A DNA stretch of 64,000 nt, from the NCBI GenBank assembly GCA_030645475.1, contig JAUSMA010000067.1, positions 62,001-126,000 of the forward strand, read 5' to 3'. Of this stretch, positions 1 through 64,000 are shown one piece after another. The notes beneath the pieces are model-generated. The model was not told the origin of the DNA and ran no database searches. It was given only the letters and a program-made list of their open reading frames with translations. The DNA comes from Nitrospirota bacterium (GTDB taxonomy: Bacteria > Nitrospirota > Nitrospiria > Nitrospirales > Nitrospiraceae). Within the stretch, counting starts at the first letter, position 1. Each line of letters starts with the position of its first letter. The translations under genes and the position numbers were made by a program.

Positions 1-193
1 GGTTCCGTCCCATGCGGGCCTTGCGGTTTGCCAATACGAGCTTCCCGATCCCAGGAATCACGAATATGTTCTTCGCTTCCTTGTAGGCCAAGGCAGCAAA
101 GTCATCCATGAGCTGGACGGACGCTTTCTTGGTCAGCCCGGTCTTCTGGGCCATATGTTCAGCAATCTGCGACTTGGTCATTGATTTAGCCAT
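1..193 (-). CDS. HU-family DNA-binding protein (3' part beyond window)
   Basis: The visible 64 residues begin MAKSMTKSQIAEHMAQKTG and match the N-terminal helical body and first beta strand of HU/IHF-type nucleoid proteins, which bind and bend DNA as dimers. The window edge cuts the gene in the DNA-binding arm region, so the C-terminal half is missing here. The start is the ATG at 193, preceded by a good AAGGAGGT ribosome binding site at 201-208. It is distinct from the IhfA-like gene at 59947-60222. The Lys/Arg-rich start is a little longer than in canonical HU, so it may be one of the HU-like paralogues rather than the main HU. Family call is firm, subtype is not. Confidence 0.85.
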   Translation of the reverse strand, partial: MAKSMTKSQIAEHMAQKTGLTKKASVQLMDDFAALAYKEAKNIFVIPGIGKLVLANRKARMGRN

Positions 194-481
194 GCAACCA
201 ACCTCCTTAAAAAAACAAGATGGTGAACAACAACAAACTCGCCCCTATCTTGACCCCACTCAGACTCGATACACATTCGCAAACAAACAGTCGTGATATG
301 CGCTGCAACGAAAACCAGCGGGAGTCTATCCAAGCGCTCGGAAGCTGTCAACCGGAAAAACACAGGCCAGACGTAGGGAAACGCCTCTACCGCCGCTTGC
401 AGTTTCAAGACCAGCCAGCGTAAAGTGGAATATTGGATAGCATTTGTGTCTCAATAATGCCGCACACTCGGAGTTGCTAGC

Positions 482-1039
482 ATGGCAAAAGAACTACCTA
501 TTCTGCCTTCGACGGCCCAACCGGCTGACGAGGCACAGGCAGAGTCGTTCCAGTATTCTCGCGTGTTTTGTCAAAAGGAAAACTCGCCCCCCCTTCGTCT
601 GCTCCTGGAATTTCTCAAGTCCCGCGGTCAGACGCCGATTGCGCCGCCGGATATGGACGACACCATGTTGGATGAATGGGCCTGGGTCCAAGTGACGCTC
701 GGATACGATCGCGACCGCAAACCGATCCAAGTACTCTGTGTCAGGGATCGAGGCACCTATCAAGACGTGTTCGACAAAGAAAAGGCCCAATTCCTGGACC
801 TCGTCTCCGCTCACGACGATATCGAGGCAGGCCTCGTACGCGAGTACATCGAGCGCGCGCGATTCGTGCTCACCACTCGATTTGTACAAAACGACATCAC
901 CGATGAGGGCTATGACTTCAACGGTTGGATTTTAGAGTTCTACCAAGAGCAATGTAACGGCATCGTCCAGATCGATAACCAAGGCTTCTACTCACCCAAA
1001 GGCGACCTGATCCTCGATCTCTCCGTTAAAGTGGAATAA
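482..1039 (+). CDS. hypothetical protein, 185 aa
   Basis: No family is recognised. The product is an acidic soluble protein without signal peptide or membrane segment. Its middle part alternates charged and aromatic residues (for example the stretch around RDRGTYQDVFDKEKAQF), and the C-terminus ends in a beta-like segment about a water-soluble domain. It lies 6 bp upstream of the YkgJ cysteine-cluster gene in the same direction, which suggests a two-gene transcript. The ATG at 482 follows a weak CGGAG-like site. Reading-frame length, codon use and the tight spacing to the next gene support that it is real. Confidence 0.7.
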   Translation: MAKELPILPSTAQPADEAQAESFQYSRVFCQKENSPPLRLLLEFLKSRGQTPIAPPDMDDTMLDEWAWVQVTLGYDRDRKPIQVLCVRDRGTYQDVFDKEKAQFLDLVSAHDDIEAGLVREYIERARFVLTTRFVQNDITDEGYDFNGWILEFYQEQCNGIVQIDNQGFYSPKGDLILDLSVKVE

Positions 1040-1045
1040 TCCGCC

Positions 1046-1675
1046 GTGGCAGGTCCAACTCCGCTTACCCCCGCTCCTCTCTACCAACACACCGCCCATT
1101 GGTTCGACCGGGCCACTGCCGCCCTGCTCGGTGAAGTACCCTGCCGACTCGGCTGCACCAACTGTTGCATCGGTCCATTTCCCATTACCCTCCTCGACGT
1201 CAAAACCATCCAACAGGGACTGCCCAGCCTCTCGCAGGATCAGCGCCTGCGCATCGAGCAGCGTGCCGTCGAACAGACTGCCGCAATGGAGGCCGCCTTC
1301 CCACAACTGACCCATACCGAGCTGCTCGACAATTGGCCAGACCTGGAAATCGACCGACTGGTCACAGAGTTTCATCACTATCCCTGTCCAGCACTCGAAC
1401 CGGACGGTCGTTGTGGCGTCTATCAATACCGCCCCCTGGTTTGCCGATCCATGGGCATCCCGACAGAAAGCCGCGGTCTAGCCCATGGCGCCTGCGAAGT
1501 CCAAACATTCATCCCGATTTTGCGACTCCCCTCTTCATTCCGGGAGGAGGAAAATCGCTTACTACAGGAGGAAACTCTCGCATTGGAGACCCTTCGTCTC
1601 GCGACAGAATCAGCAGGGGAAGAAATGCTCCTGCCCTACGGGTTCTTAGCTGGACATAGACAAGACGGTTCGTAA
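1046..1675 (+). CDS. YkgJ-family cysteine-cluster protein
   Basis: The 209-residue product carries the cysteine pattern of the YkgJ/zinc-or-iron-chelating family: CRLGCTNCC near residue 32 and a second cluster CPALEPDGRCGVYQYRPLVC near residues 113-132. In this family the cysteines are thought to bind a metal or Fe-S centre; the enzymatic role is unknown. The start is a GTG at 1046, six bases after the stop of the preceding hypothetical gene. The C-terminal third is Glu-rich and helical. A second, diverged member of the same family lies at 13406-14179, so the genome carries at least two paralogues. Confidence 0.85.
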   Translation: MAGPTPLTPAPLYQHTAHWFDRATAALLGEVPCRLGCTNCCIGPFPITLLDVKTIQQGLPSLSQDQRLRIEQRAVEQTAAMEAAFPQLTHTELLDNWPDLEIDRLVTEFHHYPCPALEPDGRCGVYQYRPLVCRSMGIPTESRGLAHGACEVQTFIPILRLPSSFREEENRLLQEETLALETLRLATESAGEEMLLPYGFLAGHRQDGS

Positions 1676-1734
1676 GACTACTGCTAGACAGAGGATAAAA
1701 CCCTGTGCTAATGTCTCAAACCTTGGTTGCGGGA

Positions 1735-1811
1735 GCGCCTGTAGCTCAGCTGGATAGAGCATCAGCCTCCGGAGCTGAGGGCCACAGGTTCAAATCCTGT
1801 CAGGCGCACCA
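1735..1811 (+). tRNA. tRNA-Arg(CCG)
   Basis: A complete cloverleaf is visible. The acceptor arm GCGCCTG (1735-1741) pairs with CAGGCGC (1801-1807), followed by discriminator A and an encoded CCA. The anticodon loop CTCCGGA gives anticodon CCG, reading CGG arginine codons. The T arm contains the usual GTTCAAAT loop. It is followed 56 bp later by tRNA-Lys in the same direction. Confidence 0.95.
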
Positions 1812-1867
1812 GCAAACAGGCAAGGAACAGTCGCCGCACATAGATATCCGCCACGTACATACCCGGT

Positions 1868-1943
<76 letters not shown>

Positions 1944-2125
1944 AAACCTCCTCTCCACGCACTCTCTACTCCTCCTTGTCATTCGTCCAGGACCGCCGGT
2001 CATCATAGACAGAACAAAAATGCATCTCCTATTCATCTCGGCATGGCATCGCCCTTCCAGCCTCAACAAGGACCGGCACGTGAGGTGTCGCAGTTGAACT
2101 ATTGTCCACATCTCTTCAGGGGGAA

Positions 2126-3187
2126 CTAGAATCGGTACTGAAGACTGAGTGACGTATTGGTGTTGAAGAAATCGCGCGTGGCGGCATTCGAGGATCGCTG
2201 ACTCCGCTGAAATCCCAGAGTCATCGCTGTGGCCTGATTCACTTCATAGGTCAGCTCCGCAGACCCCTGATGCGTCGCATCGATCACCCCTCGATTCGAG
2301 TCTCCGACAATCTCGCTGGTGAAGACTTTCCGTCTATACGCATAGCCGAGGGTTACGGATAGGAACCTGCTCACCTGAGCCGTGGCCCCCACCGACGCAA
2401 AATGTTGGCGATAGGAGACATCGTCTTTGAATTGAACCTCCTGCCGTCCATCGGCCAACCCTCGTTCGTAGAGGTAGGCCGTCGCCAGCGTGAGCCAAGA
2501 GTTCATCCTCCACTCCAGTTGTGACCCCGACGTCCAGAACGTGGTATCCCGCTCAGCAAACACGTCATTGAATTGGCGAAGCCCGTAGCGGCCGACTAAC
2601 GTGGCCGTGAGATGCTCACTCAAACGGCGCTCCAGTTGTAGTCGCCAGATGTGGGACGTCACCCGCTCTTCTTCATCCAAACGTTGCCCCGTGCGTCGTT
2701 CGTAGTTCGGGCCCAGGAAGAGATTCGGGACATAGCGATAACGCAGCAGGAGAGACGTCTCGGAATCGAGCGCCTGCTTCACTTGAATCCGGTAATTTCC
2801 ATGATTAAAGATGGGATTGTCGGTGAAGATGAAACCATGCGCTTTGAGCGAGACTTCGGTCGGACCGAGATTCGTGGGGTTCGAGGTATGGCGAAGGTCG
2901 ACGGAAGGCTCCCAGACGATGTCGCTGGGCTTCTTCACCGGCACAATGGCCGGCTGGCTGGGATCTTCACTCAAACTCAGCCGCCGAGACGACGAGAGCT
3001 CGAACACGTTGTCGGTATAGAGGACCTTGGCCTCCGCTAGGGCAGACCAGTCGGCCGCTGCATCACGAGGCGCAAAAAGATGCGCAGGACATAGGAGCAA
3101 GGAAAGACCGCCCAGAATCAGGCTGCACGAACGCAGGCCATGCTTCTGAGACGGCCAAAAGACCGAAGGTAGAGCAATTTCTGCCAC
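2126..3187 (-). CDS. outer-membrane beta-barrel protein
   Basis: The product (353 aa) starts with a signal-peptide-like segment (hydrophobic core LILGGLSLLLCPAHLF, cleavage probably after the DAAA region near residue 45). It continues as alternating hydrophobic/polar strands with repeated motifs such as LRYRYVPNLF and LGYAYRR, and ends in LSLQYRF. A terminal Phe preceded by alternating hydrophobics is the classic recognition signal for the BAM machinery. It resembles the uncharacterised barrel proteins often annotated as outer membrane beta-barrel; substrate or function cannot be read from sequence. The start is a GTG at 3187. It stands alone, ending close to the tRNA pair on the other strand. 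Confidence 0.75.
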   Translation of the reverse strand: MAEIALPSVFWPSQKHGLRSCSLILGGLSLLLCPAHLFAPRDAAADWSALAEAKVLYTDNVFELSSSRRLSLSEDPSQPAIVPVKKPSDIVWEPSVDLRHTSNPTNLGPTEVSLKAHGFIFTDNPIFNHGNYRIQVKQALDSETSLLLRYRYVPNLFLGPNYERRTGQRLDEEERVTSHIWRLQLERRLSEHLTATLVGRYGLRQFNDVFAERDTTFWTSGSQLEWRMNSWLTLATAYLYERGLADGRQEVQFKDDVSYRQHFASVGATAQVSRFLSVTLGYAYRRKVFTSEIVGDSNRGVIDATHQGSAELTYEVNQATAMTLGFQRSQRSSNAATRDFFNTNTSLSLQYRF

Positions 3188-3260
3188 GCGTCTTCTTCAG
3201 TGAGGACTAGAGAAATACATGAGGGCAAGTCCATGACGAGGCTACCGAAATGGACAACAT

Positions 3261-3620
3261 CTAGGCCGCGCGCTTCGAGACATCCATCATCACTCTGGTC
3301 AGCGCTCCGCTCGCGTCTGTGAAGGCACCACCCAGTGCCAACGCTTTCTCGGCGCCGGCGACATCGCCAGCCTTTCTCATGGTGATGACAGAGGCAGCCT
3401 TACTGTGGAGCTCCGTGTGAAGGCGATGAATCTGTTGATAGTCGCCAACAACCAACGCCTGCTTCCCATCTCCTTCGAGCCATTTGCCGAAATCGCAGAC
3501 ATTGTTCTTCTGCACGGTGGCGGCATCGAGCTCTAACTTCCCATCCATGAACTCACGAAACTTCGTTTTCCACTTGCCGTGCGCCCCAATCGCCGCCGTA
3601 ATCGCCTCTTTGAGCGTCAT
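3261..3620 (-). CDS. stand-alone CZB (chemoreceptor zinc-binding) domain protein
   Basis: The roughly 119-residue product is almost entirely a CZB domain. It has a His in HGKWKTKF near residue 14, then the CDFGKWL motif with the diagnostic Cys, then IHRLHTELH supplying further His ligands. CZB domains bind zinc through three His and one Cys and in chemoreceptors or diguanylate cyclases sense zinc or oxidants. Here there is no attached signalling domain, so it may act as a free sensor or zinc buffer. I chose the ATG at 3620 because GAAGGG lies seven bases upstream; an upstream ATG at 3641 gives seven extra residues without a better site. It precedes a cytochrome and peroxidase gene group. Confidence 0.8.
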   Translation of the reverse strand: MTLKEAITAAIGAHGKWKTKFREFMDGKLELDAATVQKNNVCDFGKWLEGDGKQALVVGDYQQIHRLHTELHSKAASVITMRKAGDVAGAEKALALGGAFTDASGALTRVMMDVSKRAA

Positions 3621-3727
3621 CGTATTCCCTTCGTTCAGCATAGACCGATGTCGTGACGCTAGCCATATCGGTTACTCACGAGGAGAACTTGAGGTGCGAT
3701 CAGCTGTACTGAAGTGAGGCAAGAGTC

Positions 3728-4174
3728 TTACTTAACGCCAGCGAAGGATCGCACGTAGAGCAGCACGTGCCAGGCTTCTTCTTCGGTGAGGACCAGCGGA
3801 ATAAACGAGGCCATATCGGTCCCAGGGCTGCCATTTTTGAGGATCCAAATCAGTTCGCCATCCGTTCTGGCCGCTTGCCACACTTTGTCGGTGAAATTGC
3901 GCGGCAGCTTTCCGACAAGGCCTGGAATGTCCCCGAATCCCTTCCCATCTTTGCCGTGACAGGTGACGCAGAAGGCCTTGCCATGAAATATCGCCTTCCC
4001 CTTTTCAATATTCTCAGGCGTGACCTCGAAAGGGTTTGTCCAGGTCCTGGCTTCCTCGATCTTGTCGATCGGCACTCGAGGCTTGAGGACCGCTTCATCT
4101 GCTCCGAAGGCCGGGATGTCCCACGAGCCGACTGCCACCGCTACACATACCGCGCCCAGAAGGTATCGATGCAT
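3728..4174 (-). CDS. mono-haem cytochrome c
   Basis: The product of about 148 residues has an N-terminal signal peptide (MHRYLLGAVCVAVAVG, cleavage near AFGA) and one haem-binding CVTCH motif at residues 69-73. A likely distal ligand is Met in GTDMASF near residue 121. This is the layout of small periplasmic class I cytochromes c. The ATG at 4174 is preferred because AGAGGAAGG lies just before it and it gives a clean signal peptide; an ATG at 4210 would add twelve polar residues. It lies between the DUF1264 gene and the CZB gene, all leftward, next to a di-haem peroxidase that could use such a cytochrome as electron donor (inference). Confidence 0.88.
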   Translation of the reverse strand: MHRYLLGAVCVAVAVGSWDIPAFGADEAVLKPRVPIDKIEEARTWTNPFEVTPENIEKGKAIFHGKAFCVTCHGKDGKGFGDIPGLVGKLPRNFTDKVWQAARTDGELIWILKNGSPGTDMASFIPLVLTEEEAWHVLLYVRSFAGVK

Positions 4175-4227
4175 CGCCCTTCCTCTCGTCTTGCCACCAA
4201 TCATGGACATTGCGACAGCAATAGGGA

Positions 4228-4256
4228 CCAGCCTCGCCCATAGAGAACGAGGCTGG
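4228..4256 (-). terminator. possible terminator hairpin after the DUF1264 gene
   Basis: A perfect 9-bp stem, CCAGCCTCG at 4228-4236 and CGAGGCTGG at 4248-4256, with an 11-base loop, lies 14 bp beyond the stop of the DUF1264 gene and before the cytochrome gene. There is no clean T-run after it on the minus strand, so it may be a weak terminator or an RNA-stabilising hairpin. Confidence 0.5.
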
Positions 4257-4270
4257 CCCCACTATCGATC

Positions 4271-4789
4271 CTACTTATCGGAATGTCCGGGGAACTTGTG
4301 CCCGAGGGATTGCGGAAAGGTCACAGTACCATCTGGAAATTCCTGTCCATGCTGCCACAAGTGATAAATCACCCCGTCTGTCCCTGCCGCAATTTCTGCC
4401 ACCTTGGCAGCCTGATCAGCCGGCATATCGAGGATCTGAACGCGGCCCGTGGCGATTTCGACTTTATGATCGTGGAAATGGCGGTGCCACTGGATCGCGG
4501 GCAGCTTTCGCGTAAGATCCTTCGCGACGAAATATTCGATGGCCACTAATTTGGCTTTAGGATCCGTAGAATCGAACAGCAAACATTGGAGAATCTGATC
4601 TGAAACCCCCTTACAGTAGTGATGGAACGGCCCACCAGGGGTCCCGTCGGCCATCATGTGCGGAGCTTGCACGTGGATATCGAATCCTTCGACCGGAGAT
4701 TTCGGCTCCCCGCTGACAGCCTTCTGCGGAGCCACTCCGGCACATCCGATCGCCGCAATCGCGACCATGGCAAGCAGACCTTTTCTCAT
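4271..4789 (-). CDS. DUF1264 family lipoprotein-like protein
   Basis: The core contains the hallmark segments of DUF1264: HHYCKGVSDQILQCLLFDS, then AKLVAIEYFV, IQWHRHFHDHKVEI, and a C-terminal IYHLWQHGQ. Fungal and plant relatives are oil-body-associated proteins; bacterial members have no proven activity. The N-terminus MRKGLLAMVAIAAIGC fits an export signal ending in a lipobox-like AIGC, suggesting a lipid-anchored periplasmic protein. The ATG at 4789 follows AGGAGG by nine bases; a GTG at 4792 is less likely. Its neighbours are a cytochrome c and a di-haem peroxidase. The His-rich core could bind metal, but that is inference. Confidence 0.8.
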   Translation of the reverse strand: MRKGLLAMVAIAAIGCAGVAPQKAVSGEPKSPVEGFDIHVQAPHMMADGTPGGPFHHYCKGVSDQILQCLLFDSTDPKAKLVAIEYFVAKDLTRKLPAIQWHRHFHDHKVEIATGRVQILDMPADQAAKVAEIAAGTDGVIYHLWQHGQEFPDGTVTFPQSLGHKFPGHSDK

Positions 4790-4972
4790 CACAATAGACC
4801 TCCTGAGGTTGGGGTTGGTTGACCGAACTGAATTGACCTGGCCGTCTAAACCCTGACATAGGGCTTCAGAATACTGAGAGTCCGGTCCACACGAAAGGAT
4901 TCATGTATCAATATTTTTAGCGATTATTTTCTTCCGTTAAGAATCAGCTGAGACCAAACCATTACTTCTCAA

Positions 4973-6052
4973 CTACTTAGGCAGTTTCGGCATCTCAAAC
5001 TTTATCGGATCCCCAGTTAACGACTTGAGAAATGCCACCACATCGGATTGTTCATCCGGCGTAAGTCCCAAGGGCTTCACCAGGGGACTCAGATTCGAAT
5101 TTGGGCCACCTCCGCTATTGAGGAACGCGACGACCTCATCAAGCGTCTTGAAGGCTCCGTCATGCATGTAGGGCGCGGTCTCGATAATGCTCCGCAGCGT
5201 CGGCGTTTTGAAGGCGCCTTTGTCTTTTTCCGCTTTGGTCACATAGTAGCGCCCCAGATCCTCTTTCAGCGGGCCGACTTGAGGGACGCCGAGATTATGG
5301 AATTGGTTATCGGTGAAGTTCGATCCGTTGTGACAGAGGATGCAGCGCGCCTTGCCTTTGAACAAGGCCAGACCTCGCACGGCGGATTCATCCATGGCTT
5401 TCACGTCGCCGGCTACATACTTATCGAAGGCGGAGTTCGTGGAAATGACGGTCCGTTCATAGGCAGCAATGGCCTCGGCAATTCCTTGCAGATTCACCTC
5501 GGTCCCAAAGACGGCCCGGAACTGCTGCTGGTAACCCTTGACCTTGCTGAGTTTGCTGACGACATGCTCATGCGTCTCTCCCATCTCGATCGGATTCTGG
5601 ATCGGCCCGATGGCCTGCTCTTCCAGCGAGCGCGCGCGTCCATCCCAAAACTGCACATGATTAAATGCCGTATTATAAACTGTGGGCGACTGCCGTCCAC
5701 CTACACCGCCGTCGATCCCGATGGAGGTTTGGCGAGGATCGGCAAATCCGGTCCCAGGGTTGTGACAGAAGGCACAGGAGATGGCCCCATTCTTCGACAG
5801 ACGGCCATCGAAGTACAGTTGCTTGCCGAGGTCGACTTTCGCCTTGTAGTTCAGATTCGTGGAGGGTGTCGGAATCGACGTCGGGAGTGGGCCGATATCA
5901 GGAACCGTCACCCCATCGATTGTCACCGTTCCATGCGGCGCAGAGCCGGAAGGTGATGCCTGCGCTGACCGCAGATCGTCGAACAGACATACCGCTGTTG
6001 CAGAGACCACCAGCCCAACCAGGCTGACCGCCAACGCTCGATTTTTCGTCAT
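4973..6052 (-). CDS. di-haem cytochrome c peroxidase (MauG/CcpA family)
   Basis: The product (about 359 aa) has a signal peptide and two CxxCH motifs, CAFCH at residues 93-97 and CILCH at 237-241. This is the hallmark of bacterial periplasmic di-haem peroxidases, which reduce hydrogen peroxide with electrons from small cytochromes, and of the related MauG oxidases. Conserved features such as the AFNHVQFWDGRA and YMHDG segments are present, as is the C-terminal FLKSLTG ending. The start at 6052 is chosen because GGAGGA lies seven bases before it; the ATG at 6058 would leave almost no spacing. The mono-haem cytochrome at 3728-4174 is a plausible electron donor. Confidence 0.9.
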   Translation of the reverse strand: MTKNRALAVSLVGLVVSATAVCLFDDLRSAQASPSGSAPHGTVTIDGVTVPDIGPLPTSIPTPSTNLNYKAKVDLGKQLYFDGRLSKNGAISCAFCHNPGTGFADPRQTSIGIDGGVGGRQSPTVYNTAFNHVQFWDGRARSLEEQAIGPIQNPIEMGETHEHVVSKLSKVKGYQQQFRAVFGTEVNLQGIAEAIAAYERTVISTNSAFDKYVAGDVKAMDESAVRGLALFKGKARCILCHNGSNFTDNQFHNLGVPQVGPLKEDLGRYYVTKAEKDKGAFKTPTLRSIIETAPYMHDGAFKTLDEVVAFLNSGGGPNSNLSPLVKPLGLTPDEQSDVVAFLKSLTGDPIKFEMPKLPK

Positions 6053-6213
6053 ACTCATTCCTCCACAGTTCAGATCCATCACGATCTCACCAACTCTGCT
6101 GCGTCAGAACATACCATGGGCCGATTCGTTTAGGAGGCTCAACCGAGGAGAAAACTCGGTTGAGCCAGGACAGACCTTGAGAGTCTGCATATAGCGCTGT
6201 GCAAAACTTAGCT

Positions 6214-6337
6214 GAGGATGCTCAAAAAGTCCGTCCAGCAAGGCCGCAGCGAGCGAAGGCCCGAGGCGTACCCATTAGGGTACGTTGAGGGTCTGAACGA
6301 CGAGAGAACGCCGCTGGAGGATTTTTTCAGCATCCTC
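6214..6337 (+). mobile_element. MITE-like inverted-repeat element, copy A (124 bp)
   Basis: The left end GAGGATGCTCAAAAAGTCC at 6214-6232 is matched by its complement at the right end (6319-6337) with two mismatches. Inside, a GTACCC-ATTA-GGGTAC palindrome marks the centre, flanked by AAGGCCGCAG on one side. Related copies lie at 10133-10259 and 21823-22009. It carries no gene and fills most of the gap between the peroxidase and VOC genes. The layout fits a non-autonomous miniature transposon; its transposase is not in the window. Confidence 0.75.
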
Positions 6338-6338
6338 A

Positions 6339-6935
6339 CTATCGACCCACGGTCGACCTCATCAGGCTGTCCGCCTGAGGAGGCGAGAACCCCTGATAGC
6401 CGCGGTGGCGCTCGGCGAGTTCCAATACGGAGAACGGCTGGCCATCCACCATTTCCGGCACCGTGAAGATTTGTCGCAACTGCCCACCCCGGGCCCCGAC
6501 AATCTGGCCGGTAAAGACCACCCCTTTGGCTTTCAACCGCTCCATCGCCAACTCGATGTCTTCGACTCGCACCGCGACATGATGAAAGACCTGGTCGCCG
6601 AACGTATTAACCCAACCGGGGATGATGCTGGTGCGGCCCCGTTCGTCGGAATAGGCCTGATCCACGAAGAGCGCGGGATACCCGACCTTCCGATAGACCT
6701 TCGCATACCAGTCTTCATACTCGATCGTTTCACTGTACCCATACCCCAGCCTCGTGAATTCCTCCGCACGCCGGTCGATATCCAGCGTCCGCAACGTGAG
6801 ATGGTCCGCAACCGGATAGAAACCGACCCCCGCTTCATCCAGCGAGGCGCGTAGTACGTTGGCTGCTCGATTGCCTGCGACGTACGTCGCGATCATCCGC
6901 TCGATGAGCCCATCCAACTCTGCCGCGTGATCCAT
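6339..6935 (-). CDS. VOC-fold protein, 2-oxoadipate dioxygenase (HglS/DUF1338)-like
   Basis: The 198-residue product holds segments typical of the vicinal-oxygen-chelate/DUF1338 group: DHLTLRTLDI near residue 44, VFHHVAVRV near 117 and FSVLELAER near 168. His45, His118 or 119 and Glu172 would form a 2-His-1-carboxylate metal site like that of HglS, the Fe(II) enzyme that turns 2-oxoadipate into D-2-hydroxyglutarate in lysine breakdown. It is much shorter than E. coli-type HglS. The start at 6935 has AGGAG eight bases upstream. It sits 28 bp after an ALDH7 gene in an apparent lysine-degradation operon, which strengthens the functional guess; other VOC activities remain possible. Confidence 0.65.
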   Translation of the reverse strand: MDHAAELDGLIERMIATYVAGNRAANVLRASLDEAGVGFYPVADHLTLRTLDIDRRAEEFTRLGYGYSETIEYEDWYAKVYRKVGYPALFVDQAYSDERGRTSIIPGWVNTFGDQVFHHVAVRVEDIELAMERLKAKGVVFTGQIVGARGGQLRQIFTVPEMVDGQPFSVLELAERHRGYQGFSPPQADSLMRSTVGR

Positions 6936-6963
6936 GTTGGCGACTCCTTTCTCTGATATCCTG

Positions 6964-8493
6964 TCATTCTCCGAACGTGATGCCCTGGGCCAACGGCAAT
7001 TCGCCGCCCCAGTTGATCGTGTTCGTCTGCCGCCGCATGTAGAATTTCCAGGCATCCGAACCAGCCTCGCGTCCTCCGCCGGTGGTTTTCTCTCCGCCGA
7101 ACGCGCCGCCGATTTCAGCGCCGGACGTTCCCAGGTTGATATTGGCAATCCCGCAATCGCTTCCGGCAACAGACAGAAACTGCTCGCTCTGTCTGAGGCG
7201 GTTGGTGAACAGTGCCGACGAGAGGCCTTGCGGCACATCGTTCTGCATCGCAATCGCTTCATCGAGCGTCTTATAGGTCATGAGGTAGAGAATCGGGGCA
7301 AAGGTTTCCCGCTGCACGATCGGCCAACGGTTTTGCGCCAACACGATCGTCGGCTCGACAAAATTTCCTGGCCCGGGAAGCACATGCCCCCCACAGAGAA
7401 TCTCTCCCCCTTCTTTCTTGATCTCCTCGATGGCCTCTCGATATGTTTGCACGGCGGCCTGATCGATCAAGGGCCCCATCAGCACACCAGCCTTGAGCGG
7501 ATCGCCGATCTGCACCTGTTTGTAGGCCGATACCAGACGGGAGACCAATTCACCTGACCTCGATTCCTGCACAAAGAGGCGTCTCGTGGTGGTGCAGCGC
7601 TGACCGGCGGTACCGACTGCGCCAAAGAGAATGGCCCGAATCGCCAGGTCCAGATCAGCGGTTTCATCGACGATGATGGCATTGTTGCCGCTGAGTTCCA
7701 ACAGCACCCGTCCCAGCCGTTTTCCCACCGCTTGCGCGACCTGCCGACCGACCGGAACCGACCCGGTGAACGAGATCAACGGAAGCCTGCTATCACGCAC
7801 CATCGCCTCTGCCAAATCCGTACGATCCGTGATAAAGAGCGAGAATATTCCCGCTAGCCCCTGCTGTTCCATGACCTGATTGCAAAGCTGCTGAACGGCG
7901 ATCGCACAGAGCGGCGCTTTGGGCGAGGGCTTCCACACCACGGTATCCCCGGCGATGGCCGCAATAAAGGCATTCCAGGCCCAGACTGCCATGGGAAAAT
8001 TAAATGCGGTCAGAACGCCGATCGGCCCCAGCGGATGCCACTGTTCATACATACGATGGCTGGGCCGTTCAGAATGCATGGTCTGGCCATAGAGCATCCG
8101 CGATTGGCCGACCGCGAAGTCGGCCATGTCGATCATCTCCTGCACCTCGCCGTCACCCTCAGCTTTGATCTTGCCGACCTCCATCGATATAAGGCTGCCC
8201 AGCGCATCTTTCTTGTCCCTGAGGGCTTGGCCGATCAACCGGATCACCTCGCCACGCTTCGGCGCCGGCACCAGACGCCATTGCGCGAATGCCCGCTGCG
8301 TCTCCGTTACTACCCGCTCGTAATCGGCTGCCGTGGCAGGCGTCACCCTGGCGAGGACCTCTCCCGTCGCAGGATTCCTAGAGTCGAGCCTGCTCTCGAT
8401 GGAGAGGGAGGACCACCAACCGGCTCCTGTGCTGGCCCCTGGATTCACGTCGCTCAGCCCCAGCTCTGTCATGATTTCCAATGGCTGCTTCAT
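6964..8493 (-). CDS. ALDH7/antiquitin-type aldehyde dehydrogenase (aminoadipate semialdehyde)
   Basis: The product (509 aa) is a full-length NAD-dependent aldehyde dehydrogenase, with catalytic Cys300 in [12 protein letters not shown] and general base Glu266 in LLELSGN. The C-terminal signature [19 protein letters not shown], with TNTINWG and the closing LPLAQGI, closely follows ALDH7A1 (antiquitin), which oxidises L-2-aminoadipate 6-semialdehyde (piperideine-6-carboxylate) to 2-aminoadipate. The ATG at 8493 overlaps the stop of the upstream dehydrogenase by four bases (ATGA), a sign of translational coupling. Together with that gene and the VOC gene it forms an apparent lysine catabolic operon. 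Substrate is inferred from family and neighbours. Confidence 0.88.
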
Positions 8494-9578
8494 CGGTATG
8501 AGGCTCCAAACCGATTTTCGAGAAAATCGTGCAGCGGGAACGATTCCTGAGGCACGAACCCCTTGTACCGTTCAGGAGTTTGGAGCACGAGGTCGGCGAC
8601 CGCACAGAGGCTCGAAGCGGTTGTCACTTGAATGGCGGACCAGAGTTTCCCCTTAATACATTGGGGATAGATCTTCTTCACATAGTTCTCCTCAAACAAC
8701 GCGCCGTCTCTCATTCCAGTCACGGAGGCATAGATCAGCACGACATCTTGCAATGTCTGCGGGATCGCTTGTTCGAGAATGCGCTTGAGCGTGTCCCGAT
8801 CCTCGTTCAGCTTGAGATCGTTCATCAACAGATGAATTTTCTCGCAATGGCCAGGATACCGGAGCGTCTTGTAGTTCATGGTCCGGACCTTTCCTGCATA
8901 GGTATCTGCCAGCGTGCCCAGTCCTCCGGATGTGTTGAACGCCTCATACAGAAGTCCATCCACCTCGATCGTCTCATAGCCTTCAAGGGGCTGCAGGGGC
9001 ACCTTTTCTCCCCCCTCAATGCCATAACAGATGTTGCCATATTCATTGATGAGCCCATCCGTCGACCAGGTCAGCGAATACTTGAGCGCATTACTGGGAT
9101 GCACCGGCAAGGCGCCCACCCGCATTTTGACCGTATCCACCCGATCGAAATGGGTGATCAGGTCCTGCGTCACAATGCTAATGAAGCCGGGAGCCAGACC
9201 GCATTGCGGCACAAAAGCCTGCGGTGAGTCGGTGCTCAGGACCTTGACCTGATTAGTGACCTCGACGTCCTCCGTCAGGTCAAAATAATGCAGCCGATGT
9301 TCCCTGGCCAATCCGGCGACAATCGGATTGCAGAAATAGGGGAGGCTCGACAGGACCGCATCGAATCGATGCGCCGTCAGATACGAGCTGATGGTGTCAG
9401 GATGCCGGACATCGAGAAGCAGGGGCGTGACTCGCGAGAGACCGAGCTCACGAACAAACCGCTTGGAGGCATCAAGGCTGATATCCCCAAGCGTGACCTC
9501 ATAATCACCGTTCTCCGATAAGAGACAAGCGACCAGAGATCCAATCTTTCCCGCACCGAGGATCAGCACGCGATGCAT
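8490..9578 (-). CDS. saccharopine dehydrogenase-fold protein, probable lysine 6-dehydrogenase
   Basis: The N-terminus [20 protein letters not shown] is a Rossmann NAD(P)-binding motif (GAGKIG). The rest follows the saccharopine dehydrogenase-like fold, with segments such as [20 protein letters not shown] and [11 protein letters not shown] that are typical of bacterial lysine 6-dehydrogenases. These oxidise L-lysine at the epsilon carbon to aminoadipate semialdehyde, which is the substrate of the overlapping downstream ALDH7 product. I start at the ATG at 9578, with GAGG six bases upstream; a GTG at 9590 adds four residues. Saccharopine reductase or carboxynorspermidine dehydrogenase would be alternatives, but the ALDH7 neighbour favours lysine degradation. 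Confidence 0.75.
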
Positions 9579-9884
9579 GGGAGACCTCACATGTTATGAG
9601 TATACTCCTGACTGAGAGCCCAATGAACATCTCGTGAGCGGTTCCTTTGGCGGCAGGGTTGCTCCGACTCGATATCCTCCCTCGACGAGGAACGGTCAGT
9701 ATCCAGAGAGCGATTGAGACCATGGCCCACGGAGACAGTCTGTCCTTACCGACAGAAACAGACCGGTGACGGCACGAGTCTAGGCCAGAAACAATGGTCT
9801 AATTCGTTGATTTTACTGATGGTACGAGCTGTGAACGGGGAAAGGAGTTTGTGATAGGCTGATACACAACCAGGAGCGGCGATT
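9579..9884. other. intergenic region without recognised gene
   Basis: This 306-bp divergent gap holds the promoters of the leftward lysine operon and of the rightward zinc peptidase gene. I see no convincing open frame, RNA structure or repeat. An AGGAG ribosome binding site for the peptidase gene lies at its right end. Confidence 0.5.
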
Positions 9885-10133
9885 ATGTTGCGCATGCCTT
9901 CACGAGTCGTGCTCCCCTTTGGCTACCGGATATCCGTACGGCAACTGTCTGATACCGACATGGACCGTCGGGACCCCGATGCCGACGGCATCTGGGACGA
10001 CACCACCAAGACCATCTATCTTCGTAAGCGCTTGCCGGTGACCAGACGGCGCTACATTCTAGCCCACGAATTGGGCCATGCCTGGCTCGACTGGCAACAC
10101 CGGTATCTGGACACCGGCAAAGCCAAGAACTAG
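9885..10133 (+). CDS. very small HEXXH zinc-peptidase-like protein, 82 aa
   Basis: The product contains RYILAHELGHAWLDWQH, a HELGH zinc site with helical context as in ImmA/IrrE-type metallopeptidases. Only about 20 residues follow the motif, so the usual third zinc ligand and C-terminal lobe are short or absent. An AGGAG site precedes the ATG at 9885. The TAG stop at 10131-10133 touches the first base of a MITE-like element, so the present C-terminus could result from insertion into a longer gene. It may be a minimal peptidase, an antitoxin-like repressor-cleaving factor or a remnant. No neighbouring regulator is seen. Confidence 0.6.
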   Translation: MLRMPSRVVLPFGYRISVRQLSDTDMDRRDPDADGIWDDTTKTIYLRKRLPVTRRRYILAHELGHAWLDWQHRYLDTGKAKN

Positions 10134-10259
10134 CGGGATGCTGAAAAAGTCCGCCCGCTTCGTTCTCGGCTCATCGAAATCCTCAACGTACCCACGAGGG
10201 TACGCCTCCGGTTTCGACTCGCCTGCGGCCTTGCGGGACGAACTTTTTGAGCATCCCGC
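10133..10259 (-). mobile_element. MITE-like inverted-repeat element, copy B (127 bp)
   Basis: Ends GCGGGATGCT at 10133 and AGCATCCCGC up to 10259 are inverted repeats continuing through AAAAAGT on both sides. The centre holds GTACCC-ACGA-GGGTAC, and AAGGCCGCAG lies on the right, so it is copy A in opposite orientation. Its left edge coincides with the last base of the zinc-peptidase stop codon. Confidence 0.75.
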
Positions 10260-10329
10260 ATAATCTTTTCCCCTTGCCCATATGATGGCAAGGCCAAAGA
10301 GACTCTGAAATACACAAACAGTTGTTCCG

Positions 10330-10812
10330 CTAGCTGACCTTCGCCCCGGCAAGTTTTAATACCACCGCCCATTCCGCTTCCGTCACCGGTTGGACCGAGA
10401 GGCGAGAGCCCTTTCGCAGCAACACCATGTCCTTCAGCTTGGGCTCCTGTCTCAGTCGGTCGAGCGCCAGACTGGTCTTCAATGTCTGACGATACCGAAT
10501 ATCCACCATATCCCACCGAGGGGCAGAGGGCATGCTGGCCGGGTCATAGTGATGATGGGTCTTGTCGAACTGCGTCTCGTCTGGATAGGCCGTCCGCACC
10601 ACCTCTGCAATCCCCACCACAGCCGGCGGCTCCGCATTACTATGGTAGAATAGCACCTGGTCGCCGACCTTCATCGCACGCATGAAATTACGTGCCTGGT
10701 AATTCCGCACCCCATCCCAACTAGTAATCTGCTTGGGAGACTGGGCAAGATCCTCGATCGAAAACACACGCGGCTCCGATTTCATCAGCCAATAGCGGCG
10801 CCCTTCTGTCAT
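10330..10812 (-). CDS. EVE domain protein
   Basis: The 160-residue product starts MTEGRRYWLMKSEPRVFSI and contains WDGVRNYQARNFMRAMKVGD, VLFYHSN and PRWDMVDI, the conserved features of EVE-domain proteins (bacterial homologues of human THYN1). The domain has a PUA-like fold expected to read modified bases in DNA or RNA. Many EVE genes lie next to restriction systems, but here the neighbours are a YdcF gene and a MITE. The start at 10812 follows AGAGGGG. The exact ligand is unknown. Confidence 0.88.
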   Translation of the reverse strand: MTEGRRYWLMKSEPRVFSIEDLAQSPKQITSWDGVRNYQARNFMRAMKVGDQVLFYHSNAEPPAVVGIAEVVRTAYPDETQFDKTHHHYDPASMPSAPRWDMVDIRYRQTLKTSLALDRLRQEPKLKDMVLLRKGSRLSVQPVTEAEWAVVLKLAGAKVS

Positions 10813-10893
10813 TGCGTCCCCTCTTCCTGCTTGGTCATTCCGCTCACTCCATGTATGCTGTCGCCGACATCCCATCTCAATTGAGGCTCACCG

Positions 10894-11706
10894 ATGGAAC
10901 TGACTCCATTCTTCTTCGGTCTGTATAAGTTCGTCAAGTACGGCCTCTACCCGCTGACCTGGGTAGTACTGCTCCTCGGCGCGGCAACGGTCCTGGCCCT
11001 CTTTCCATTCTCTCCCACAAGGCTGCGATGGGTACGACGGCTCGCCATCACATCCCTCCTCCTCCTCGTGACGATATCCAACCCGTTGGTGGCGGCCTCG
11101 CTGATGGGCTCGCTCGAATCCTGGTACCAGCCCGCACACCTCTCGCCGTCCGATCGTTTCGATGCCATCGTCGTCCTGGGGGGAGGCGTCAACGAGAAGG
11201 GTTCGCTTCGACCGGCCGCTGAGCCCACGTCCTATTCCAGAAATCGCACGACCTGCGGCGTAGATCTCTTCCAACAGGGTCATGCTCCAACCGTCGTCCT
11301 GACAGGAGGAGATGCCAGAGTCTTCGGTACGGGGCCCAAAGAAGCGGTAGAAATGCAACGTTGGGCGGTCCGTCTCGGTGTTCCAGAATCGGCCACGATG
11401 GTCGATACCGACGCGCGAAACACCTATGAGAATGCGACAGGGACCAAACGGCTCATCGGGCCGGCCTCGATTCTGCTCGTCAGCTCAGCCGGCCATCTCC
11501 CGCGCGCCGTCCCGGTGTTCACCAAGCAAGGCTTCCGCGTCACACCGGCCCCCTGCGACTATGCTTCTCAAGACCTTCCTCAGGAAAGCTGGAAGGACAT
11601 CGACCTCTTCGATTTCATGCCGAGCGATGGGGCGATACAACACAACAGAGAAGTGGTCACGGAGTTGGCAGGTATCGTAATTTATTGGCTGGCAGGAAAA
11701 CTCTAG
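10894..11706 (+). CDS. YdcF/ElyC-type membrane protein (DUF218)
   Basis: Two N-terminal membrane segments (about residues 15-38 and 46-66) are followed by a DUF218 domain containing DAIVVLGGGVN, VVLTGGDA and TYENATGTKRL. The family includes SanA and ElyC of E. coli, linked to cell-envelope barrier function and enterobacterial-common-antigen or peptidoglycan metabolism; no reaction is firmly established. Orientation of the domain is probably periplasmic (inference). The gene is divergent from the EVE gene and converges on the sugar dehydrogenase gene. Confidence 0.85.
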   Translation: MELTPFFFGLYKFVKYGLYPLTWVVLLLGAATVLALFPFSPTRLRWVRRLAITSLLLLVTISNPLVAASLMGSLESWYQPAHLSPSDRFDAIVVLGGGVNEKGSLRPAAEPTSYSRNRTTCGVDLFQQGHAPTVVLTGGDARVFGTGPKEAVEMQRWAVRLGVPESATMVDTDARNTYENATGTKRLIGPASILLVSSAGHLPRAVPVFTKQGFRVTPAPCDYASQDLPQESWKDIDLFDFMPSDGAIQHNREVVTELAGIVIYWLAGKL

Positions 11707-11713
11707 AGTCCTA

Positions 11714-12886
11714 TCAACGCGGGATCAACCGGTAAATACCACCGCCGTGATCCAGCAGATAGATCTCGCCTTCTTCGTCCTGCCCGAACGAAGAAATTCG
11801 AAATCCCGTCTTAATCAATACCGTGGGGGACGCGTCCTTCCCCCCTTCATCCGATTGCCTGAAGACGAACACTTCACCGCTACAGTAGTCGCCAAACAGA
11901 TAGGCCCCGCGAAGCGCGGGCATCGCGAGACCACGATAGACATACCCGCCAATAATAGAGCAACGCCCTTCCTCGTGACGATATTCCATGACGGGCAAAG
12001 CGAGCCCCTCCGTCGGGCACGAGGTCGCGGGATTGTAACAATGAGATCCCTCCATCACGCGCCACCCGTAGTTTCCTCCGCGCGTGACGAGATCGACCTC
12101 TTCCCACTTCTTCTGCCCCACATCGGCAACCCACAGTTCTGCACTGTTGAAGTCGAAGGAGAAACGCCAGGGATTCCGCAGCCCGACGGCATAAATCTCC
12201 GGACGACCGCCCTCTCTGGCAAACGGGTTATCCTCCGGGATCGCATAGGGATCGCCATGATCGACATCGATCCGTAAAACTTTCCCCAACAGTTCATTGA
12301 GGTTTTGGGCGCGATTGCCAGGATCACCCCAAGCACCTCCGTCTCCAAGACCGATGTACAGATACCCGTCCGGTCCGAACGCCAACATCCCGCCATTGTG
12401 ATTGGACTCAGGCTGCATGACGACCATGAGCACGCGCTCATCCCGCGAGGCCGCATCCGGGGCGCCACCACGCCGATACTCCGCCACGACCGTGGCGCCA
12501 TCCGGTTGTCTGGTGTAATTCACGAAGAAACGCCCGTTACGGCGGTAGTCCGGATGAAACGCCAGACCCAAGAGCCCTCGCTCGGTGTCGTCCGTCAACA
12601 CGCGGTCGCGTAAGTCCAAAAATAGCGCCTCACGCCGAACGCCTTGGCTAATGATTCGTATCGCCCCCGGCTGCTCGACGACAAACAGGCGTCGAGACCC
12701 ATCGCCGGCATGCGTAAGAAACAGCGGGCGTTCGAGCCCTGCGGTCACAAGAGGAAGCAGGTGAATCGAGGAGGATTGAGTTGGGGCTGATTCGGCTCCT
12801 GCCTTAGCAGGTGCCGGCATCACTACAGCAAGCATGAGCGCGATGCCCACGGTTGCACAGAGTCGAAGAGACAGGTCTTGCATCAT
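11714..12886 (-). CDS. PQQ-dependent sugar (aldose) dehydrogenase, soluble type
   Basis: The product (390 aa) carries a signal peptide ending near AKA and a six-bladed propeller with the motifs DGSRRLFVVEQPG, LGLAFHPDY, HNGGMLAFGPDG and GLRNPWRFSFD. These define the soluble glucose/sorbosone dehydrogenase family. Members oxidise aldoses in the periplasm using pyrroloquinoline quinone. The start ATG at 12886 shares one base with the stop of the upstream small gene (TGATG). No PQQ biosynthesis gene is in the window, so cofactor source is unknown. Confidence 0.88.
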   Translation of the reverse strand: MMQDLSLRLCATVGIALMLAVVMPAPAKAGAESAPTQSSSIHLLPLVTAGLERPLFLTHAGDGSRRLFVVEQPGAIRIISQGVRREALFLDLRDRVLTDDTERGLLGLAFHPDYRRNGRFFVNYTRQPDGATVVAEYRRGGAPDAASRDERVLMVVMQPESNHNGGMLAFGPDGYLYIGLGDGGAWGDPGNRAQNLNELLGKVLRIDVDHGDPYAIPEDNPFAREGGRPEIYAVGLRNPWRFSFDFNSAELWVADVGQKKWEEVDLVTRGGNYGWRVMEGSHCYNPATSCPTEGLALPVMEYRHEEGRCSIIGGYVYRGLAMPALRGAYLFGDYCSGEVFVFRQSDEGGKDASPTVLIKTGFRISSFGQDEEGEIYLLDHGGGIYRLIPR

Positions 12887-13260
12887 CAGTGAATCTCCCG
12901 ATCACGCATTTCAATGTATTGAATCAGCGCCCGGTAGGTCAATTCTCTGATCCTCGACTTACTGGCAGCCTGACTTCCGATGTTCCCTTCGATCCACACC
13001 CGGTCGGATACCTGCGCCGTCGCGTCATTACAGAGGCTCCACATCTGGTGGAGAAAACCTTCTGGCAGGCCCACTTGCATCCCTTCAGATTCAATACGGT
13101 CATCCAGCAAGGCCAGGAGATCGGAAATCGCCTGATCCGGACGATAGGGCGTCACCGAAAATCCAAACCGCTCCTGTGCCGATGTGTCCTGCTTCGCCTG
13201 CTCGACCAGATCCACCATATACTCTTTGAGCAAGCCCACCACATGACCGGACAGAGCCAT
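12886..13260 (-). CDS. hypothetical protein, 124 aa
   Basis: No family is recognised. The predicted soluble helical protein starts MALSGHVVGLLKEYMVDLV at 13260, with AGGAG seven bases upstream; a longer frame begins at 13338 but lacks a site. Its stop overlaps the start of the PQQ sugar dehydrogenase gene by one base, so the two are probably co-translated. The composition is rich in Glu, Asp and Arg without Cys clusters or signal peptide. Confidence 0.65.
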   Translation of the reverse strand: MALSGHVVGLLKEYMVDLVEQAKQDTSAQERFGFSVTPYRPDQAISDLLALLDDRIESEGMQVGLPEGFLHQMWSLCNDATAQVSDRVWIEGNIGSQAASKSRIRELTYRALIQYIEMRDREIH

Positions 13261-13370
13261 TCCGTTCTCCTTTGCCCGCATTATGCGGATATGCCAGAGA
13301 GGGAGCAAGAAGCCGTACAAGTGCGGTTGACCAGCCAATCAATCCTTCTCTATGATGCCGACGTGAAAAT

Positions 13371-13405
13371 GGCACGGGGCCAGAGGTACGGGGCAAGGGG
13401 ATTGT
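13371..13405 (+). repeat. heptamer-repeat array (5 units) forming the leader of a YkgJ gene
   Basis: Five consecutive 7-base units of the type GGNANGG (GGCACGG, GGCCAGA, GGTACGG, GGCAAGG, GGATTGT) run directly into the ATG at 13406. The unit GGCAAGG followed by GG supplies an AAGGGG-like ribosome binding site. This belongs to the 7-bp-period repeat family seen at other sites in the window, but no opposite arm is evident nearby. Confidence 0.6.
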
Positions 13406-14179
13406 ATGGTCGAACGATTTGAAGTCGCGTTGAATACCCCGGCCGGGCGACTGACCACGGCCATCGACGTGCCGACGGGACTCATCCCCATCACCGCAAT
13501 TGTCCCGGTGACGCGCCGCCTGGGGGAAGAAGCCGCAGAGCTGGAAGTCCACCAGGCGCGTGAAGCAGGCCTCACCATCTCCTGCAAGTTGGGCTGCGCC
13601 GCTTGCTGCCGCATGCTGGTTCCACTCTCCGCACCGGAGGCGTTCGCTCTCCGCGAATATGTGGAGCAGTTGCCGACCGATCGACAAGCCAAGCTGCAAC
13701 AGCGCATCAGCACCACGAAAGATCGCTTGACGCGTGAGGCTGTGTGGGATCGGCTCAACGATGTCGCGGAGGCTTCCAGGCCGATGCCGGACGAAGAACT
13801 CGACCCGATCAACCGGGCCTACTATGCGTTGAGAATCCCCTGTCCCTATTTAGAGGATGAGATGTGCTCGATCTACGAGGCCCGACCGGCCGCCTGCCGG
13901 GAGCTCCTCGTCACCTCACCGGCGGAACTCTGTCAGGATCTGGTGCAGAATCCGGTGACCCCTCTGCCGGTCTCGATGCGCATTGGGTCCATCCTGGGGC
14001 TGGTCTGGGGAACATTGACCGGTTCTCCGCCTCGACTCATCCCGCTCCCGATGGCCTTGGAATGGGCCGAGCGGCACGAAGAAGAATCCCGACGGACCTG
14101 GCCGGGCTCATCCCTCCTGGACCAAGTCCTCGACAACATGTGGCGGTTTCTGAGCCAGGCGTTTCAGCAGAAGAAGTGA
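13406..14179 (+). CDS. YkgJ-family cysteine-cluster protein (second paralogue)
   Basis: The product has 257 residues with the family cysteine pattern: CKLGCAACC at about residues 54-62 and CPYLEDEMCSIYEARPAAC at about 139-157. It has longer N- and C-terminal extensions than the paralogue at 1046-1675; the C-terminal part (LVWGTLTG, LIPLPMALEWAE) is helical. The cysteines likely bind a metal or Fe-S cluster. The ATG follows directly on a heptamer-repeat array that seems to provide its ribosome binding site. The stop falls in the first arm of another inverted heptamer repeat (14174-14271). Confidence 0.85.
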   Translation: MVERFEVALNTPAGRLTTAIDVPTGLIPITAIVPVTRRLGEEAAELEVHQAREAGLTISCKLGCAACCRMLVPLSAPEAFALREYVEQLPTDRQAKLQQRISTTKDRLTREAVWDRLNDVAEASRPMPDEELDPINRAYYALRIPCPYLEDEMCSIYEARPAACRELLVTSPAELCQDLVQNPVTPLPVSMRIGSILGLVWGTLTGSPPRLIPLPMALEWAERHEEESRRTWPGSSLLDQVLDNMWRFLSQAFQQKK

Positions 14180-14271
14180 TGGGTGATGAGTGATCAGTGA
14201 TGAGCCGTTACGCTAGACCTCTATGACCTTCCACTCCTTACTCATCACTCATCACTTATCACCGATCACTT
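14174..14271. repeat. inverted heptamer-repeat hairpin, GTGATGA type
   Basis: The arm at 14174-14204 and the arm at 14241-14271 are reverse complements over 31 bases with three mismatches. Each arm is built from 7-base units of GTGATGA type. A 36-base spacer separates them. The left arm overlaps the end of the YkgJ gene and the right arm lies just before thrH, so the RNA would form a long hairpin between the two genes. Confidence 0.75.
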
Positions 14272-14296
14272 CGGCAACATCAAAGGAGAACTGCGA

Positions 14297-14914
14297 ATGC
14301 AAAAACCAGTCATCGTCTGTTTAGATTTGGAAGGCGTGTTGGTACCGGAAATCTGGATCAACGTCGCCGTCAAGACCGGCATCGACGAATTGAAGATCAC
14401 CACCCGCGAGATGCCGGATTACAATGCCTTGATGAAACGGCGCCTGGCCATTCTCGATCAGCACAAACTCACCATCCACGATATCCAAAGCGTCATCGAT
14501 AAGATGGGGCCGCTGGAAGGGGCCAACGATTTTGTCGCCTGGATTCGCGAGCGCTGCCAGGTGATCATCTTGTCCGATACGTTCTACCAGTTCGCCCAAC
14601 CGCTGATGCGCCAACTGGGATTTCCGACGCTCTTTTGCAACCAGCTGGAGATCGATCCAGCCGGCCGCATCGTCAATTTCCACATGCGCATGCCGAACCA
14701 GAAGAAACATTCGGTGGCCGCGTTCAAATCGCTGAACTTTTTCACCATGGCTGCGGGCGATGCCTACAACGACACGGCCATGTTAGGAGAGGCCGATGCG
14801 GGCTTCTTCTTCTGTCCACCGGATCATCTGCCCAAGGAGTTCCCGCAGTTTCCGGTGACCAAGACTTACAAAGAGTTGCAAGCGCGTTTCAAGGAGGCGG
14901 GAGGGCTTAAATAG
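14297..14914 (+). CDS. thrH: ThrH-type phosphoserine phosphatase / homoserine phosphotransferase
   Basis: The 205-residue product is a HAD-superfamily enzyme whose motif I is CLDLEGVLVPE, with DxE instead of the usual DxD, the hallmark of ThrH. Further family segments are IILSDTFYQFA (motif II), KKHSVAAFKSLN (motif III lysine) and AAGDAYNDTAML (motif IV). ThrH dephosphorylates phosphoserine and can transfer phosphate to homoserine, linking serine and threonine synthesis in the cytoplasm. GGAG precedes the ATG at 14297. It is the only HAD gene here and stands alone. Confidence 0.92.
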   Translation: MQKPVIVCLDLEGVLVPEIWINVAVKTGIDELKITTREMPDYNALMKRRLAILDQHKLTIHDIQSVIDKMGPLEGANDFVAWIRERCQVIILSDTFYQFAQPLMRQLGFPTLFCNQLEIDPAGRIVNFHMRMPNQKKHSVAAFKSLNFFTMAAGDAYNDTAMLGEADAGFFFCPPDHLPKEFPQFPVTKTYKELQARFKEAGGLK

Positions 14915-15409
14915 CTATCAGCCGTCTAATCAGTTCCTCCCCTTTGTAAGGGGAGGCTAGGAGGGGTAGAGGCTCATGCCCAGAGCCATAAGAGGACAAG
15001 CCAACCACCTCGATATCAAGCGCCGTCTTCGCTCTACCATGACCGGTCCTGAAACACGGCTGTGGTCAAAACTGAAGGCACGACAATTTCATGGGCTCAA
15101 GTTTCGTCGGCAGCATGGCATCGGGCCATACATTGTGGACTTCTATTGCCCGGAACAGTCGCTCGTCATTGAAATAGACGGCGACAGTCATGCCAGCGCC
15201 GACCAGATCCTGAAGGATCAGCTGCGCGACAGATACTTCCAGTCACTCGGCCTGCACGTGATTCGATACTGCAACGACGATATTGTGAAGAACCTGGACG
15301 GGATGCTCGAAGATCTATCCGGGAAGATATCGTTAGGAGCGACCTCCCCTAACCCCTCCTTACGAAGGAGGGGTGAAGAAGCTGAAGGCTGATCGCTGAC
15401 GGCTAATTA
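14913..15409. mobile_element. nested repeat element carrying the DUF559 nuclease gene
   Basis: Outer arms are 7-base-period repeats: AGCTATC AGCCGTC at 14913-14933, and the inverse at 15381-15409. Inner arms are palindromes: CCTCCCCTT/AAGGGGAGG (14936-14956) and CCCCTCCTT/AAGGAGGGG (15353-15373). The DUF559 gene lies between. The same inner ends recur without the gene at 17461-17572 and 18385-18498. The left arm supplies the ribosome binding site and the right arm supplies the protein's C-terminal codons. RecQ, on the other strand, ends inside the right outer arm. Confidence 0.65.
14976..15392 (+). CDS. DUF559 endonuclease-like protein
   Basis: The 138-residue product matches DUF559 (related to Vsr/restriction-type nucleases). 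It begins with the family motif MTGPETRLWSKLKARQF, then FRRQHGIGPYIVDFYC, LVIEIDGDSH and FQSLGLHVIRYCNDDI. The VDF aspartate and the ExDG pair probably form the metal-binding nuclease centre. The upstream GGAGGGG site and the C-terminal tail SPNPSLRRRGEE are both encoded by the flanking repeat, so gene and repeat appear to be one unit. Substrate and physiological role of DUF559 are unknown. The stop lies ten bases from the recQ stop (convergent). Confidence 0.85.
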   Translation: MPRAIRGQANHLDIKRRLRSTMTGPETRLWSKLKARQFHGLKFRRQHGIGPYIVDFYCPEQSLVIEIDGDSHASADQILKDQLRDRYFQSLGLHVIRYCNDDIVKNLDGMLEDLSGKISLGATSPNPSLRRRGEEAEG

Positions 15410-17280
15410 TCCCCATTCACCGCGGCCAAAACGCGCCGGCCATAACGCTCCGCCTTCAGATCGCCGATGCCGGGAACCTCCAACAGCGCGGCCGGCGTCG
15501 CAGGCTTGTAACTGGCAATCGCTTTCAATGTCTTGTCATGAAAAATGATGAAGGGCGCGACGTTCTCTTCTTCGGCCAGCTCCGTGCGGAGTTGCCGGAG
15601 CCGTTCAAAGATCTGTTGATCTGCCGGCGAGGCTCCCAGTGCCACGATCGGCACAGATGTATCGCGGGACGGCTTCTTCAACGGCGACTCGCGCGGGTGC
15701 TCCTCCACACTCTTCAAGAGCACAACACCGGTCCCTCGCAGAATCTCCTGCCCTCGACCAGTCAGATCGATGGTGGGGTACTCTGCGCCTTCAACCTGGA
15801 GATAGCCGGAATCGATCAGACCCTTCACAAGCCCGGTCACGGATGGCTTCGAGAGCGCACGACAAGTCCCGTACATTGGGCAGGCTTCTCCGCCAAATGC
15901 CAACAGGGCTTTCGAACGGCTGCCACGGAGGATCTCGACGATACGGCTCACCCCGAAGCGTCCCCCACACCAGGACACGGTCTCCAGAACGGCCTTTGCA
16001 GAAGCGGCATCGTCACGGGACACCTCTCTGCTGAGTTGCCTCACCGGAACCTCGCAGCGATCGCAGAGGCTACAGGGGCCCAAGGCCCGCTCGGCTTCAT
16101 CGCTGAAGTAGTCGAGAATCGCGAGTTGCCGGCAGGTCGGCACGGACACATAGCCCAGCATTTCTTGAAGTAACGTTCTCATCCGCGCGGCGCGGTCCGA
16201 GCCTTCAGAGTCCTTTGCCGCCAGCTGAATGAAATATTCCTGCGTGGCCAGATCCCGTTCATGGAACAGCAGCACACAGGAAGCGGGCTGTCCGTCGCGG
16301 CCGGCCCGCCCGACCTCCTGGTAATAGGCCTCGACACTTCCCGGAATGTCGAAATGGACGACCAGCCGAACATCCGACTTATCGATGCCCATACCGAAGG
16401 CGTTCGTCGCAGCGAGAATCCTGACGGTTCCCCGGCGAAAGTCGTCATGCACAAGCCGCCGCTCCTCATCGGATAGACCTGCATGGTAGTAGGCCACCGA
16501 TTGCTGAGACTGCCCCAACCATTCCGCCACTTCTTCGACAGCCCGGCGCGTGGCGCAATAGACCAGGATCGTGCCTTTCTCCCTCTCGCGAACCAGACGC
16601 TCCAAGATTGCCAGCTTCTCCTGGCGCGACTGACAGGGACGAACGGACAGGGCGAGATTTGGCCGCCGAAAGCCTGAGACCAATCGAAGCGGATCGCGGA
16701 GCGACAGCCGTTTGCACAGATCGACTTGCACTCGGGTGGTGGCGGTGGCCGTCAAGGCGAGGCAGGGAGGATTGGTCAGTTCCTGGCGGAGGCGGCCGAT
16801 TTTGAGATAGTCCGGCCTGAAGTCGTGGCCCCACTGAGAGATACAATGCGCTTCGTCGACTACCAGCAACGAGACCCAGAGGGTACGCAAGAGCTGGAGA
16901 AACCCCTCATGCTGCATCCGTTCAGGTGCCAGATAGAGCAACTGCAGCCGCTTCTGATTGAGGTCTTGAATCACGCGGTGCTTTTCAGATCCGGTGAGTC
17001 CCGAGTGAAACGCCGCCGCCCTGATCCCTCGCTGCTTTAAGCTGGCCACCTGATCTTGCATGAGGGCGATCAGCGGAGAAATCACCAGGGTCAATCCCGG
17101 CAGGAGGGTCGCCGGCAATTGATAACAGAGCGATTTCCCCTGCCCCGTCGGCATGACCGTCATCGCGTCTCGCCCAGCCAGCACGGCGCGAATGACCTCC
17201 TCCTGGCCAGGCCGAAACGTCGCAAAGCCGAACTGTTCGCTGAGCTGTCGAGTCAGATCATCCACGGTAAGGTTATTCAA
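15403..17280 (-). CDS. recQ: ATP-dependent DNA helicase RecQ
   Basis: The 625-residue product has the SF2 helicase motifs FRPGQEEVI, MPTGQGKSLCYQLPA (Walker A), VDEAHCISQWGHDFRPDY (motif II and RecQ aromatic loop) and AFGMGIDKSDVR. A zinc-binding RQC region follows (CRQLAILDYF and CSLCDRC), and a C-terminal HRDC domain ends near LLEVPGIGDLKAERYG. RecQ unwinds recombination intermediates with 3' to 5' polarity. The start is a TTG at 17280 without a clear ribosome binding site; a GTG at 17265 is an alternative. The gene ends inside a repeat arm next to the DUF559 gene. Confidence 0.93.
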   Translation of the reverse strand: MNNLTVDDLTRQLSEQFGFATFRPGQEEVIRAVLAGRDAMTVMPTGQGKSLCYQLPATLLPGLTLVISPLIALMQDQVASLKQRGIRAAAFHSGLTGSEKHRVIQDLNQKRLQLLYLAPERMQHEGFLQLLRTLWVSLLVVDEAHCISQWGHDFRPDYLKIGRLRQELTNPPCLALTATATTRVQVDLCKRLSLRDPLRLVSGFRRPNLALSVRPCQSRQEKLAILERLVREREKGTILVYCATRRAVEEVAEWLGQSQQSVAYYHAGLSDEERRLVHDDFRRGTVRILAATNAFGMGIDKSDVRLVVHFDIPGSVEAYYQEVGRAGRDGQPASCVLLFHERDLATQEYFIQLAAKDSEGSDRAARMRTLLQEMLGYVSVPTCRQLAILDYFSDEAERALGPCSLCDRCEVPVRQLSREVSRDDAASAKAVLETVSWCGGRFGVSRIVEILRGSRSKALLAFGGEACPMYGTCRALSKPSVTGLVKGLIDSGYLQVEGAEYPTIDLTGRGQEILRGTGVVLLKSVEEHPRESPLKKPSRDTSVPIVALGASPADQQIFERLRQLRTELAEEENVAPFIIFHDKTLKAIASYKPATPAALLEVPGIGDLKAERYGRRVLAAVNGDN

Positions 17281-17363
17281 AAAATTGGAGGTGGCGATGA
17301 GTGAGCTAGCGAGCTGAGTATAGAGGACTGACAGACGGTGGGCAAGCCGGAGCTCGGGCCTCT

Positions 17364-17432
17364 AGCCATCAGCTCTCAGCAGTCAGCAATCAGCTGATGA
17401 GGGAAAATACTTCAGAGGCTGAACGCTGACGG
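17364..17432. repeat. inverted heptamer-repeat hairpin, AGCNNTC type
   Basis: Five 7-base units (AGCCATC, AGCTCTC, AGCAGTC, AGCAATC, AGCTGAT) run from 17364 to 17398, followed by a short spacer and an inverse arm at about 17413-17432 (GGCTGAACGCTGACGG). It lies upstream of recQ. A further array of four AGCNNTC-type units is at 17581-17608. Confidence 0.7.
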
Positions 17433-17460
17433 ACAGGGGGCTATCTGCTGTGAACTATTT

Positions 17461-17608
17461 CTCCCTTTATAAGGGGAGGCAGAAGGGGTAGCGCCTCTGC
17501 GCTCAATCAATCCTTGGTCGTAACAGTCGAATGAGGAGCGACCTCCCCTTGCCCCTCCTTACGAAGGAGGGGGAGAAGAAAGCGCTTAGCCTTCAGCTGT
17601 CAGCTTCT
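17461..17608. mobile_element. gene-less copy of the DUF559-associated palindrome element (1)
   Basis: The left palindrome at 17461-17479 (CTCCCTTT..AAGGGGAGG) and the right palindrome CCCCTCCTT-ACG-AAGGAGGGG at 17552-17572 match the two ends of the DUF559 element, with the same flanking words GGGGTAG on the left and GAGCGACCTCCCC on the right. Only about 70 bp separates the ends, and no DUF559 remnant is visible. After it come heptamer units to 17608, then AATAGATTTCGGAGAATGAG at 17613, which is also found after the third copy. Confidence 0.7.
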
Positions 17609-17660
17609 ACAGGAATAGATTTCGGAGAATGAGAGGAGGACCAACGAATGGCGAAACACA

Positions 17661-18056
17661 TTATCGCGCGGCCAACGTGGAAAACTGGTCCGAGTGCAGG
17701 AGCCGCTCATCGGCTGTCAGGAGCGTCAATCCGTACACAGCGGCAGTTGCAGCAAGAAACCGATCGGCTGGATCTTGATGAGACAGATCGATGTGCCGAC
17801 TCATCAATGCAACGGCATGGGTAAGAGGAGCTTCCCGAAATGGAATCGTATCCAGCAGACGCTGAATCCATGCAGCCGGGTCAGGTTGAAGTTGAATACG
17901 CTTCTTCTCCGCCAACAGATGCACTTCCCAGAGTGTGATGGGGGACAGCCAGAGCTCGTTGTGGAGGTTTTCCAACTCGGTTCTTATCTCTGACGAAAGT
18001 TGATCCGGGTCGAGCACGCTCCAGAGCAGAACGTGGGTATCGAGCAGAAGCTTCAC
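17661..18056 (-). CDS. PIN-domain toxin (VapC family)
   Basis: The product (about 131 aa) has the PIN-domain acidic residues in order: LLLDTHVLLW at the N-terminus, SPITLWEVHLL in the first third, and DPADRFLAATA plus LLTADERLL near the C-terminus. PIN toxins of the VapC type are Mg-dependent RNases that cleave tRNA or rRNA. The start is a GTG at 18056 overlapping the antitoxin stop by four bases (GTGA), giving coupled translation. An in-frame ATG at 18074 would lie inside the antitoxin gene and is less likely. The pair is bracketed by two gene-less palindrome elements. Confidence 0.88.
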   Translation of the reverse strand: MKLLLDTHVLLWSVLDPDQLSSEIRTELENLHNELWLSPITLWEVHLLAEKKRIQLQPDPAAWIQRLLDTIPFREAPLTHAVALMSRHIDLSHQDPADRFLAATAAVYGLTLLTADERLLHSDQFSTLAAR

Positions 18057-18322
18057 GCGCGAAGGGCTTCCCATTTCTCAGGGCTGGAGATGGGATTGAT
18101 AATGTCACCAGTGATGGCACCGGAACTGGAGAGCGAGCCCAGCCATGACTGTGGCATCGATGAGGGAGGGGGTGGCCCCACCTGCGCGATAGGCTCACCC
18201 TTGCGAAGGACCAGAATAGGTTTTTTCGTTCGGTTGACTTTGGCAAGAATAGCCAAACAGGTCGCCTTGAAATGAGAAATCGAGACTTCTTCCATCTCAG
18301 TATGTTTGCGCACTTTACTCAT
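18053..18322 (-). CDS. Phd/YefM-type antitoxin for the PIN toxin
   Basis: The 89-residue product contains the Phd-type N-terminal DNA-binding half (VSISHFKATCLAILAKVN, then RTKKPILVLRKGEPIAQV) and a Pro/Ser-rich C-terminal tail that would bind the toxin. In this antitoxin family the N-terminus represses the operon and the C-terminus neutralises the toxin. It overlaps the toxin gene by four bases. Two direct TTGACCATRGT repeats lie upstream and are the probable operator. The -10 box is so close that the mRNA may be leaderless. Confidence 0.87.
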   Translation of the reverse strand: MSKVRKHTEMEEVSISHFKATCLAILAKVNRTKKPILVLRKGEPIAQVGPPPPSSMPQSWLGSLSSSGAITGDIINPISSPEKWEALRA

Positions 18323-18328
18323 ACTGAA

Positions 18329-18357
18329 ACCATACCATGGTCAATGACTATGGTCAA
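18329..18357 (-). promoter_or_regulatory. promoter and operator of the Phd-PIN module
   Basis: On the minus strand, TTGACC at 18357-18352 and TATGGT at 18334-18329 are separated by 17 bases, a good sigma-70 pair. The expected transcript start falls at about the A of the ATG at 18322, suggesting leaderless translation. Two copies of TTGACCATRGT span the -35 and spacer and are likely the antitoxin-binding sites. Confidence 0.6.
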
Positions 18358-18384
18358 CGACACAAGCGACGGCTACGATCTATG

Positions 18385-18498
18385 CCTCCCCTTTTTAAGG
18401 GGAGGTCAGGAAGGGTAGAGTCTCTGCCCTCGCCAGATACGCCGGTCGTTGCAGCCCGATAGAAGCGCCTCCCCTAACCCCTCCTCACGAAGGAGGGG
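18385..18498. mobile_element. gene-less copy of the DUF559-associated palindrome element (2)
   Basis: CCTCCCCTTT..AAGGGGAGG at 18385-18405 and CCCCTCCT..AGGAGGGG at 18478-18498 repeat the two ends of the DUF559 element. The inner words GGGTAGAG..CTCTGCCCTC and CCTCCCCTAACCCC are conserved as well. It is followed by AGCTATCAGC at about 18512 and by AATAGATTTCGGAGAATGAG at 18532, shared with copy 1. Copies 1 and 2 lie in the same orientation on either side of the toxin-antitoxin pair. Confidence 0.7.
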
Positions 18499-18575
18499 GG
18501 AAGAATGAGCACAGCTATCAGCTTTCCAAGAAATAGATTTCGGAGAATGAGAGGAAGACACTCGGAATGTTCCCA

Positions 18576-18776
18576 TCAGACTAGGACCTCGACGCTCTGG
18601 TCCAAAGCCAGCTCCGCCTTGCCCTCCATGGTTTCCAGCCAGCCCGCAACGGCCTCCTTTACATTGGCCAGAGCTTCTTCATGATTCTTGCCTTGAGACA
18701 AGCAGCCAGGCAAGGCGGGTACTTCTGCCACAAAATATCCGGCTTCATCCTGCTCAATCAGTACGTGGAGCTTCAT
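18576..18776 (-). CDS. HicB-family antitoxin-like protein without HicA partner
   Basis: The 66-residue product MKLHVLIEQDEAGYFVAEV.. continues with PALPGCLSQGKNHEEALANV and ends ALDQSVEVLV: the partial RNase-H fold of HicB antitoxins. The ATG at 18776 follows AGGAG by eight bases; the longer upstream frame has no site. HicB normally sits beside a hicA double-stranded-RNA-binding toxin, but neither flank here contains one; the downstream side is occupied by the palindrome element. It may be an orphan or the remnant of a broken module, or a member of the HicB-like solo proteins. Confidence 0.8.
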   Translation of the reverse strand: MKLHVLIEQDEAGYFVAEVPALPGCLSQGKNHEEALANVKEAVAGWLETMEGKAELALDQSVEVLV

Positions 18777-18894
18777 CGCAATTTCTCCTATTGCCCAGGC
18801 AAGCCAGCGGACGCGTGATGGGTGCAAGTGTGCTGCATGGATTGGACAGTGACAAGCTCTCCTCCATACCGACTGACAGCCATCAACAACACAA

Positions 18895-18937
18895 AAAGAA
18901 GCCCCGCTGGGGATCTCCCAGCGGGGCTTTCTTTTTT
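18895..18937 (-). terminator. strong Rho-independent terminator after the porin gene
   Basis: An 11-bp GC-rich perfect stem (GCCCCGCTGGG at 18901-18911 and its complement at 18917-18927) is flanked by AAAGAA on the left and TTTCTTTTTT on the right. It would terminate transcripts on both strands. It lies 50 bp beyond the porin stop and before the HicB gene. Confidence 0.85.
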
Positions 18938-18989
18938 CGCAAGAGCCGAGAGATCCTCTCAACCCTTGCTTATATTTCTTCGCTTCTTC

Positions 18990-20660
18990 TTAGAAATTCA
19001 TCCAAAGCTGGACATAGGCCCAATCTTGGTTGCTGCTGGTACCCAGGTTCTCCCGGATATAGCTGCCGGCAAACAGGTGGCCATAGGCCGCCTGGAAGGC
19101 CAACTTGCCATCCATGAACATATGGGTCCAAGCCACATCCAATTCGTCGCCGATGTGCTTCTTGGTGTTGCCGTTCTTCGAGAAGACATAGACGCCCTGT
19201 GAACCACGGTACCAGTTGTCCTGGCTATTCGCCAAGTTCAAGCTGGTGGCCCAGACTTCAATGTGGTCGTCCTTGGTCGGCCTGGCTTGGAAGTTCACCG
19301 AAGGGCTCATCATGTTCTTCCAGGCCTGGACATCCATGTACCCCATGTGGATGTGGTTGGTCGGGAACATATTTTCAAACGTGTTCGCCGTCTTACAGCC
19401 GGTTGCCGTGGAGCCAGCGATCGTACAATTTGCGCGACCATCGCCTGAGGCATAGTCGAAGTTGAAGGCCAACCGTGGCTTCCAGGATGACTGGTAATGG
19501 GTGTAGCCGATCCAGTTTCTGGTTGCCCAGGCGCTGATGCTCAGATTCTTCTGATTACCCAACGAAGCTGCGGTTGCATTCTGACCACCCGAGTCACCCA
19601 TTTGTCCGAACTGGTAGGTGATTTCATTGATGGCGTCGAAGTTGCCCTTGCGCATTTCGATCCGGTTACCCACGCTGTGGCGGGTCTGGTTCGAGTGCTT
19701 ATTCGTGCCCAACCCTTGAGCTTGGTTGGTCCCGTTCGGGGTGGCGTTCTTATACATGAAATAGTAGGGCTCGATCAGGAAGCCCGGCACCGACTTGATC
19801 TGGTTGTAGAAAATCAACATGTCGGCATCGGAAGTGGCGCCAGTTTGCCCCACTGCGCCGCCCGTCACGTTGCCTCCAACACTGCCGACTGGAGCACCCT
19901 GCGCCAAATCACCTTCTTGCGTCCGGAACCATCCGAGGTAGCTGTCAAAGGCCTTGGTGCTGTATTGCAACATCACACCGTCATGGGAGAATCCTGTATT
20001 GGCCCAATCGAAGTGGCCGAACAAAGAATGGTTTCCGAAGACGATATATTGACGACCGGCCTTCACGCTCAGTCCTTGAATGCCCGCAAAGTTCCGCACC
20101 AACATATAGGCAGCCCGGACGCCCAAGCGGCCTTGGTTGCCAGTCGCCGTGGAGCCAAAAGCACCGTTATGGTTCAACGCATCTCCGCCCACACCGGTGT
20201 TGGCGCCCCAGACGGCTGAGTCGATGATTTCCATGTAGAAATTCACGTCCGGCGAGAGGTCGTAGCCGATGCCCAAGCGGGTCATCTGTTGGACGTAAAA
20301 GTCATTGGCAGATTTACCAAGATTTGCTTTTCCATTCAGCGCGTTACAAGCACCACCCGATGGGCTGCCGCCGCCGAAGCAAACGCCGTTCCGCATTTCA
20401 GGTCTGACGCGGAGGTCGGCACGAATCCAGAAGTTCTTAAGATCGAAGTTCTTGCCGATCTTCGGATCGTAGAGTTCGTAGGCTTCCTTCTGCGGAATTG
20501 CGCGAGGAATGGCCGGGACGTTGGTGATCTTCTCACCCTCCGGCAATTCAAACGCGGCTTGCGCCGGGGCTGTCCCGAACGACAGGCCCGCAGCCATGAC
20601 GGCCGCACTGAAGAAGGTGGCCATACCGGCCCACCCCATTCGTCTTTGGATACTTTGCAT
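18990..20660 (-). CDS. alginate-export-family outer-membrane porin
   Basis: The product (about 556 aa) has a long signal peptide (MQSIQRRMGWAGMATFFSAA.. with cleavage near AQA) and a beta-barrel body with many Gly/Asn/Trp-rich strands. It ends in QLWMNF, with the terminal Phe needed for barrel insertion. Segments such as LRVRPEMRNGV, VKAGRQYIVFGNHSLFG and WATRNWIGYTHYQ are typical of the alginate_exp/AlgE-like porins abundant in Nitrospira; the natural substrate is unknown. GGAGGA lies six bases before the ATG at 20660. A strong terminator follows. It is probably highly expressed, judging by the good ribosome site and terminator. Confidence 0.85.
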   Translation of the reverse strand: MQSIQRRMGWAGMATFFSAAVMAAGLSFGTAPAQAAFELPEGEKITNVPAIPRAIPQKEAYELYDPKIGKNFDLKNFWIRADLRVRPEMRNGVCFGGGSPSGGACNALNGKANLGKSANDFYVQQMTRLGIGYDLSPDVNFYMEIIDSAVWGANTGVGGDALNHNGAFGSTATGNQGRLGVRAAYMLVRNFAGIQGLSVKAGRQYIVFGNHSLFGHFDWANTGFSHDGVMLQYSTKAFDSYLGWFRTQEGDLAQGAPVGSVGGNVTGGAVGQTGATSDADMLIFYNQIKSVPGFLIEPYYFMYKNATPNGTNQAQGLGTNKHSNQTRHSVGNRIEMRKGNFDAINEITYQFGQMGDSGGQNATAASLGNQKNLSISAWATRNWIGYTHYQSSWKPRLAFNFDYASGDGRANCTIAGSTATGCKTANTFENMFPTNHIHMGYMDVQAWKNMMSPSVNFQARPTKDDHIEVWATSLNLANSQDNWYRGSQGVYVFSKNGNTKKHIGDELDVAWTHMFMDGKLAFQAAYGHLFAGSYIRENLGTSSNQDWAYVQLWMNF

Positions 20661-20923
20661 AAGCGTTCCTCCTGTGAATTGGATAACAGCCGCCACCGGT
20701 GCACGTTCCGGCGCTGCGCTGCCGACTTGACATCCAACTGCATGCACGGTCATGACTCGCTCTCTTTGATTCCTGCTCTGCGGAGAACCGAGACCCCGTT
20801 GTGCCAACGGCGTCTCTTCCTCCCTTAACCACTACCAACTTGCCCGAACCGACTTGATCTGACAAACAATTTTAGGTTTTTGACGCGCAGCCCATCGGCT
20901 CGGCTCGCCTTTCCCGCCGCCTG

Positions 20924-21223
20924 TTAGGCCTGGCCCGACTGGCTGATGGACTTGGCTCCGTCCTCTGCCTGTTTACCGGCTGCGTTGATCTGCTCCTCGG
21001 CGTCTTTGATCGAGGATTGAAAGTCCTGCTCGACCATCTTCACTTCCTGCTGGATCATATTGATTTCCGGCTCGACCGACTTTCTGAGATCTTCCGCCGT
21101 TTCCTTGAAGCCCTTGACCGCTTTGCCAATCTGCCGACCGACTTCAGGCAACTGCTTGGGGCCGAACAGCAAGAACCCGATCACCAAAATGATGAGAATT
21201 TCGCCGGCGCCGAGTCCAAACAT
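20924..21223 (-). CDS. TatA/TatB-like twin-arginine translocase subunit (second copy)
   Basis: The 99-residue product begins MFGLGAGEILIILVIGFLLF, a single membrane helix followed by GPKQLPEVGRQIGKAVKGFK (the amphipathic Tat helix) and a long acidic coiled-coil tail. The FGPKxLP motif defines TatA/B/E proteins, which build the membrane pore for folded substrates. The longer tail could indicate a TatB-like role. It is separated from the upstream tatA by an inverted heptamer repeat. No tatC is visible in the window. Confidence 0.88.
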   Translation of the reverse strand: MFGLGAGEILIILVIGFLLFGPKQLPEVGRQIGKAVKGFKETAEDLRKSVEPEINMIQQEVKMVEQDFQSSIKDAEEQINAAGKQAEDGAKSISQSGQA

Positions 21224-21235
21224 AGTTGAAACCTT

Positions 21236-21320
21236 GGCAAGGGGTGAGTGGCGAGAGGAGAGGGGTACCGGTTCTGAGATCTTTTTCCACTAGCCTCTTG
21301 CCTCTAGCCTCTGGCCCATT
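21236..21320. repeat. inverted heptamer-repeat hairpin between two tatA genes
   Basis: The left arm at 21236-21263 consists of units GGCAAGG, GGTGAGT, GGCGAGA, GGAGAGG. The right arm at 21293-21320 consists of GCCTCTT, GCCTCTA, GCCTCTG, GCCCATT. They are inverted copies around a 29-base spacer. The RNA hairpin would lie just upstream of the second tatA gene. Confidence 0.7.
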
Positions 21321-21325
21321 CGTTG

Positions 21326-21595
21326 TTAGCCTTGCTTGACCTGCTGCGCTACTTCAACCGGTGCCGCGGCCTGCGGAGCGGCCTGCGTTTGTGCGATCTG
21401 CGTCGGCGCCATGTCTGGCGCATCGGACGGAGGAGGCGTCACGTCGATGGCATCGGCCTCGTTGACGCTCTTCTTAAATCCCTTAATCGCCTTCCCGAGC
21501 CCTTCACCCAACTGCGGAATCTTGCCGGCGCCGAAAATGATCAACACGATGATCAGAATCAGCACCAATTCCATCCATCCAAATGATCCAAACAT
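21326..21595 (-). CDS. tatA: TatA twin-arginine translocase subunit
   Basis: The 89-residue product starts MFGSFGWMELVLILIIVLII and continues FGAGKIPQLGEGLGKAIKGFK, the classic TatA transmembrane helix plus amphipathic helix, then an Ala/Pro/Gln-rich tail. TatA forms the size-adaptive channel of the Tat export pathway. The start is taken at the ATG 21595; a TTG three bases earlier is possible. A second tatA-like gene follows 100 bp downstream. Confidence 0.92.
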   Translation of the reverse strand: MFGSFGWMELVLILIIVLIIFGAGKIPQLGEGLGKAIKGFKKSVNEADAIDVTPPPSDAPDMAPTQIAQTQAAPQAAAPVEVAQQVKQG

Positions 21596-21822
21596 CAATG
21601 ACTCGCTTTCTCGTTATGTCCCACTCAGGCCCTCCGGCGTTAGACCGCTCGAAAGGTGGGCATTATTCCCCAAACGGGGGGAAGGCTATAGAAGAACAAA
21701 GAATTAGTCAAGCAGAAATTCGGCAATAGAGCGATTGTACCCTGACCCTCTGCGGAGAAACGTCTCCGGGCTGCCGGAAATCCAAGGGCCCACATCTCTA
21801 AGACAGCAGGACACAACTTCAC

Positions 21823-22009
21823 AGGATGCTCAAAAAGTTCGTCCAGCAAGGCCGCAACGAGTGAAGGCCTGAGGCGTACCCTTGGGGGCGCACGGTGCGA
21901 CGAATAAGGAGCACCAAGTTTGTGCGCGCCGCCGAGTGGTGAGGCAGCCGGGTCCCCGTTGAAGGGCTGAACGATGCGAGAACGATGCTGGCGGATTTTT
22001 CCAGCCTCT
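21823..22009 (+). mobile_element. MITE-like element, copy C (expanded, about 187 bp)
   Basis: The left half AGGATGCTCAAAAAGTTCGT.. and AAGGCCGCAACGAG match copies A and B. The centre is expanded by about 70 bp that contain their own inverted words GGCGCAC and GTGCGCGCC. The right end TTTTTCCAGCCTCTTG is degenerate relative to copy A. It is best read as an old or composite copy of the same family. Confidence 0.65.
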
Positions 22010-22015
22010 TGCCAG

Positions 22016-22203
22016 CCCACATTATTCATGAGCGCTTCTACTGCAAGCGCCGATTCGCTGCTGCGACAAGCCTGGCGGCGGGCGGGCTCGCCCCTCAGTC
22101 CTTCGACATACTATTCAAATATGCCTCAGGTCTTCGGGCCTCCGCGCGCCCGTCTCGCGACGCGGCTCGGCGCTTTCGTGACGAACCGTCATGAATAATG
22201 CGG
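22016..22203. mobile_element. unrelated inverted-repeat element with ATTATTCATGA ends (188 bp)
   Basis: CCCACATTATTCATGA near 22016-22031 is inverted at 22189-22203 (TCATGAATAATGCGGG) with a single mismatch. The interior is GC-rich, holds the inverted words AGCGC.. and GCGCT.., and has no open frame. The right end reaches to within 8 bp of the methyltransferase stop. It probably is a non-autonomous transposon of a different family from the neighbouring copy C. Confidence 0.7.
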
Positions 22204-22211
22204 GCTAAGAA

Positions 22212-23681
22212 TCAGCGAGGTCGGATATAGGCGTGATAATAATCGACAGGGCTCGGTGGTGCGGTTAAGGCGATCATAAACGACTGGGGGTCGTAGCCAA
22301 TGGCTTCGAGGTCCTTCGAGGCCGACATCAGCTCTTCTTCTGTGAGATAGGCGACGGTGTCGGGAATCCCTGTCGGCTTCAGCGCACGCACGAGGGCCTG
22401 GAGCATCTCTCGCTCCTCCGGTGGCATCTCTAACGGAATGGGAAAGTCCAGCTGGCGCGCATAGGGACTCTGATAGGTCTCGTTCAATGCAAGAAGGGTC
22501 TTGAGCATCAGCCGGTCCTGCTCCCACGGCGCCATGCTCGTGCCGGCGGAAGGGTGGGTGGCCATGAGATCCATCAAGGTCAAGACGTTGGTCCCTAAGC
22601 TGCGCCCTACGAATTCACGCTGGCTCTCGATGGTCATGATGCCGGCCTCGACCTGCTTGGCCACCGCTTCGGCCAATGCAAAGTTGACCATGAAACTCTG
22701 TTGCCCGCCGAATTGACCATAGCAGGGCTTCTCCGGATCGTTCAGCACATCCATATCAGCCGTGCCCGCGTCGAAACTGCTGAACCCGATCGCATCGGGA
22801 GCCAACAGACGCTTGGCTTCTTTGATTGTGGCATAGGCCCCCATATTGACCGGAACCACTACCTGCTCATCGATACACTTGAGGAACTCCGTGATGGTCT
22901 TTCGGTACGGGACTTCTTTCCATTCGACCGTCCGATATTCACGCTCCCACACCAGGTCGTCGAGAAACGGGGGAAAGCCCTTGAGCACTTCCACATCCAT
23001 GGCCTCGAACGCCCGGACAAAGGCCGCCCAATCGGAAATCTTCGCATGCAAGGCTTCGCTCAAGTTCGGCCGGAGGAACTCTTCTTCGATATCGTTCGCC
23101 TGCCGCGACATCAATTTCGTCGGGAGGTCGTTCCACAATTCGTTACAGAAGATGCGGTCCACGCTGCCATCCGCGATACCTTCAAGCCGATCCACGGTCC
23201 CTCGATGTGTCTCGATCCGATCGCGGTGAGACGCTAGTTCCGGATGAGACAACGCTGCATCGAGCACCGATTGCTCCCAATCGACCAGCACATAACGAAT
23301 GCGGGGATAGATCGTTCCGTCTTTGTCCAGAACTTTCAAGTGGCTGAGAAAACAGGCGGCAAGGTTGCCGTTGCCAGGGCCCCATTCGTGGACGACCAGG
23401 CGAGGGGCGAGGGGCGAGGGGCGAGGGGCGGAAGCATCATCCGCTTTCCCACTTGCCTCTTGCCTCTTGCCCCTGGCCTTCTCGCGAGCGATTACACGTT
23501 CGTAGTAATCGGTCGCGAGGGCATGGGCGAGCCGATAGTCGGCTGAGGCAAACGTTTGGTAGAAACTGCGGATCTGATCGCCGCGAAAACGGTAGAAGAG
23601 CCTATTGATGTGGACTTGCCACTGGTCGACCGGTTTATAGTCGCCGATGAGCTGCGGTAAGGCGTCTGCGTCTTGTAGCAT
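22212..23681 (-). CDS. MidA-type class I SAM-dependent methyltransferase with in-frame repeat insertion
   Basis: The product (489 aa) has the SAM-binding motif VVHEWGPGNGNLAACFL at about residues 97-113 and downstream segments VLVDWEQSVL and IFCNELWNDLPTKL, as in the MidA/NDUFAF7 group (SAM-dependent methyltransferases; NDUFAF7 modifies a complex I arginine). Residues 67-95, just before motif I, are encoded by an inverted heptamer-repeat hairpin (23399-23483), giving low-complexity Arg/Ala/Pro-rich sequence that keeps frame. The insertion probably lies in a surface loop. Substrate is not deducible. The gene ends 8 bp from an inverted-repeat element. Confidence 0.78.
   Translation of the reverse strand: MLQDADALPQLIGDYKPVDQWQVHINRLFYRFRGDQIRSFYQTFASADYRLAHALATDYYERVIAREKARGKRQEASGKADDASAPRPSPLAPRLVVHEWGPGNGNLAACFLSHLKVLDKDGTIYPRIRYVLVDWEQSVLDAALSHPELASHRDRIETHRGTVDRLEGIADGSVDRIFCNELWNDLPTKLMSRQANDIEEEFLRPNLSEALHAKISDWAAFVRAFEAMDVEVLKGFPPFLDDLVWEREYRTVEWKEVPYRKTITEFLKCIDEQVVVPVNMGAYATIKEAKRLLAPDAIGFSSFDAGTADMDVLNDPEKPCYGQFGGQQSFMVNFALAEAVAKQVEAGIMTIESQREFVGRSLGTNVLTLMDLMATHPSAGTSMAPWEQDRLMLKTLLALNETYQSPYARQLDFPIPLEMPPEEREMLQALVRALKPTGIPDTVAYLTEEELMSASKDLEAIGYDPQSFMIALTAPPSPVDYYHAYIRPR
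23399..23483. repeat. inverted heptamer-repeat hairpin inside the methyltransferase gene
   Basis: Four-plus units of GGCGAGG at 23399-23430 face units GCCTCTT, GCCTCTT, GCCCCTG, GCCTTCT at 23455-23482. The hairpin lies wholly inside coding sequence and contains no stop in the coding frame, thereby adding about 29 residues to the protein. Confidence 0.75.
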
Positions 23682-23818
23682 AAAAATAAGTCCAGGCTAG
23701 GGGCCAGCGAAACGTACGAGAGAGGCGAGACTGGTCTCGCCCTTCTTGCTTCCCATGTCCAAAGTGGGCGGATTCTAGCAGATGGCAGGAAACAGCCGCA
23801 ACGGGCTTTCCTCATAGG

Positions 23819-23902
23819 AAGCCGTCAGCGTTGGAATCAAGAAAGGCTCTCGGAGATTCTCTTTCCCCTGGCTGATGGCTGATCGCTGAACGCTGACGGC
23901 CT
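23819..23902. repeat. inverted heptamer-repeat hairpin, GCTGANN type
   Basis: GCCGTCAGCGTT at 23821-23832 is perfectly complementary to AACGCTGACGGC at 23889-23900. The right arm is extended by 7-base units TGGCTGA, TGGCTGA, TCGCTGA, ACGCTGA. It lies between the methyltransferase start region and the secreted-protein gene, which diverge from here. Confidence 0.7.
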
Positions 23903-23946
23903 CCTCTCACCTTGACAGCTCCAAGCGACCGGTGTACCAAGAAGAT

Positions 23947-24534
23947 ATGGCGAGAGGCGAGAGACGAGCGGGGCGAGGGGCAATGGTAGCGGTCATTGTC
24001 ATGGCCCTCTCGGCACTGCCTGGGCTGCAGGCGGCGGAGTTGCCGATCACCAAAAATCCTCCGATCCCTGATTTTCAGAATCGCCCGCAAGATGTCGTCC
24101 CCTACAACTTCGATGCCCCTCCCCAAGGCATGTTCCTCAGCATTACGACAGCAGAAGGGTTCGACGAAGAACTCGGCTTTCAACGTACGCATGAGATTGT
24201 GCCGGTGAAACCGACCGACCGGTTCCGCCCCGATACCCCAGCCGTCTTCATTGTGTTCCACCTGCACCAGCATTATCAGGGGTTCAAGGTATTCGGACAG
24301 CTCTTCCCGGAAACAGTCGCGGGCCTCGATCCCGCCGTGATGATCGGGCAGGATGCCATGCACATTGCGCTGGAGGACGAAAGCGGCTACCTCACGCTCT
24401 CCCCTCCACAAGACGCATGGAAGCCAGGCAGATACAAAGTGGACATTCACGTGGGAGAACAGATCAACGAGATGAGCCTGATGGGGACCATGCGCTTCAC
24501 CGTCGCGGCGTCCGACGCCGCGACGGTGAAGTAG
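23947..24534 (+). CDS. secreted hypothetical protein
   Basis: The mature part is a compact beta-rich domain with the segments VVPYNFDAPPQGMFLSIT, FIVFHLHQHYQGFKVFGQ and GRYKVDIHVGEQINEMSL; no known family is recognised. The N-terminus is a signal peptide with core MVAVIVMALSALPG and cleavage near QAA. The start at 23947 gives an Arg-rich n-region that is encoded by heptamer repeats; the ATG at 23983, directly behind GAGGGG, is the alternative and would lack positive charge. Heptamer arms lie on both sides (23949-23982 and 24622-24649). It is probably periplasmic. Confidence 0.65.
   Translation: MARGERRAGRGAMVAVIVMALSALPGLQAAELPITKNPPIPDFQNRPQDVVPYNFDAPPQGMFLSITTAEGFDEELGFQRTHEIVPVKPTDRFRPDTPAVFIVFHLHQHYQGFKVFGQLFPETVAGLDPAVMIGQDAMHIALEDESGYLTLSPPQDAWKPGRYKVDIHVGEQINEMSLMGTMRFTVAASDAATVK
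23949..23982 (+). repeat. heptamer array at the start of the secreted-protein gene (left arm)
   Basis: Units GCGAGAG, GCGAGAG, ACGAGCG, GGGCGAG, GGGCAAT run through 23950-23984. The inverse type is found beyond the gene at 24622-24649, so the secreted-protein gene could be cargo between two arms, like the DUF559 and four-helix-bundle genes. Confidence 0.55.
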
Positions 24535-24621
24535 GCACGGGACCAGAGGCCCTGGGCTAGAGGAAAGACTAGCGACCTCTGGGGCAAGAACTATGGGAAT
24601 TGACAATTTCGAAAAGTCTCA

Positions 24622-24649
24622 CCCTCGCCTCTAGCCTCACGCCTCGTAG
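24622..24649 (+). repeat. heptamer array downstream of the secreted-protein gene (right arm)
   Basis: Units CCCTCGC, CTCTAGC, CTCACGC, CTCGTAG fill 24622-24649 and are inverse in type to the array at 23949-23982. It lies about 90 bp after the stop, in the gap before the ABC-like gene. Confidence 0.55.
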
Positions 24650-24753
24650 CCCGCGTTCAATTGACCTCCGAATACAGGGGGGTATATAAGCAACCGAGAG
24701 ATCGAACGGTGATGGGGTTCACCGGAACTGCCTGATGCTTTGAGTTCAGGCTG

Positions 24754-26493
24754 ATGACTCCTACTCGGCCTACGGCTCGGGAGAAGTTTTTTCCGGATCA
24801 ACCCATGGCACCATCCAACTTACAGCAGCCCTTCTCCCAATACGAACTCCGCCACATCGTCCAGGATATTCTGAACCAGCTCGGTCTGCTCGTGCGGCTG
24901 GAGCGGAAGATGCTCGGCATCATCGCCTCCTACGCCGTCTCAATCGGCCTGTTCATGCTCTGTGTGCCGATTGCGGTCCAGGAGCTGGTGAGCACCTTCT
25001 CGTTTGCCATCGAACCGCGGATGGTCCTTACGCTGTCCCTGATCGTGGCATGCGCGTTGACCGGCGTGGCGGCCTTTCGCATTCTCCAGGCCCGGGCCGT
25101 TGAAACGCTCCAGCAACGCATCTACACGAGAATTGCGATCGCCTTTACCCAGACGTTGCCACGCCTTCGCGAAGAATCGTTCCTGCCCCAACATGCCAAC
25201 CGGTTCAGCGAAGCCGACCTGCTGACTCGCGCACTCGTGTCCATGGTGGCCGACCTCTTCAACGTCGCCGTCGTCGGCTCCATCTTCATGTCGATGCTGG
25301 TCTACTTCCACCCCTTCTTTCTGCTCTATAACGTGCTGCTTCTCAGCGGATTTGTCGTCTTGCTGACCCTTTTCGGCAGGGGGGGATTCCTCATCACGCT
25401 GGAGATGTCTCGCTTGAATTATGGCATCTACCACTGGATTCAGAATATCGCCGTGAATCTCCCGCATCTCCGTGCGGCAGGTCACAGCCCCTACCTGCTT
25501 CAAAAAACCGACGAACTCACGAGGGCCTACGCGCGAGTCCGGCAACGGCGGTCTGACCTCTTGACGGGCCGCCAATACAAGGCTGCGGCCCTGTGGCAGG
25601 TGGTCGGCCATACCGGCATGATCGCCACGGCCGGCATGTTGGTGTCGACCGGCCAGCTCACAGTGGGCCAGTTCGCCGCGGCCGAGTTGCTCGCCGCAAA
25701 TCTCCTGTTGAACATGGATACCCTGGCCCGCCGGATGGTCCATATGTTCTTTGCCTTTGTCTCGTTTCGAGAGATGAGCGCCTTCTTCTCGCTTCCGCAG
25801 GACGAAACTGGTTCCAAGGCCGTCGTCCCGGTCGATCAGTTCGGCTGGGCCGGCATCACGGTCACGGCCAGGAACCTCGCCTTTGGGTATGCCGACTCAG
25901 CCCTCCTGTTCGAACATGTCGACCTGGAAGTGACGGCCGGTGAAAAGATCGCCCTATTTTGCAATTCAAGCGTACAGAAAACCTCCCTCGCCAAAGTGCT
26001 CGCCGGACTGCTGTCTCCTTCCGCGGGCGTCGTCCGCTACAACGACATGAATCTGGTCGAGGTCAGCCTGGAGTCGATCGATACCTGCCGCAGCCTCATG
26101 CTGGACTCCCATCCGACGCTGCTTGAAGGCACGATCGAAGACAACATTACCCTGGGACGGCCGTCGATCTCCTACGACGATGTGCAATGGGCGCTGCGCT
26201 TCGTAGCGCTGGACGAGGAGATCGACCGGATGCCGGACGGATTGACCACGATGGTAATCGGGCACGGCAATCAGTTCACTCTGAGTCAGACCCTGCGCCT
26301 CCTCCTCGCGCGAGCCATTGTGACGCGACCGCACCTCCTCATCGTCGAGGGCACATTGCACAGCATGCTCCCCTCGCTCCGCGAGGTCGTCCTACGAAGG
26401 CTCTGCAGCAAGGACGAGCCCTGGTCCGTCGTGTTTGTGTCCAACGATCCGACGTTCACCGCCCCGATCGATCGACGCGTGATGGTGACCTGA
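24754..26493 (+). CDS. ABC exporter-like membrane protein with degenerate ATPase motifs
   Basis: The 579-residue product has a six-helix exporter-type membrane domain in its first two thirds (helices around MLGIIASYAVSIGLFMLCVP, MVLTLSLIVACALTG, SMLVYFHPFFLLYN) and a nucleotide-binding-like domain at the C-terminus. The P-loop position reads ALFCNSSVQKTSL, lacking the glycines of GxxGxGKS; Walker B ends LLIVEGTLHS without the catalytic D-E pair; and the signature region reads TLSQTLRLL instead of LSGGQ. It is thus probably unable to hydrolyse ATP normally. It precedes an antiporter by 22 bp and a USP gene, suggesting a regulatory or structural role in ion homeostasis (inference). Confidence 0.8.
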   Translation: MTPTRPTAREKFFPDQPMAPSNLQQPFSQYELRHIVQDILNQLGLLVRLERKMLGIIASYAVSIGLFMLCVPIAVQELVSTFSFAIEPRMVLTLSLIVACALTGVAAFRILQARAVETLQQRIYTRIAIAFTQTLPRLREESFLPQHANRFSEADLLTRALVSMVADLFNVAVVGSIFMSMLVYFHPFFLLYNVLLLSGFVVLLTLFGRGGFLITLEMSRLNYGIYHWIQNIAVNLPHLRAAGHSPYLLQKTDELTRAYARVRQRRSDLLTGRQYKAAALWQVVGHTGMIATAGMLVSTGQLTVGQFAAAELLAANLLLNMDTLARRMVHMFFAFVSFREMSAFFSLPQDETGSKAVVPVDQFGWAGITVTARNLAFGYADSALLFEHVDLEVTAGEKIALFCNSSVQKTSLAKVLAGLLSPSAGVVRYNDMNLVEVSLESIDTCRSLMLDSHPTLLEGTIEDNITLGRPSISYDDVQWALRFVALDEEIDRMPDGLTTMVIGHGNQFTLSQTLRLLLARAIVTRPHLLIVEGTLHSMLPSLREVVLRRLCSKDEPWSVVFVSNDPTFTAPIDRRVMVT

Positions 26494-26515
26494 TCGTTTC
26501 TTTGTTGAGGTACCG

Positions 26516-27757
26516 ATGTCGTTGACTTGGGAAACTGCAGCCGTCTGGATGGCGATGGCGTTGCTCGCCTCGCTCATCTCGGCGCGGATCGGCATTTCCG
26601 TCGCCTTAGTCGAAATCTGCGTCGGGGTTGCCGGCGGCAACCTGCTGGACGTTCACCCGACGCCATGGATCGCCTCGCTGGCCGGTTTCGGCAGCGTCGT
26701 CTTGACCTTCCTGGCCGGCGCCGAGATCGATGTTGCGGTCATGAAAGACAAATGGAAGGAGACGCTCGGCATCGGACTCGCTTCCTTTCTTGTGCCCTGC
26801 GTGAGCGTCGCAGCCTTCGCCTATTATGTAGCCGGTTGGTCCCTGCAGGCGTCGCAGGTGGCAGGCATCGCTCTCTGCGCCACCTCCGTCGCCGTGGTCT
26901 ACACTGTCCTCGTAGAACGGGGGCACAATGAACTCGAACTGGGCAAGATCATTCTTGCCGCCTGTTTCGTCACCGATCTCGGATCGGTGCTGGCGCTAGG
27001 ACTGCTCTTCGCGCGATACGACTGGTGGCTGGTGGTCTTCCTCGCGGTGACAGCAGTGACGCTCTGGCAACTGCCCGGAGTCGCCCGATGGTTTTTCAGC
27101 AAGGCCGGGAGTCGTATCAGCGAACCACAACTGAAGTTCGTCTTATTGATTCTGTTCGCACTCGGCGCCCTGGCCAGCGCGGCCCAGAGTGAAGCGGTCC
27201 TCCCTGCCTACCTGGTGGGCCTCGTGCTAGCCCCGCTCTTCCTCGCCAACAAAAACCTGGCGCACCGATTGCGCGCCATCGCTCTGACGATCCTCACCCC
27301 CTTTTACTTTCTCAAGGCCGGTGTCCTCGTCAACCTCAAGGCCGTCCTGGCCACAGCGGCATTGGTCGGCCTCTTCTTCGCCGTCAACACCGCGGCCAAG
27401 CTCGTCAGCGTCTGGCCGCTCACCCGGCTGTTCCGATTCCGTCCACGGGAAGGCATCTACACCACGCTGTTGATGGCCACAGGTCTCACGTTCGGAACCA
27501 TCTCCGCCCTCTTCGGGCTTGAACACAACCTCATCACACGCGAGCAATATGCCACGCTGGTCACGGTCGTGATCCTGACGGCCATCATCCCCACAATTAT
27601 TGCCGAACGGTGGTTCGATCCTGGCGGAACGCCCTCCGAAGAACAGTGGCCGGAGGGGCGCCCAACCGGACAGTCCAACCCCCCATCCAGTTCCATCCTG
27701 CATACTCAGCCATCGGAAGGAGGCATTACCCATGTTCCGAAAAATCCTGGTCGGTAA
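26516..27757 (+). CDS. cation:proton antiporter (CPA family)
   Basis: About 12 hydrophobic segments make up the 413-residue product. Motifs such as LTFLAGAEIDVAVMK, ALCATSVAVVYTVLVE, ACFVTDLGSVLALG and LTPFYFLKAGVLVN fit Na+ (or K+)/H+ exchangers of the CPA2/KefB-like family, with the acidic pair in the discontinuous helices (TD in VTDLGS). No regulatory RCK domain is attached; the last 40 residues are a hydrophilic tail. The gene follows the degenerate ABC gene closely and its end overlaps the USP gene by 26 bp, so the three are likely one operon. Ion specificity cannot be told. Confidence 0.85.
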   Translation: MSLTWETAAVWMAMALLASLISARIGISVALVEICVGVAGGNLLDVHPTPWIASLAGFGSVVLTFLAGAEIDVAVMKDKWKETLGIGLASFLVPCVSVAAFAYYVAGWSLQASQVAGIALCATSVAVVYTVLVERGHNELELGKIILAACFVTDLGSVLALGLLFARYDWWLVVFLAVTAVTLWQLPGVARWFFSKAGSRISEPQLKFVLLILFALGALASAAQSEAVLPAYLVGLVLAPLFLANKNLAHRLRAIALTILTPFYFLKAGVLVNLKAVLATAALVGLFFAVNTAAKLVSVWPLTRLFRFRPREGIYTTLLMATGLTFGTISALFGLEHNLITREQYATLVTVVILTAIIPTIIAERWFDPGGTPSEEQWPEGRPTGQSNPPSSSILHTQPSEGGITHVPKNPGR

Positions 27758-28154
27758 CGACGGTTCCGCCGGCGCGCTCAACGCGGTTCGCACCGCCATC
27801 ACACTGGCGCAGCAGCACGGTGCTGAACTCCACGAGGTCTCCGTGGAGGAACATCTACCGCGCTACGGCGCGCTGATGGGCGAGGTGGTTGAGGCCAAGC
27901 AGGAGGCTCGGGATTTTTTTCACCGGGTGACACAAGAGGCGGAAGCGGCGGCGACCGCATTGAACCTCAGGCTGACGTCCCATGTCATCCCAGGGCATCC
28001 CGTCGAGGCCATCACCAAATTCGCCAAAGATGGCGGCTTCGACCTCCTGATCATCGGCTTCACCGGACATTCCAACATCTTCGGGCGCATCTGGGGCGGG
28101 ACATCGCAAAACCTCGTGCGCTTGTCGCCTTGCACGGTGCTGATCGTAAAGTGA
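27732..28154 (+). CDS. universal stress protein (UspA family)
   Basis: The 140-residue product starts MFRKILVGNDGSAGALNAV and ends IFGRIWGGTSQNLVRLSPCTVLIVK. The ATP-binding version of the Usp fold has GX2GX9G(S/T); here GFTGHSNIFGRIWGGTSQ fits with minor changes. AAGGAGG lies nine bases before the ATG at 27732. The start lies inside the antiporter's last codons, in another frame, so translation is probably coupled. Usp proteins near antiporters often modulate them in response to energy state (inference for this case). Confidence 0.9.
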   Translation: MFRKILVGNDGSAGALNAVRTAITLAQQHGAELHEVSVEEHLPRYGALMGEVVEAKQEARDFFHRVTQEAEAAATALNLRLTSHVIPGHPVEAITKFAKDGGFDLLIIGFTGHSNIFGRIWGGTSQNLVRLSPCTVLIVK

Positions 28155-28231
28155 CGCGGCAAACTCACATGATTGATGCCGTCTCGAAGCCATGCCCATC
28201 ACTTTCATGCGGCAGGCTCTGGCGCCTGCGT

Positions 28232-28260
28232 TTGACGGTCTCACGACCATCCGCTAGAAT
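28232..28260 (+). promoter_or_regulatory. sigma-70-type promoter for the glycosyltransferase operon
   Basis: TTGACG at 28232-28237 and TAGAAT at 28255-28260 are separated by exactly 17 bases. Transcription would begin near 28267, 20-45 bp before the GT2 start codons. Confidence 0.65.
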
Positions 28261-28289
28261 GCGCGCGTGAATACACAGATTACAGACCG

Positions 28290-29066
28290 TTGCCGGAGTC
28301 TCCACGCATCATGACATCCTCATCCAGCCCTTGGGCCTCCGTCATCATCCCCATCAAAGATGAACGAGAGAACCTGGTCCCCCTCCTGACGGGCCTCTTC
28401 AAGGTCATGGACTCGCACGAGGCCTCACGCTCGCGCCCCTACGAGATTCTCTTCGTGGACGACGGCAGTAGCGACGGCAGCAGCGAAGAAATGGATCGCC
28501 TGGCGGCACAACATCGGCAAGTGTTGGTCTTCCACCTCGACCGGAATTACGGCAAGACCTGTGCGCTCGATGCCGGCTTCAAGCAGTCCTCCGGCGACCT
28601 CATCATCGAAATCGACGGCGACCTGCAACAGGACAGCGACGATATTCTCAAACTCTTGCCCCTGACCGCCTCCTACGATCTCGTGTGCGGATGGAGGCAA
28701 CAGCGGCAGGATGGCTTCGTCAAGAAAATGTCCTCCAAAATCGCCAACCGTGTGCGGAACTTTTTCACACACGACGGTGTCCACGATACGGGATGCCCGC
28801 TCAAAGTGTTCCGGCGGCCCGTGCTGGAACGTATCCGGCTTTTCGAGGGCATGCATCGATTCTTCCCCGCGCTCGCACTGATGCATGGATTCACCGTCAC
28901 CGAAGTGCCGGTGCGGCATTACCCTCGTATTCACGGCGTCTCCAAGTACGGCATGGGCAATCGACTGTTTAAATCTCTCTATGATTTGATTGCCGTGCGG
29001 TGGATGCAGAATCGAGTGCTGCGGTATGGGTTCAGGAAGGGCGAGGGGCCAGGGGCTCGAGGCTAG
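28290..29066 (+). CDS. family 2 glycosyltransferase (dolichol/polyprenyl-phosphate sugar synthase type)
   Basis: The product shows the GT-A fold with ASVIIPIKDERENL, FVDDGSSDGS (nucleotide-binding DD), a LDRNYGKTCALDAG segment, and IEIDGDLQQD, the DxD-like metal site. This is the layout of polyprenyl-phosphate mannose/glucose synthases. It would make the lipid-linked sugar donor for the ArnT-like enzyme two genes downstream (inference). The start is a TTG at 28290 or the ATG at 28311; neither has a strong site. The C-terminal EGPGARG comes from the heptamer arm of the inserted element, so the tail was replaced. Confidence 0.88.
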   Translation: MPESPRIMTSSSSPWASVIIPIKDERENLVPLLTGLFKVMDSHEASRSRPYEILFVDDGSSDGSSEEMDRLAAQHRQVLVFHLDRNYGKTCALDAGFKQSSGDLIIEIDGDLQQDSDDILKLLPLTASYDLVCGWRQQRQDGFVKKMSSKIANRVRNFFTHDGVHDTGCPLKVFRRPVLERIRLFEGMHRFFPALALMHGFTVTEVPVRHYPRIHGVSKYGMGNRLFKSLYDLIAVRWMQNRVLRYGFRKGEGPGARG

Positions 29067-29461
29067 GGGTGGGAAACAAAGGCTTTAAAGATCTTGCTGT
29101 CTGGCAACAGGCAAAGGATCTTGCAGTTCTGACTTACCGTGTATCCGACAGTGAAATGAAGGACGTTGATTTTGGCCTAAAAGACCAAATACGACGTAGC
29201 GCGGTGAGTGTTGCGAGCAATCGTCGCCGAAGGAGACGAGCGCGGCACCGATAAGGAATCAATCAGATATTTTTTCATTGCCAAAGGTTCAGTCGCTGAA
29301 TTACGCACACAACTTCAAATCGCGCATGAGTCAGGCCATCTCAATAAAACCATATATGAAACGCTCGAAACAGACTATGCCGTTCCGGGAAAAAGAATCG
29401 GTAAACTCATCCAGGCGAGACGCACACCCTCTCGCCCCTAGCCCCTTACCTCTGGCCTATT
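29039..29461. mobile_element. heptamer-armed element carrying a broken four-helix-bundle gene
   Basis: The left arm at 29039-29073 has units GGGCGAG, GGGCCAG, GGGCTCG, AGGCTAG, GGGTGGG. The right arm at 29427-29461 has CCCTCTC, GCCCCTA, GCCCCTT, ACCTCTG, GCCTATT. They are inverted copies around one gene. The left arm provides the last codons and stop of the GT2 gene; the right arm ends two bases before the LABN gene. Confidence 0.65.
29069..29441 (+). pseudogene. four-helix-bundle (S23/IVP-like) protein, frameshifted
   Basis: Joined over one frameshift, the product reads like the TIGR02436 four-helix-bundle family: FKDLAVWQQAKDLAVLTYRV, then LKDQIRRSAVSVASN, then VAEGDERGTDKESIRYFFIAKGS and AELRTQLQIA. 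The family usually has SNIAEG at the join; here one extra base near 29229-29231 shifts the frame right after SVASN. Total length would be about 124 residues, normal for the family. The GTG at 29069 lies inside the left heptamer arm and the TAG at 29439 inside the right one. Function of these proteins (related to rRNA intervening sequences and retroelement accessory Avd) is unclear. Confidence 0.75.
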
Positions 29462-29462
29462 G

Positions 29463-29762
29463 ATGAGTATCGAACACATCTGGATCGCCATCGGCTTTCT
29501 CGGCCAAGGATTGTTTTTCGGCCGCTGGGTGATCCAATGGATCGCTTCTGAGCGGACGGCGGAGAGTCAGGTTCCGATCGCGTTCTGGTACATGAGCCTG
29601 ATCGGCGGACTCATCACGCTCGCCTATGCCATCTACCGGGAAGACCCGGTCTTTATTTCGGGGCAAGGCATCGGCACCTTCGTCTATATTCGCAATCTGG
29701 TGCTCATCTCCCGTGCCAACCAGGCGAAACAGCTCGCCAACCCATCTGCTCCACAATCATGA
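29463..29762 (+). CDS. LABN-domain (lipid-A-disaccharide synthase N-terminal-like) membrane protein
   Basis: The 99-residue product MSIEHIWIAIGFLGQGLFFG.. with RWVIQWIASERTAESQVPIAFWYMSLIGG.. has about three membrane helices and fits the LABN/PQ-loop-like domain family often found between a GT2 and an ArnT-type gene. Such proteins are thought to help flip or handle polyprenyl-linked sugars; the activity is not established. The ATG at 29463 begins two bases after the right arm of the heptamer element. It is 44 bp upstream of the ArnT-like gene. Confidence 0.8.
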   Translation: MSIEHIWIAIGFLGQGLFFGRWVIQWIASERTAESQVPIAFWYMSLIGGLITLAYAIYREDPVFISGQGIGTFVYIRNLVLISRANQAKQLANPSAPQS

Positions 29763-29805
29763 CCGCCAGAACGTTGGCAAGCCCGGCTGATTCCGTCACA
29801 ACATC

Positions 29806-31554
29806 ATGCGAACTCCTATGACCACCACTGACCGCTCACACCATGCGTTGCTCTTCCTCGCACTCCTGGCACTGTCGGGACTGCTGTTTTTCCTGGGACT
29901 CGGCGACATGGGGCTGACCGACCGTGACGAGGGACGGAACGCCGAAGCCGGACGGGAAATGTTCGAATCGGGGGATCGCCTGACACCGACATTCAACGGT
30001 GAGCTGCGCGTCGCAAAACCGGTCTTTCTCTATTGGTTGATGGATCAGTCCTATCGCCTGTTCGGCGTCGGTGAGTTTGCCGCACGGTTCCCCTCGGCCC
30101 TCTTCGGCGTGGGCTTAATCCTCATCACTTATCTCTTTCTCCTGCACCAGCGTGATCGAACCGTTGCGCTCTTCGGCGCCTTGATGCTCCTGCTGAACCT
30201 GGAAATTCTTGGACTCGGGCGCATGGCCCTGACCGATAGCGTCTTGATTTTCTTCACCACAGCCTCGCTGTACGGTTTCTGGCTGGGGCTGCATGGGGAA
30301 GGTCGCATACGCCATTGGATCTGGGTCTTCTATATCGGAATGGCGCTCGCCACGCTGACGAAGGGACCGGTCGGATTCGCTGTGCCCCTCATCGTTGCGG
30401 CGCTCTACCTCACCTGGACGCGCCGGTGGCAGGACTATTGGCACAAAGGATTTCCCCTGGCAGGCATGCTGGTGTTTATTCTCTTGGCCGCTCCCTGGTA
30501 TGCGGCCATGCTCCTCGTCCATGGCGACGCCTATGCCACAGGCGCCAAAGCCCATACGATCGGCCGATTCTTGAGTCCGATGGAAGGCCATCATGGGACC
30601 ATCTTTTTCTATCTCCCAGTCCTGCTCCTAGGCTTTTTCCCTTGGAGTGCGCTCCTTCCAGTCCCGCTCTATCGCACGCTCAAAGATTGGTATGTCGCAC
30701 GCCGTGACCGCACTCAGCCTGATCAGACAGGGCCATCGGAACTCGACCTCTTTGCGGCCCTATGGGTCGTGGGCGTCTTTCTGTTTTTCACCGCGTCGTC
30801 AACGCGCTTGCCCCACTATATCGGTCCCTTGTTTCCTGCCGCCGCCTTGTTGGCGGCTTCGTACTGGTCGCGCTGTCTGCAGGATCCGACCACCAAAGGG
30901 ATTCGAGGATCCATTCACCTCATGATGGGACTGGGCTATCTCTTAGCGATCGGCTTTGCCTGCGTCCCCACACTCTATGCCAACTATGCCTCGAAGATGG
31001 TGCGGGAGTTCCCCCTCGCCGGACAGGTCGGTCTTGGAATCGGCCCCTACGTGGCCGCGACCCTCTTATTACTCGGCATGGGCTTGGTGGGATATCTTGG
31101 ATTAAACGAGGAACGGCGCGGAGGAGCCTTCTGGGCAGCGGGAGCGACTCTAGCCGGTCTGGTTCTGACCGTCATCGTGATTGCGACCCCGCCCATCAAC
31201 CGATTTGTGATCGCTCCGCCACAAGAACTGGCCTATGCGGCAGGACTGAATCTGGAGCCCCAAGACCTCTTCATTGCCTATGGGACGGTCAGACCCTCGT
31301 CTGTATTTTATGCCAGACGACCGACCGTCTTCGTGCCATTTGGGGAAGAGGACAAGATACGGGAGGCCCTGAAAGGGCCCAAGAAAGTGATGATCTTGTT
31401 ACCGGAGACGGCACAGTCGAAATTGCCGGCTGAGGCGGTCACCCTGGTCCCTATTCTCAAGCGCTACGGCTACATCCTGCTGGCGAAGCAACCGATGGTG
31501 ACCATTCCAGAAGGTGCAGCCCCACCACCGCCGCCTACCGTGTTTGGGCACTGA
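29806..31554 (+). CDS. ArnT-like polyprenyl-linked glycosyltransferase (GT39/GT83 family)
   Basis: The 582-residue product has about a dozen membrane helices. Its N-terminal periplasmic loop contains DRDEGRNAEAGREMFESGD, the conserved acidic motif of ArnT/PMT enzymes, followed by AKPVFLYWLMDQSYRLFG. These integral membrane enzymes transfer sugars from polyprenyl phosphate to lipid A or other surface acceptors. Together with the GT2 and LABN genes it forms a surface-glycan module. The start is the ATG at 29806 or at 29818. The final 60 residues form a soluble Pro-rich tail. Acceptor is unknown. Confidence 0.87.
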   Translation: MRTPMTTTDRSHHALLFLALLALSGLLFFLGLGDMGLTDRDEGRNAEAGREMFESGDRLTPTFNGELRVAKPVFLYWLMDQSYRLFGVGEFAARFPSALFGVGLILITYLFLLHQRDRTVALFGALMLLLNLEILGLGRMALTDSVLIFFTTASLYGFWLGLHGEGRIRHWIWVFYIGMALATLTKGPVGFAVPLIVAALYLTWTRRWQDYWHKGFPLAGMLVFILLAAPWYAAMLLVHGDAYATGAKAHTIGRFLSPMEGHHGTIFFYLPVLLLGFFPWSALLPVPLYRTLKDWYVARRDRTQPDQTGPSELDLFAALWVVGVFLFFTASSTRLPHYIGPLFPAAALLAASYWSRCLQDPTTKGIRGSIHLMMGLGYLLAIGFACVPTLYANYASKMVREFPLAGQVGLGIGPYVAATLLLLGMGLVGYLGLNEERRGGAFWAAGATLAGLVLTVIVIATPPINRFVIAPPQELAYAAGLNLEPQDLFIAYGTVRPSSVFYARRPTVFVPFGEEDKIREALKGPKKVMILLPETAQSKLPAEAVTLVPILKRYGYILLAKQPMVTIPEGAAPPPPPTVFGH

Positions 31555-31649
31555 CAAAACAGCCACGTGAGACCAGCGGGACGTGCAGGACGAAGTGGGA
31601 ATCCTATCTGTTCACGCCGCCCTTTTCACACACGTCTCGCGCATCACGC

Positions 31650-32774
31650 CTACATCGGCACGATGCCTTTCAAGACGTAACTCGCCACCAGCACCAACAG
31701 CATAGCCGCAATGAACAGCCCCTCCGCCAAGGCCGCCGTTACCCCCACATGCCCATCCGCCGGCTCGACCTGTTTCTGAAGGCCGTCCAACCAATGAGCC
31801 GTTGAGACGAGCAGCACAGCGGTCGTCACAAACAATGAGCCGGTCGTCATCCCTAATCCCAGTCCCACGAAACTACGAGTCAGTGACCCTGACAGCCAGG
31901 CCGGACGCCATGCCGATTGCACCGCCCACAAGACATGCCCCACGAGTCCCGCCAGAGTGAGCAAGACGCCACTCCATAACAACTGCTGATAGGGCCAGGC
32001 CTCCGACGGGAGCTGCACGATCGTCCACACGAACGCGAGAGCCACCACAAAATACGGCGTCATTCGACAGAGAGCGAGTCCAGCCGCAGCCCGCCATTCT
32101 CGCCAAGGATGGACGGCAATCGCTCCCATGACACAACCGAGAGCCGCTCCTCCAACTACGTCGGTCAGATAGTGAGACCCGCGAAAAATCCGGCTGGCAG
32201 CAATCGCCACAGCGACAACGAGAATGGGCCATCTCGCTCGCGGAAACTTCGCGGCCAATACCGTGGCGACCGCGATCGCTGCTGCCGCATGGCCAGACGG
32301 AAACGAATCCCATCCGCTCCCACCGGCTGGAGAGAGTTCAAGATTTCCGGCATGCATAAACTTGGGGCGAGGGCGGCCAATCACATGTTTCACAATATTC
32401 GCAACCACCGCCACGAGACCATGTGCAATGAGGCTTTGCCATCCGGCGTCTTTCCACTGCGGGCGTTTCAATCCGTACCCGACCGCCAGCAACAGGAGGC
32501 TCAGGAGCACCAGCGACTCCCCCTTGCCGAGGCGGTCACCGAGATCGCTGAACTGAACCAGCCAGGGATTAGGGGCGGAACCGACCGGAGGATAGAGGGA
32601 ACGGACAAACCGGGTCAGCGGCACATCCCAGTCAAAGAGCCCTACGAAGACAAGAATGAGCGCAACGAAAGAGCAAGCAAGAGGCACGAGGCGAATGGCA
32701 AGAGGTGGGACAGCAAGAAGCTGACTTTCCTGCCTCTCACCCCTCGCCCCTTGCCCATTGCCAGACGAAGTCAC
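31650..32774 (-). CDS. PAP2-superfamily membrane phosphatase
   Basis: The three PAP2 motifs are present: KHVIGRPRP (motif 1), FPSGHAAA (motif 2, after WDS) and SRIFRGSHYLTDV (motif 3 with the nucleophilic His). Several membrane helices surround them and more follow at the C-terminus (374 aa, longer than average). Such enzymes dephosphorylate undecaprenyl diphosphate or lipid phosphates. Residues 4-33 are encoded by an inverted heptamer-repeat hairpin (32677-32765), so the N-terminus is low-complexity. The GTG start at 32774 overlaps the stop of the PD40 gene by four bases (GTGA). A later start could yield a shorter protein; I see no good site. Confidence 0.82.
   Translation of the reverse strand: MTSSGNGQGARGERQESQLLAVPPLAIRLVPLACSFVALILVFVGLFDWDVPLTRFVRSLYPPVGSAPNPWLVQFSDLGDRLGKGESLVLLSLLLLAVGYGLKRPQWKDAGWQSLIAHGLVAVVANIVKHVIGRPRPKFMHAGNLELSPAGGSGWDSFPSGHAAAAIAVATVLAAKFPRARWPILVVAVAIAASRIFRGSHYLTDVVGGAALGCVMGAIAVHPWREWRAAAGLALCRMTPYFVVALAFVWTIVQLPSEAWPYQQLLWSGVLLTLAGLVGHVLWAVQSAWRPAWLSGSLTRSFVGLGLGMTTGSLFVTTAVLLVSTAHWLDGLQKQVEPADGHVGVTAALAEGLFIAAMLLVLVASYVLKGIVPM
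32677..32765. repeat. inverted heptamer-repeat hairpin in the 5' end of the PAP2 gene
   Basis: Units GCAAGAG, GCACGAG, GCGAATG, GCAAGAG, GTGGGAC at 32677-32711 face TGCCTCT, CACCCCT, CGCCCCT, TGCCCAT, TGCCAGA at 32731-32765. The whole hairpin is read in frame as the PAP2 protein's N-terminus, immediately behind the GTG start. Confidence 0.72.
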
Positions 32775-33898
32775 GGCACCCAGTCGGCGAGAAAGACATT
32801 AAACTCACCAGGAGCCTTAGTCCCGCGGTCGGAGACCCACACCAGACTGGTGCCATCCGGAGAGAACATCGGGAAACTGTTGAACTGTCCGTCGAAGGTG
32901 AGCCGTTCAAGGCCTTGGCCATCCTCACCGATTGCGTAAAGATGGAAACTGGGTCGGCCGCCTTCGCCTTTAGTCTCCACATTCGAAGAGAAAATGATTC
33001 TCTTGCCATCGTGAAAATAGAAGGGCGAGAAATTCGAGGCACCGTTCGACGTGACCTGGCGCTTCCCGCTGCCATCCGCATTCATCACATAGAGTTCAAG
33101 TTGTCCCGGCTCCACCAGATTCTGCTTGAGCAAATCCTGGTACTTCTCAATCTCCGCCTGATCGGTCGGGTGCGAGGCCCGATACACAATGCGCTTGCTA
33201 TCCGGCGAAAAAAACGCTCCTCCGTCGTAGCCGATCTCGTTCGTCAGCCGCCGAACCCTGGAGCCATCGAGGTTCATGGCATAGATATCCAAATCCCCGT
33301 CTTTCACAGAGGTCCAAATGATCGTCTTCCCGTCCGGCGACACCGTGGCCTCCGCATCGTAGCCGGACGAAGAGGTCAACCGCTGCATTTCCTGACCATC
33401 AATACGCACGGCGTACAAATCGTAATCGTCCAACGCCCAGCGGTAGGCCCCTTCCCGCTTCGGCTTCGGCGGACAGTTCGGCCCCGTGGCATAGGTCGAT
33501 GAATAGAGCACCCGGCGATCACCGGGGAAAAAATAGCCACATGTGGTGGCGCCCGTGCCGGTGCTCACCAAACGAACCGTATTACTTTCTAAGTCCATCA
33601 CGTACATTTGATAACAATCCAGCCCGGCGTCGGCCGGCTTGAGCATGGCCGCGTAGGTATCCTTCATCCAATTGTTGGTCGATTGGAAGATCAATTTGTT
33701 CCCGCTGAAGGAAAAGTAGGCTTCGGCATTCTGCCGGCCCACCGTCAGCTGGCGAATATTCTTCAGATGCCGCTCAGACTGGTGAGCGGGAACCACCCGA
33801 GCCTTCGAGGCAAGGCCCTCTGCCTGCCCCTGCTGCTCCCCCAGCAACAGACACACGAGACCGATCATGCAGCACTTACTGAATGAGATTGCTGGCAT
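32771..33898 (-). CDS. TolB-like PD40 beta-propeller protein
   Basis: The product (about 375 aa) has repeated PD40/WD-like units ending in phrases such as SPDGKTIIWTSVKDGDLDIY, SPDSKRIVYRAS, HDGKRIIFSSN and SPDGTSLVWVSDRG, which build a TolB-type propeller. The start ATG at 33898, with GGAGG nine bases upstream, gives a short export signal (SKCCMIGLVCLLLG) that may contain a lipobox-like Cys. It overlaps the end of the M1 peptidase gene by 23 bp and the start of PAP2 by four. It may act as a periplasmic binding or scaffold protein for the peptidase (inference). Confidence 0.82.
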   Translation of the reverse strand: MPAISFSKCCMIGLVCLLLGEQQGQAEGLASKARVVPAHQSERHLKNIRQLTVGRQNAEAYFSFSGNKLIFQSTNNWMKDTYAAMLKPADAGLDCYQMYVMDLESNTVRLVSTGTGATTCGYFFPGDRRVLYSSTYATGPNCPPKPKREGAYRWALDDYDLYAVRIDGQEMQRLTSSSGYDAEATVSPDGKTIIWTSVKDGDLDIYAMNLDGSRVRRLTNEIGYDGGAFFSPDSKRIVYRASHPTDQAEIEKYQDLLKQNLVEPGQLELYVMNADGSGKRQVTSNGASNFSPFYFHDGKRIIFSSNVETKGEGGRPSFHLYAIGEDGQGLERLTFDGQFNSFPMFSPDGTSLVWVSDRGTKAPGEFNVFLADWVP

Positions 33899-36134
33899 CG
33901 AAACGCACCTCCGTACGATCGCTGGCGATGGGCCATTCGCCACGAATGACGACCGCGCCATCGTTGAACAACACGAAATTATTCCATCCGTAAAAAAAGA
34001 GCAGCCGCGCCACCTTCGCCACAGCCTGAGGGGTGGCCGCATACAGCACCGTCACGACGCTGCCGGGGCGGTCGACCCGGTGGCAACTGGCCAGCAGGGC
34101 CAGTCCAGGCCCTTCGTGCGCCCGTCCCATCACCGTGACGCCCTTGTCGTGCAGCATCGCGCGCTCACCGCAATGCTTGGCGAGAATCGATTGAATCCCC
34201 GCGAGAGATTCCGGGCCGCCCAATACTAACACCGAACCTTCCTGAGGCAACAGCCCGTCCTGTGCCATCGGGGCCATCACCGTTCGCTCACCAATCGGTT
34301 TCTGCTGCTCTTGCGCTTCAATGCGCGCGACCACGTCGCGAAACAGAGAGGGATGCCCCGGCTCATCTGTAAAGGCCATCACGACCGACCGCCGCCGATC
34401 GGTGACATAGTGATTGAGCCCCGGTGGCAACGATTGCCGGTCGATCCGTCGAAAGGTCATGAACTCGGGGTCGAGATCAATCGAGATCGGTCGAGCGGGC
34501 AGGGTCATGTAAATCGTCTCGCGCAGCCCACGCAGCGGCACAGTCAGAACCTCTTCATGATCGCCCTCCATGCGAATCAATAACTGAAGGGGAAGACGAA
34601 AGAGCTTGCCCGATTGAACGATCGTGGCCTCGAGCTGAACGGCCTGCCCAGGCTTCCCCGCAACAGGACGGGCAACGGCCTCCGACAACGACAGCATGGG
34701 CGCCCCATCCTGTTCCACCCATTGCGCAAAAAACCATCGGAGATCCTGGTGGCTCTCTTCCCCAAAGACCTGTTCAAGATCGCGCCATTCCACATGCCTT
34801 CCACGATACTGCCCCACAAAGCTCTTCAAGGCTCGCCAGAACGTCTCGTCTCCCACCTCCTGGCGCAGAAGGTGAAACAGCATGGCGGATTTTTGATACC
34901 CGATGGCATTGTCATGCTCATCCAGTTTGTGCGTGAATTGTGCGACCGGATAGTCCCGCTCCGGGGGGACATGAAGGTTGTAGCCCTGCACCATCAGGCG
35001 GCGTTGATCCCGTGCCTGCGCTGAATCTCCCATCAATTCGTGCCAGTAATAATTGGCCAAGTACGTCGTCAGCCCTTCCACCCAATTTCCGCGATCGACG
35101 CGATTGAAAACATCGTTGCCGATCCAGGAATGCACGATCTCGTGGCCGAGTGCGTAGGGCTGCACATAATGCCGTTTGATGACGCCGCTCCCCAACAGGG
35201 TGAACGAGGGCATACCGAGCCCACTCGCAAAGAAATTCTCCACCACGGCGAACTTCTCAAACGGATAGGGACCCAGCAGCGGGATGTAGGCCTCCAAATA
35301 CCGCGCGGTGGCCTCGAGATATTCCTCGGCCAAATGTGCATCATCGGGAAAGAGGTAGGTCGAGAGCTGAATCCTCTGACCGGTCTTGGCTGTCCAATCG
35401 CGAAACTCGGTGACGAATCTGTTCGCCACGAGTGTGAGCGCTTCGCTCGGCTGCGGCACCGTCCATTCCGTCATCACCATTCCAGCATGACGGCAGACCC
35501 CGACCGGACAGGCACGCGCTTCACCAGCCTTCCCCTGGGTCACGGAGGTCCATCCCGTTGGCACCGCAACCAGCAACGTATAGGTACCGAGCGATTCCGG
35601 AACATCCGGATACCAGTGGCTTTCGCTGCTCACATAGACACCTTCCGGCCCGATATGTCCGGCCGTCTCACTGGGCGTCACAAAGCGAAGATGGCGTGGA
35701 TCGCGCGGCGGGTCGTTGACGACCCCATGGTAGTGAATCTCCAGCGTCACCAGGCCCGCAGCCAGGATCTGCGAGGGAATGGTTACATGTTGCGCCGACT
35801 CCGGCGTGGAGCCATGTTCGACTTCATACGGTACATCGTCACTCAAGACCTCCGTCCCCGACGATCTGTGCACGAATGCCACGCGGTCAACCTGAAGCGT
35901 GGAGGCGAGCGAGAAACGAATCGAAGTCTGCGGCTCTGCCACCTCAAGGGTCAGCCGGTCTGTTGCGATAAGGGCATGTTGTTCGGGGACGATCTGTACG
36001 AACAGATCGTGATGCATCATGATCTGTCCTGGTGAGGAAGGCTCAGCTGCGCAGGCTATACCGGGTGCCCCGTCGCTGAAGAGCGCGAGGAGCATGAGAG
36101 GAAGAAAAGAGACGATCCTGCTTCCGATTGGCAT
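33876..36134 (-). CDS. M1-family (gluzincin) metallopeptidase
   Basis: The zinc site HEIVHSWIGND with Glu in WVEGLTTYLANY (HEXXH-18-E) lies at about residues 331-353. A signal peptide (LPLMLLALFSDGAPGIACA) precedes an N-terminal beta domain. Instead of a GxMEN exopeptidase motif the corresponding segment reads VVENFFASGLGMPSF. A C-terminal domain of about 200 residues after the catalytic part is of unknown fold. The enzyme is probably periplasmic, possibly lipid-anchored. The ATG at 36134 begins 10 bp after the response-regulator stop. Earlier in-frame starts (to 36170) overlap that gene. Confidence 0.83.
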   Translation of the reverse strand: MPIGSRIVSFLPLMLLALFSDGAPGIACAAEPSSPGQIMMHHDLFVQIVPEQHALIATDRLTLEVAEPQTSIRFSLASTLQVDRVAFVHRSSGTEVLSDDVPYEVEHGSTPESAQHVTIPSQILAAGLVTLEIHYHGVVNDPPRDPRHLRFVTPSETAGHIGPEGVYVSSESHWYPDVPESLGTYTLLVAVPTGWTSVTQGKAGEARACPVGVCRHAGMVMTEWTVPQPSEALTLVANRFVTEFRDWTAKTGQRIQLSTYLFPDDAHLAEEYLEATARYLEAYIPLLGPYPFEKFAVVENFFASGLGMPSFTLLGSGVIKRHYVQPYALGHEIVHSWIGNDVFNRVDRGNWVEGLTTYLANYYWHELMGDSAQARDQRRLMVQGYNLHVPPERDYPVAQFTHKLDEHDNAIGYQKSAMLFHLLRQEVGDETFWRALKSFVGQYRGRHVEWRDLEQVFGEESHQDLRWFFAQWVEQDGAPMLSLSEAVARPVAGKPGQAVQLEATIVQSGKLFRLPLQLLIRMEGDHEEVLTVPLRGLRETIYMTLPARPISIDLDPEFMTFRRIDRQSLPPGLNHYVTDRRRSVVMAFTDEPGHPSLFRDVVARIEAQEQQKPIGERTVMAPMAQDGLLPQEGSVLVLGGPESLAGIQSILAKHCGERAMLHDKGVTVMGRAHEGPGLALLASCHRVDRPGSVVTVLYAATPQAVAKVARLLFFYGWNNFVLFNDGAVVIRGEWPIASDRTEVRFDASNLIQ

Positions 36135-36144
36135 CGGAAGGGTT

Positions 36145-36930
36145 TTAGCATTCGCGACAGACGAGCACAAGCTGGATAGACGTCAACAATTGCTCAAGGT
36201 CGACGGGCTTCCCGATGACTTCTTGCGGCCCCATGACCCAGGCTTCGTCGAGACGGTCTTCGTCATGACTCCCGGTGATGATGATTACCCCGCCGGTATA
36301 TTCGCGTTGGCGAAGTTGCCGAAGCACCTCAGCACCGTCCATGCCTGGCATGATCAGATCGAGCAGAATCAGATCGGGCGGCGCTTGCTCCACCATCGAA
36401 AGGGCTTCAGCGCCATCTTTCACGCCAAGGGCCCGATAACCGCGGAGACTGAGAAACTGGACAAGCAGGTCGCGGACCAACGGCTCGTCATCGACGACGA
36501 GAATCGTTTCCCCGGTATCGGCCACGGCGGCGCTGTCCGCCGCCCCTGGCAACGCGGAGACAGGTCGAGCCGGAAGCTGCACCACCCGGTTGACGCATTC
36601 GACGAGCACGTCAAGCGATAGGCCCTTGCGGATAAAGTCGGTGACGCGCAACCCCCGAGCTTGATTTTCCTGCTCCTCGGTCGCCCCGCCTCCCAAGATG
36701 ATCACTGGCGCATGGGGATCATAGGCGCGGATTTCTTTGAGAACGGTCAGCCCATCCATTTCCGGCATGCGAAGATCAAGAATTGTGACCCGCGGAGCAT
36801 GTTGGCGAAAGATCGTCAGGCCTTCGATCCCGCTCGTCGCCGTCAACACCTGATACCCATGTCGAGTGAACACGGACTGGATCAGCTCGCAGTTCATGCG
36901 ATCGTCATCGATCACTAAAATCTTGATCAT
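36145..36930 (-). CDS. response regulator with two receiver domains
   Basis: Two CheY-like REC domains are joined by a short linker. The first has the acidic pocket IDDD and phosphorylation site Asp52 in LDLRMPEMDG; the second has VVDDE and Asp191 in LDLIMPGMDG. The first domain has Gly instead of Thr/Ser after VIIL (VIILGGG), while the second keeps VIIITGS and the Lys in IGKP. No output domain is present, so it may be a phosphorelay or scaffold protein. It lies directly upstream of the M1 peptidase gene and may be co-transcribed with it. No histidine kinase is in the window. Confidence 0.9.
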   Translation of the reverse strand: MIKILVIDDDRMNCELIQSVFTRHGYQVLTATSGIEGLTIFRQHAPRVTILDLRMPEMDGLTVLKEIRAYDPHAPVIILGGGATEEQENQARGLRVTDFIRKGLSLDVLVECVNRVVQLPARPVSALPGAADSAAVADTGETILVVDDEPLVRDLLVQFLSLRGYRALGVKDGAEALSMVEQAPPDLILLDLIMPGMDGAEVLRQLRQREYTGGVIIITGSHDEDRLDEAWVMGPQEVIGKPVDLEQLLTSIQLVLVCREC

Positions 36931-37041
36931 ACCTCAGCCTTCACGAGAACAATGTGTCACGCGCCGCGTTGGGATCATCGGCAAATGTAACCTACCACGG
37001 ACGATGCCGACTGAGAAGAAAATGCCGTGATTTCACAGGGG

Positions 37042-37980
37042 TTACGCTGATGACGGCGGCGATGTCCCGATGAGCGCATCCACAAAGGCATCGCTCTTGA
37101 AATCCTGCAGGTCCTCGACCGACTCCCCGACTCCGATCAGTCTCACGGGTAACTTGAGCTCCTCGGCGATCGCGACCACGATCCCTCCGCGAGCGGTGCC
37201 GTCGAGCTTTGTCAGAACCAAACCGGTCACGCCGACAGTCTGATGGAATTGACGGGCTTGGAACAGCGCGTTTTGCCCGACCGTGGCGTCCAGCACAAGG
37301 AGCACTTCGTGCGGCGCACCGGGACATTCCTGCGCGATGACGCGGGTGATCTTACGGAGTTCGTCCATGAGATTCGATTTCGTGTGCAGCCGGCCCGCCG
37401 TATCGATCAAAACCACGTCCACCTTCCGAGCTTTCGCAGCAGCGATCCCATCGAACGCGACCGCTGCGGGATCGGCTCCATGGCGGTGGCGGATCACGTC
37501 GACACCGACCCGATCGGCCCAGACTTGCAGCTGATCGATTGCCGCCGCGCGAAAGGTATCGGCTGCCACCAACAACGGCACCTTCCCTGCCTGCACAAGC
37601 CGTTGCGCAATTTTCGCGATCGTCGTCGTCTTGCCCACACCGTTCACCCCTACGGTCAGGATGACGAAGGGCTTAGGGCCCTTCGCAAGTAAAGACTCCA
37701 ACGACAGTCCTTGCACGGGCGTCAAGACATCGAGCAGCGTGTCTCGCAACATCTTTTGCACCTGCGCTGATTGCGAGGCGTCGGTCCCTTGGAGCTGCTT
37801 CTTCAGGCGTTCCATGACACGCTCCACGACACGGACACCGAGGTCGGAGGCAATGAGCGACTCTTCGAATTCCTCCAAGAGGGCAGGATCCGCCGCACGG
37901 CCCAGCAACCGATCCAAAGACCCGCGCAGGACATCGCGTGTCTTGGTGAGCCCGTCACTTAATTTCTGTAGCCATTCCAT
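37042..37980 (-). CDS. ftsY: signal recognition particle receptor FtsY
   Basis: The 312-residue product is an NG-domain GTPase with GVNGVGKTTTIAKIA (G1), DTFRAAAIDQL (G2), DTAGRLHTK (G3) and TKLDGTARGG (G4 region). FtsY docks SRP-ribosome complexes at the inner membrane. The acidic A domain is nearly absent, as in short FtsY variants that bind membrane through the N-terminal amphipathic helix (MEWLQKLSDGL). The assigned start at 37980 lacks a strong ribosome binding site. Confidence 0.95.
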   Translation of the reverse strand: MEWLQKLSDGLTKTRDVLRGSLDRLLGRAADPALLEEFEESLIASDLGVRVVERVMERLKKQLQGTDASQSAQVQKMLRDTLLDVLTPVQGLSLESLLAKGPKPFVILTVGVNGVGKTTTIAKIAQRLVQAGKVPLLVAADTFRAAAIDQLQVWADRVGVDVIRHRHGADPAAVAFDGIAAAKARKVDVVLIDTAGRLHTKSNLMDELRKITRVIAQECPGAPHEVLLVLDATVGQNALFQARQFHQTVGVTGLVLTKLDGTARGGIVVAIAEELKLPVRLIGVGESVEDLQDFKSDAFVDALIGTSPPSSA

Positions 37981-38010
37981 AGAACTACTCGTGTGGTCTG
38001 CGTGTGAAAA

Positions 38011-38469
38011 CTACCGGATACAATTCGCTGGTTTCGGCACGCGGGCGAGCGACCGCAGAATCATCCGTTCCCGGCGTTGCATCCGGCGCGCTTCTTTCTC
38101 GCTTCGCTCATGATCGTAGCCGCAGAGATGCAAAATGCCGTGGACCAGGAGCACCGTTAGCTCTTCATCCAACGATCGCTGGCCCTCTTTCGCTTGACGA
38201 ACTGCCGTCGGCACGGCAATGACCACATCGCCAAGCACCGTCGAAGAGGAATGGGGCGCTTCCCGCATGGCAAAGGCCAGCACGTCGGTCGTGCGATCCT
38301 TACCCCGATACTGACGATTGAGACTCCTCATCCGCTGGTCGCCCACGAACAGAATGCCAAGCTCCGCCGGTGCTTCGCCGACATCGGACAGAATCGCCCG
38401 TGCCTGTCGATCCAGGCGCGCCTGGTCGAACGTGACACGTCGAACCTGAATCTGCATATGAACCGGCAT
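38011..38469 (-). CDS. ybeY: endoribonuclease YbeY (rRNA maturation)
   Basis: The C-terminal zinc motif VHGILHLCGYDHE is the signature H-G-x-L-H-x-x-x-x-D-H of YbeY, preceded by FVGDQRMRSLNRQYR and TDVLAFAM. YbeY processes the 16S rRNA 3' end and takes part in ribosome quality control. The ATG at 38469 shares one base with the phoH stop (TAATG), implying coupled translation; a second ATG at 38457 is possible. phoH-ybeY is a conserved bacterial pair. Confidence 0.94.
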   Translation of the reverse strand: MPVHMQIQVRRVTFDQARLDRQARAILSDVGEAPAELGILFVGDQRMRSLNRQYRGKDRTTDVLAFAMREAPHSSSTVLGDVVIAVPTAVRQAKEGQRSLDEELTVLLVHGILHLCGYDHERSEKEARRMQRRERMILRSLARVPKPANCIR

Positions 38470-39539
38470 TAATGCGACTGGCCCCACGAGTCCGTGAGTG
38501 ATGAGGCAGGGGTAGTAGGCTTCGGCGGCTTTTGATGCAGCGCTGGTGATGGTCGCCGCCCCGTTGTGCCCGATGAGGAACCGGAAGGCTGAATGGTCTG
38601 CTGGTGATGATCGTAGGCCTTGATAATGTCCTGCACCAACTTGTGACGGACCACGTCACGCTCGTCGAAGTAGACGAATTGAATGCCCTCGACGTCGCGC
38701 AAAATCTCCCGCACCTCGATCAGGCCGGAGACCCGCTCAGGCGGCAGATCCACCTGAGTAATATCACCGGTCACGACCACCTTGGAATGGAACCCGAGCC
38801 GCGTGAGGAACATCTTCATTTGTTCCGCCGTGGCATTCTGCGCTTCGTCGAGAATGACGAACGAATCATTCAACGTACGGCCTCGCATAAAGCCGAGTGG
38901 CGCAATTTCAATATCACCTCGCTCGATCGCACGCGTAGCCCGCTCCATATCCATCATGTCGAACAAGGCGTCGTACAGAGGACGGAGGTAGGGATTCACC
39001 TTGGCATACATATCGCCGGGTAAAAAGCCGATCTTCTCGCCTGCTTCGACAGCCGGCCGCGCCAGAATGATCCGGCTCACTTCTTTCTTCATCAAGGCGC
39101 TCACCGCCATCGCCATCGCCAGATAGGTCTTGCCTGTTCCAGCCGGACCGATGCCAATCACGATATCGTGGGTTTCAATGGCTTCGATGTAGGCTTTTTG
39201 CGTCGGCGTTTTCGGCGCGACAAATCGTTTCTTCGTGACGATTGTGGCCGCGCTGGAGAGGAGTTCTTTGATCGGAGTCTCGGGACTCTGCCGGAGCGCA
39301 CTCAAAGCATGGGTGATATCCTCCGGCTGGAGGACCATCCCGTCGTTGGCAAGAGTCGCGAGTTCTGTCAGGACGCGTTCCGCATACCGTGTGGCGTCAG
39401 GGGTACCGTCGAGGGTGAGTTCCTCGCCTCGTGCCGAAAGGCGCACGCCGAGGTCTTCTTCAATCAGCTTGAGGTGCCGGTCATGGTGACCGAACAGCAC
39501 GGCGGTATTAGTGCCTTCTCGTAGTTTTAGTTTACGCAC
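38469..39539 (-). CDS. phoH: PhoH-family ATPase/RNA-associated protein
   Basis: The product (356 aa) has a KH-like N-terminal region, Walker A GIGPAGTGKTYLAMAMA and Walker B ILDEAQNAT, characteristic of PhoH/PhoL. PhoH proteins pair with YbeY and are linked to RNA metabolism and phosphate stress, although the exact activity is not settled. The C-terminal 40 residues are Ser/Thr/Pro-rich. The stop overlaps the ybeY start. Confidence 0.93.
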   Translation of the reverse strand: MRKLKLREGTNTAVLFGHHDRHLKLIEEDLGVRLSARGEELTLDGTPDATRYAERVLTELATLANDGMVLQPEDITHALSALRQSPETPIKELLSSAATIVTKKRFVAPKTPTQKAYIEAIETHDIVIGIGPAGTGKTYLAMAMAVSALMKKEVSRIILARPAVEAGEKIGFLPGDMYAKVNPYLRPLYDALFDMMDMERATRAIERGDIEIAPLGFMRGRTLNDSFVILDEAQNATAEQMKMFLTRLGFHSKVVVTGDITQVDLPPERVSGLIEVREILRDVEGIQFVYFDERDVVRHKLVQDIIKAYDHHQQTIQPSGSSSGTTGRRPSPALHQKPPKPTTPASSLTDSWGQSH

Positions 39540-39641
39540 AAACGCTCAGGCGTTCTCCTTCCCCTCAGTGATCGTGCGTTGATTCTAGCAAACCGAGGAA
39601 AGGTGTGACAAGCGGAAGAAAGGATATAGCCGCCGGCAGCC

Positions 39642-40607
39642 CTACGCGCCTTCAGGTTTAGCGGACACGATAGGAGCAGGAAGAGTGAAGTCGAATTCCT
39701 GGAACGCTCTCCCCCCTTGTCCATCTTCAGCCACGATACGCACTCGGTGGCTGCCCAGCTGGCCCAGGGGAATCTGCCAGACGAGATGCCCAGTCCCTTT
39801 ATCAATCACCATCCCAGGGGGCGCCACTTCTAGGAGAAAGCTCAGGATGTCGCCGTCCGCATCGATGGCTTTCACTGCATACTCGTACCGCTCACGACCG
39901 ATAAGGCCTGCGGGAGTAGAAACGATCTTCGGAGGACTATTGCCGACATAGACCGACTCAGAACGAATCGACTTTCCAGTAGACGATTGGTCCCGGGGAG
40001 TGATTTCCACCTCAAGCGTATCCTTAGCCTGAAACTCCTTGGTATCCAACGTTTGCTCCGGCCCTTGTTTCACCACAGCGCCGTTCCGAAACCATCGAAA
40101 GTCGAACAACATTTCGTCACGATCTGCATCGACGACATCCACCCTCGCAAAGACTGGCGCATGCGGATCAGTCGGTCGCTCGATGGAGATATGGCCAACG
40201 ACGGGAGGGCTATTGCCGACCACCACGGGGCCCGCCTGGTACCGAGTCCCTTGAACCATGCCGCTCATGGGAATAAGTCCGACTGCCACGCGGTCACCGC
40301 GCTGCAACATACTCGGCGTCAATATGGGTCCTGTCTGATCTCGGAGGGGATTACCGTTCACGATCCATTGGTACTGAAATCCAGCTGCATCGGACTGGCC
40401 AGTATCGGTCTCGATCATGACCTTGACCGCTTCGTTCAGCGTAATGGGGTCTGGAGTAATTGTTGCTAAGCGGATAGTCGCAAGGCGCTGTGGAGGGGCA
40501 ACACTTGGAGAGGACGGTCCGTTACCGGGGGCAGAGCTCGGATTACACCCGATGGACAGGAGGAGAGGAACAACGCTTAACAATGGAAAGAGTCTTGTAT
40601 CCATCAC
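39642..40607 (-). CDS. lipoprotein with Ig/cadherin-like repeats, downstream of pilY1
   Basis: The N-terminus MMDTRLFPLLSVVPLLLSIGC is a lipoprotein signal with lipobox LSIGC. A Pro/Ser-rich linker is followed by three or more beta-sandwich-like repeats, each containing the phrase VGNSPPxV or YVGNSPPKI and ending in D(A)DGD or DADRDEM patterns that are common in Ca-binding cadherin-like domains. It is about 100 bp downstream of pilY1 in the same direction. A role as envelope-anchored partner of the pilus tip adhesin is a reasonable guess. No exact family is assigned. Confidence 0.75.
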   Translation of the reverse strand: MMDTRLFPLLSVVPLLLSIGCNPSSAPGNGPSSPSVAPPQRLATIRLATITPDPITLNEAVKVMIETDTGQSDAAGFQYQWIVNGNPLRDQTGPILTPSMLQRGDRVAVGLIPMSGMVQGTRYQAGPVVVGNSPPVVGHISIERPTDPHAPVFARVDVVDADRDEMLFDFRWFRNGAVVKQGPEQTLDTKEFQAKDTLEVEITPRDQSSTGKSIRSESVYVGNSPPKIVSTPAGLIGRERYEYAVKAIDADGDILSFLLEVAPPGMVIDKGTGHLVWQIPLGQLGSHRVRIVAEDGQGGRAFQEFDFTLPAPIVSAKPEGA

Positions 40608-40708
40608 TCAACGCGACAAACCCGTTCGTTGCGACACACTACCTTGCTCATACGGCGGGCCGGGAGGAACCAACGTGCTGATCCCACCCAGCCCTTATCA
40701 GCCATCCC

Positions 40709-43700
40709 TCAGGCTCGCTGACGTAACCAAGTGAGATACCGACTCCAGGGAGGATTTGGCCCATTTGCATCCTTACACTCACTACTCCCTGTGCTCATCT
40801 GGCTGCAATATTTAATCGGTGGCTTTCCTCCACTCCCTCCTCCACTGGAGGAGCCATTCGCCGTTCCTGGTCCGTCGATATGGACGGCGACTTGCGAAGC
40901 CACCCCCTCGCCCATGAGGACCCTGGTACTGTTGTTCGTATTCGCTCCGGAGGTGGTGGTCCCAATGATCGGAGACGAATAGGCTGACCCAGTCTTATAG
41001 TAGAAGGCATAGAGATAACTCGTTCCCGTAGAGGAACAGAAATCATTCGTGGGAATAAGCGTTGGGAAGAACACTGCTCCAGCAAGTACCACTGGGCTGG
41101 ACACTGATCGCTCTGCCGACGTGCCAGCCGCAGTCGCCAGCTTGACGTACCACCCGTCCTTGCTTTGGATCAGCCCCACCATCGAGGTGAGACCCGACGC
41201 AACATCAGTGACTCCAGGATTGTTGGGATCCGTCACTTGGTTCGTCCCAGTGGAACAGACAACGCAGACTACTGCACTCGTCGTGTTCACCAGATCGGTG
41301 TTTTGGCAGTTTATCGTATTTGTCTGGGTACAGACTGAGTTCATCACACTGTCTTTAATCCCAAAGAGGTACTGCTGCGCGGTGTCGGTTTTATCGGAAT
41401 TACTCAAGTAACGGCCTGTTCCGAAAAAGACCCAGACCTTATTGGCATCGTCGATCGTCACCGACGGTGCGGTCGTCACCGGCCCCATTTCGCTCGTAAC
41501 ACTAGTCGACGCAGTGTAGTCAAGGAAGGTATCGATCATTTCCGTGGCTGATCGACTGCCTCCGCTGGCAACACCCCAGGTCGAGGTGCTGCAAGGAGCG
41601 TTCGTGCAGCCACTGGTCGTCAACCGATACATCTTGCCTCTCCAGGGCAGAGACCCATCATGCATCGTACGTCCGAAATACGCGACATCGTGCCGGTAGT
41701 CGAAATTCCGATCCAGCACTGCAATATTACCGAGAAATGATCGCCAGGAACCGGTCTGCATTCTCGTCACCTGGGAATTGCCGGCCCCAGGCCCAAGCTT
41801 TAAATCCACGGCATACACCGCGGCTGTTTGTGTAGGGGCGGCGGGCAAGTCCGCCGAGTAACCATTCGGCCCTGAGCCGAACAAGACCATCCATTTCGCA
41901 TTGGTGTTATCGGTCTTCGCATCCGCCGTCGGACTCACTCGCATCACCGACGGAGCACCGATCGTCAGCCCCAAATCGACGTCGCTGAAGCTCCAGAGGA
42001 CTGGGGGCTCCACGTCTGGATTGGTGATATCCAGCACAAAGTAGGCGCTGTAAAATGTGCGATCCGTCCCGGCAATATTAACTGTCATCGGAGGAGCGCC
42101 CGTGCCGGACGCACATCTCCCGCAGCTCCCTCCCATACGGAATCCTCCAATCAAGACCGTGCCCCAGCCACCAGGATGAGTACCATTCGGCCCATCGTCC
42201 GTAAAGATGCGAACATCCGCTACGGTTGGTTTGAGATCCACATAGTAAACATGGGTGTAGTCAGCCCTCGTCAGCCACTGCAACTGAGGCAGGAGTTGAT
42301 AGGGAATAAATCCCCACAGCTCGTCTCCAAGATGCTGTCCTCGGTTGTCCAGAGTTGGAGTATTGGTGTACCACCCGTGCTCGACTATAGGGCTGGCAGC
42401 GGTTCCCGTGCTTAAATCGTCGCTCTTGTGGTAGTACCCGCCATTAAACGCATGTAACATTCCGTCATTCGCGCCCACGTAGATGACTTCTCGACGCCCC
42501 TTCCATCGGAGATAGAAGTCCGTGTAGGAAGCATCTCCATAAATGAGATCGTAGTTTGCCCGCGGCGCAGCCACAATGGTGGGCGTCGAGTGAATGGGAT
42601 CGCCCAGTTTCCATACCTTATACGTGCCGCTGCCGAGCGGCGTTTCCAGCATGCGCGTACGCATCCCCGCGATTTCATCCCCACGGACGAAGTTGATAAT
42701 ATTATTGGCCGTGTAGGGGGCGGCGCTGGCCCGCAGATACGGACTCAGCGTTCCCGAATTCGTCGTATTAAATAGCATCTGTTCGCTTGCCTGCTGCACG
42801 AGTCCATCATTGTTGGAGTCGACCCAGGTGAACAGATGTCTGTCCGCAGAGGCCATATCGGCCAACTGCTTGCCTCCCTCCCAGAAGGGACGAATATCTT
42901 TCAACTCCAGGCCTGCGGTTGTGGGTGTCGTACTGTCGGCGGTCCCGTCGCCGTTCGCATCTCCAAACTTGTCGACAAGCACTTTTCCATACGTAAGGCT
43001 GGCGATGTTGTTGTCGTACCGAGTCCTCACGATGTAGTCATCTTCGTAGACCAATCTTCCATCTTGATTCGTATCTTCTCGAAAATTCCCCAGATGGTCG
43101 ATGAACAAGCCCTGCGCATACCCGGTCCACTTCACATTGGCTCCACCCTGCCCGACAGTGCTGGTATAGAAGTACGCTTGGTAAACGCTCCCCTCACCGC
43201 TGGCAGAGGTGGCCAACACGGAAATGGCTGTTCCGGACGAACTCTTCCGCAAGATCGCCGTAATCGTCGCCATCAGCCGATCTTGAAGGTCGTCGACATT
43301 AGAGGATTCGAAATAGTTATCGGGAATTCCGTCGGTCCCAGGTGCGCCAGTCGCATTGATCACCTTGTCCCACTCCGTCACCAGGTCTGGAAGGTTATTG
43401 TTGTTGCTGTCCTCGAAACCACCCAGCTTGGCTGTGTGCATCAAGATTTCTCTGCCCGCAATGTTGCCGAAGGCGAAAAACGTGTAGACTGAAATACTTT
43501 GGAGCCCCTCCAAACAATGACCCGTTACGTTCAGGACGGCAATTGTCCCATCGGTAAGAGCTGGGGCAGTTCCGTTACAGGGACGGAGGTCGTTCGTATG
43601 GGCCCAATAGGCCACATCATCCAAATAGTGGTTACCACTCGATGCATAATCCGTCTTATGTTCCCCTAACAACGTTGCGGCAGTAGTGGCACTATTCGTA

Positions 43701-45103
43701 TTGCAGGTACCATTGGGCGCATGGATGGTCGCGTTCCCGCCCACGCAGTGAAGCCCATGTTGCCCATGGGCGTAATCCTGAACCCCTGCTGGAATATTGG
43801 TATCCTGTGTCGGCTCCCCATCCGTTACAAGGATCACAAACGTTTTGCAGCAGCGGACCTGTGTAGATGTCGTGGCCCAAGCAGGCGTGTGGTTGCTTCC
43901 GAAAAAGTATGGATCTCGTCCGCAAGCGTTGGCGATATAGCCGGCCCCAGCCGTGCAGGTTTCGGCACCGGTCAGCGCGGTAATTTCAGACGCGCCTATT
44001 GAACCCACCCCCGACGCTCCAAAGGCCACACCGTTTGAAACCCCTCCGGAAAAGGCAATGGGATAGACATAGGAACCGGCTAGATATGTGGAGTTGATCT
44101 GGGCAATATATCGGGCCGTTTCATAGAGAGACTCGGACAGAGGCGTCCAGGTCGAGGGGAACGATTCCTGGACCGCATCCACCATGGCTGCCGTATTGGT
44201 AGTGAAGGTCTCCACGGTCGATCCGGAGAAATCGATCGATTGGCGAGATCCGACGCCCACCAGCATTCTGGCACCGTCACCCGCAGGCTTAAATTCAAAG
44301 AGACCAAATCGCGCCTGAGCGCCAATCTGTTGGATGACCCCCGTTGGCTCGGCGGTATATCCGATCTTGAGTTCATACTTTCTTTGGCTGTACCCATCTC
44401 CGCAGTTATTATTAAACGTGCTGTCGTTATCGACGCAGAAATATCCGTCGGCTACACCGATCCAGAGTTGTGCGGGGCTGCCGGATCTGTCAGCCAAGGG
44501 AATTCTTCCGACGTAGGTTGTCGCCCCGACTCCTCCCGCATAGTCAGTATCCACTAACTCTATATTCACTCCGGTCGCTTGTGCCCGCACTGTGCGCAGC
44601 GCCGGTGTGCCATTCGTCGGACAGGTCCCGTCCGCTGCTCGTGCAACAAAGCAGTCGCCGCCGATCATCGATTTCTTGAGCGCATCGAACCGCCGGAAGG
44701 TCGCAAAATTCAAAAAGTTTCCATCCCACTCGGTAATGGGACAAGCGGTCGCTAACGCGGCCTTAACCGTCGCAGGCTCGAAGCGCGCATCGGCACCCGC
44801 GTCGTATGTGTAGCAAAGGAGGGAGTCGAAGTACCCGGTGAAGTTGAACGTGTTCGCGAAGGGTCGATCACCGGCATCGCTGCAATCCCCATCGGCAGGG
44901 TTGGAGAGATCGCAGGCCAAACCGCTCATACTGCCGGAGTTGTCGAGCAACAGAATGATATTGGGCGCCACTTGGTCGCTGACGAAAGGCGGCACGGCAA
45001 AATACTGGTCCATTGTCTGGGCCTGCAGCGCACTAGGCCCCACGAGACAACCCACCAACGCCAGCATGACGGTTCCACGAGTGGCGATACTCCGGCTTTT
45101 CAT
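40709..45103 (-). CDS. pilY1: PilY1/PilC-type pilus tip adhesin
   Basis: The very large product (about 1464 aa) has a signal peptide and an N-terminal von Willebrand A domain with the MIDAS sequence LLLDNSGSMSG. The C-terminal half has the PilC beta-propeller features (VIYVGANDGMLHAFNGGYY, LWGFIPYQLLPQLQWL). Calcium-loop-like motifs occur, such as DTNQDGRLVYED, DANGDGTAD and DSNNDGLVQ. PilY1 sits at the pilus tip, primes fibre assembly and mediates adhesion and surface sensing. GGAGGG precedes the ATG at 45103. Upstream genes are the minor pilins it assembles with. Confidence 0.9.
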   Translation of the reverse strand: MKSRSIATRGTVMLALVGCLVGPSALQAQTMDQYFAVPPFVSDQVAPNIILLLDNSGSMSGLACDLSNPADGDCSDAGDRPFANTFNFTGYFDSLLCYTYDAGADARFEPATVKAALATACPITEWDGNFLNFATFRRFDALKKSMIGGDCFVARAADGTCPTNGTPALRTVRAQATGVNIELVDTDYAGGVGATTYVGRIPLADRSGSPAQLWIGVADGYFCVDNDSTFNNNCGDGYSQRKYELKIGYTAEPTGVIQQIGAQARFGLFEFKPAGDGARMLVGVGSRQSIDFSGSTVETFTTNTAAMVDAVQESFPSTWTPLSESLYETARYIAQINSTYLAGSYVYPIAFSGGVSNGVAFGASGVGSIGASEITALTGAETCTAGAGYIANACGRDPYFFGSNHTPAWATTSTQVRCCKTFVILVTDGEPTQDTNIPAGVQDYAHGQHGLHCVGGNATIHAPNGTCNTNSATTAATLLGEHKTDYASSGNHYLDDVAYWAHTNDLRPCNGTAPALTDGTIAVLNVTGHCLEGLQSISVYTFFAFGNIAGREILMHTAKLGGFEDSNNNNLPDLVTEWDKVINATGAPGTDGIPDNYFESSNVDDLQDRLMATITAILRKSSSGTAISVLATSASGEGSVYQAYFYTSTVGQGGANVKWTGYAQGLFIDHLGNFREDTNQDGRLVYEDDYIVRTRYDNNIASLTYGKVLVDKFGDANGDGTADSTTPTTAGLELKDIRPFWEGGKQLADMASADRHLFTWVDSNNDGLVQQASEQMLFNTTNSGTLSPYLRASAAPYTANNIINFVRGDEIAGMRTRMLETPLGSGTYKVWKLGDPIHSTPTIVAAPRANYDLIYGDASYTDFYLRWKGRREVIYVGANDGMLHAFNGGYYHKSDDLSTGTAASPIVEHGWYTNTPTLDNRGQHLGDELWGFIPYQLLPQLQWLTRADYTHVYYVDLKPTVADVRIFTDDGPNGTHPGGWGTVLIGGFRMGGSCGRCASGTGAPPMTVNIAGTDRTFYSAYFVLDITNPDVEPPVLWSFSDVDLGLTIGAPSVMRVSPTADAKTDNTNAKWMVLFGSGPNGYSADLPAAPTQTAAVYAVDLKLGPGAGNSQVTRMQTGSWRSFLGNIAVLDRNFDYRHDVAYFGRTMHDGSLPWRGKMYRLTTSGCTNAPCSTSTWGVASGGSRSATEMIDTFLDYTASTSVTSEMGPVTTAPSVTIDDANKVWVFFGTGRYLSNSDKTDTAQQYLFGIKDSVMNSVCTQTNTINCQNTDLVNTTSAVVCVVCSTGTNQVTDPNNPGVTDVASGLTSMVGLIQSKDGWYVKLATAAGTSAERSVSSPVVLAGAVFFPTLIPTNDFCSSTGTSYLYAFYYKTGSAYSSPIIGTTTSGANTNNSTRVLMGEGVASQVAVHIDGPGTANGSSSGGGSGGKPPIKYCSQMSTGSSECKDANGPNPPWSRYLTWLRQRA

Positions 45104-45151
45104 GGCACCCTCCGTTCTTGTTGCACCAAACATCGTATCTACGCTTCCTGA

Positions 45152-45547
45152 TTACCTGGGAAGCGTCACGATCAGCTTGTCGATCTTGTTGCTTTGTTCT
45201 TTCTTGACATGAAACTTCACCTCGGCGGTCACCATGAGGCGACCGGGCTCCAAAGCCTCTCCCTGCTCATCAAGCATGACGACGTCCGGCGTTAAGCCAT
45301 AGGTCCGTCCATCGATGTCGAGGGTTTTCTCATGGATCGCAGTAATCGCGCCCTGTTGAAGGCCAATCGTCATCGAAGGCAGGGCCTGCTCGTCGGCCAG
45401 GGTGATACCGACACTTACGACTGATGTGACAGTCACGACCAATACCATGATCCCTGCGCGAAGGAACAACAGTCGGCGAGACCCACCCATCTTGCACCCT
45501 CGGTTGAGGTCCTTCCTCTTCTTCTCTGTACGAACGTCATCCATCAT
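45152..45547 (-). CDS. small exported protein of the pilus locus
   Basis: The 131-residue product has a membrane helix or uncleaved signal (LFLRAGIMVLVVTVTSVVSV) after a basic N-terminus, then a small beta-rich domain (LQQGAITAIHEKTLDIDGRTYGL..) ending in KKEQSNKIDKLIVTLPR. It is located between pilX and pilY1. Small beta proteins of this place are known in Nitrospira-like and delta-proteobacterial pilus loci but have no assigned role. AGGAGG lies six bases before the ATG at 45547. Confidence 0.7.
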   Translation of the reverse strand: MMDDVRTEKKRKDLNRGCKMGGSRRLLFLRAGIMVLVVTVTSVVSVGITLADEQALPSMTIGLQQGAITAIHEKTLDIDGRTYGLTPDVVMLDEQGEALEPGRLMVTAEVKFHVKKEQSNKIDKLIVTLPR

Positions 45548-45579
45548 GGTAATCCTCCTCATCTAGGAGAGCCGAGGGT

Positions 45580-46179
45580 CTAGTACGGCCTCGGCTGACA
45601 AAACGAACCTGTATTGTGGCAGGCATACAACGCCCCGACTTGACTGGTCGTCCCTGTAGCCAGATTTTGCGCCACACAAGTGATTTGATAAAAAATATCG
45701 AGCCTGATCTCCCCACTACTTGCATCACAATTGCTGCCTTCGCATTTGAGATAGAGCCGATCTATGTCACCAAATACCTGATAGTTACCTATGGCCATCA
45801 CCAGGTTTGGCGCAGAGCCTACTCCGGTTGGGAAATCCAAGTTGCCTCCATCGCTGATAATCTCACTGTTTAATACGGCCTGATTCGCTAGTGGCACCGG
45901 GCCAGGCGGAACTGCATTAGCAAGCAACGTTGTCGGCACGACATGAGCTTGAAGACTCTGCTGGAGGACATTCGCTGCGGTACTCACGCAAGATTCCGCC
46001 GCGCTCGTTGCAGACTCACTGGCGCTGCTGGAACTGGCCATTTGCTTTTCAAATCCCGTCATGGTGAGAACTGAAATTCCCATCAAGGTCATGATGAAGA
46101 GCACCATCATGACGGTGATGAGACTGACCCCCCGCTCATCCCTGATCTGTGACCTATTGCGCCGCTCACTCATCATCAT
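45580..46179 (-). CDS. pilX: PilX-like minor pilin
   Basis: The N-terminus ERGVSLITVMMVLFIMTLMG is a type III signal of PilX-type minor pilins (Gly before the hydrophobic helix). The rest is a small globular domain with Ser-rich helix (MASSSSASESATSAAES) and Cys pairs. It is preceded by pilW and followed by a small gene and pilY1. The ATG at 46179 follows AGGAAGGAAG. Confidence 0.82.
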   Translation of the reverse strand: MMMSERRNRSQIRDERGVSLITVMMVLFIMTLMGISVLTMTGFEKQMASSSSASESATSAAESCVSTAANVLQQSLQAHVVPTTLLANAVPPGPVPLANQAVLNSEIISDGGNLDFPTGVGSAPNLVMAIGNYQVFGDIDRLYLKCEGSNCDASSGEIRLDIFYQITCVAQNLATGTTSQVGALYACHNTGSFCQPRPY

Positions 46180-46192
46180 CTTCCTTCCTGGT

Positions 46193-47431
46193 TCAGGACC
46201 ATGGTCTCGCATTTCTCGTCTCCACAGTCCTGGTCACCACCCGCCGGCGAACCGATGCATAGGGAGGAATCTGAGCTCCCGTATCGCCGGCCACGAACAC
46301 GCCATTGGCATGAACATGGTCGTCGACCGTGAGAAAGGCGGGGGAAAGGGTTCCCGCTCCTGCCTGCGTATTCCCTTCTCCGAGCCCGTTATCCACCGAT
46401 TGCTGCCGGGCGACGATCGTGACTTGAACCATTTTGATCGCGGACGGCGTCATGGGTGGATTGTTCCAAATTTGATTCGAGATGTAATCCGGTTGGTCGA
46501 AGATCAAGTTTCCGTTCACGTCGTCCATCAGACCATTGGGCTCGCTAAGGCCGGCTGCCGGGAGCAGGCAGCCATCGCAGGCATAGGCGAACTGGAGGTC
46601 CTCAATCCCATCGACGATCGGCAAACAGGGGCTGTTCGGGACATTGCAGTTCGGCAGGACGCGCCCAAATGAGGCGACAGTGGCATTCGCGATCCCGCGG
46701 ACCAAGCAGGGAGCATTGCCGGCACAGATGTTATTGAGGTCTGCACCGGGAGCGCCACCGGCCAGCTGAGGAATAACTTGATAGGTGATGCATTGAAGGA
46801 TAAAGATCTGGGTCCCAGTAGGAATCTGTGTCGGTCCAGGAACGGGAGCCGTCGGCACGAGAGGAGCCGCCGCGCCCCCCACCTGAGCCGCGACGATCCC
46901 GCCGAGTGAAATATAGGAATTTGCTGTAAGTCCCGCTGCCACCATGTTGGGAAGGATGGCTGCGTTGATCGGTACAGTGGCAAAACCCCCTCCTCCGCCC
47001 GCACCAAGCGGAGCGGTGGTCTGCCACGCCGGCGGCACAGCCGGAATACCTGGCCCACCATAAAATGTGAGGGGCACCACGAGAGAAATTTGGTCCGGCC
47101 CTGTATCAGGAGCCCCGACGGCTGGATTGTTATCCCCCGGGAGAATCGGCACTGGTATTCCGCCAATGCCACAGCTTCCAACAGGAGGCGGATTTCTTGA
47201 GGGATCGATGGGCGGCCCAAAGCCCGCCAGCTTGATGTCGTGGGTGATCATCTCCATAGCCATACGCGCGTTCTGCTGGGCACCGGAAATTTGCTCATTG
47301 GCCCGCACCGCTTTGCCGGTCATCGTCAAGGCAGACATACCCGCTAACACGATCACGGATGTCACGGCAGTCGCCACCATGATTTCGACCAGTGTGAACC
47401 CCTGCTCATCTGGCTTGTCCTGCGATCTCAT
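46193..47431 (-). CDS. pilW: PilW-like minor pilin
   Basis: The N-terminus DEQGFTLVEIMVATAVTSV carries the prepilin peptidase site (G/F) and the N-methylated helix. The globular part is large (412 aa in total), low in charge and rich in Gly, Pro and Ala, with several Cys residues (for example GSCGIGG, CDGCLLP). It belongs to the PilW family that with PilV, PilX and FimU forms the tip complex. The ATG at 47431 is weakly supported by an upstream GGGGCGG stretch. Confidence 0.84.
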   Translation of the reverse strand: MRSQDKPDEQGFTLVEIMVATAVTSVIVLAGMSALTMTGKAVRANEQISGAQQNARMAMEMITHDIKLAGFGPPIDPSRNPPPVGSCGIGGIPVPILPGDNNPAVGAPDTGPDQISLVVPLTFYGGPGIPAVPPAWQTTAPLGAGGGGGFATVPINAAILPNMVAAGLTANSYISLGGIVAAQVGGAAAPLVPTAPVPGPTQIPTGTQIFILQCITYQVIPQLAGGAPGADLNNICAGNAPCLVRGIANATVASFGRVLPNCNVPNSPCLPIVDGIEDLQFAYACDGCLLPAAGLSEPNGLMDDVNGNLIFDQPDYISNQIWNNPPMTPSAIKMVQVTIVARQQSVDNGLGEGNTQAGAGTLSPAFLTVDDHVHANGVFVAGDTGAQIPPYASVRRRVVTRTVETRNARPWS

Positions 47432-47463
47432 ATCGTGCGGCCGCCCCTTTCCCTGTCGGCGTC

Positions 47464-48006
47464 TCACTCTGGTGCGATCATCGTATTCAACGTAACAACT
47501 TTGGTCCCTGCTACCCAGGCGGCCGACCCCCCGGAAATGGTGTTTCGACTTGATCCGGTCCACGTGACGTTCACATTGATGTTGTTTTGATTGAGCCCAA
47601 CCGGCCCCACAGCGGCCGCCGCCACATTGGCTTGGACCCCTACCAATCCAGCCGCGAAGAGGCGAGCTTGCCACTGCAGACAATCTCCCCTCGCCACCGG
47701 CTGCGTCAGCGGATTCTGGGTACAGAGCGCAGCATTCGCTGAGGTCAAATTGATACCGTTATACCCATTTACGAGATTCCGTCGATTGAATTGCATCCGT
47801 TCGACAAGCTCCGTCGCAAGGTTCGTGGCAACCGTCACTTCATTGCCGTCGCTGTTGCGCGTGAACGACAATGTCGTCATCGCCGATAGCGCGAGCAACC
47901 CAACGGCAAGAATGGCCGACGACACCATGGCCTCGATGAGCGTGAACCCCTGTTCTTGTCGAGACCAGTTTATCGCCATATTGCTCTCGCACCTGTTGTC
48001 GCTCAT
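47464..48006 (-). CDS. pilV: PilV-like minor pilin
   Basis: The prepilin signal EQGFTLIEAMVSSAILAVGL and the PilV-type segment TVATNLATELVERMQFN identify this 180-residue minor pilin. Two Cys residues (ALCTQ, GDCLQW) probably form a disulfide. It is cotranscribed with the upstream FimT-like gene; GTGAGG lies just before the ATG at 48006, and a second ATG at 47979 is an alternative start. Confidence 0.85.
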   Translation of the reverse strand: MSDNRCESNMAINWSRQEQGFTLIEAMVSSAILAVGLLALSAMTTLSFTRNSDGNEVTVATNLATELVERMQFNRRNLVNGYNGINLTSANAALCTQNPLTQPVARGDCLQWQARLFAAGLVGVQANVAAAAVGPVGLNQNNINVNVTWTGSSRNTISGGSAAWVAGTKVVTLNTMIAPE

Positions 48007-48010
48007 CGCC

Positions 48011-48508
48011 TCACAACCTCACAAGCCCGCTGGTCCCACTCGGCGCAATGTTAATCTGATACTGCGTCGTCGGAGTCCCAGCCAGAGCCCCCCCAACAAT
48101 AATCGTCTGAACTCCCGTACCAGGGGCACTGGTCCTAAACCCCACGGAATTAAATTGGACCACCCCACCGTTTGCAATCGCGCCGTTATTGAAAGTTAAT
48201 GGCGCCATATGTACCGCATCAAACCCGTTCCGAAAGACCTGAGTACCGGCAAAATTGATGGCGGCCATTTGGATCAGCCCATTCGTAAATACGATTTGGA
48301 CGTTCAGGGTCTGATTCGTCGTCTGCGCTCTAGTGCGAGCCAAGACAAGAAATCGAGTAATCTCGGAGGCCGTCGCTTTCGCTTCATAGTCTATGTACAT
48401 CCGTGTAAAATTCGGTATGGCGATCGCCATCGCGACCCCGATAATCGCCACAGCGATCATCAGCTCGATCAACGTAAAACCGCTCTGGCGATTCTTCGAT
48501 CCGAGCAT
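48011..48508 (-). CDS. FimT/GspH-type minor pilin
   Basis: The N-terminus KNRQSGFTLIELMIAVAIIG has a canonical prepilin cleavage site and helix. The C-terminal beta domain matches GspH/FimT-type minor pilins (for example FNNGAIANGGVVQFNSVGFR and a GTSGLVRL ending). Such pilins initiate pilus assembly and in some bacteria bind DNA for uptake. The ATG at 48508 has AGGACGG nearby. It begins the downstream minor-pilin set of the locus. Confidence 0.85.
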   Translation of the reverse strand: MLGSKNRQSGFTLIELMIAVAIIGVAMAIAIPNFTRMYIDYEAKATASEITRFLVLARTRAQTTNQTLNVQIVFTNGLIQMAAINFAGTQVFRNGFDAVHMAPLTFNNGAIANGGVVQFNSVGFRTSAPGTGVQTIIVGGALAGTPTTQYQINIAPSGTSGLVRL

Positions 48509-48771
48509 AACATCCGTCCTATTTTGTCCTGATAGACCCATATCGTCTGTCACACTCACGCAAGGGACATGCCGGTAGGAACACAAGGGCGGCCATTCGC
48601 AACCCTTTGATATTCAAACGTACATCATGGGTGATCTTCTTACCTGTGAGCGTTTTCTGGACGTATGGGAGACAATTTTCGTCGAGGGATGGACGCCTCA
48701 ATGGAGGAATTCCTGAACGGAAGGGAAGCATGAGAGGGAGAAATACTGCCTGAAGCGAAGCGAAGGATCAG

Positions 48772-50580
48772 CTATTTCATCGCCACAGCTCTGACTTGAC
48801 GATAAGTGGTGCATCCCTGTAGCGTTTTTTGAATGCCGTCTTGAAGCAATGTGACCATCCCCTCTGCCAGAGCGAGGGCCAGCATCTCAGCAGTTCGAGA
48901 TCGAGCCTGGATGAGCTGTTTCATGTTTTCCGAGGGAAGCAGCAGTTCATGAAGGGGCACTCGGCCCTTAAACCCGGTTCGGTTACAGGCCTCACAACCT
49001 CGTCCACGGTAGAGGCGCCAATCGGGGAGATATTCGATGCCTACCGTTGGCCAGTCCTGCGCGCCGTATCCCTGTACCAACTCGTCGTACTCCTGTCGGC
49101 TCGGATGGTAGGACTCTTTGCACTGGGTGCAGATTCGTTTGCAAAGGCGCTGGGCGAGGACTCCCAACATGGCATCGGCAAAGTTGAACGAGTCACAGCC
49201 AAGGTCCAGCAACCGAACCACCGTCTCGATCGCACTGTTCGTATGGAGGGTGCTGAGCACCAGATGGCCTGTGAGCGAGGCTTCAATGGCGATATCGGCT
49301 GTTTCCTTATCCCTCATCTCGCCGATCATGATGACGTCGGGATCGGCACGCAGAAACGCCCGCATCGCGGCCGCGAAGGTGAGATCGATCTTTGGATGGA
49401 CTTGAACTTGGCGGAGACCGTCCTGGGTAATTTCGATAGGGTCTTCGGCCGTCCAAATCTTTCGCTCGTCGGTATTGATGTGCTTCAGAATCGCATGCAG
49501 GGTCGTCGTTTTACCGGACCCGGTTGGTCCGACACAGAGGATGATCCCGTGCGGTTTCTCCGCGATGGCTTGAATAGCCTGCAAGGTGGCAAGGGAAAAC
49601 TCCATCGCCCCAAGCGACATCGGCTGCTTGGCCGTGAGAATCCGCAACACGACATCTTCGTCCTGTCCGGCGGTGGGCAGGGTCGCCACGCGTAATTCGA
49701 TCTCTCGATCCTTTGCCAACCGATACCGGATCTTGCCGTCTTGGGGTTTACGCCGTTCGGCAATGTCGAGATTGGCCATGACCTTGATGCGTGACACGAC
49801 CGCCCGCCTATAAGCCGCGGGAATTCCCATGTAGGTGAAACAGGTGCCGTCGACGCGCAGACGTATGGCCATGTCCTTGCGATCTGCGTAGGGCTCGATG
49901 TGAATGTCCGACGCCCCGAGTCGGTCGGCTTCAAGGATCACTTGGTTGGTCAGCCGGACAATGGCCGAGTCGTTCTCGTCGATTCCACCGGAGACAGGAT
50001 CGATGACAGCCTCACGATGGATTTCATGAACCAACTCACCGAGAATGGCGCCGATCGAGCCTCTCGGTCCCTGCCCCGTTGCCAGATGAAGAAATTGCTC
50101 GATGTCCCGGCGTAACCCGACCGCGTAGCGAATGGTCATTCCTGGAAATGCGCGCCGCACATCCCACCCCTTGTCGAGATCGTGCGGATCGCTGGTGAGC
50201 ACGTCTATTAACGAACCGCGCCGCGCGATGGGAATCCACGCATGTTTTTTCAAATAGTCGGCATTGAGGTTTTTCAACAGCTCACGGTCGATTGCAGTCC
50301 GTTCGTCATATGGCAAATAGGGGCATTGATAGAAATCACTTAGCGCAGACCCAAGTGCCTCTTTCGGAACTCCGTAGCGGTCCAGGAGAAGAATTTCGAG
50401 ATCAACCGTACCATCGGACGATTCATCGACCGCAGCGGTCAGATCAGAGAGGCTGATCATGCCACGATACATCAAGCTATCAAGCACGTTTTGTTCGATC
50501 GCGTAGCGCGATGGTTTCGCCGAGCGGCCGCCTTTCTTTCCTCCTGGTCCACCAGCCAATATGTCTATCTCGACCGTCAT
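48772..50580 (-). CDS. pilB: PilB/GspE-type pilus extension ATPase
   Basis: The 602-residue product starts with an MshEN-like N-terminal domain and then has Walker A CVGPTGSGKTTTLHAIL, the Asp box, Walker B DPDVIMIGEMRD and His box GHLVLSTLHTNSA. A C-terminal zinc-binding region contains CTQCKESY and CEACNRTGFKGR. It powers pilus extension at the inner membrane. AAAGG nine bases before the ATG at 50580 is the ribosome binding site. A MITE-like element lies directly upstream, between this gene and the second pilX-type gene, so it may alter transcription of pilB. Confidence 0.93.
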   Translation of the reverse strand: MTVEIDILAGGPGGKKGGRSAKPSRYAIEQNVLDSLMYRGMISLSDLTAAVDESSDGTVDLEILLLDRYGVPKEALGSALSDFYQCPYLPYDERTAIDRELLKNLNADYLKKHAWIPIARRGSLIDVLTSDPHDLDKGWDVRRAFPGMTIRYAVGLRRDIEQFLHLATGQGPRGSIGAILGELVHEIHREAVIDPVSGGIDENDSAIVRLTNQVILEADRLGASDIHIEPYADRKDMAIRLRVDGTCFTYMGIPAAYRRAVVSRIKVMANLDIAERRKPQDGKIRYRLAKDREIELRVATLPTAGQDEDVVLRILTAKQPMSLGAMEFSLATLQAIQAIAEKPHGIILCVGPTGSGKTTTLHAILKHINTDERKIWTAEDPIEITQDGLRQVQVHPKIDLTFAAAMRAFLRADPDVIMIGEMRDKETADIAIEASLTGHLVLSTLHTNSAIETVVRLLDLGCDSFNFADAMLGVLAQRLCKRICTQCKESYHPSRQEYDELVQGYGAQDWPTVGIEYLPDWRLYRGRGCEACNRTGFKGRVPLHELLLPSENMKQLIQARSRTAEMLALALAEGMVTLLQDGIQKTLQGCTTYRQVRAVAMK

Positions 50581-50609
50581 GCACGACGCCTTTCGTTCTT
50601 ACCTTTCCA

Positions 50610-50806
50610 CTAGCAGGTTGTTGACAAACTACTACACCACTGCAGGCATGCGCATGCCAGAGCAGTTGCAGACTGCTGGCAGAAGTCGTCGCAGGCTCTT
50701 CAGCAAGGCCGCAGCAAGCGGAGAGGCGAAGCGTACTCTCGGCAGTGAGTTGAACCTCTGCGCGCCGCGAGAACGCTGCTAGCGGCCTTTGTCAACAGCC
50801 TGCTAG
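50610..50806. mobile_element. MITE-like element D with TTGTTGACAAA ends (197 bp)
   Basis: The left end CTAGCAGGTTGTTGACAAA (50610-50628) is repeated inverted at the right end (50788-50806) with one mismatch in 19. The interior holds AAGGCCGCAG and GCGTACTC words similar to copies A-C, so the family is distantly related, but the terminal repeats differ. The CTAG at the right end contains the TAG stop codon of the PilX-like gene. Confidence 0.8.
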
Positions 50807-52284
50807 TACTTCACCATCCACGTACCAGGTGCTCGATAGACCACGGGAAGCCCTCGAAACAGTCCTTGCGCCAAGTCGGCGTTGTGCCAGATCTCGATCA
50901 CGTCACCGGTTCCGATCGACGTCACGCTCTGCCCTGCCATCACCGCCCCATATAGGCGGGCCGATCGTTCAATCCTGATTGCACCGGCCGCATAGAGCAG
51001 ACCGTTGAAGTGGATGCCTGACAATTGCACCGGCACTCTTGTCCCGAGGGACTGCGCCCCCGGCGGAGAGGGGCTGAGGGCCGGAACAGATTTCCCTGCG
51101 GCCCGAGGCCTGAGCACCACGTGACCCTGCACGACCAGCAGACCTTCGACGTAGTCCGTATCGAGCAGCAATATGCCCATATTATCGACATGAGGCGGCC
51201 GCCCATCGACTGTGTCGATAAACACCAATCCATGGGGGTCTCCAACAGCCTGAGATTCCAGCGCTGCCGCAGGCGTGACTCCCTGATCCGAGTCCGAGGC
51301 CTCCTGCGGATGAAGCTGTCCCATACGATCGAGTCGGTAATAGGTCCCCCAGCGCAGTGCGAGCTTCTTGAGTGAATCGTAGTCCCACTCATCGAGCCTG
51401 ACCCCAGGCGTCGGATATTGGTGCAGGTGTACGTTGTCAGCAAGCGGAGGATTCGCTCCTTGGCCTGGCGGAGGTGCAATGACCGAAACCATCCCTCCGA
51501 TCCAATATTCCGCCCAGCGATCCTGAACTGACAGCAGCTGATCGTACGACTGCCCCGTCACCGGCGCACTGCTGCTTTTAAGGACGAGGTCCTCGACTCG
51601 CTGCACCGCAAGATCGCCCACCACTCGCTGATCGCCCCAATGCACCAGCACGGGAGATGCACCGCCTGACTGCAGGGTTCCCAACGACTGTCCGACTTGT
51701 ACCGCCGCACGAACCGCGGGAATCGACAGAGCCCCAAGCTGAAGCTGCACCGTTCGTGTGATCGGCCGAGGATCGACCGTTGCAGCCGTGACCTCAACCG
51801 TGCTCAGTAAACCAGGCTGCAGAGGACCATACATTTTCACCGCAAGAATGCGGCCAAGGCCTCGCGACGACGTGAACAGGCCGTTGGGAGGCTGATTCAA
51901 CACCTGATCGTCTGTGGGGTTCGAGGCACGAAGAAAGACATCCGGACGATCGATGGTACCGATAAATTGTGAACGCCCGGTCGCGTCGAAAAACGATGGC
52001 CCACTTGCAAGATCTCCTTGCCGCTTGGCCAACAATCCGGCAATGGCTGTTGGCGTAGATGAGGGATCGTGGAACCAGCTCATTACCATATCCGCCGCAC
52101 CGTCGGCCAACTGTTGCGCAACAGTGTCCTCTCTCATGGCGCTCACGCCAGGTCCATCCTGACTGGCCAGAAATAGAGAGGTCATACTAGCGATCCCAAG
52201 CAAAACGATCAGCATGAGGGCCGCGAGGAGCACGTGGCCCTTGTTGCACTGATTCATGCGTTCTGATGCAGGCCGTTTTCCCAT
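50803..52284 (-). CDS. large PilX-type pilin-like protein
   Basis: The N-terminus GHVLLAALMLIVLLGIASMT is a PilX_N-type membrane segment following a basic start. The rest (about 470 aa) is unusually large for PilX and has segments typical of minor pilins that expose a beta domain (TRTVQLQLGALSIPAVRAAVQ; YVEGLLVVQGHVVLRP). It belongs to the second minor-pilin set (FimT-PilV-PilW-PilX order). The stop codon TAG is formed by the terminal repeat of element D, so the true ancestral C-terminus may have differed. The ATG at 52284 has GGAGG eight bases upstream. Confidence 0.75.
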   Translation of the reverse strand: MGKRPASERMNQCNKGHVLLAALMLIVLLGIASMTSLFLASQDGPGVSAMREDTVAQQLADGAADMVMSWFHDPSSTPTAIAGLLAKRQGDLASGPSFFDATGRSQFIGTIDRPDVFLRASNPTDDQVLNQPPNGLFTSSRGLGRILAVKMYGPLQPGLLSTVEVTAATVDPRPITRTVQLQLGALSIPAVRAAVQVGQSLGTLQSGGASPVLVHWGDQRVVGDLAVQRVEDLVLKSSSAPVTGQSYDQLLSVQDRWAEYWIGGMVSVIAPPPGQGANPPLADNVHLHQYPTPGVRLDEWDYDSLKKLALRWGTYYRLDRMGQLHPQEASDSDQGVTPAAALESQAVGDPHGLVFIDTVDGRPPHVDNMGILLLDTDYVEGLLVVQGHVVLRPRAAGKSVPALSPSPPGAQSLGTRVPVQLSGIHFNGLLYAAGAIRIERSARLYGAVMAGQSVTSIGTGDVIEIWHNADLAQGLFRGLPVVYRAPGTWMVKY

Positions 52285-52324
52285 CTCCACATCCTCCCTC
52301 CCATTCGTGTTGGAGCTGCGATTG

Positions 52325-53065
52325 TTATGTCCTGAGGCTAATTTCCCGAACTGCGCGCATCCCTTGATCGGACATCATGACTTCAACCACGACCCGTCTC
52401 GCGAGGGCTGGTTGTGTGACAGCCTGCCCGTTTCCATCCCAATATGAAAATCGAGCCTCCCTGATATCTCCGACCAAAACGCTCGCGCCACCATCAACCT
52501 GCCGCAGTAATCGCAGCACACCCTGGTCATCATGACGGCTGTAGTAACGAACGCGATTCAAGAGAACGACAGAGGCTCCCGATGGAATCATCGTTGTGAG
52601 TGGCTGCGTCACGGTGAGGAATCGCCGCTGTCCATTACGGGCTAGGGCCAGCGTCTCGCAGCGCTCCGCCCAACAAGCGACAATGGTCCTCCGATCATCC
52701 CACCCTCGCCCGTCTTCGACCGACAGCGCCGTTTGACCGATTGCCGCCGCTGCCGTGATCGTCGTTGAGAGACCCTGCAGATTCGCAGAAAACTCCACTG
52801 AGTCCGAAGCCATGATGGTCAGAGAACCGGGCCCTGTGAGCCGCAATTCCTGCTCAAGCACTTCCAACCCTAGGCGAAGATCTTGCTGTTGTGCGACCTC
52901 ACGTTGTTGCCGCATAAACTGCTGTTGAAAATAGGACAGAGCTTGAAGCGTGGCGCCCAAGACGACCAGCCCTGCCGCCATGGCAAACATCAGCTCGACC
53001 AAACTGGCACCAGCCTCTAGTCTCGCTTTGTGGCCGCTTTCTCCTATTTGACGATCTGAATACAT
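52325..53065 (-). CDS. PilW-like minor pilin (second set)
   Basis: The segment ARLEAGASLVELMFAMAAGLV is a prepilin signal with Ala-Ser at the processed site and E5-like Glu. The long helix continues YFQQQFMRQQREVAQQQDLR, as in PilW proteins. A disulfide pair CWAERC is visible. The ATG at 53065 is preceded by GAGGGAG. It lies between the PilV-like and PilX-like genes of the second set. Confidence 0.78.
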   Translation of the reverse strand: MYSDRQIGESGHKARLEAGASLVELMFAMAAGLVVLGATLQALSYFQQQFMRQQREVAQQQDLRLGLEVLEQELRLTGPGSLTIMASDSVEFSANLQGLSTTITAAAAIGQTALSVEDGRGWDDRRTIVACWAERCETLALARNGQRRFLTVTQPLTTMIPSGASVVLLNRVRYYSRHDDQGVLRLLRQVDGGASVLVGDIREARFSYWDGNGQAVTQPALARRVVVEVMMSDQGMRAVREISLRT

Positions 53066-53090
53066 GTTGTCTCCCTCAAGTGGCGACTTG

Positions 53091-53582
53091 TTATTGGCTC
53101 CCAACAAACAGGGGATTGGCCAGTAGCGTCCCTACTCGTACCTCACGCGGACCTGCCTCGGAAGAATAGGCTGCACGAGCCTCGATCACGACATGACCTG
53201 AGACCGATAGCGAACCGGAATGGCTCGGCGTCACCGTCCAGATCAGTTGGATGCCATCCTGGTCCCAACTCCCGGAGTACGTTCCATCACCGGCCACTGC
53301 ATCGCCGCCTACTCCGTCGTCACGCATAACAAGGTCCGGGACACCATCGTGGTTCAAATCATCGAGCAAGAGACGATCCCATCTCGCAGACCGTTTGGCC
53401 TCAATCCTCGACTCCGCCATTGCCAAGGCACGCGTGGCCAATATGCCATTTCGAACGATCCGCTCTGCTGCCTCAAACGCTCCCATCGCCCCGGCAAGTC
53501 CAGCCATTGTGAGAGCCATCGCCACAAGCACCTCAGCAAAACTGGCTCCGCGCTCTATCTGAAATATTCGGTCCCGCATCAT
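53091..53582 (-). CDS. PilV-like minor pilin (second set)
   Basis: The N-terminus RGASFAEVLVAMALTMAGLAG is a prepilin signal with Glu5, followed by the PilV-type segment AIAMAES.. (RALAMAESRIEAKR). The C-terminal domain is small with a calcium-loop-like DLNHDGVPDLV. The start overlaps the stop of the FimT-like gene by four bases (ATGA). Confidence 0.78.
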   Translation of the reverse strand: MMRDRIFQIERGASFAEVLVAMALTMAGLAGAMGAFEAAERIVRNGILATRALAMAESRIEAKRSARWDRLLLDDLNHDGVPDLVMRDDGVGGDAVAGDGTYSGSWDQDGIQLIWTVTPSHSGSLSVSGHVVIEARAAYSSEAGPREVRVGTLLANPLFVGSQ

Positions 53583-54028
53583 GATGCGGACACTCTTCCT
53601 GTGATACTCACCGTGAATCGAGTTTCTCGGCCCTGGCTATCTCGCACAAGAACGGTGGTCGGGGTTGCAGCCCGGCCACTTGGCTGAAATAGTAGTTCAG
53701 GGCCGGCAGTTGGCTCTTCCACGACCACCCCCTTATCCGCATAGGAATAGACGTGCAGGATACCCTCGGCATCCGCTCGCCGTAGCGTGATCGTGCGGCC
53801 ATCTCGATCGAATATGACCCGAAGGCGTTCTCGCCTGGCCATCGCCAGCTGTCTGGCGAGCCGGAGCTCCGAAGCGATCTCTGCGGTGGCGCTCCGCGCC
53901 TGAGCCCTAGCAGTCAACGTCTGATAACTCGGCCAGGCCAACATCGTCATGACCCCCATGATCGCTAAGACGATGAGGAGCTCTGCCAGACTCCAGCCCT
54001 GTTCCTGCATCTGTCGGTCTTTCGGCAT
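53579..54028 (-). CDS. FimT/GspH-type minor pilin (second set)
   Basis: The segment EQGWSLAELLIVLAIMGVM is a prepilin signal (Trp replaces Phe at the mature N-terminus) and the body follows FimT/GspH pilins (LRLARQLAMARRERLRVIFD, RETRFTVSITGRV). The ATG at 54028 has GAGGGG close by. It starts the upstream minor-pilin set and lies downstream of pilD across a 250-bp gap. Confidence 0.8.
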   Translation of the reverse strand: MPKDRQMQEQGWSLAELLIVLAIMGVMTMLAWPSYQTLTARAQARSATAEIASELRLARQLAMARRERLRVIFDRDGRTITLRRADAEGILHVYSYADKGVVVEEPTAGPELLFQPSGRAATPTTVLVRDSQGRETRFTVSITGRVSAS

Positions 54029-54278
54029 AGCCCCTCGCAGAAGAAATCCACTTAGGATGATCAACCTGTCTCCAAGACCCATGCCTACGACTATACGGAT
54101 GAATACTTACTGAAGATGGAATGTAGAAAACTTCGAAAGTTCACGGGGTTTCACATCATCGCGAGAAGAAATGGTGGCGGAGCGGGCCCATGTCCTCAGT
54201 AACAAATAGAGAGAGTACTGGAGAGCCAATTACTATTTCAGATACAGGGGGATGCCAAAATAGATACTACGTGGAGTA
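54029..54278. other. 250-bp gap upstream of the second minor-pilin set
   Basis: Probably contains the promoter of the leftward minor-pilin operon, since pilD ends at 54279. No gene, repeat or RNA structure is evident; the region is slightly richer in A and T than its surroundings. Confidence 0.4.
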
Positions 54279-55082
54279 TTAGTAGCCAGGACCGAGGAGA
54301 CCTTGATACCAATCGAGGAGTGGCTGGGAAAAAAACATGGAGAGGAGGGCCCCCAAAACAAGGAAGGGACCAAAGGGGATATAGTCATCACGCTTGATGA
54401 TGCGTAGCGCGATCAAGCTAATGCCGATGACAGACCCAGTGAGTGAACCGATCATGATCGTGAGGAGCGCAGGCTTCCAGCCAAGAAACGCACCGACCAT
54501 CGCCAGCAACTTGATATCGCCCCCACCCATTCCCTCTTTGCCAAACAGATAGGGACTCAGCCAGGCCAAGAGCCAGAGGATGCCGCCTCCAATGGTGAGG
54601 CCAAGCACCGAATTGACCATACCAACCGGCAGAACAGTCGCTGCGCCAAGAAGTCCAACCATCATGCCAGGTATCGTAATGACATTAGGGATCATCTTAT
54701 GGGTGAGATCTGTTCCCGTCACCACGACCAACGCAGAAAACAGCAAGGCATAGAGGACGGCCGTCCAGCTGGGACCGAAGAACCACAAGACCGTGAGATA
54801 GCCGAGTGCATTGGCGGCTTCGACCAGGGGATAGCGAATCGAAATGGATGTGCGGCAAGCCCGGCAACGGCCTCCAAGCCAGAGGTAACTCATCAGCGGA
54901 ATATTATCGTAGAACTCGATGGGGTGAGTGCATGAGGGGCAATGCGAACCGGGCCAGACGATCGATTCGCCACGAGGCAGTCTATAGATGCAGACGTTGA
55001 GAAAACTACCATTCAGCGCGCCGAGGGTCCCGACCAGAAGATAGAGCGGCCATTCTTGCATAATCGACTCAGAGCCCATCAA
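54279..55082 (-). CDS. pilD: prepilin peptidase PilD (A24 aspartic peptidase and methylase)
   Basis: The cytoplasmic loop contains the zinc cysteines CPSCTHPI and CRACRTSI. The catalytic aspartates occur in VVVTGTDLTHKMIP and in the GMGGGDIKLLA motif. Eight membrane helices are visible. PilD cleaves and N-methylates all prepilins, including both sets of minor pilins in this window. The start at 55082 and two nearby ATGs (55079, 55061) cannot be separated by the sequence alone. Confidence 0.93.
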   Translation of the reverse strand: MMGSESIMQEWPLYLLVGTLGALNGSFLNVCIYRLPRGESIVWPGSHCPSCTHPIEFYDNIPLMSYLWLGGRCRACRTSISIRYPLVEAANALGYLTVLWFFGPSWTAVLYALLFSALVVVTGTDLTHKMIPNVITIPGMMVGLLGAATVLPVGMVNSVLGLTIGGGILWLLAWLSPYLFGKEGMGGGDIKLLAMVGAFLGWKPALLTIMIGSLTGSVIGISLIALRIIKRDDYIPFGPFLVLGALLSMFFSQPLLDWYQGLLGPGY

Positions 55083-55185
55083 CAGCTCGGAACGTCGGGC
55101 GACGCACTTCGCATGCCAAATGAAAAAGACTAGGTAGTTATTCTAGGGCCATCTCCCTGAATTTACTTATAGCGTAGGAGTTCTC

Positions 55186-55191
55186 TATAAT
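55186..55191 (+). promoter_or_regulatory. possible -10 box (TATAAT) upstream of the LuxR-type gene
   Basis: A perfect TATAAT at 55186-55191 lies in an AT-rich 200-bp gap ahead of the LuxR-type gene, with a second -10-like TATACT at 55246-55251. No good -35 box matches either at normal spacing, so the assignment is tentative. AAGGAG at 55270 is the gene's ribosome binding site. Confidence 0.3.
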
Positions 55192-55284
55192 CTACTTCCT
55201 GCTTGGCGAGGGTTTACTCCTGCGAAGTTCTCCGTCAAGTTTAATTATACTGCACTCTTTCATTCATCAAAGGAGAACACGATA

Positions 55285-55587
55285 ATGGCACGGACCGCAC
55301 CGGCTGCAAAGCCAAAACCGAAGACGAAAACGAAGCCCAAGCCGTCCCTGGCGAACCTCGCCCCGCCACCACGCAAGAAACGGCCAGAATCCCTCACCAG
55401 TCGCGAGCAGGAGATCCTTGAACTGATTTGGGCTGGGTTCAAAAACAAGGAAATCGGGCAGCGGCTCAAGATCAGCGTCAAGACCGTCGAAGCCCATCGG
55501 GCCAACATGATGAAAAAGATGCGTGTGTCGAATACCGCGCAGCTACTCAAAACCGCAATCCAAGACGGGACGATCAAGATCCGGTAG
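55285..55587 (+). CDS. stand-alone LuxR-type HTH protein with Lys/Pro-rich N-terminal tail
   Basis: Residues about 37-98 are a LuxR/GerE helix-turn-helix (LTSREQEILELIWAGFKNKE, KISVKTVEAHRANMMKKMRV, NTAQLLKTA). The first 36 residues are an Ala/Lys/Pro-rich tail (for example KPKPKTKTKPKPS), reminiscent of the basic tails of histone-like or AT-hook proteins. No receiver or ligand domain is attached. It may be a constitutively active DNA-binding regulator. The gene ends 14 bp inside the 3' end of rlmB on the other strand. AAGGAG precedes the ATG by nine bases. Confidence 0.8.
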   Translation: MARTAPAAKPKPKTKTKPKPSLANLAPPPRKKRPESLTSREQEILELIWAGFKNKEIGQRLKISVKTVEAHRANMMKKMRVSNTAQLLKTAIQDGTIKIR

Positions 55588-56455
55588 GCTTCGCCGCCGG
55601 CGCTGCGATTCTGCGGCGCTGGCGGACCGCTTCGAACAGGGTGACAGCTGCGGCAGCCGAGACATTCAGCGACTGCACCTTGCCCAACATCGGAATCCTA
55701 ATCAGGTCGTCACAGGCCCCCAGCACGCCAGGACGAATCCCTTCTCCCTCTCCTCCCAACACCAGCGCAATCGGCCCTGTCATGTCGATGTCGGTGTGGA
55801 GTTTCTCCGCCTGCGGATCGACGCCATAAACCCAGAGGCCTTCCTCTTTCAGATCCTGAATCAAACGAATCAGATTGGCCACGCAGCCGACGGGAATGTG
55901 ATCGATCGCCCCGGCTGAAACCTTCGCCACCACCGGCGTCAGACCGACGGCACGCCGTTCCGGAATAAAGACCCCATGAACACCGGCAGCTTCAGCTGTC
56001 CGCAAGACCGCGCCTAAATTATGAGGATCTTCGACCCCGTCGAGAAGCACAAGGAATGGCTTCTCGCCCCGCGTCTTCGCCCGGTCGAGAATATCCTCCG
56101 TCGTGCTAAACGATTTGGCCGCGATGTAGGCGATGACGCCTTGATGATTCCCGGTCGGTACCAATCGCGCAAACGCAGGGGGAGGTTCGATATGAACGGG
56201 GACTCTCTTCACCTTCGCCAACTGCACGAGATCGGCAAACTGCCGATCGGTTCGCATCAAAATCAGCCGCTGCAATGGACGCGTGCCGGCACGCAAGGCC
56301 TCACGCACCGCATGCAGCCCGTAGATCAGATCCTGAGGACTATCGCTTCCAGCGACTGGTGCCGTCTGGCTTATCTTCAATGACGATGCCGCGGGAGGCG
56401 AGGAACTGACGAATCTCGTCGGCCTTCTTGAAATATTTCTGTTTCCTGGCTTCAT
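55574..56455 (-). CDS. rlmB: 23S rRNA (guanosine-2'-O)-methyltransferase RlmB
   Basis: The product (293 aa) has the SpoU/TrmH SPOUT fold: an L30e-like N-terminal domain (IYGLHAVREALRAGTRPLQRL) and a knotted methylase with FLVLLDGVEDPHNLGAVLRTAEAAG, ALVLGGEGEG and QSLNVSAAAAVTLFE. RlmB methylates G2251 of 23S rRNA. The start at 56455 has AAGGA five bases upstream but overlaps cysS by 116 bp; a TTG at 56380 is the alternative. The N-terminal 40 residues are Ser/Pro-rich. Confidence 0.9.
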   Translation of the reverse strand: MKPGNRNISRRPTRFVSSSPPAASSLKISQTAPVAGSDSPQDLIYGLHAVREALRAGTRPLQRLILMRTDRQFADLVQLAKVKRVPVHIEPPPAFARLVPTGNHQGVIAYIAAKSFSTTEDILDRAKTRGEKPFLVLLDGVEDPHNLGAVLRTAEAAGVHGVFIPERRAVGLTPVVAKVSAGAIDHIPVGCVANLIRLIQDLKEEGLWVYGVDPQAEKLHTDIDMTGPIALVLGGEGEGIRPGVLGACDDLIRIPMLGKVQSLNVSAAAAVTLFEAVRQRRRIAAPAAKPTGS

Positions 56456-57815
56456 TTCGTTCCTTGAGCTTCGCGTCGATATTAGTATCGGACAGACTTT
56501 CGATGACTAAGGCAAGTACGTCCTCTTGAACAGACACAACCTCGGATACTGGAACTCTAACTGAGTTAAACCGCCACGCGTCTAATTGAAAGAGCCCCAG
56601 GACAGAACCCAGCTCCCTAAAAGCCGCGCGCGCCTGCAGTCGCGCCTTCGTTGACAGCCCCTGCTCCACGAGCTTATTGGCATCACTTCTCAGTTTCTGA
56701 ACAGCCGCGAGCGCCATTGGCGTGTTGAAATCATCGTCCAGCGCCTCTCGAAATGCGACTCGGCATTGCTCAATCACTTCGGTCAGCCCCTTGTCAGCCG
56801 AGGATTCTTCTGCTGACTCTGTCAGTCGCGTGAAAAGATCGTAGAATCCATCTAACGCTTGCTTGGCTTCCTTAATGGCGTGATCGGAAAAATCGAGCGG
56901 GCCACGATATTGGGTCGCGAGGAGAAAGTAGCGCAGCATCTCTCCGGCGATATCCTCCGGCCACTCGGATTTATCAAAGATCTCTCTGATCGTGAAGAAA
57001 TTCCCCAGGGACTTGGACATCTTCTCATGATTGATTTGCACAAATCCGTTGTGAATCCAGTAGCGCGCAAATTCTTTTCCTGTCGCCCCACATGACTGGG
57101 CGATTTCGTTTTCGTGATGAGGGAAAATAAGATCCATTCCCCCACCATGAATATCGAACGTCTCACCTAAATGGCGCATCGCCATAGCGGAACATTCAAT
57201 ATGCCAGCCCGGTCGCCCTGGCCCCCAAGGACTCTCCCATGACGGCTCGCCCGGCTTGCTGCCCTTCCACAGCGCAAAATCCATCGGATGACGCTTTCGT
57301 TCATCCACATCCACTCGGGCACCGGCCTGCAAATCCTCGAGCTTCCGTTTCGAGAGGCGGCCATAGGCCTGGTACTTTTCAACCTGGAAATAAACATCAC
57401 CGGCCACTGGATAGGCGAGACCTTTCTCAATCAACGTGCCGACCAGCGCAATGATTTCGGCCATATGTTCCGTGGCTTTCGGCTCATTCGTCGCCCGCCG
57501 AATGCCCAGCTTCCCCATGTCCTGATAGTAGGCCTCGATAAATTCAGCGGTAATGACGTCGCAGGACACGCCCCGTTCATGTGCCCGCTTGATAATCTTG
57601 TCATCCACATCGGTGAAGTTCTTGACGAATTCAACCTGGTAGCCGCTGAACTCCAGATAGCGTCGGATCACATCGAACACGAGCGCGCTCCGCGCATGAC
57701 CGATATGGCAATAGTCGTAGACGGTCACGCCACAGACATACATTCGAACGGTCTTCAGCTGGAGCGAGTGAAACGGCTCTTTTTCCCCCGTGAGTGTGTT
57801 GTAGATCGAAAGCAT
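56340..57815 (-). CDS. cysS: cysteinyl-tRNA synthetase
   Basis: The 491-residue class I synthetase shows CGVTVYDYCHIGHARSALVF (zinc Cys and HIGH-type site), DVDDKIIKRA, WHIECSAMAMRHLGE with zinc ligands, and the KMSKS loop in HEKMSKSLGNFF. The anticodon-binding domain and C-terminal Lys-rich ending (RKQKYFKKADEIRQFL) complete the enzyme. It charges tRNA-Cys. The dedA gene ends 7 bp before its start, so the surE-dedA-cysS-rlmB row is likely one transcript. Confidence 0.97.
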   Translation of the reverse strand: MLSIYNTLTGEKEPFHSLQLKTVRMYVCGVTVYDYCHIGHARSALVFDVIRRYLEFSGYQVEFVKNFTDVDDKIIKRAHERGVSCDVITAEFIEAYYQDMGKLGIRRATNEPKATEHMAEIIALVGTLIEKGLAYPVAGDVYFQVEKYQAYGRLSKRKLEDLQAGARVDVDERKRHPMDFALWKGSKPGEPSWESPWGPGRPGWHIECSAMAMRHLGETFDIHGGGMDLIFPHHENEIAQSCGATGKEFARYWIHNGFVQINHEKMSKSLGNFFTIREIFDKSEWPEDIAGEMLRYFLLATQYRGPLDFSDHAIKEAKQALDGFYDLFTRLTESAEESSADKGLTEVIEQCRVAFREALDDDFNTPMALAAVQKLRSDANKLVEQGLSTKARLQARAAFRELGSVLGLFQLDAWRFNSVRVPVSEVVSVQEDVLALVIESLSDTNIDAKLKERNEARKQKYFKKADEIRQFLASRGIVIEDKPDGTSRWKR

Positions 57816-57822
57816 GGGCTGA

Positions 57823-58461
57823 TTACAACTCCGGAGTGATGCGGCGCTTCGGCCAATGGGACCAGAGAAAATAGCCCACCATGAGCGCCAAGCTCAAGCC
57901 GATCACGATGTCGAACTGATGGAAATAGTCTCTCAGATGTTCCCACTCCTGTCCCATTTTTACACCGATATAGGCCAGGAGATAACACCAGGGTAGCGCA
58001 CCGAGAAAGGTGAAGAGCACGAACCGATAAATATTCATCCCGGCAATGCCGGCCGGCAACGAGATGAAGGTCCTGACGACTGGGAGCATACGACCGAAAA
58101 ATACCGCTGCCTCGCCATACTTGGCGAACCATCGATCCGCCATCTCGATGTCAGTTCGCGATACCAACATATAGGGTCCGTATCGCTCGACGAACGGCCG
58201 ACCGCCCCACACACCGGCATAGTAGGCCACAATCGACCCAGCGACGTTCCCGAGAGCACCGGCCAACGTCACGCCCCACATCGTGAACTGTCCCGTCGTC
58301 ACCAGATACCCGGCAAAAGGCATGATGATTTCGCTGGGCAAAGGAATGCAGGCGCTCTCGATCGCCATGGTAAGGAAAATCCCGGTGTATTCGAACCTCG
58401 AGATCATCGATACGACGAACCTGCTGAGTTCCGTGATGATCGCTTCGATCAAATGCCCCAC
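57823..58461 (-). CDS. DedA-family membrane protein
   Basis: The 212-residue product has the DedA/SNARE-associated signature ESACIPLPSEIIMPFAGYL, then GSIVAYYAGVWGGRPFV and GRMLPVVRTFISLPAG (re-entrant loops with Glu and Arg). DedA proteins are linked to flipping of undecaprenyl phosphate and phospholipids and to proton-motive force. The GTG at 58461 begins five bases after the surE stop with an AGG site; a longer frame extends into surE and is not supported. Confidence 0.87.
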   Translation of the reverse strand: MGHLIEAIITELSRFVVSMISRFEYTGIFLTMAIESACIPLPSEIIMPFAGYLVTTGQFTMWGVTLAGALGNVAGSIVAYYAGVWGGRPFVERYGPYMLVSRTDIEMADRWFAKYGEAAVFFGRMLPVVRTFISLPAGIAGMNIYRFVLFTFLGALPWCYLLAYIGVKMGQEWEHLRDYFHQFDIVIGLSLALMVGYFLWSHWPKRRITPEL

Positions 58462-58466
58462 AGGAC

Positions 58467-59270
58467 CTAACCCCTCTTCTTGCCCTTTGGCGTTACGGCT
58501 GCAGTCACCTGACGCGTATCCGGTCGACGCACCGTTTCCCACGTCCGGAATCGATCCAGCACCGCGTGATTGGTCGTATCAAGGTGAATGGGTGTGAGCG
58601 AAACCGCACCTTGCTCCAGCGCCTCATGATCGGCATCTTTGCTTCGGCTCCAGGACACACGAGTCCCGGCGATCCAATAGTACGTCCTACCACGAGGATC
58701 GACTTTCTCGATGATCGGATTGTGAAAGCGCCTGCGGCTGAGACAGGTGACTCGGACTCCGGTGATGGACTTGAACGGCCGATCAGGAATATTCAGGTTC
58801 ACCAGCGTTTCATCCGGCAAACCCTCTTTCATAATCAGACGTGCAATACGAACGGCATACCGGGCCCCGGCGTCGAAATAAAAATGCTCCTGCCCCTCCT
58901 GAGAGACAGCCATGGAGGGAATACCGAGAATCGTTCCTTCCATCGCGGCCGACACCGTTCCTGAATACAACACATCGTCGCCGAGATTCACGCCTCGATT
59001 GATTCCCGACACGAGGAGGTCGGGCGGTGCAGGCAGAAGTTTCAGCACGGCCAGATTCACACAATCGACCGGCGTGCCACTGACCGCATAAATCCGCGGC
59101 CCCAACTGCTGCACTCGTAGCGGTTTATGGAGCGTCACCGCATGGGCTGCTGCGGTCCGCTCACGATCCGGCGCCACGACCCATACCTCGCCCACCTTGG
59201 ATAAGGCCTTGGCCAGCGCCGTCAACCCGGGCGAGTGAATCCCATCATCGTTGGTGACTACAATGCGCAT
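58467..59270 (-). CDS. surE: 5'-nucleotidase SurE
   Basis: The N-terminus MRIVVTNDDGIHSPGLTAL contains the DD metal-binding pair of SurE; SGINRGVNLGDDVLYSGTV and the GTILGIPSMAVS segment follow. SurE is a stationary-phase nucleotidase/exopolyphosphatase. Length (267 aa) is typical. It is the first gene of an apparent surE-dedA-cysS-rlmB operon, downstream of tRNA-Pro. Confidence 0.95.
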   Translation of the reverse strand: MRIVVTNDDGIHSPGLTALAKALSKVGEVWVVAPDRERTAAAHAVTLHKPLRVQQLGPRIYAVSGTPVDCVNLAVLKLLPAPPDLLVSGINRGVNLGDDVLYSGTVSAAMEGTILGIPSMAVSQEGQEHFYFDAGARYAVRIARLIMKEGLPDETLVNLNIPDRPFKSITGVRVTCLSRRRFHNPIIEKVDPRGRTYYWIAGTRVSWSRSKDADHEALEQGAVSLTPIHLDTTNHAVLDRFRTWETVRRPDTRQVTAAVTPKGKKRG

Positions 59271-59280
59271 CGTTCCGCCA

Positions 59281-59310
59281 GAAATAAAAAAGCTGCCAGC
59301 GGCAGCTCTC
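59281..59310 (-). terminator. Rho-independent terminator after tRNA-Pro
   Basis: On the minus strand AGCTGCC-GCT-GGCAGCT (59308 to 59292) is followed by TTTTTTATTTC. It ends the tRNA-Pro transcript before surE. Confidence 0.78.
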
Positions 59311-59320
59311 TGTTTCGGTG

Positions 59321-59378
59321 TTGAGTGCTGAGAACCGAGTTCACGACTATCCTATTCGTCTCAGTCCTCAGCACTCGA
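59321..59378. repeat. inverted heptamer-repeat hairpin next to tRNA-Pro
   Basis: GAGTGCTGAG at 59324-59333 is inverted at 59367-59376, extending to about 17 bases with two mismatches. The units (GTGCTGA, GAACCGA) have 7-bp period, as elsewhere. It sits between the 3' end of tRNA-Pro and its terminator. Confidence 0.6.
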
Positions 59379-59383
59379 TATTT

Positions 59384-59460
59384 TGGTCGGGGCGAGCCGA
59401 TTTGAACGGCCGACCACTCGCACCCCAAGCGAGTACGCTACCGGGCTGCGCCACGCCCCG
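59384..59460 (-). tRNA. tRNA-Pro(GGG)
   Basis: On the minus strand CGGGGCG (59460-59454) pairs with CGCCCCG, followed by A and an encoded CCA ending at 59384. The anticodon stem CTCGC/GCGAG encloses TTGGGGT, giving anticodon GGG for CCC proline codons. The T loop is GTTCAAAT. A heptamer hairpin and a terminator follow it. Confidence 0.94.
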
Positions 59461-59558
59461 ACGGGCTCTATGCAATATCACCGACTCCCGCATTGTCTCC
59501 TTGGAAGCGCCCGGAATGCAACCGGCTTGAAAGAGACGAATCGGGACCGTGGGTTCGC

Positions 59559-59903
59559 TTAATACGACTCCAGAATTTTGAGAATCGCCTGGAGATTCCC
59601 TCTCAGCTTCTGCGCGAGCTCTTTGGGCCGTAGCTGCTGGCTTGCGACCCGGCCTCGCCTGGCCCAATATCGTTTCACCCCTGCAAGGGTATGCCCCTCT
59701 TCATAGAGCATCCGCTTGATCTCCAGCACCGTTTCGACTTCCCGCCTGACATAGAGGCGCTGATTCCCACGACTTTTCTTGGGCTTCAGAAACGGGAACT
59801 CCGACTCCCAGAATCGGAGCACGTAAGCCGGCAGCTCGGCGATCTGGCTCACTTCGCCGATTTTATAAAAAACCTTGCTGCCCAGCCTGGGCTCGTTCCC
59901 CAT
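59559..59903 (-). CDS. MerR-family transcriptional regulator
   Basis: The 114-residue product has the MerR winged HTH: FYKIGEVSQIAELPAYVLRF, WESEFPFLKPKKSRGNQRLY and a coiled-coil helix. It has no effector domain. This short MerR type is commonly next to ihfA (here 43 bp upstream), sometimes annotated as a HTH regulator of the pheT-ihfA region. Target unknown. Confidence 0.88.
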   Translation of the reverse strand: MGNEPRLGSKVFYKIGEVSQIAELPAYVLRFWESEFPFLKPKKSRGNQRLYVRREVETVLEIKRMLYEEGHTLAGVKRYWARRGRVASQQLRPKELAQKLRGNLQAILKILESY

Positions 59904-59946
59904 GACCGGTCCTCGTGGTGGGATGAGTTAAGGTGAGTGAACGGCG

Positions 59947-60222
59947 CTATGAATTGACGTATTTCTTAAACACTTGACTGGGACGAAAGGTCACAACACG
60001 GCGTGGCGTGATCCCGATTTCTTCACCCGTTCGAGGATTTCGACCCTTCCGAGCCCCTTTGCTGCGCACCACAAAGTTTCCAAATCCGGCAATCTTAACC
60101 GACTCCCCCTTATGCAACACATCCTTCAACATATTCAACACAAGTTCGACAATATCTGCGGCTTCGTTCTTTGAAATACCGACCTGCTTGTAGATTTCGT
60201 TCGCGATATCCGCTTTCCTCAT
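59947..60222 (-). CDS. ihfA: integration host factor alpha subunit-like protein
   Basis: The 91-residue product MRKADIANEIYKQVGISKNE.. with IAGFGNFVVRSKGARKGRNP and ITPRRVVTFRPSQVFKKYVN is a HU/IHF family member of the IHF-alpha type (RNPxTGEE and the TPRRVVTF arm). It bends DNA at specific sites and is a nucleoid protein. GGAGGGGAAAG precedes the ATG at 60222. A perfect -35 (TTGACA) lies upstream. MerR follows in the same direction. Confidence 0.9.
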   Translation of the reverse strand: MRKADIANEIYKQVGISKNEAADIVELVLNMLKDVLHKGESVKIAGFGNFVVRSKGARKGRNPRTGEEIGITPRRVVTFRPSQVFKKYVNS

Positions 60223-60301
60223 ACTTTCCCCTCCGATGCCTCTACAAGCCTCTCGAACGGTCGGCTCTCAGCCCGACTCGCCCAATGGTCAGTTTCGCTA
60301 T

Positions 60302-60330
60302 AAGTTACGTGAGGTTAGGGGTACTGTCAA
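60302..60330 (-). promoter_or_regulatory. probable ihfA promoter
   Basis: On the minus strand a perfect TTGACA at 60330-60325 is followed 17 bases later by TAACTT at 60307-60302, a weak -10. It lies in the 135-bp gap between cimA and ihfA. Confidence 0.45.
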
Positions 60331-60357
60331 GGACAAATATGCAAGACTCACCAGTAT

Positions 60358-62010
60358 TCATGCGTCTTTTGACAGCAACTTGTACTCAATGCTGTCCGCC
60401 AGCGCTTGCCAGCTTGCTTCCATGATGTTCTCGGATACACCGACGGTGCCCCATTTATCCTTATGATCGCCTGATTCGATCAATACCCTAACCTTGGACT
60501 CGGTCCCACGGTTGGCCGACAACACGCGCACTTTATAGTCGAGCAGCTTGACTTCTCGGAGTTGGGGGTAGAATTTCTCCAACGCTTTCCGCAACGCATG
60601 ATCGAGCGCATTGACCGGCCCAGCCCCAACCGCTGCCGCTTGTTCCATCACGTCGCCGACCTTCACCATCACTGTGGCTTCCGACGATGAGGCGCCATGG
60701 TCTTGTTTTTTTTCGATAATCACCCGAAAGCCCAGGAGTTGAAACGGCGACTTGTGGGTCCCCATCGCTTTTCGCATCAGCAACTCAAAGGAACCTTCTG
60801 CCGCCTCAAATTGGTAACCCTGACTTTCACGCTCCTTCAGCACATCGATTAATTCCTGCAACTTGGCGTGGCTCTTGTCCAATTTGATCCCATAGGCCTC
60901 GACTTTCTCTAGCAATCCACTCCGACCAGCCGCATCCGACACCAACATACGCTGGCGGTTCCCGACTAACCCGGGAATCACATGTTCATAGGTGGCGGCA
61001 TTCTTGAGTACAGCATGGATATGGATCCCGCCCTTATGGGCAAACGCCGAATCTCCCACGTACGGCTGATGCGTGTTGGGCATGAGGTTCGCGATTTCAG
61101 TCACGAATCCAGAAACCCGCTTGAGATGGCTCAACCGCTCTCCCAGCACCACCCGTTTCATCTTCAGTTCAAGATTGGGAATGATCGAACAGAGATTGGC
61201 ATTGCCGCACCGTTCGCCAATCCCGTTAATCGTTCCCTGTACTTGCAGGACACCGGTTTCGATCGCCACCAGGGAGTTCGCGACCGCCATTTCACAATCG
61301 TTATGCGCGTGAATCCCCAACGGCACGGCACATTCCCGCCGAACGATCTGGCAAATCTCTTTGATCTCCCAGGGCATCGTCCCGCCATTGGTATCGCAGA
61401 GAATCACCCGCTCGGCACCGGCGGCCACCGCTTGGCGAATCGTCTCCAGCGCATAGTCCGGGTTCGTCTTGTACCCGTCGAAAAAATGCTCCGCGTCATA
61501 GAACAGCCGCCGACCTTTGGAGCGGAGATGGGCCACTGAGTCTCTAATGATTTCCAGGTTCTTCGCGAGGGAAATACCGAGCGCGTCGGTGACGTGTAAT
61601 GACCAACTTTTCCCGAAGAGCGTGATGACCTTGGTCTCAGCATCCAACAATGCCTTGATATTAGGGTCGGCCTGTACCGTATTGCTGGCTTTTCTGGTCG
61701 ATCCGAATGCCACGACTGTCGCCGTCTGCAACGGGATCGTCTTGATCATCCGGAAGAATTCGATGTCTTTTGGATTCGCGCCGGGCCACCCGCCTTCAAT
61801 GAACTGTACGCCAAGCCCGTCTAACTGTTGTGCGACCCGAACCTTATCCTCCGCCGAAAAACTGACATCCTCGGCCTGAGCTCCGTCCCGTAACGTGGTG
61901 TCGTAGATTTCCAATACTGCCGGCGTTGCGGCAGGAGAAGGCAGACCGGACGATGGGGAAGCGTCAGGCTTGCCTTGTGAGGATCGTAACTGAGGTGTTT
62001 TTCGAGCCAT
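60358..62010 (-). CDS. cimA: citramalate synthase
   Basis: The product (about 550 aa) shows the HMGL-like TIM barrel signature EIYDTTLRDGAQAEDVSFS, FIEGGWPGANPKD and GTINGIGERCGNANLCS, and a C-terminal LeuA-type regulatory domain. The combination GGWPGANPKD with DGAQAED is typical of the citramalate synthase group rather than isopropylmalate synthase. It condenses pyruvate with acetyl-CoA to (R)-citramalate, the first step of threonine-independent isoleucine synthesis. The start at 62010 is chosen; an in-frame TTG at 62034 has AGGAT nearby. lysC lies 32-57 bp upstream. Confidence 0.9.
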   Translation of the reverse strand: MARKTPQLRSSQGKPDASPSSGLPSPAATPAVLEIYDTTLRDGAQAEDVSFSAEDKVRVAQQLDGLGVQFIEGGWPGANPKDIEFFRMIKTIPLQTATVVAFGSTRKASNTVQADPNIKALLDAETKVITLFGKSWSLHVTDALGISLAKNLEIIRDSVAHLRSKGRRLFYDAEHFFDGYKTNPDYALETIRQAVAAGAERVILCDTNGGTMPWEIKEICQIVRRECAVPLGIHAHNDCEMAVANSLVAIETGVLQVQGTINGIGERCGNANLCSIIPNLELKMKRVVLGERLSHLKRVSGFVTEIANLMPNTHQPYVGDSAFAHKGGIHIHAVLKNAATYEHVIPGLVGNRQRMLVSDAAGRSGLLEKVEAYGIKLDKSHAKLQELIDVLKERESQGYQFEAAEGSFELLMRKAMGTHKSPFQLLGFRVIIEKKQDHGASSSEATVMVKVGDVMEQAAAVGAGPVNALDHALRKALEKFYPQLREVKLLDYKVRVLSANRGTESKVRVLIESGDHKDKWGTVGVSENIMEASWQALADSIEYKLLSKDA

Positions 62011-62066
62011 AAAAAATGTACGGGAGCAGGACAATCCTGACTGAAACTCACAGCATCAAAAATTCG

Positions 62067-63308
62067 TTACTTCGCGGCCCGGTCCACGGCCAGCGGCTGA
62101 TCCAACCCAAAGGCGGTATGTAGCGAACGCATGGCAAGCTCCACATACTTTTCATCGATGACACAGGAGATCTTGATCTCCGACGTGCTGATCATAAGAA
62201 TATTCACACCTTCCCCCGACAGCACATCGAACATCTTGGCCGCAACGCCCGAATGGGAACGCATCCCGACGCCGACCAGCGAGACCTTCGCAATCGCCTC
62301 GGTCACAGCGACTGATTTGGCATCAATCCCTTTTGCCACGTCCTGAATCAGCGGTAGCGCTTTCTTGATATCGACCCGTGGAATCGTGAAGGAAATATCG
62401 GTCATCCCGGACTGGCCCATATTCTGGATGATCATATCAACATTGATGTGGGCCTTCGCCACCGGCCCAAAGACTTTCGATGCAATACCTGGTTTATCCG
62501 GCACGCCCACAATCGTGATTTTCGCCTGATTCCGGTCGCCGGTCACTCCCGACACCGCGACCGCTTCCATGTCCTCATCTTCACGCGTCACGAGCGTCCC
62601 CTTTCCTTCTTTGAAGCTGGAATTCACCTCCACCGGCACATTGAACTTTGCGGCAAATTCGACGGAGCGGCTCTGCAGCACCTTGGCGCCCAGACTAGCC
62701 ATTTCCAACATTTCCTCATAGGAAATCTTGTCGATGCGTTGAGCCGCCGGCACGATATTGGGGTCCGATGTATAGACACCGTCGACGTCTGTAAAGATGA
62801 TGCATCGATCGGCCTTCAGCGCGGCTGCTAACGCAACGGCCGTGAGATCGGAGCCTCCGCGCCCCAGCGTCGTGACATCCGACTGCTCGTTGATCCCTTG
62901 AAAACCGGCAACCACCGGGATAACCCCGTTGAGCAGAGCCTCTCGAATTCGATCGGCGCTCACCCTGGTAATCCTGGCTTTCGTATGGGCACTGTCGGTC
63001 ATAATTCCGACTTGACGGCCCGTAAACGATTGGGCATCGAGTCCCCTGGCCCGCAAGGCCATCGCCAATAAGGCAATCGTCACCCGCTCTCCGGTCGACA
63101 ACAGCATATCGAGTTCACGATCGTCCGGCAGTGGAGTGACTTCATGCGCCAACCGAAGCAGCCGATCCGTCTCGCCGCTCATCGCGGACAGCACCACCAC
63201 GACACGATGGCCATCCTTATGTGCTCGCTCGACACGTTCGGCCACACAACGGATCCGCTCGATCGTACCGACGGAAGTCCCTCCATATTTCTGGACAATC
63301 AGCGCCAC
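62067..63308 (-). CDS. lysC: aspartate kinase
   Basis: The 413-residue product starts at a GTG ([19 protein letters not shown]), with the KYGGTSVG nucleotide site, [28 protein letters not shown] and two C-terminal ACT domains ([28 protein letters not shown]). It makes aspartyl phosphate for lysine, threonine and methionine synthesis and the ACT domains suggest feedback control. It follows apgM by five bases and precedes cimA. Confidence 0.95.
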
Positions 63309-63313
63309 GGTCG

Positions 63314-64000
63314 TCAGGATCCTCTTGCGAATAATCGCACGATGAACTTCGTCGCATCACGAGACGGCACGGTCGAAGCCTGAGCATCGGCTTCGATAAA
63401 TCTCCGTCCGGCTCCCACAGAGGGAGCCACCGTACTGTCACAATAGGCGAAAAACCCGGGACCTTCTGCAGCCTGACCTTGTTGCACGTTGCCGGAATCG
63501 CAGAAGGCCACGATACGATGGGAGCCCAATTTGGCCAGCCCTTCGAGCAGCGGCCCGACCAGCTCGCGATCGATCGCTTCGATCGCCTTCACCTTCGCTG
63601 CGACATCCGACCCATAGAGCACCTCGTCAGGCAACTCCACATGCACGTAGGCAAAATCTTTTTTGACGAGTTCCTCCAGGGCAACCGCCGCCTGGGTACG
63701 AAGATCTGCACCGGCCAATCGCGAGCCATCTACAGCTTCAAGCCCGGCCATGATGCCAAGGCCGCGGTGGACATCGCTCTGAGAGACCACGACACCGGCC
63801 ATCTTGAATCGTTCAGAAAGGCTTGGCCAGAACAGGGCACGGCCTTCGCCCCAGAGCCAGAGACAATTGGCCGGCTTCTGTCCCGCCGCACTCCGTTCTT
63901 CGTTGAGGGGATGATCACGCAAAATCTGAAACGACGCGTCCATGAGCTTCCAGAGAAAATCCGCTCCCTCTCCCGTCGGCAAGGCATCGGCAATCGGTCG
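63314..64000 (-). CDS. cofactor-independent phosphoglycerate mutase, ApgM type (N-terminal part beyond window)
   Basis: The visible 228 residues contain [52 protein letters not shown] and the catalytic alkaline-phosphatase-fold segment [30 protein letters not shown], typical of archaeal-type 2,3-bisphosphoglycerate-independent phosphoglycerate mutase (ApgM). The N-terminus lies outside the window. It interconverts 2- and 3-phosphoglycerate. It is the first visible gene of the apgM-lysC-cimA row. Confidence 0.88.

Follow-up and report, generated by a model that had tools for sequence, protein, structure and literature searches.

A repeat-bracketed PIN/Phd pair beside recQ in a Nitrospirota bacterium: a probable joint in a variable toxin-antitoxin site

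When a toxin-antitoxin (TA) gene pair lies between two direct copies of a short palindromic repeat, did the pair arrive with the repeats, or did the repeats come to lie around a pair that was already resident? This question is raised by a 64,000-nucleotide stretch (here, the window) of the 3.75-Mb genome of a Nitrospirota bacterium (G000; GenBank assembly GCA_030645475.1, contig JAUSMA010000067.1, positions 62,001 to 126,000). The left border of the spacer concerned is a recQ helicase gene (15403 to 17280) whose product matches the DEAD, Helicase_C, RQC, and HRDC domains, each above cut-off. The right border is a gene for an outer-membrane porin of the alginate-export family (18990 to 20807), with a G+C-rich inverted repeat and a T run on its 3′ side (18893 to 18935) that is a probable terminator and delimits the spacer at the porin end. 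From recQ to the porin gene, the order is element copy 1, a short shared word, a PIN gene, a Phd gene, element copy 2, the word again, and hicB; recQ, PIN, Phd, hicB, and the porin gene are all on the minus strand, and elements and words are given on the plus strand. The VapC-like PIN-domain toxin gene (17661 to 18074; 137 amino acids [aa]) matches PF01850 with an E value of 1.7e-15, which passes the Pfam cut-off. The Phd/YefM-like antitoxin gene (18053 to 18322; 89 aa) overlaps the start of the toxin gene, matches PF02604 weakly (E = 6e-5, below the Pfam cut-off), and is also the partner of PIN in the mapped relatives. As the two genes overlap and belong to known antitoxin and toxin families, they qualify as a predicted type II TA pair. 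The hicB-like antitoxin gene (18576 to 18776) is an orphan, as hicA is missing. Between 14800 and 19000, the three matches to known RNA families each fell short of the gathering score and lay in the terminator region on the porin side, none of them at the elements; no plasmid or phage match to 17433 to 18800 was found.

A first-pass annotation of this DNA had described the two repeat copies and a word common to their downstream sides, and both are real. Copy 1 (17460 to 17572) has an imperfect left hairpin at 17460 to 17479 and a right hairpin at 17552 to 17572; copy 2 (18385 to 18498) has its hairpins at 18385 to 18405 and 18478 to 18498. The copies have the same orientation, are about 114 nt long, contain no gene, and fold better as DNA than shuffled sequences (z = −3.2 and −2.9). 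The PIN/Phd pair does lie between them, though less precisely than the original “exactly between” suggests: from copy 1 to the PIN stop codon there are 88 nt, which include the word, and from the Phd start to copy 2 there are 62 nt. The word, AATAGATTTCGGAGAATGAGAGGA, is identical at 24 of 24 nt on the 3′ side of PIN (17614 to 17637) and 20 nt before the hicB stop codon (18532 to 18555), within a 48-nt stretch that is 85% alike between the two places. With up to three mismatches allowed, its first 20 nt occur only at these two places in the window (0 occurrences in 100 shuffles), and its full 24 nt occur only there in the whole G000 genome. We rejected the word as a part of the element because it is absent from most element copies and because related spacer sequence, a diverged form of the word, precedes hicA of the HicAB genes in G008 and G011, two relatives with an element-free spacer. 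The word belongs to the spacer, where it accompanies TA genes, and lies outside the element.

A doubled word might also come about if element and word had been duplicated in tandem as one unit around the TA pair, with no exchange between alleles. The two window words, being identical, are indeed closer to each other than to the word of the relative G009, which differs from them by one mismatch. The element copies, however, are alike in their hairpin ends only; their interiors are hardly related (local score of 11.5 of 54 to 55), so that they do not represent a recent duplication. In addition, the right side of copy 2 runs into hicB at the distance from the porin gene that is found in HicAB alleles (see below). 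We regard such a duplication as very improbable.

To place the spacer in context, we mapped 25 recQ loci of the family together with the window; most of the genomes compared are draft assemblies, and the window's genus is represented by 32 genomes, all of which were searched. A porin match was present in 23 of the 26 stretches, and 24 spacers were readable, including that of G010, which was counted from two contigs with the porin gene on the second; G018 and G027 (no porin gene in the stretch) and G002 (whose contig stops within recQ) were not counted. By hand count, 9 of the 24 spacers hold TA genes, 10 hold no recognised gene (G001, G003, G004, G005, G006, G020, G025, G029, G030, and G031; in G029 the spacer runs for about 490 nt from recQ to a recognised piece of the porin gene and was read by eye only), and 5 hold other genes (G019, G023, G024, G026, and G033). 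The TA genes are of five kinds: PIN/Phd in five spacers (G000, with the orphan hicB, and G009, G010, G012, and G036), HicAB in two (G008 and G011), VapBC in two (G014 and G021), HigBA in one (G021), and a ParE-like pair in two (G021 and G010), with more than one kind in G010 and G021. Family matches are above cut-off for HigA (TIGR02607), HigB (PF05015), VapB (PF09957), VapC (NF047959), ParE (PF05016), and HicB (PF15919), and below it for HicA in G008 and for the antitoxin of the ParE-like pair. Judged by these gene families, predicted type II TA modules vary from genome to genome at this one site, the recQ-porin spacer. The spacer of G033, which belongs to another genus, carries a Y1 transposase gene (L105, oriented positions 4578 to 5327) that is RAYT-like by our reading.

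If the repeats had brought the pair to this site, PIN/Phd should not be found there without them. The first-pass annotation had entertained a composite element and had named synteny of the pair without the repeats as the observation to count against it, and such synteny is what we found. In the finished genome of Nitrospira moscoviensis (L123), the order is porin-Phd-PIN-recQ, as in the window, with no hairpin of this type in the surrounding 12.4 kb. Two genomes of another genus also have PIN/Phd between recQ and the porin gene, G159 with no element in the 8-kb stretch and G036 with the nearest repeat about 2.9 kb off and none adjacent. In a composite transposon, the cargo arrives with its flanking elements; here, the pair is at the site without bracketing elements in all three genomes. 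Moreover, the DNA identity of the TA pair to that of G000 follows the identity of recQ, both in near relatives (TA/recQ, 94.6%/93.4% in G009, 95.6%/91.7% in G012, and 93.8%/90.1% in G010) and in distant ones (71.8%/70.2% in G036, 69.8%/68.3% in G159, and 65.6%/63.6% in N. moscoviensis). As the pair diverges in step with recQ, a vertical signal, it appears to be an old resident. PIN genes of this kind occur in 10 of 147 family genomes (E value of 1e-20 or better), and the pair is most plausibly a long-standing resident of the recQ-porin spacer that was often lost or displaced. Sequence comparison thus suggests that PIN/Phd is older than its bracketing repeats, and we rejected a composite element as the origin of the pair at recQ on the grounds of the repeat-free synteny and the shared divergence with recQ.

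We nevertheless kept a related reading as a rival owing to one genome of another genus, G156. There, a type IV pilus gene cluster contains PIN/Phd (L276, 5027 to 6067), with a full element on one side and a half element on the other; this pair is 86.6% identical to the pair of G000, versus 70.1 to 76.7% to those of its genus mates G036, G088, and G159. This suggests a transfer of PIN/Phd between genera, with brackets that recur where the pair goes, and a pair between elements at another locus in another genus implies that the bracketed unit may also move. Such a unit, element-PIN/Phd-element, would move whole, by means of its outer hairpin elements or by excision as a circle and re-entry at a resident copy; the same orientation of the brackets in G000, G009, and G010 would fit. 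Against it stand the pairs that reside without flanking elements and diverge with recQ in the three genomes above, as well as the interiors of the G156 elements, which are their own, related to each other, and which come without the word. With these interiors and no word, the elements were not carried in their present form from a G000-like donor, and they look locally doubled rather than imported from one. Displaced pairs also occur at other loci in G008 and G088 with no element beside them, so TA movement does not need the element. On balance, movement of the whole bracketed unit seems unlikely to account for the window.

If PIN/Phd is the older partner, what are the repeats? G000 has two further copies: a fourth on contig C11 and, on the far side of recQ, one that bears a DUF559 gene (element, 14936 to 15373, plus strand; hairpins, 14936 to 14956 and 15353 to 15373; gene, 14976 to 15392). 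The C11 copy has an orthologous copy in G003, and the spacer in which it lies varies too much for an empty site or a target-site duplication to be defined. In the examined genomes of family f1, we found 31 right hairpins, including three one-mismatch matches in G033 that are possibly due to chance. By hand count, 22 of the 31 lie within about 10 kb of recQ; the two on contig C13 of G010 were counted among these because that contig carries the porin gene. In another family of the order, copy numbers are higher: six of the seven searched genomes of genus g8 (G038, G041, G052, G056, G058, and G059) have 20 to 119 right hairpins each, with the maximum in G038, and the seventh (G054) has one. DUF559 gave 33 matches, of which 30 had loci that were examined for hairpins; the gene lies between both hairpins in 8 of the 30, as at 14936 to 15392 of the window and at locus L257 of G052, and beside one hairpin in 3.

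The DUF559 copy beside recQ was compared in seven genomes. Its open reading frame (ORF) has diverged much like recQ (mean identities of 80.8% and 78.9%, respectively; 21 pairs), whereas the hairpins are 97.3% and 95.9% alike, which indicates a long-term resident with constrained ends. At locus L097 of G011, the same element has lost most of the DUF559 gene, and this deletion may give a view of how gene-less copies form. The conserved hairpins could be active sites of the DUF559 (Vsr-like) nuclease, with cutting as the trigger of exchange between copies and hence the driver of TA turnover beside recQ. This would be in line with hairpins 96 to 97% alike while the ORFs and recQ are about 80% alike; we consider it a rather doubtful idea. 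As a sole driver, DUF559 was rejected because its presence does not track the number of element copies: no DUF559 match accompanies the 32 right hairpins of G059, G054 has three DUF559 matches and one hairpin, and G009 and G021 have elements without DUF559. At the DUF559-element site beside recQ, G009 has a 23S rRNA intervening-sequence protein gene instead (PF05635; L081, about 2000 to 2510). The same gene occupies this recQ-side site in G018, G019, and G027 (inverted in G027), and in the four genomes it is flanked by TCAGC-type filler in inverted orientation.

In one clade, the TA genes of the recQ-porin spacer are separated by copies of the hairpin element. TA genes are present in six of seven spacers with the element and in 3 of 17 without it (P = 0.004 by Fisher's test, uncorrected for kinship; five of the six are in one clade). 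The two kinds of insert could simply pile up in a tolerant intergenic spacer, the bracket being without consequence. The spacer does take many kinds of insert, non-TA genes in five genomes among them; the elements of G012 are decayed, copy 1 lacking its right half, apparently through a deletion between two GAATGAG-like words; and one half-element is common to G009 and G010. Chance layering, however, leaves unexplained both the doubled word and the flank combinations described next, and we consider it improbable.

To examine the element as a joint, we compared the flanks of 14 copies and distinguished two left flanks (a, next to recQ, and b) and two right flanks (x, word-PIN, and y, ParE-like). 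All four combinations occur: a-x in G009 (copy G009.p1), a-y and b-x in G010 (G010C9.p1 and G010C13.p1), and b-y in G021 (G021.p2). Thus, the flank next to recQ joins the word-PIN flank in G009 and the ParE-like flank in G010. Like flanks score 51.5 to 52.5 of 60 on the left and 60 of 70 on the right, and unlike flanks score at most 24.5 and 8.0, respectively; the left flank types are partly related to one another (up to 24.5; the 99% level of shuffled left flanks is 9.5). Two left and two right flanks in all four combinations point to exchange between them, in agreement with the earlier proposal of recombination between repeats. The a-y and b-x junctions both come from G010, which is 71% complete, and lie on separate contigs. 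A false join there is unlikely, since the two junctions have only 23 identical nt in common and the overlap between the contigs is exactly 55 nt, the pattern that assembly with longer words should give.

The idea that modules can be gained or lost through the repeats also finds support: at one G010 junction, a single element stands in place of what in G021 is a HigBA-interrupted element followed by VapBC and a second element. This comparison is the weaker half of the argument, as the recQ-side flank of G021 is no clear member of either type (24.5 against that of G010 and 29.0 against G021.p2). A search for other cargo between the same repeats, suggested in the first-pass annotation, was successful (HigBA, VapBC, and the ParE-like pair in G021 and G010), and the clean excision of PIN/Phd also sought there was found in no related genome. 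In G021, HigBA lies between the two hairpins of element copy 1 (L091, oriented positions 491 to 1297), the place that DUF559 takes in other copies. On contig C13 of G010 (L106), PIN is internally deleted and the promoter side of Phd is lost; judging from these lesions, this pair is probably dead, yet it still lies between elements.

How would the window itself have arisen? In G000, G008, and G011 alike, the hicB start and the porin stop are 214 nt apart, and the last two genomes keep both hicA and hicB; in PIN/Phd alleles, the distance from Phd to the porin stop is 238 nt (N. moscoviensis) or 255 nt (G012). The left flank of copy 2, which as in G009 is the promoter side of Phd, matches that of G009.p2 (27.5); the right flank of copy 2 is a match to the word side of G009.p1 (31.0). 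The window therefore looks like a joint between the recQ side of a PIN/Phd allele and the porin side of a HicAB allele minus hicA.

We propose, as the more probable account, that the spacer is a variable TA site in which PIN/Phd is an old resident, that elements which came later serve as homology joints where alleles recombine, and that the window records one such exchange. PIN/Phd would have long resided between recQ and the porin gene when the paired-hairpin element, whose gene-bearing form is the DUF559 nuclease element beside recQ, spread locally into the spacer. We infer this order, as well as homologous pairing at the hairpins, from the comparisons above. Element copies would then offer alleles brief tracts of homology for recombination, so that TA modules are joined, dropped, or exchanged. 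If a G009-type allele and a HicAB allele with element and word recombined by a single crossover, the window order would result, with copy 2 (the proposed crossover joint) connecting the recQ side of the former to the porin side of the latter, of which only hicB would remain; the word would be doubled because each parent allele had its own copy. The parent allele that the model needs, recQ-element-word-HicAB-porin, was found in no genome examined. Since the HicAB alleles of G008 and G011 have no element, we infer a HicAB parent that bore both element and word.

Several known systems resemble this arrangement in part. REP/RAYT systems have intergenic palindromes in many copies; the element differs, as no Y1 (RAYT) transposase match was obtained in G000, G009, or the seven g8 genomes. 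Integron gene cassettes are small genes set in arrays, with imperfect palindromes of a single orientation between them; in this region, a simple RYYYAAC/GTTRRRY consensus gave one site, inside PIN, and no attC-type core-site pair. The sites of dif modules are XerC/XerD sites of 28 nt, and no dif-like site was found at 17300 to 18620 when two dif sequences were searched with up to nine substitutions. In the dif (pdif) modules of Acinetobacter plasmids, small adaptive genes including TA pairs are likewise flanked by short repeated sites and reshuffled as modular units (PMC6449649). Those modules are mostly plasmid borne, whereas the element here is chromosomal, about 114 nt long, and made of two hairpins, and its copies have the same orientation. 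The element has the characters of MITE/PATE-type repeats, being short and gene-less, with palindromes near both ends, many copies, and a gene-bearing relative. Like the element, palindrome-associated transposable elements (PATEs), which are related to IS605-type transposons, and MITEs have unlike cores, longer gene-bearing forms, half copies, and core deletions (PMC3119063). Unlike PATEs, the gene-bearing form here holds DUF559, and the element-rich g8 genomes and G000 have no Y1 gene. Our literature search, judged by titles, found no published description of a DUF559-bearing hairpin element; searches for Nitrospira with TA genes and recQ, or with intergenic repeats, found none, and one for palindromic repeats with TA hot spots gave nothing matching, judged from the listings.

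The TA modules themselves (PIN/Phd, VapBC, HigBA, and HicAB) have the family matches and gene orders known for type II systems, their sole unusual trait being that they share one repeat-rich site. Turnover of TA genes and exchange through repeats are ordinary; five TA kinds at one chromosomal spot, hairpin elements as seams, and the strongly conserved hairpins of the DUF559 element are less so. We favour reading the layout as a joint in a variable TA site rather than as a composite element, and a repeat-bracketed TA pair need not have arrived with its repeats. With a fixed recQ/porin frame, five kinds of module, and hairpin joints, the locus offers a chromosomal case in which TA turnover can be traced junction by junction, and the uncharacterised hairpin element that bears DUF559 is a candidate driver.

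Follow-up and report, generated by a model that had tools for sequence, protein, structure and literature searches.

Recurrent replacement of an in-frame heptamer hairpin in a MidA-type methyltransferase gene of Nitrospiraceae

The window analysed here, a stretch of 64,000 nucleotides from a Nitrospirota bacterium of the family Nitrospiraceae, carries a gene for a MidA-type methyltransferase with an inverted heptamer array inside its coding sequence. The gene is read from the reverse strand, and the features of the locus are the following.

22212 to 23681, reverse strand: MidA/COG1565-type SAM methyltransferase open reading frame of 489 residues (PF02636 and structural matches)
23364 to 23387, reverse strand: SAM motif I, EWGPGNGN, immediately after the array (translation; conserved in orthologue alignments)
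23399 to 23430, forward strand: G-rich heptamer arm, (GGCGAGG)x4.6, which on the coding strand is the C-rich second arm (TRF and lag-7 scan)
23431 to 23445, no strand assigned: spacer between the arms, with its own small stem in the fold (lag-7 scan and fold)
23446 to 23478, reverse strand: heptamer arm, read on the coding strand as (GGCAAGA)n, where it is G-rich, comes first and has no stop in any of the three frames

The product is probably a member of the MidA/NDUFAF7 (COG1565) family, as judged from a match to PF02636 (Methyltransf_28; 27.5 bits against a cut-off of 23.3) together with a COG1565 fold in the structural model. The six top structural matches of the model are all COG1565/MidA proteins (two chains of 1zkd, and 4g67, 4f3n, 5zu0 and 5ztz), with modest TM-scores of 0.35–0.49; by sequence alone, the methyltransferase had no match in the PDB. 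In the AlphaFold model (mean pLDDT 70.7), the array segment lies between the end of helix 39–77 and strand 95–100, and residues 78–90 score below 50. This fits a permissive linker, which a model of moderate quality can suggest rather than prove.

TRF reports 4.6 perfect copies of GGCGAGG at 23399–23430 and four copies of CTTGCCT at 23452–23479. Two arms of 36 nt each (23393–23428 and 23449–23484) are 75% complementary, and are better described as imperfect complements around a central spacer of 15–20 nt. The initial annotation had residues ~67–95 encoded in frame by two inverted heptamer arms, directly upstream of SAM motif I (EWGPGNG). TRF, the pairing of the arms and the translation of the reading frame all agree with this, and the in-frame array does, as was also proposed, alter a conserved protein. 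Nine lag-7 runs scoring at least 10 occur in the window, compared with 0–1 in Markov shuffles, and the same scan yields 0–2 runs for each of the lags 4–6 and 8–13. The sense-strand fold of the array reaches −48.6 kcal/mol (z = −3.45), and none of 200 dinucleotide shuffles was equally stable.

Two other hairpins in the window lie at the following positions.

14176 to 14269, no strand assigned: hairpin of switching type, (GTGATGA)n/(TCATCAC)n, in the interval that separates thrH from a YkgJ-like gene
32672 to 32762, no strand assigned: heptamer hairpin within the reading frame of a PAP2-type phosphatase, in the part coding for the N-terminus

The site upstream of thrH varies across the genus between arrays of GTGATGA, GAGGCGA and GTTCTGA and no array at all; the collinear relative G028 has a (GAGGCGA)n hairpin at the place of window positions 14176–14269. 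These arrays switch together with flanking intergenic sequence, as at the MidA site, and a near-empty thrH-upstream site (L122) keeps the mini-hairpin GTGATGAGTGATCACTCATCAC. The PAP2 position is also occupied in another genus (L070, 1172–1258) and thus may be a second coding site. A further array (23949–23981) lies at the 5′ end of a 200-residue reading frame (23932–24534), the true start of which is probably an ATG past the array, which makes an intergenic position likely. Unlike the switching sites, the one-armed array that separates two tatA-like genes (21287–21316) has the same sequence in relative G028, which is 92% identical.

Beyond the window, a scan of 1.1 Mb found 94 lag-7 runs, as against 4, 3 and 8 runs for lags 6, 8 and 9; the arrays are, like the STRR repeats discussed below, dispersed tandem units of exactly 7 bp. 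Eight array clusters were found in ~164 kb, one of them clearly interior to a gene. Interior arrays in other genes were sought across a sample of 1.76 Mb, where only weak or spurious cases appeared, barring the PAP2 N-terminus. Array types A and C are commoner genome-wide where MidA bears that type (p ~0.007 and 0.002; 0.07 for type B), in a test that subtracted self-matches partly by estimate and with statistics that ignore kinship.

The polarity of these elements is nearly uniform. In a census of the 1.76 Mb of genome stretches, weighted towards the MidA locus, the G-rich arm came first in 58 of 60 non-redundant inverted heptamer-array pairs (binomial p ~3 × 10^-15), a property that reads the same on both strands. 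Median lengths are 30 nt for the arm, 23 nt for the spacer and 82 nt for the whole element, and the ends are sharp (GTGAT...ATCAC, AGGC...GCCT). The sole two C-first pairs (L004, 3104–3192; L023, 1266–1360) are both of the TCAGC/GCTGA type, which is possibly a separate class of opposite polarity.

We searched 175 genomes of the family, found the gene in 153 and read the segment from LAHALA to GPGNGN in more than 100 orthologues. Nearly every orthologue in the window's genus holds an array at this loop, in differing words, which we assigned to types by eye.

GAGGCAA/CCCCTCG arrays: L001, L002, L007
GGCGTCA/CCTCACG arrays: L005, L010, L015–L018
One-armed CTCAGCA or similar: L003, L011, L014, L019, L024, L025
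Period-8 GGGGTAA arrays: L004, L008, L009, L012, L013, L021, L023
CGTCAAA arrays: L006, L030
Arrays in other genera: GTTCGAA (L058), GGCAATA (L068), period-6 GGCTGA (L069), period-9 (L034, L048, L049)

Short loops without clear repeats also occur in other genera. The lag-7 periodicity is significant in 38 of 69 segments (codon shuffles, p ≤ 0.01), and several others peak at 6, 8 or 9; given the MidA-loop arrays of period 6, 9 and 8 (L069, L034, L048, L049, L004, L038), seven appears to be preferred and not required. The array was seen in more than 50 genomes, among them the complete chromosome of Nitrospira moscoviensis (4,589,485 bases; L157, the same place as L038). In L031, a perfect 10-bp hairpin, CGATCGCGTTGGCAAACGCGATCG, stands just before the MidA array, and smaller inverted repeats are present there in several orthologues. 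MidA is split over two contigs or partly duplicated in four assemblies of the genus (G030, G013, G021 and G022; pieces L022/L028, L021/L027, L015/L029 and L005/L026), and several of the breaks fall on the array or close to it, as though it hindered assembly.

Loop lengths range from 24 to 53 residues, with 44 in the window. The initial reading of the array as an insertion holds in that there is extra sequence relative to the shortest homologues (44 versus 24 residues from LAHALA to GPGNG). It fails as a one-off event missing from other Nitrospira: close orthologues are nearly all occupied, mostly by another heptamer, which rules out a simple single insertion. The clean gap of 25–30 residues predicted for homologues was looked for and does not exist, nearly all orthologues in the genus holding different arrays. 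Even the shortest, near-empty loops keep a mini-hairpin, AAGCGTGAC...GTCACGCTT, and may be reduced rather than ancestral.

That close orthologues each hold their own array at the same place indicates that an old, already occupied loop has had its content replaced time and again. A tree of 105 genes, inferred with the loop left out, requires at least 40 changes of array type, compared with a shuffled mean of 54.2 and a possible minimum of 11 for 12 types; the window's type A needs nine changes for its nine rows, that is, it does not cluster at all. Where a gene has a neighbour more than 90% identical, the class (by array type, or by having a clear array or none) differs from that of the nearest neighbour in 20 of 52 cases, and switches occur even between genes 95–96% identical. 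The trio L001 (type A), L003 (type C) and L023 (type D) is ~95% identical outside the loop. Between L001 and L003, identity is mostly 90–100% along the gene and drops to 28–46% at residues ~60–100.

Synonymous sites in the flanking codons switch along with the array, which points to replacement of a tract. The extent of this tract varies from the array alone (L005/L008) up to ~45 codons. Across genera, the six codons that follow the array resemble each other more among genes sharing a type (the difference was reached in 0 of 500 label shuffles); the left flank and control stretches, compared likewise, were no more alike within types. Length differs in five cases where a gene and its nearest neighbour share the array type, and in four of them the difference comes to 7 residues (three heptamers, 21 nt).

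Translation filters what can occupy the loop. As proposed at the outset, the array is read in all three frames and stop-free arms alone are tolerated. G-rich arms usually hold a stop in some frame, and arms that are stop-free in all three frames make up 9 of 15 sense G-arms in MidA versus 7 of 60 arrays outside it (p = 2 × 10^-4). In type B, the clearest case, the right arm complements CGTGAGG, yet every unit of the left arm is CGTCAGG; each TGA has thus been turned into TCA at the cost of one mismatch per heptamer. Among GTSA heptamer dimers, GTCA is found over GTGA in 19 of 24 MidA sense cases and in 1 of 19 outside (p = 1 × 10^-6, with related rows). Type C is present in MidA as the C-rich arm only; its G-rich arm, GTGCTGA, would bring in a TGA.

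The comparisons establish the position, turnover, polarity, stop and frame filtering and tract replacement of the MidA arrays. As to their origin, we think it probable that a disordered, permissive loop of MidA hosts a heptamer hairpin, similar in kind to those of cyanobacteria, that has been replaced repeatedly by short-tract recombination, combined with local expansion and contraction. In this scenario, the MidA segment would be the coding version of a small repeat class of ~80 bp found genome-wide in Nitrospiraceae, laid out as a G-rich arm of 4–5 heptamers, a spacer of ~20 nt and an inverted C-rich arm. The loop between the N-terminal helix and strand beta-1 would long have held such arrays. 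Homologous recombination of short tracts with other Nitrospira alleles would swap the array together with up to ~45 codons, and, on either side of a small inverted seed, each arm would gain or lose whole heptamers. The only survivors of translation would be in-frame changes and arms free of stops, for example those with TCA for TGA throughout or a C-rich arm with no partner. The hairpin-prone arrays may themselves provoke recombination or slippage, and are probably passengers, either selfish or neutral, and not a part of the protein kept by selection.

Most of the data are accounted for by recombination together with seed-based expansion and contraction. It is from the mosaic identity between alleles, rather than from matched donors for individual tracts, that we infer recombination. 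Against this explanation, the two arms change jointly and stay complementary, neither of which simple recombination requires unless whole arrays arrive. It also counts against it that the left flank does not follow array type and that the tests leave shared ancestry uncorrected. A more tentative possibility is that what is inherited is an architecture, independent of sequence: short tandem units arranged as a polar hairpin, whose word is rewritten freely and in both arms at once, with position, polarity, arm length and, in genes, the absence of stops preserved. If true, this would imply structure-directed copying across Nitrospiraceae genomes, for example by template switching or repair at hairpins.

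We consider it unlikely that the arrays are a mobile palindromic element, Rickettsia palindromic or REP/RAYT-like, that has inserted in frame many times independently at one preferred site. The dispersed copies, sharp ends, strict polarity and hairpin shape would suit such an element, and in Rickettsia palindromes are already known to sit in frame within genes (PMC10969869). However, the heptamer sequence varies between elements, where a transposase substrate would be conserved, and neither a target duplication nor a clean empty site was found. The flanks of 219 array clusters were searched systematically, and of the 12 candidate matches, listed as six distinct sites, none is a clean, precise junction. 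Low-copy sites retain mini-hairpins instead, such as GGAAGTGATGGTTGATCACTTCC in L024. The RAYT transposase Y1_Tnp (PF01797) was found neither in the window's genome (G000) nor in several near-complete genomes that carry arrays, and its absence from the former makes RAYT-driven transposition improbable.

Plain slippage in place, starting from native codons such as GTGAAGCGTGA (VKRE) in a low-complexity loop that tolerates it and with neither recombination nor a dedicated element, seems to us doubtful as the whole explanation. Some length changes are indeed 21 nt, and J-type arrays (GCGTGAC/GTCACGC) match the single-unit inverted seed of the shortest loops. It nevertheless leaves unexplained why flanking codons switch with the array, why array type is linked to genome-wide abundance and why polarity is G-first genome-wide. 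We judge very unlikely a selected function, whether as a linker that is basic, then acidic, then rich in Pro and Ser, or as an mRNA hairpin that tunes MidA translation. Most loops begin basic and end Ser/Pro-rich, and the fold is more stable than its shuffles, yet loops in relatives shrink to ~7 residues or one arm, excess folding is slight or absent in type C arrays and the segment is disordered in the model. Chance or an assembly artefact can practically be dismissed, since, although the array coincides with or adjoins breaks in several metagenome assemblies, the periodicity is far above that of shuffles and the array recurs across genomes, the complete N. moscoviensis chromosome included.

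The nearest precedent is the P6b stem of the Nostoc trnL (UAA) intron, in which seven-nucleotide repeats of Class I and Class II form stems of similar structure and very different sequence, and the whole region has been replaced repeatedly, scattered over the tree (PMC4476775). The MidA loop shares with it an inverted seven-base stem at a fixed site in a gene, unrelated words, and whole-region class switches scattered over the tree. The hosts differ, in that P6b belongs to a self-splicing group I intron with two main classes, whereas the array described here lies in a protein-coding reading frame and comes in about ten types. The stop and frame filter and the variants of period 6, 8 and 9 also set the MidA loop apart from P6b.

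Dispersed heptamer repeats in Nostoc and Xanthomonas are mostly intergenic and under-represented in coding regions (PMC4692102). The cyanobacterial STRR and Xanthomonas heptamers resemble the present class in architecture, being dispersed arrays that are rare in coding regions. They have been described as single-strand arrays able to form G-quadruplexes (PMC4692102), whereas those found here are inverted G-first pairs with an interior coding site. Rickettsia palindromic elements, of ~150 bp and grouped in families, occur at many different genes (PMC10969869). Like them, the MidA array is an in-frame palindrome within a conserved protein gene; unlike them, it has no conserved sequence, reuses one site and occurs where orthologues are occupied. 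REP/REPIN sequences are likewise short, dispersed, imperfect hairpins near gene ends, but the elements here have tandem heptamer arms and no single consensus, and occur in a genome with no RAYT.

The literature searched held no earlier account of heptamer arrays in Nitrospira, and on the same basis four features are new: a host that codes for protein, how many array types there are, variants that avoid stop codons, and the polarity. A conserved protein gene with dozens of natural hairpin replacements at one site makes the spread and change of short bacterial heptamer repeats testable by comparison. The coding constraint serves as a built-in selection marker, visible in the TGA-to-TCA arms, the one-armed arrays and the three-heptamer changes, and the near-absolute G-first polarity is a quantitative rule for which any mechanism must account.
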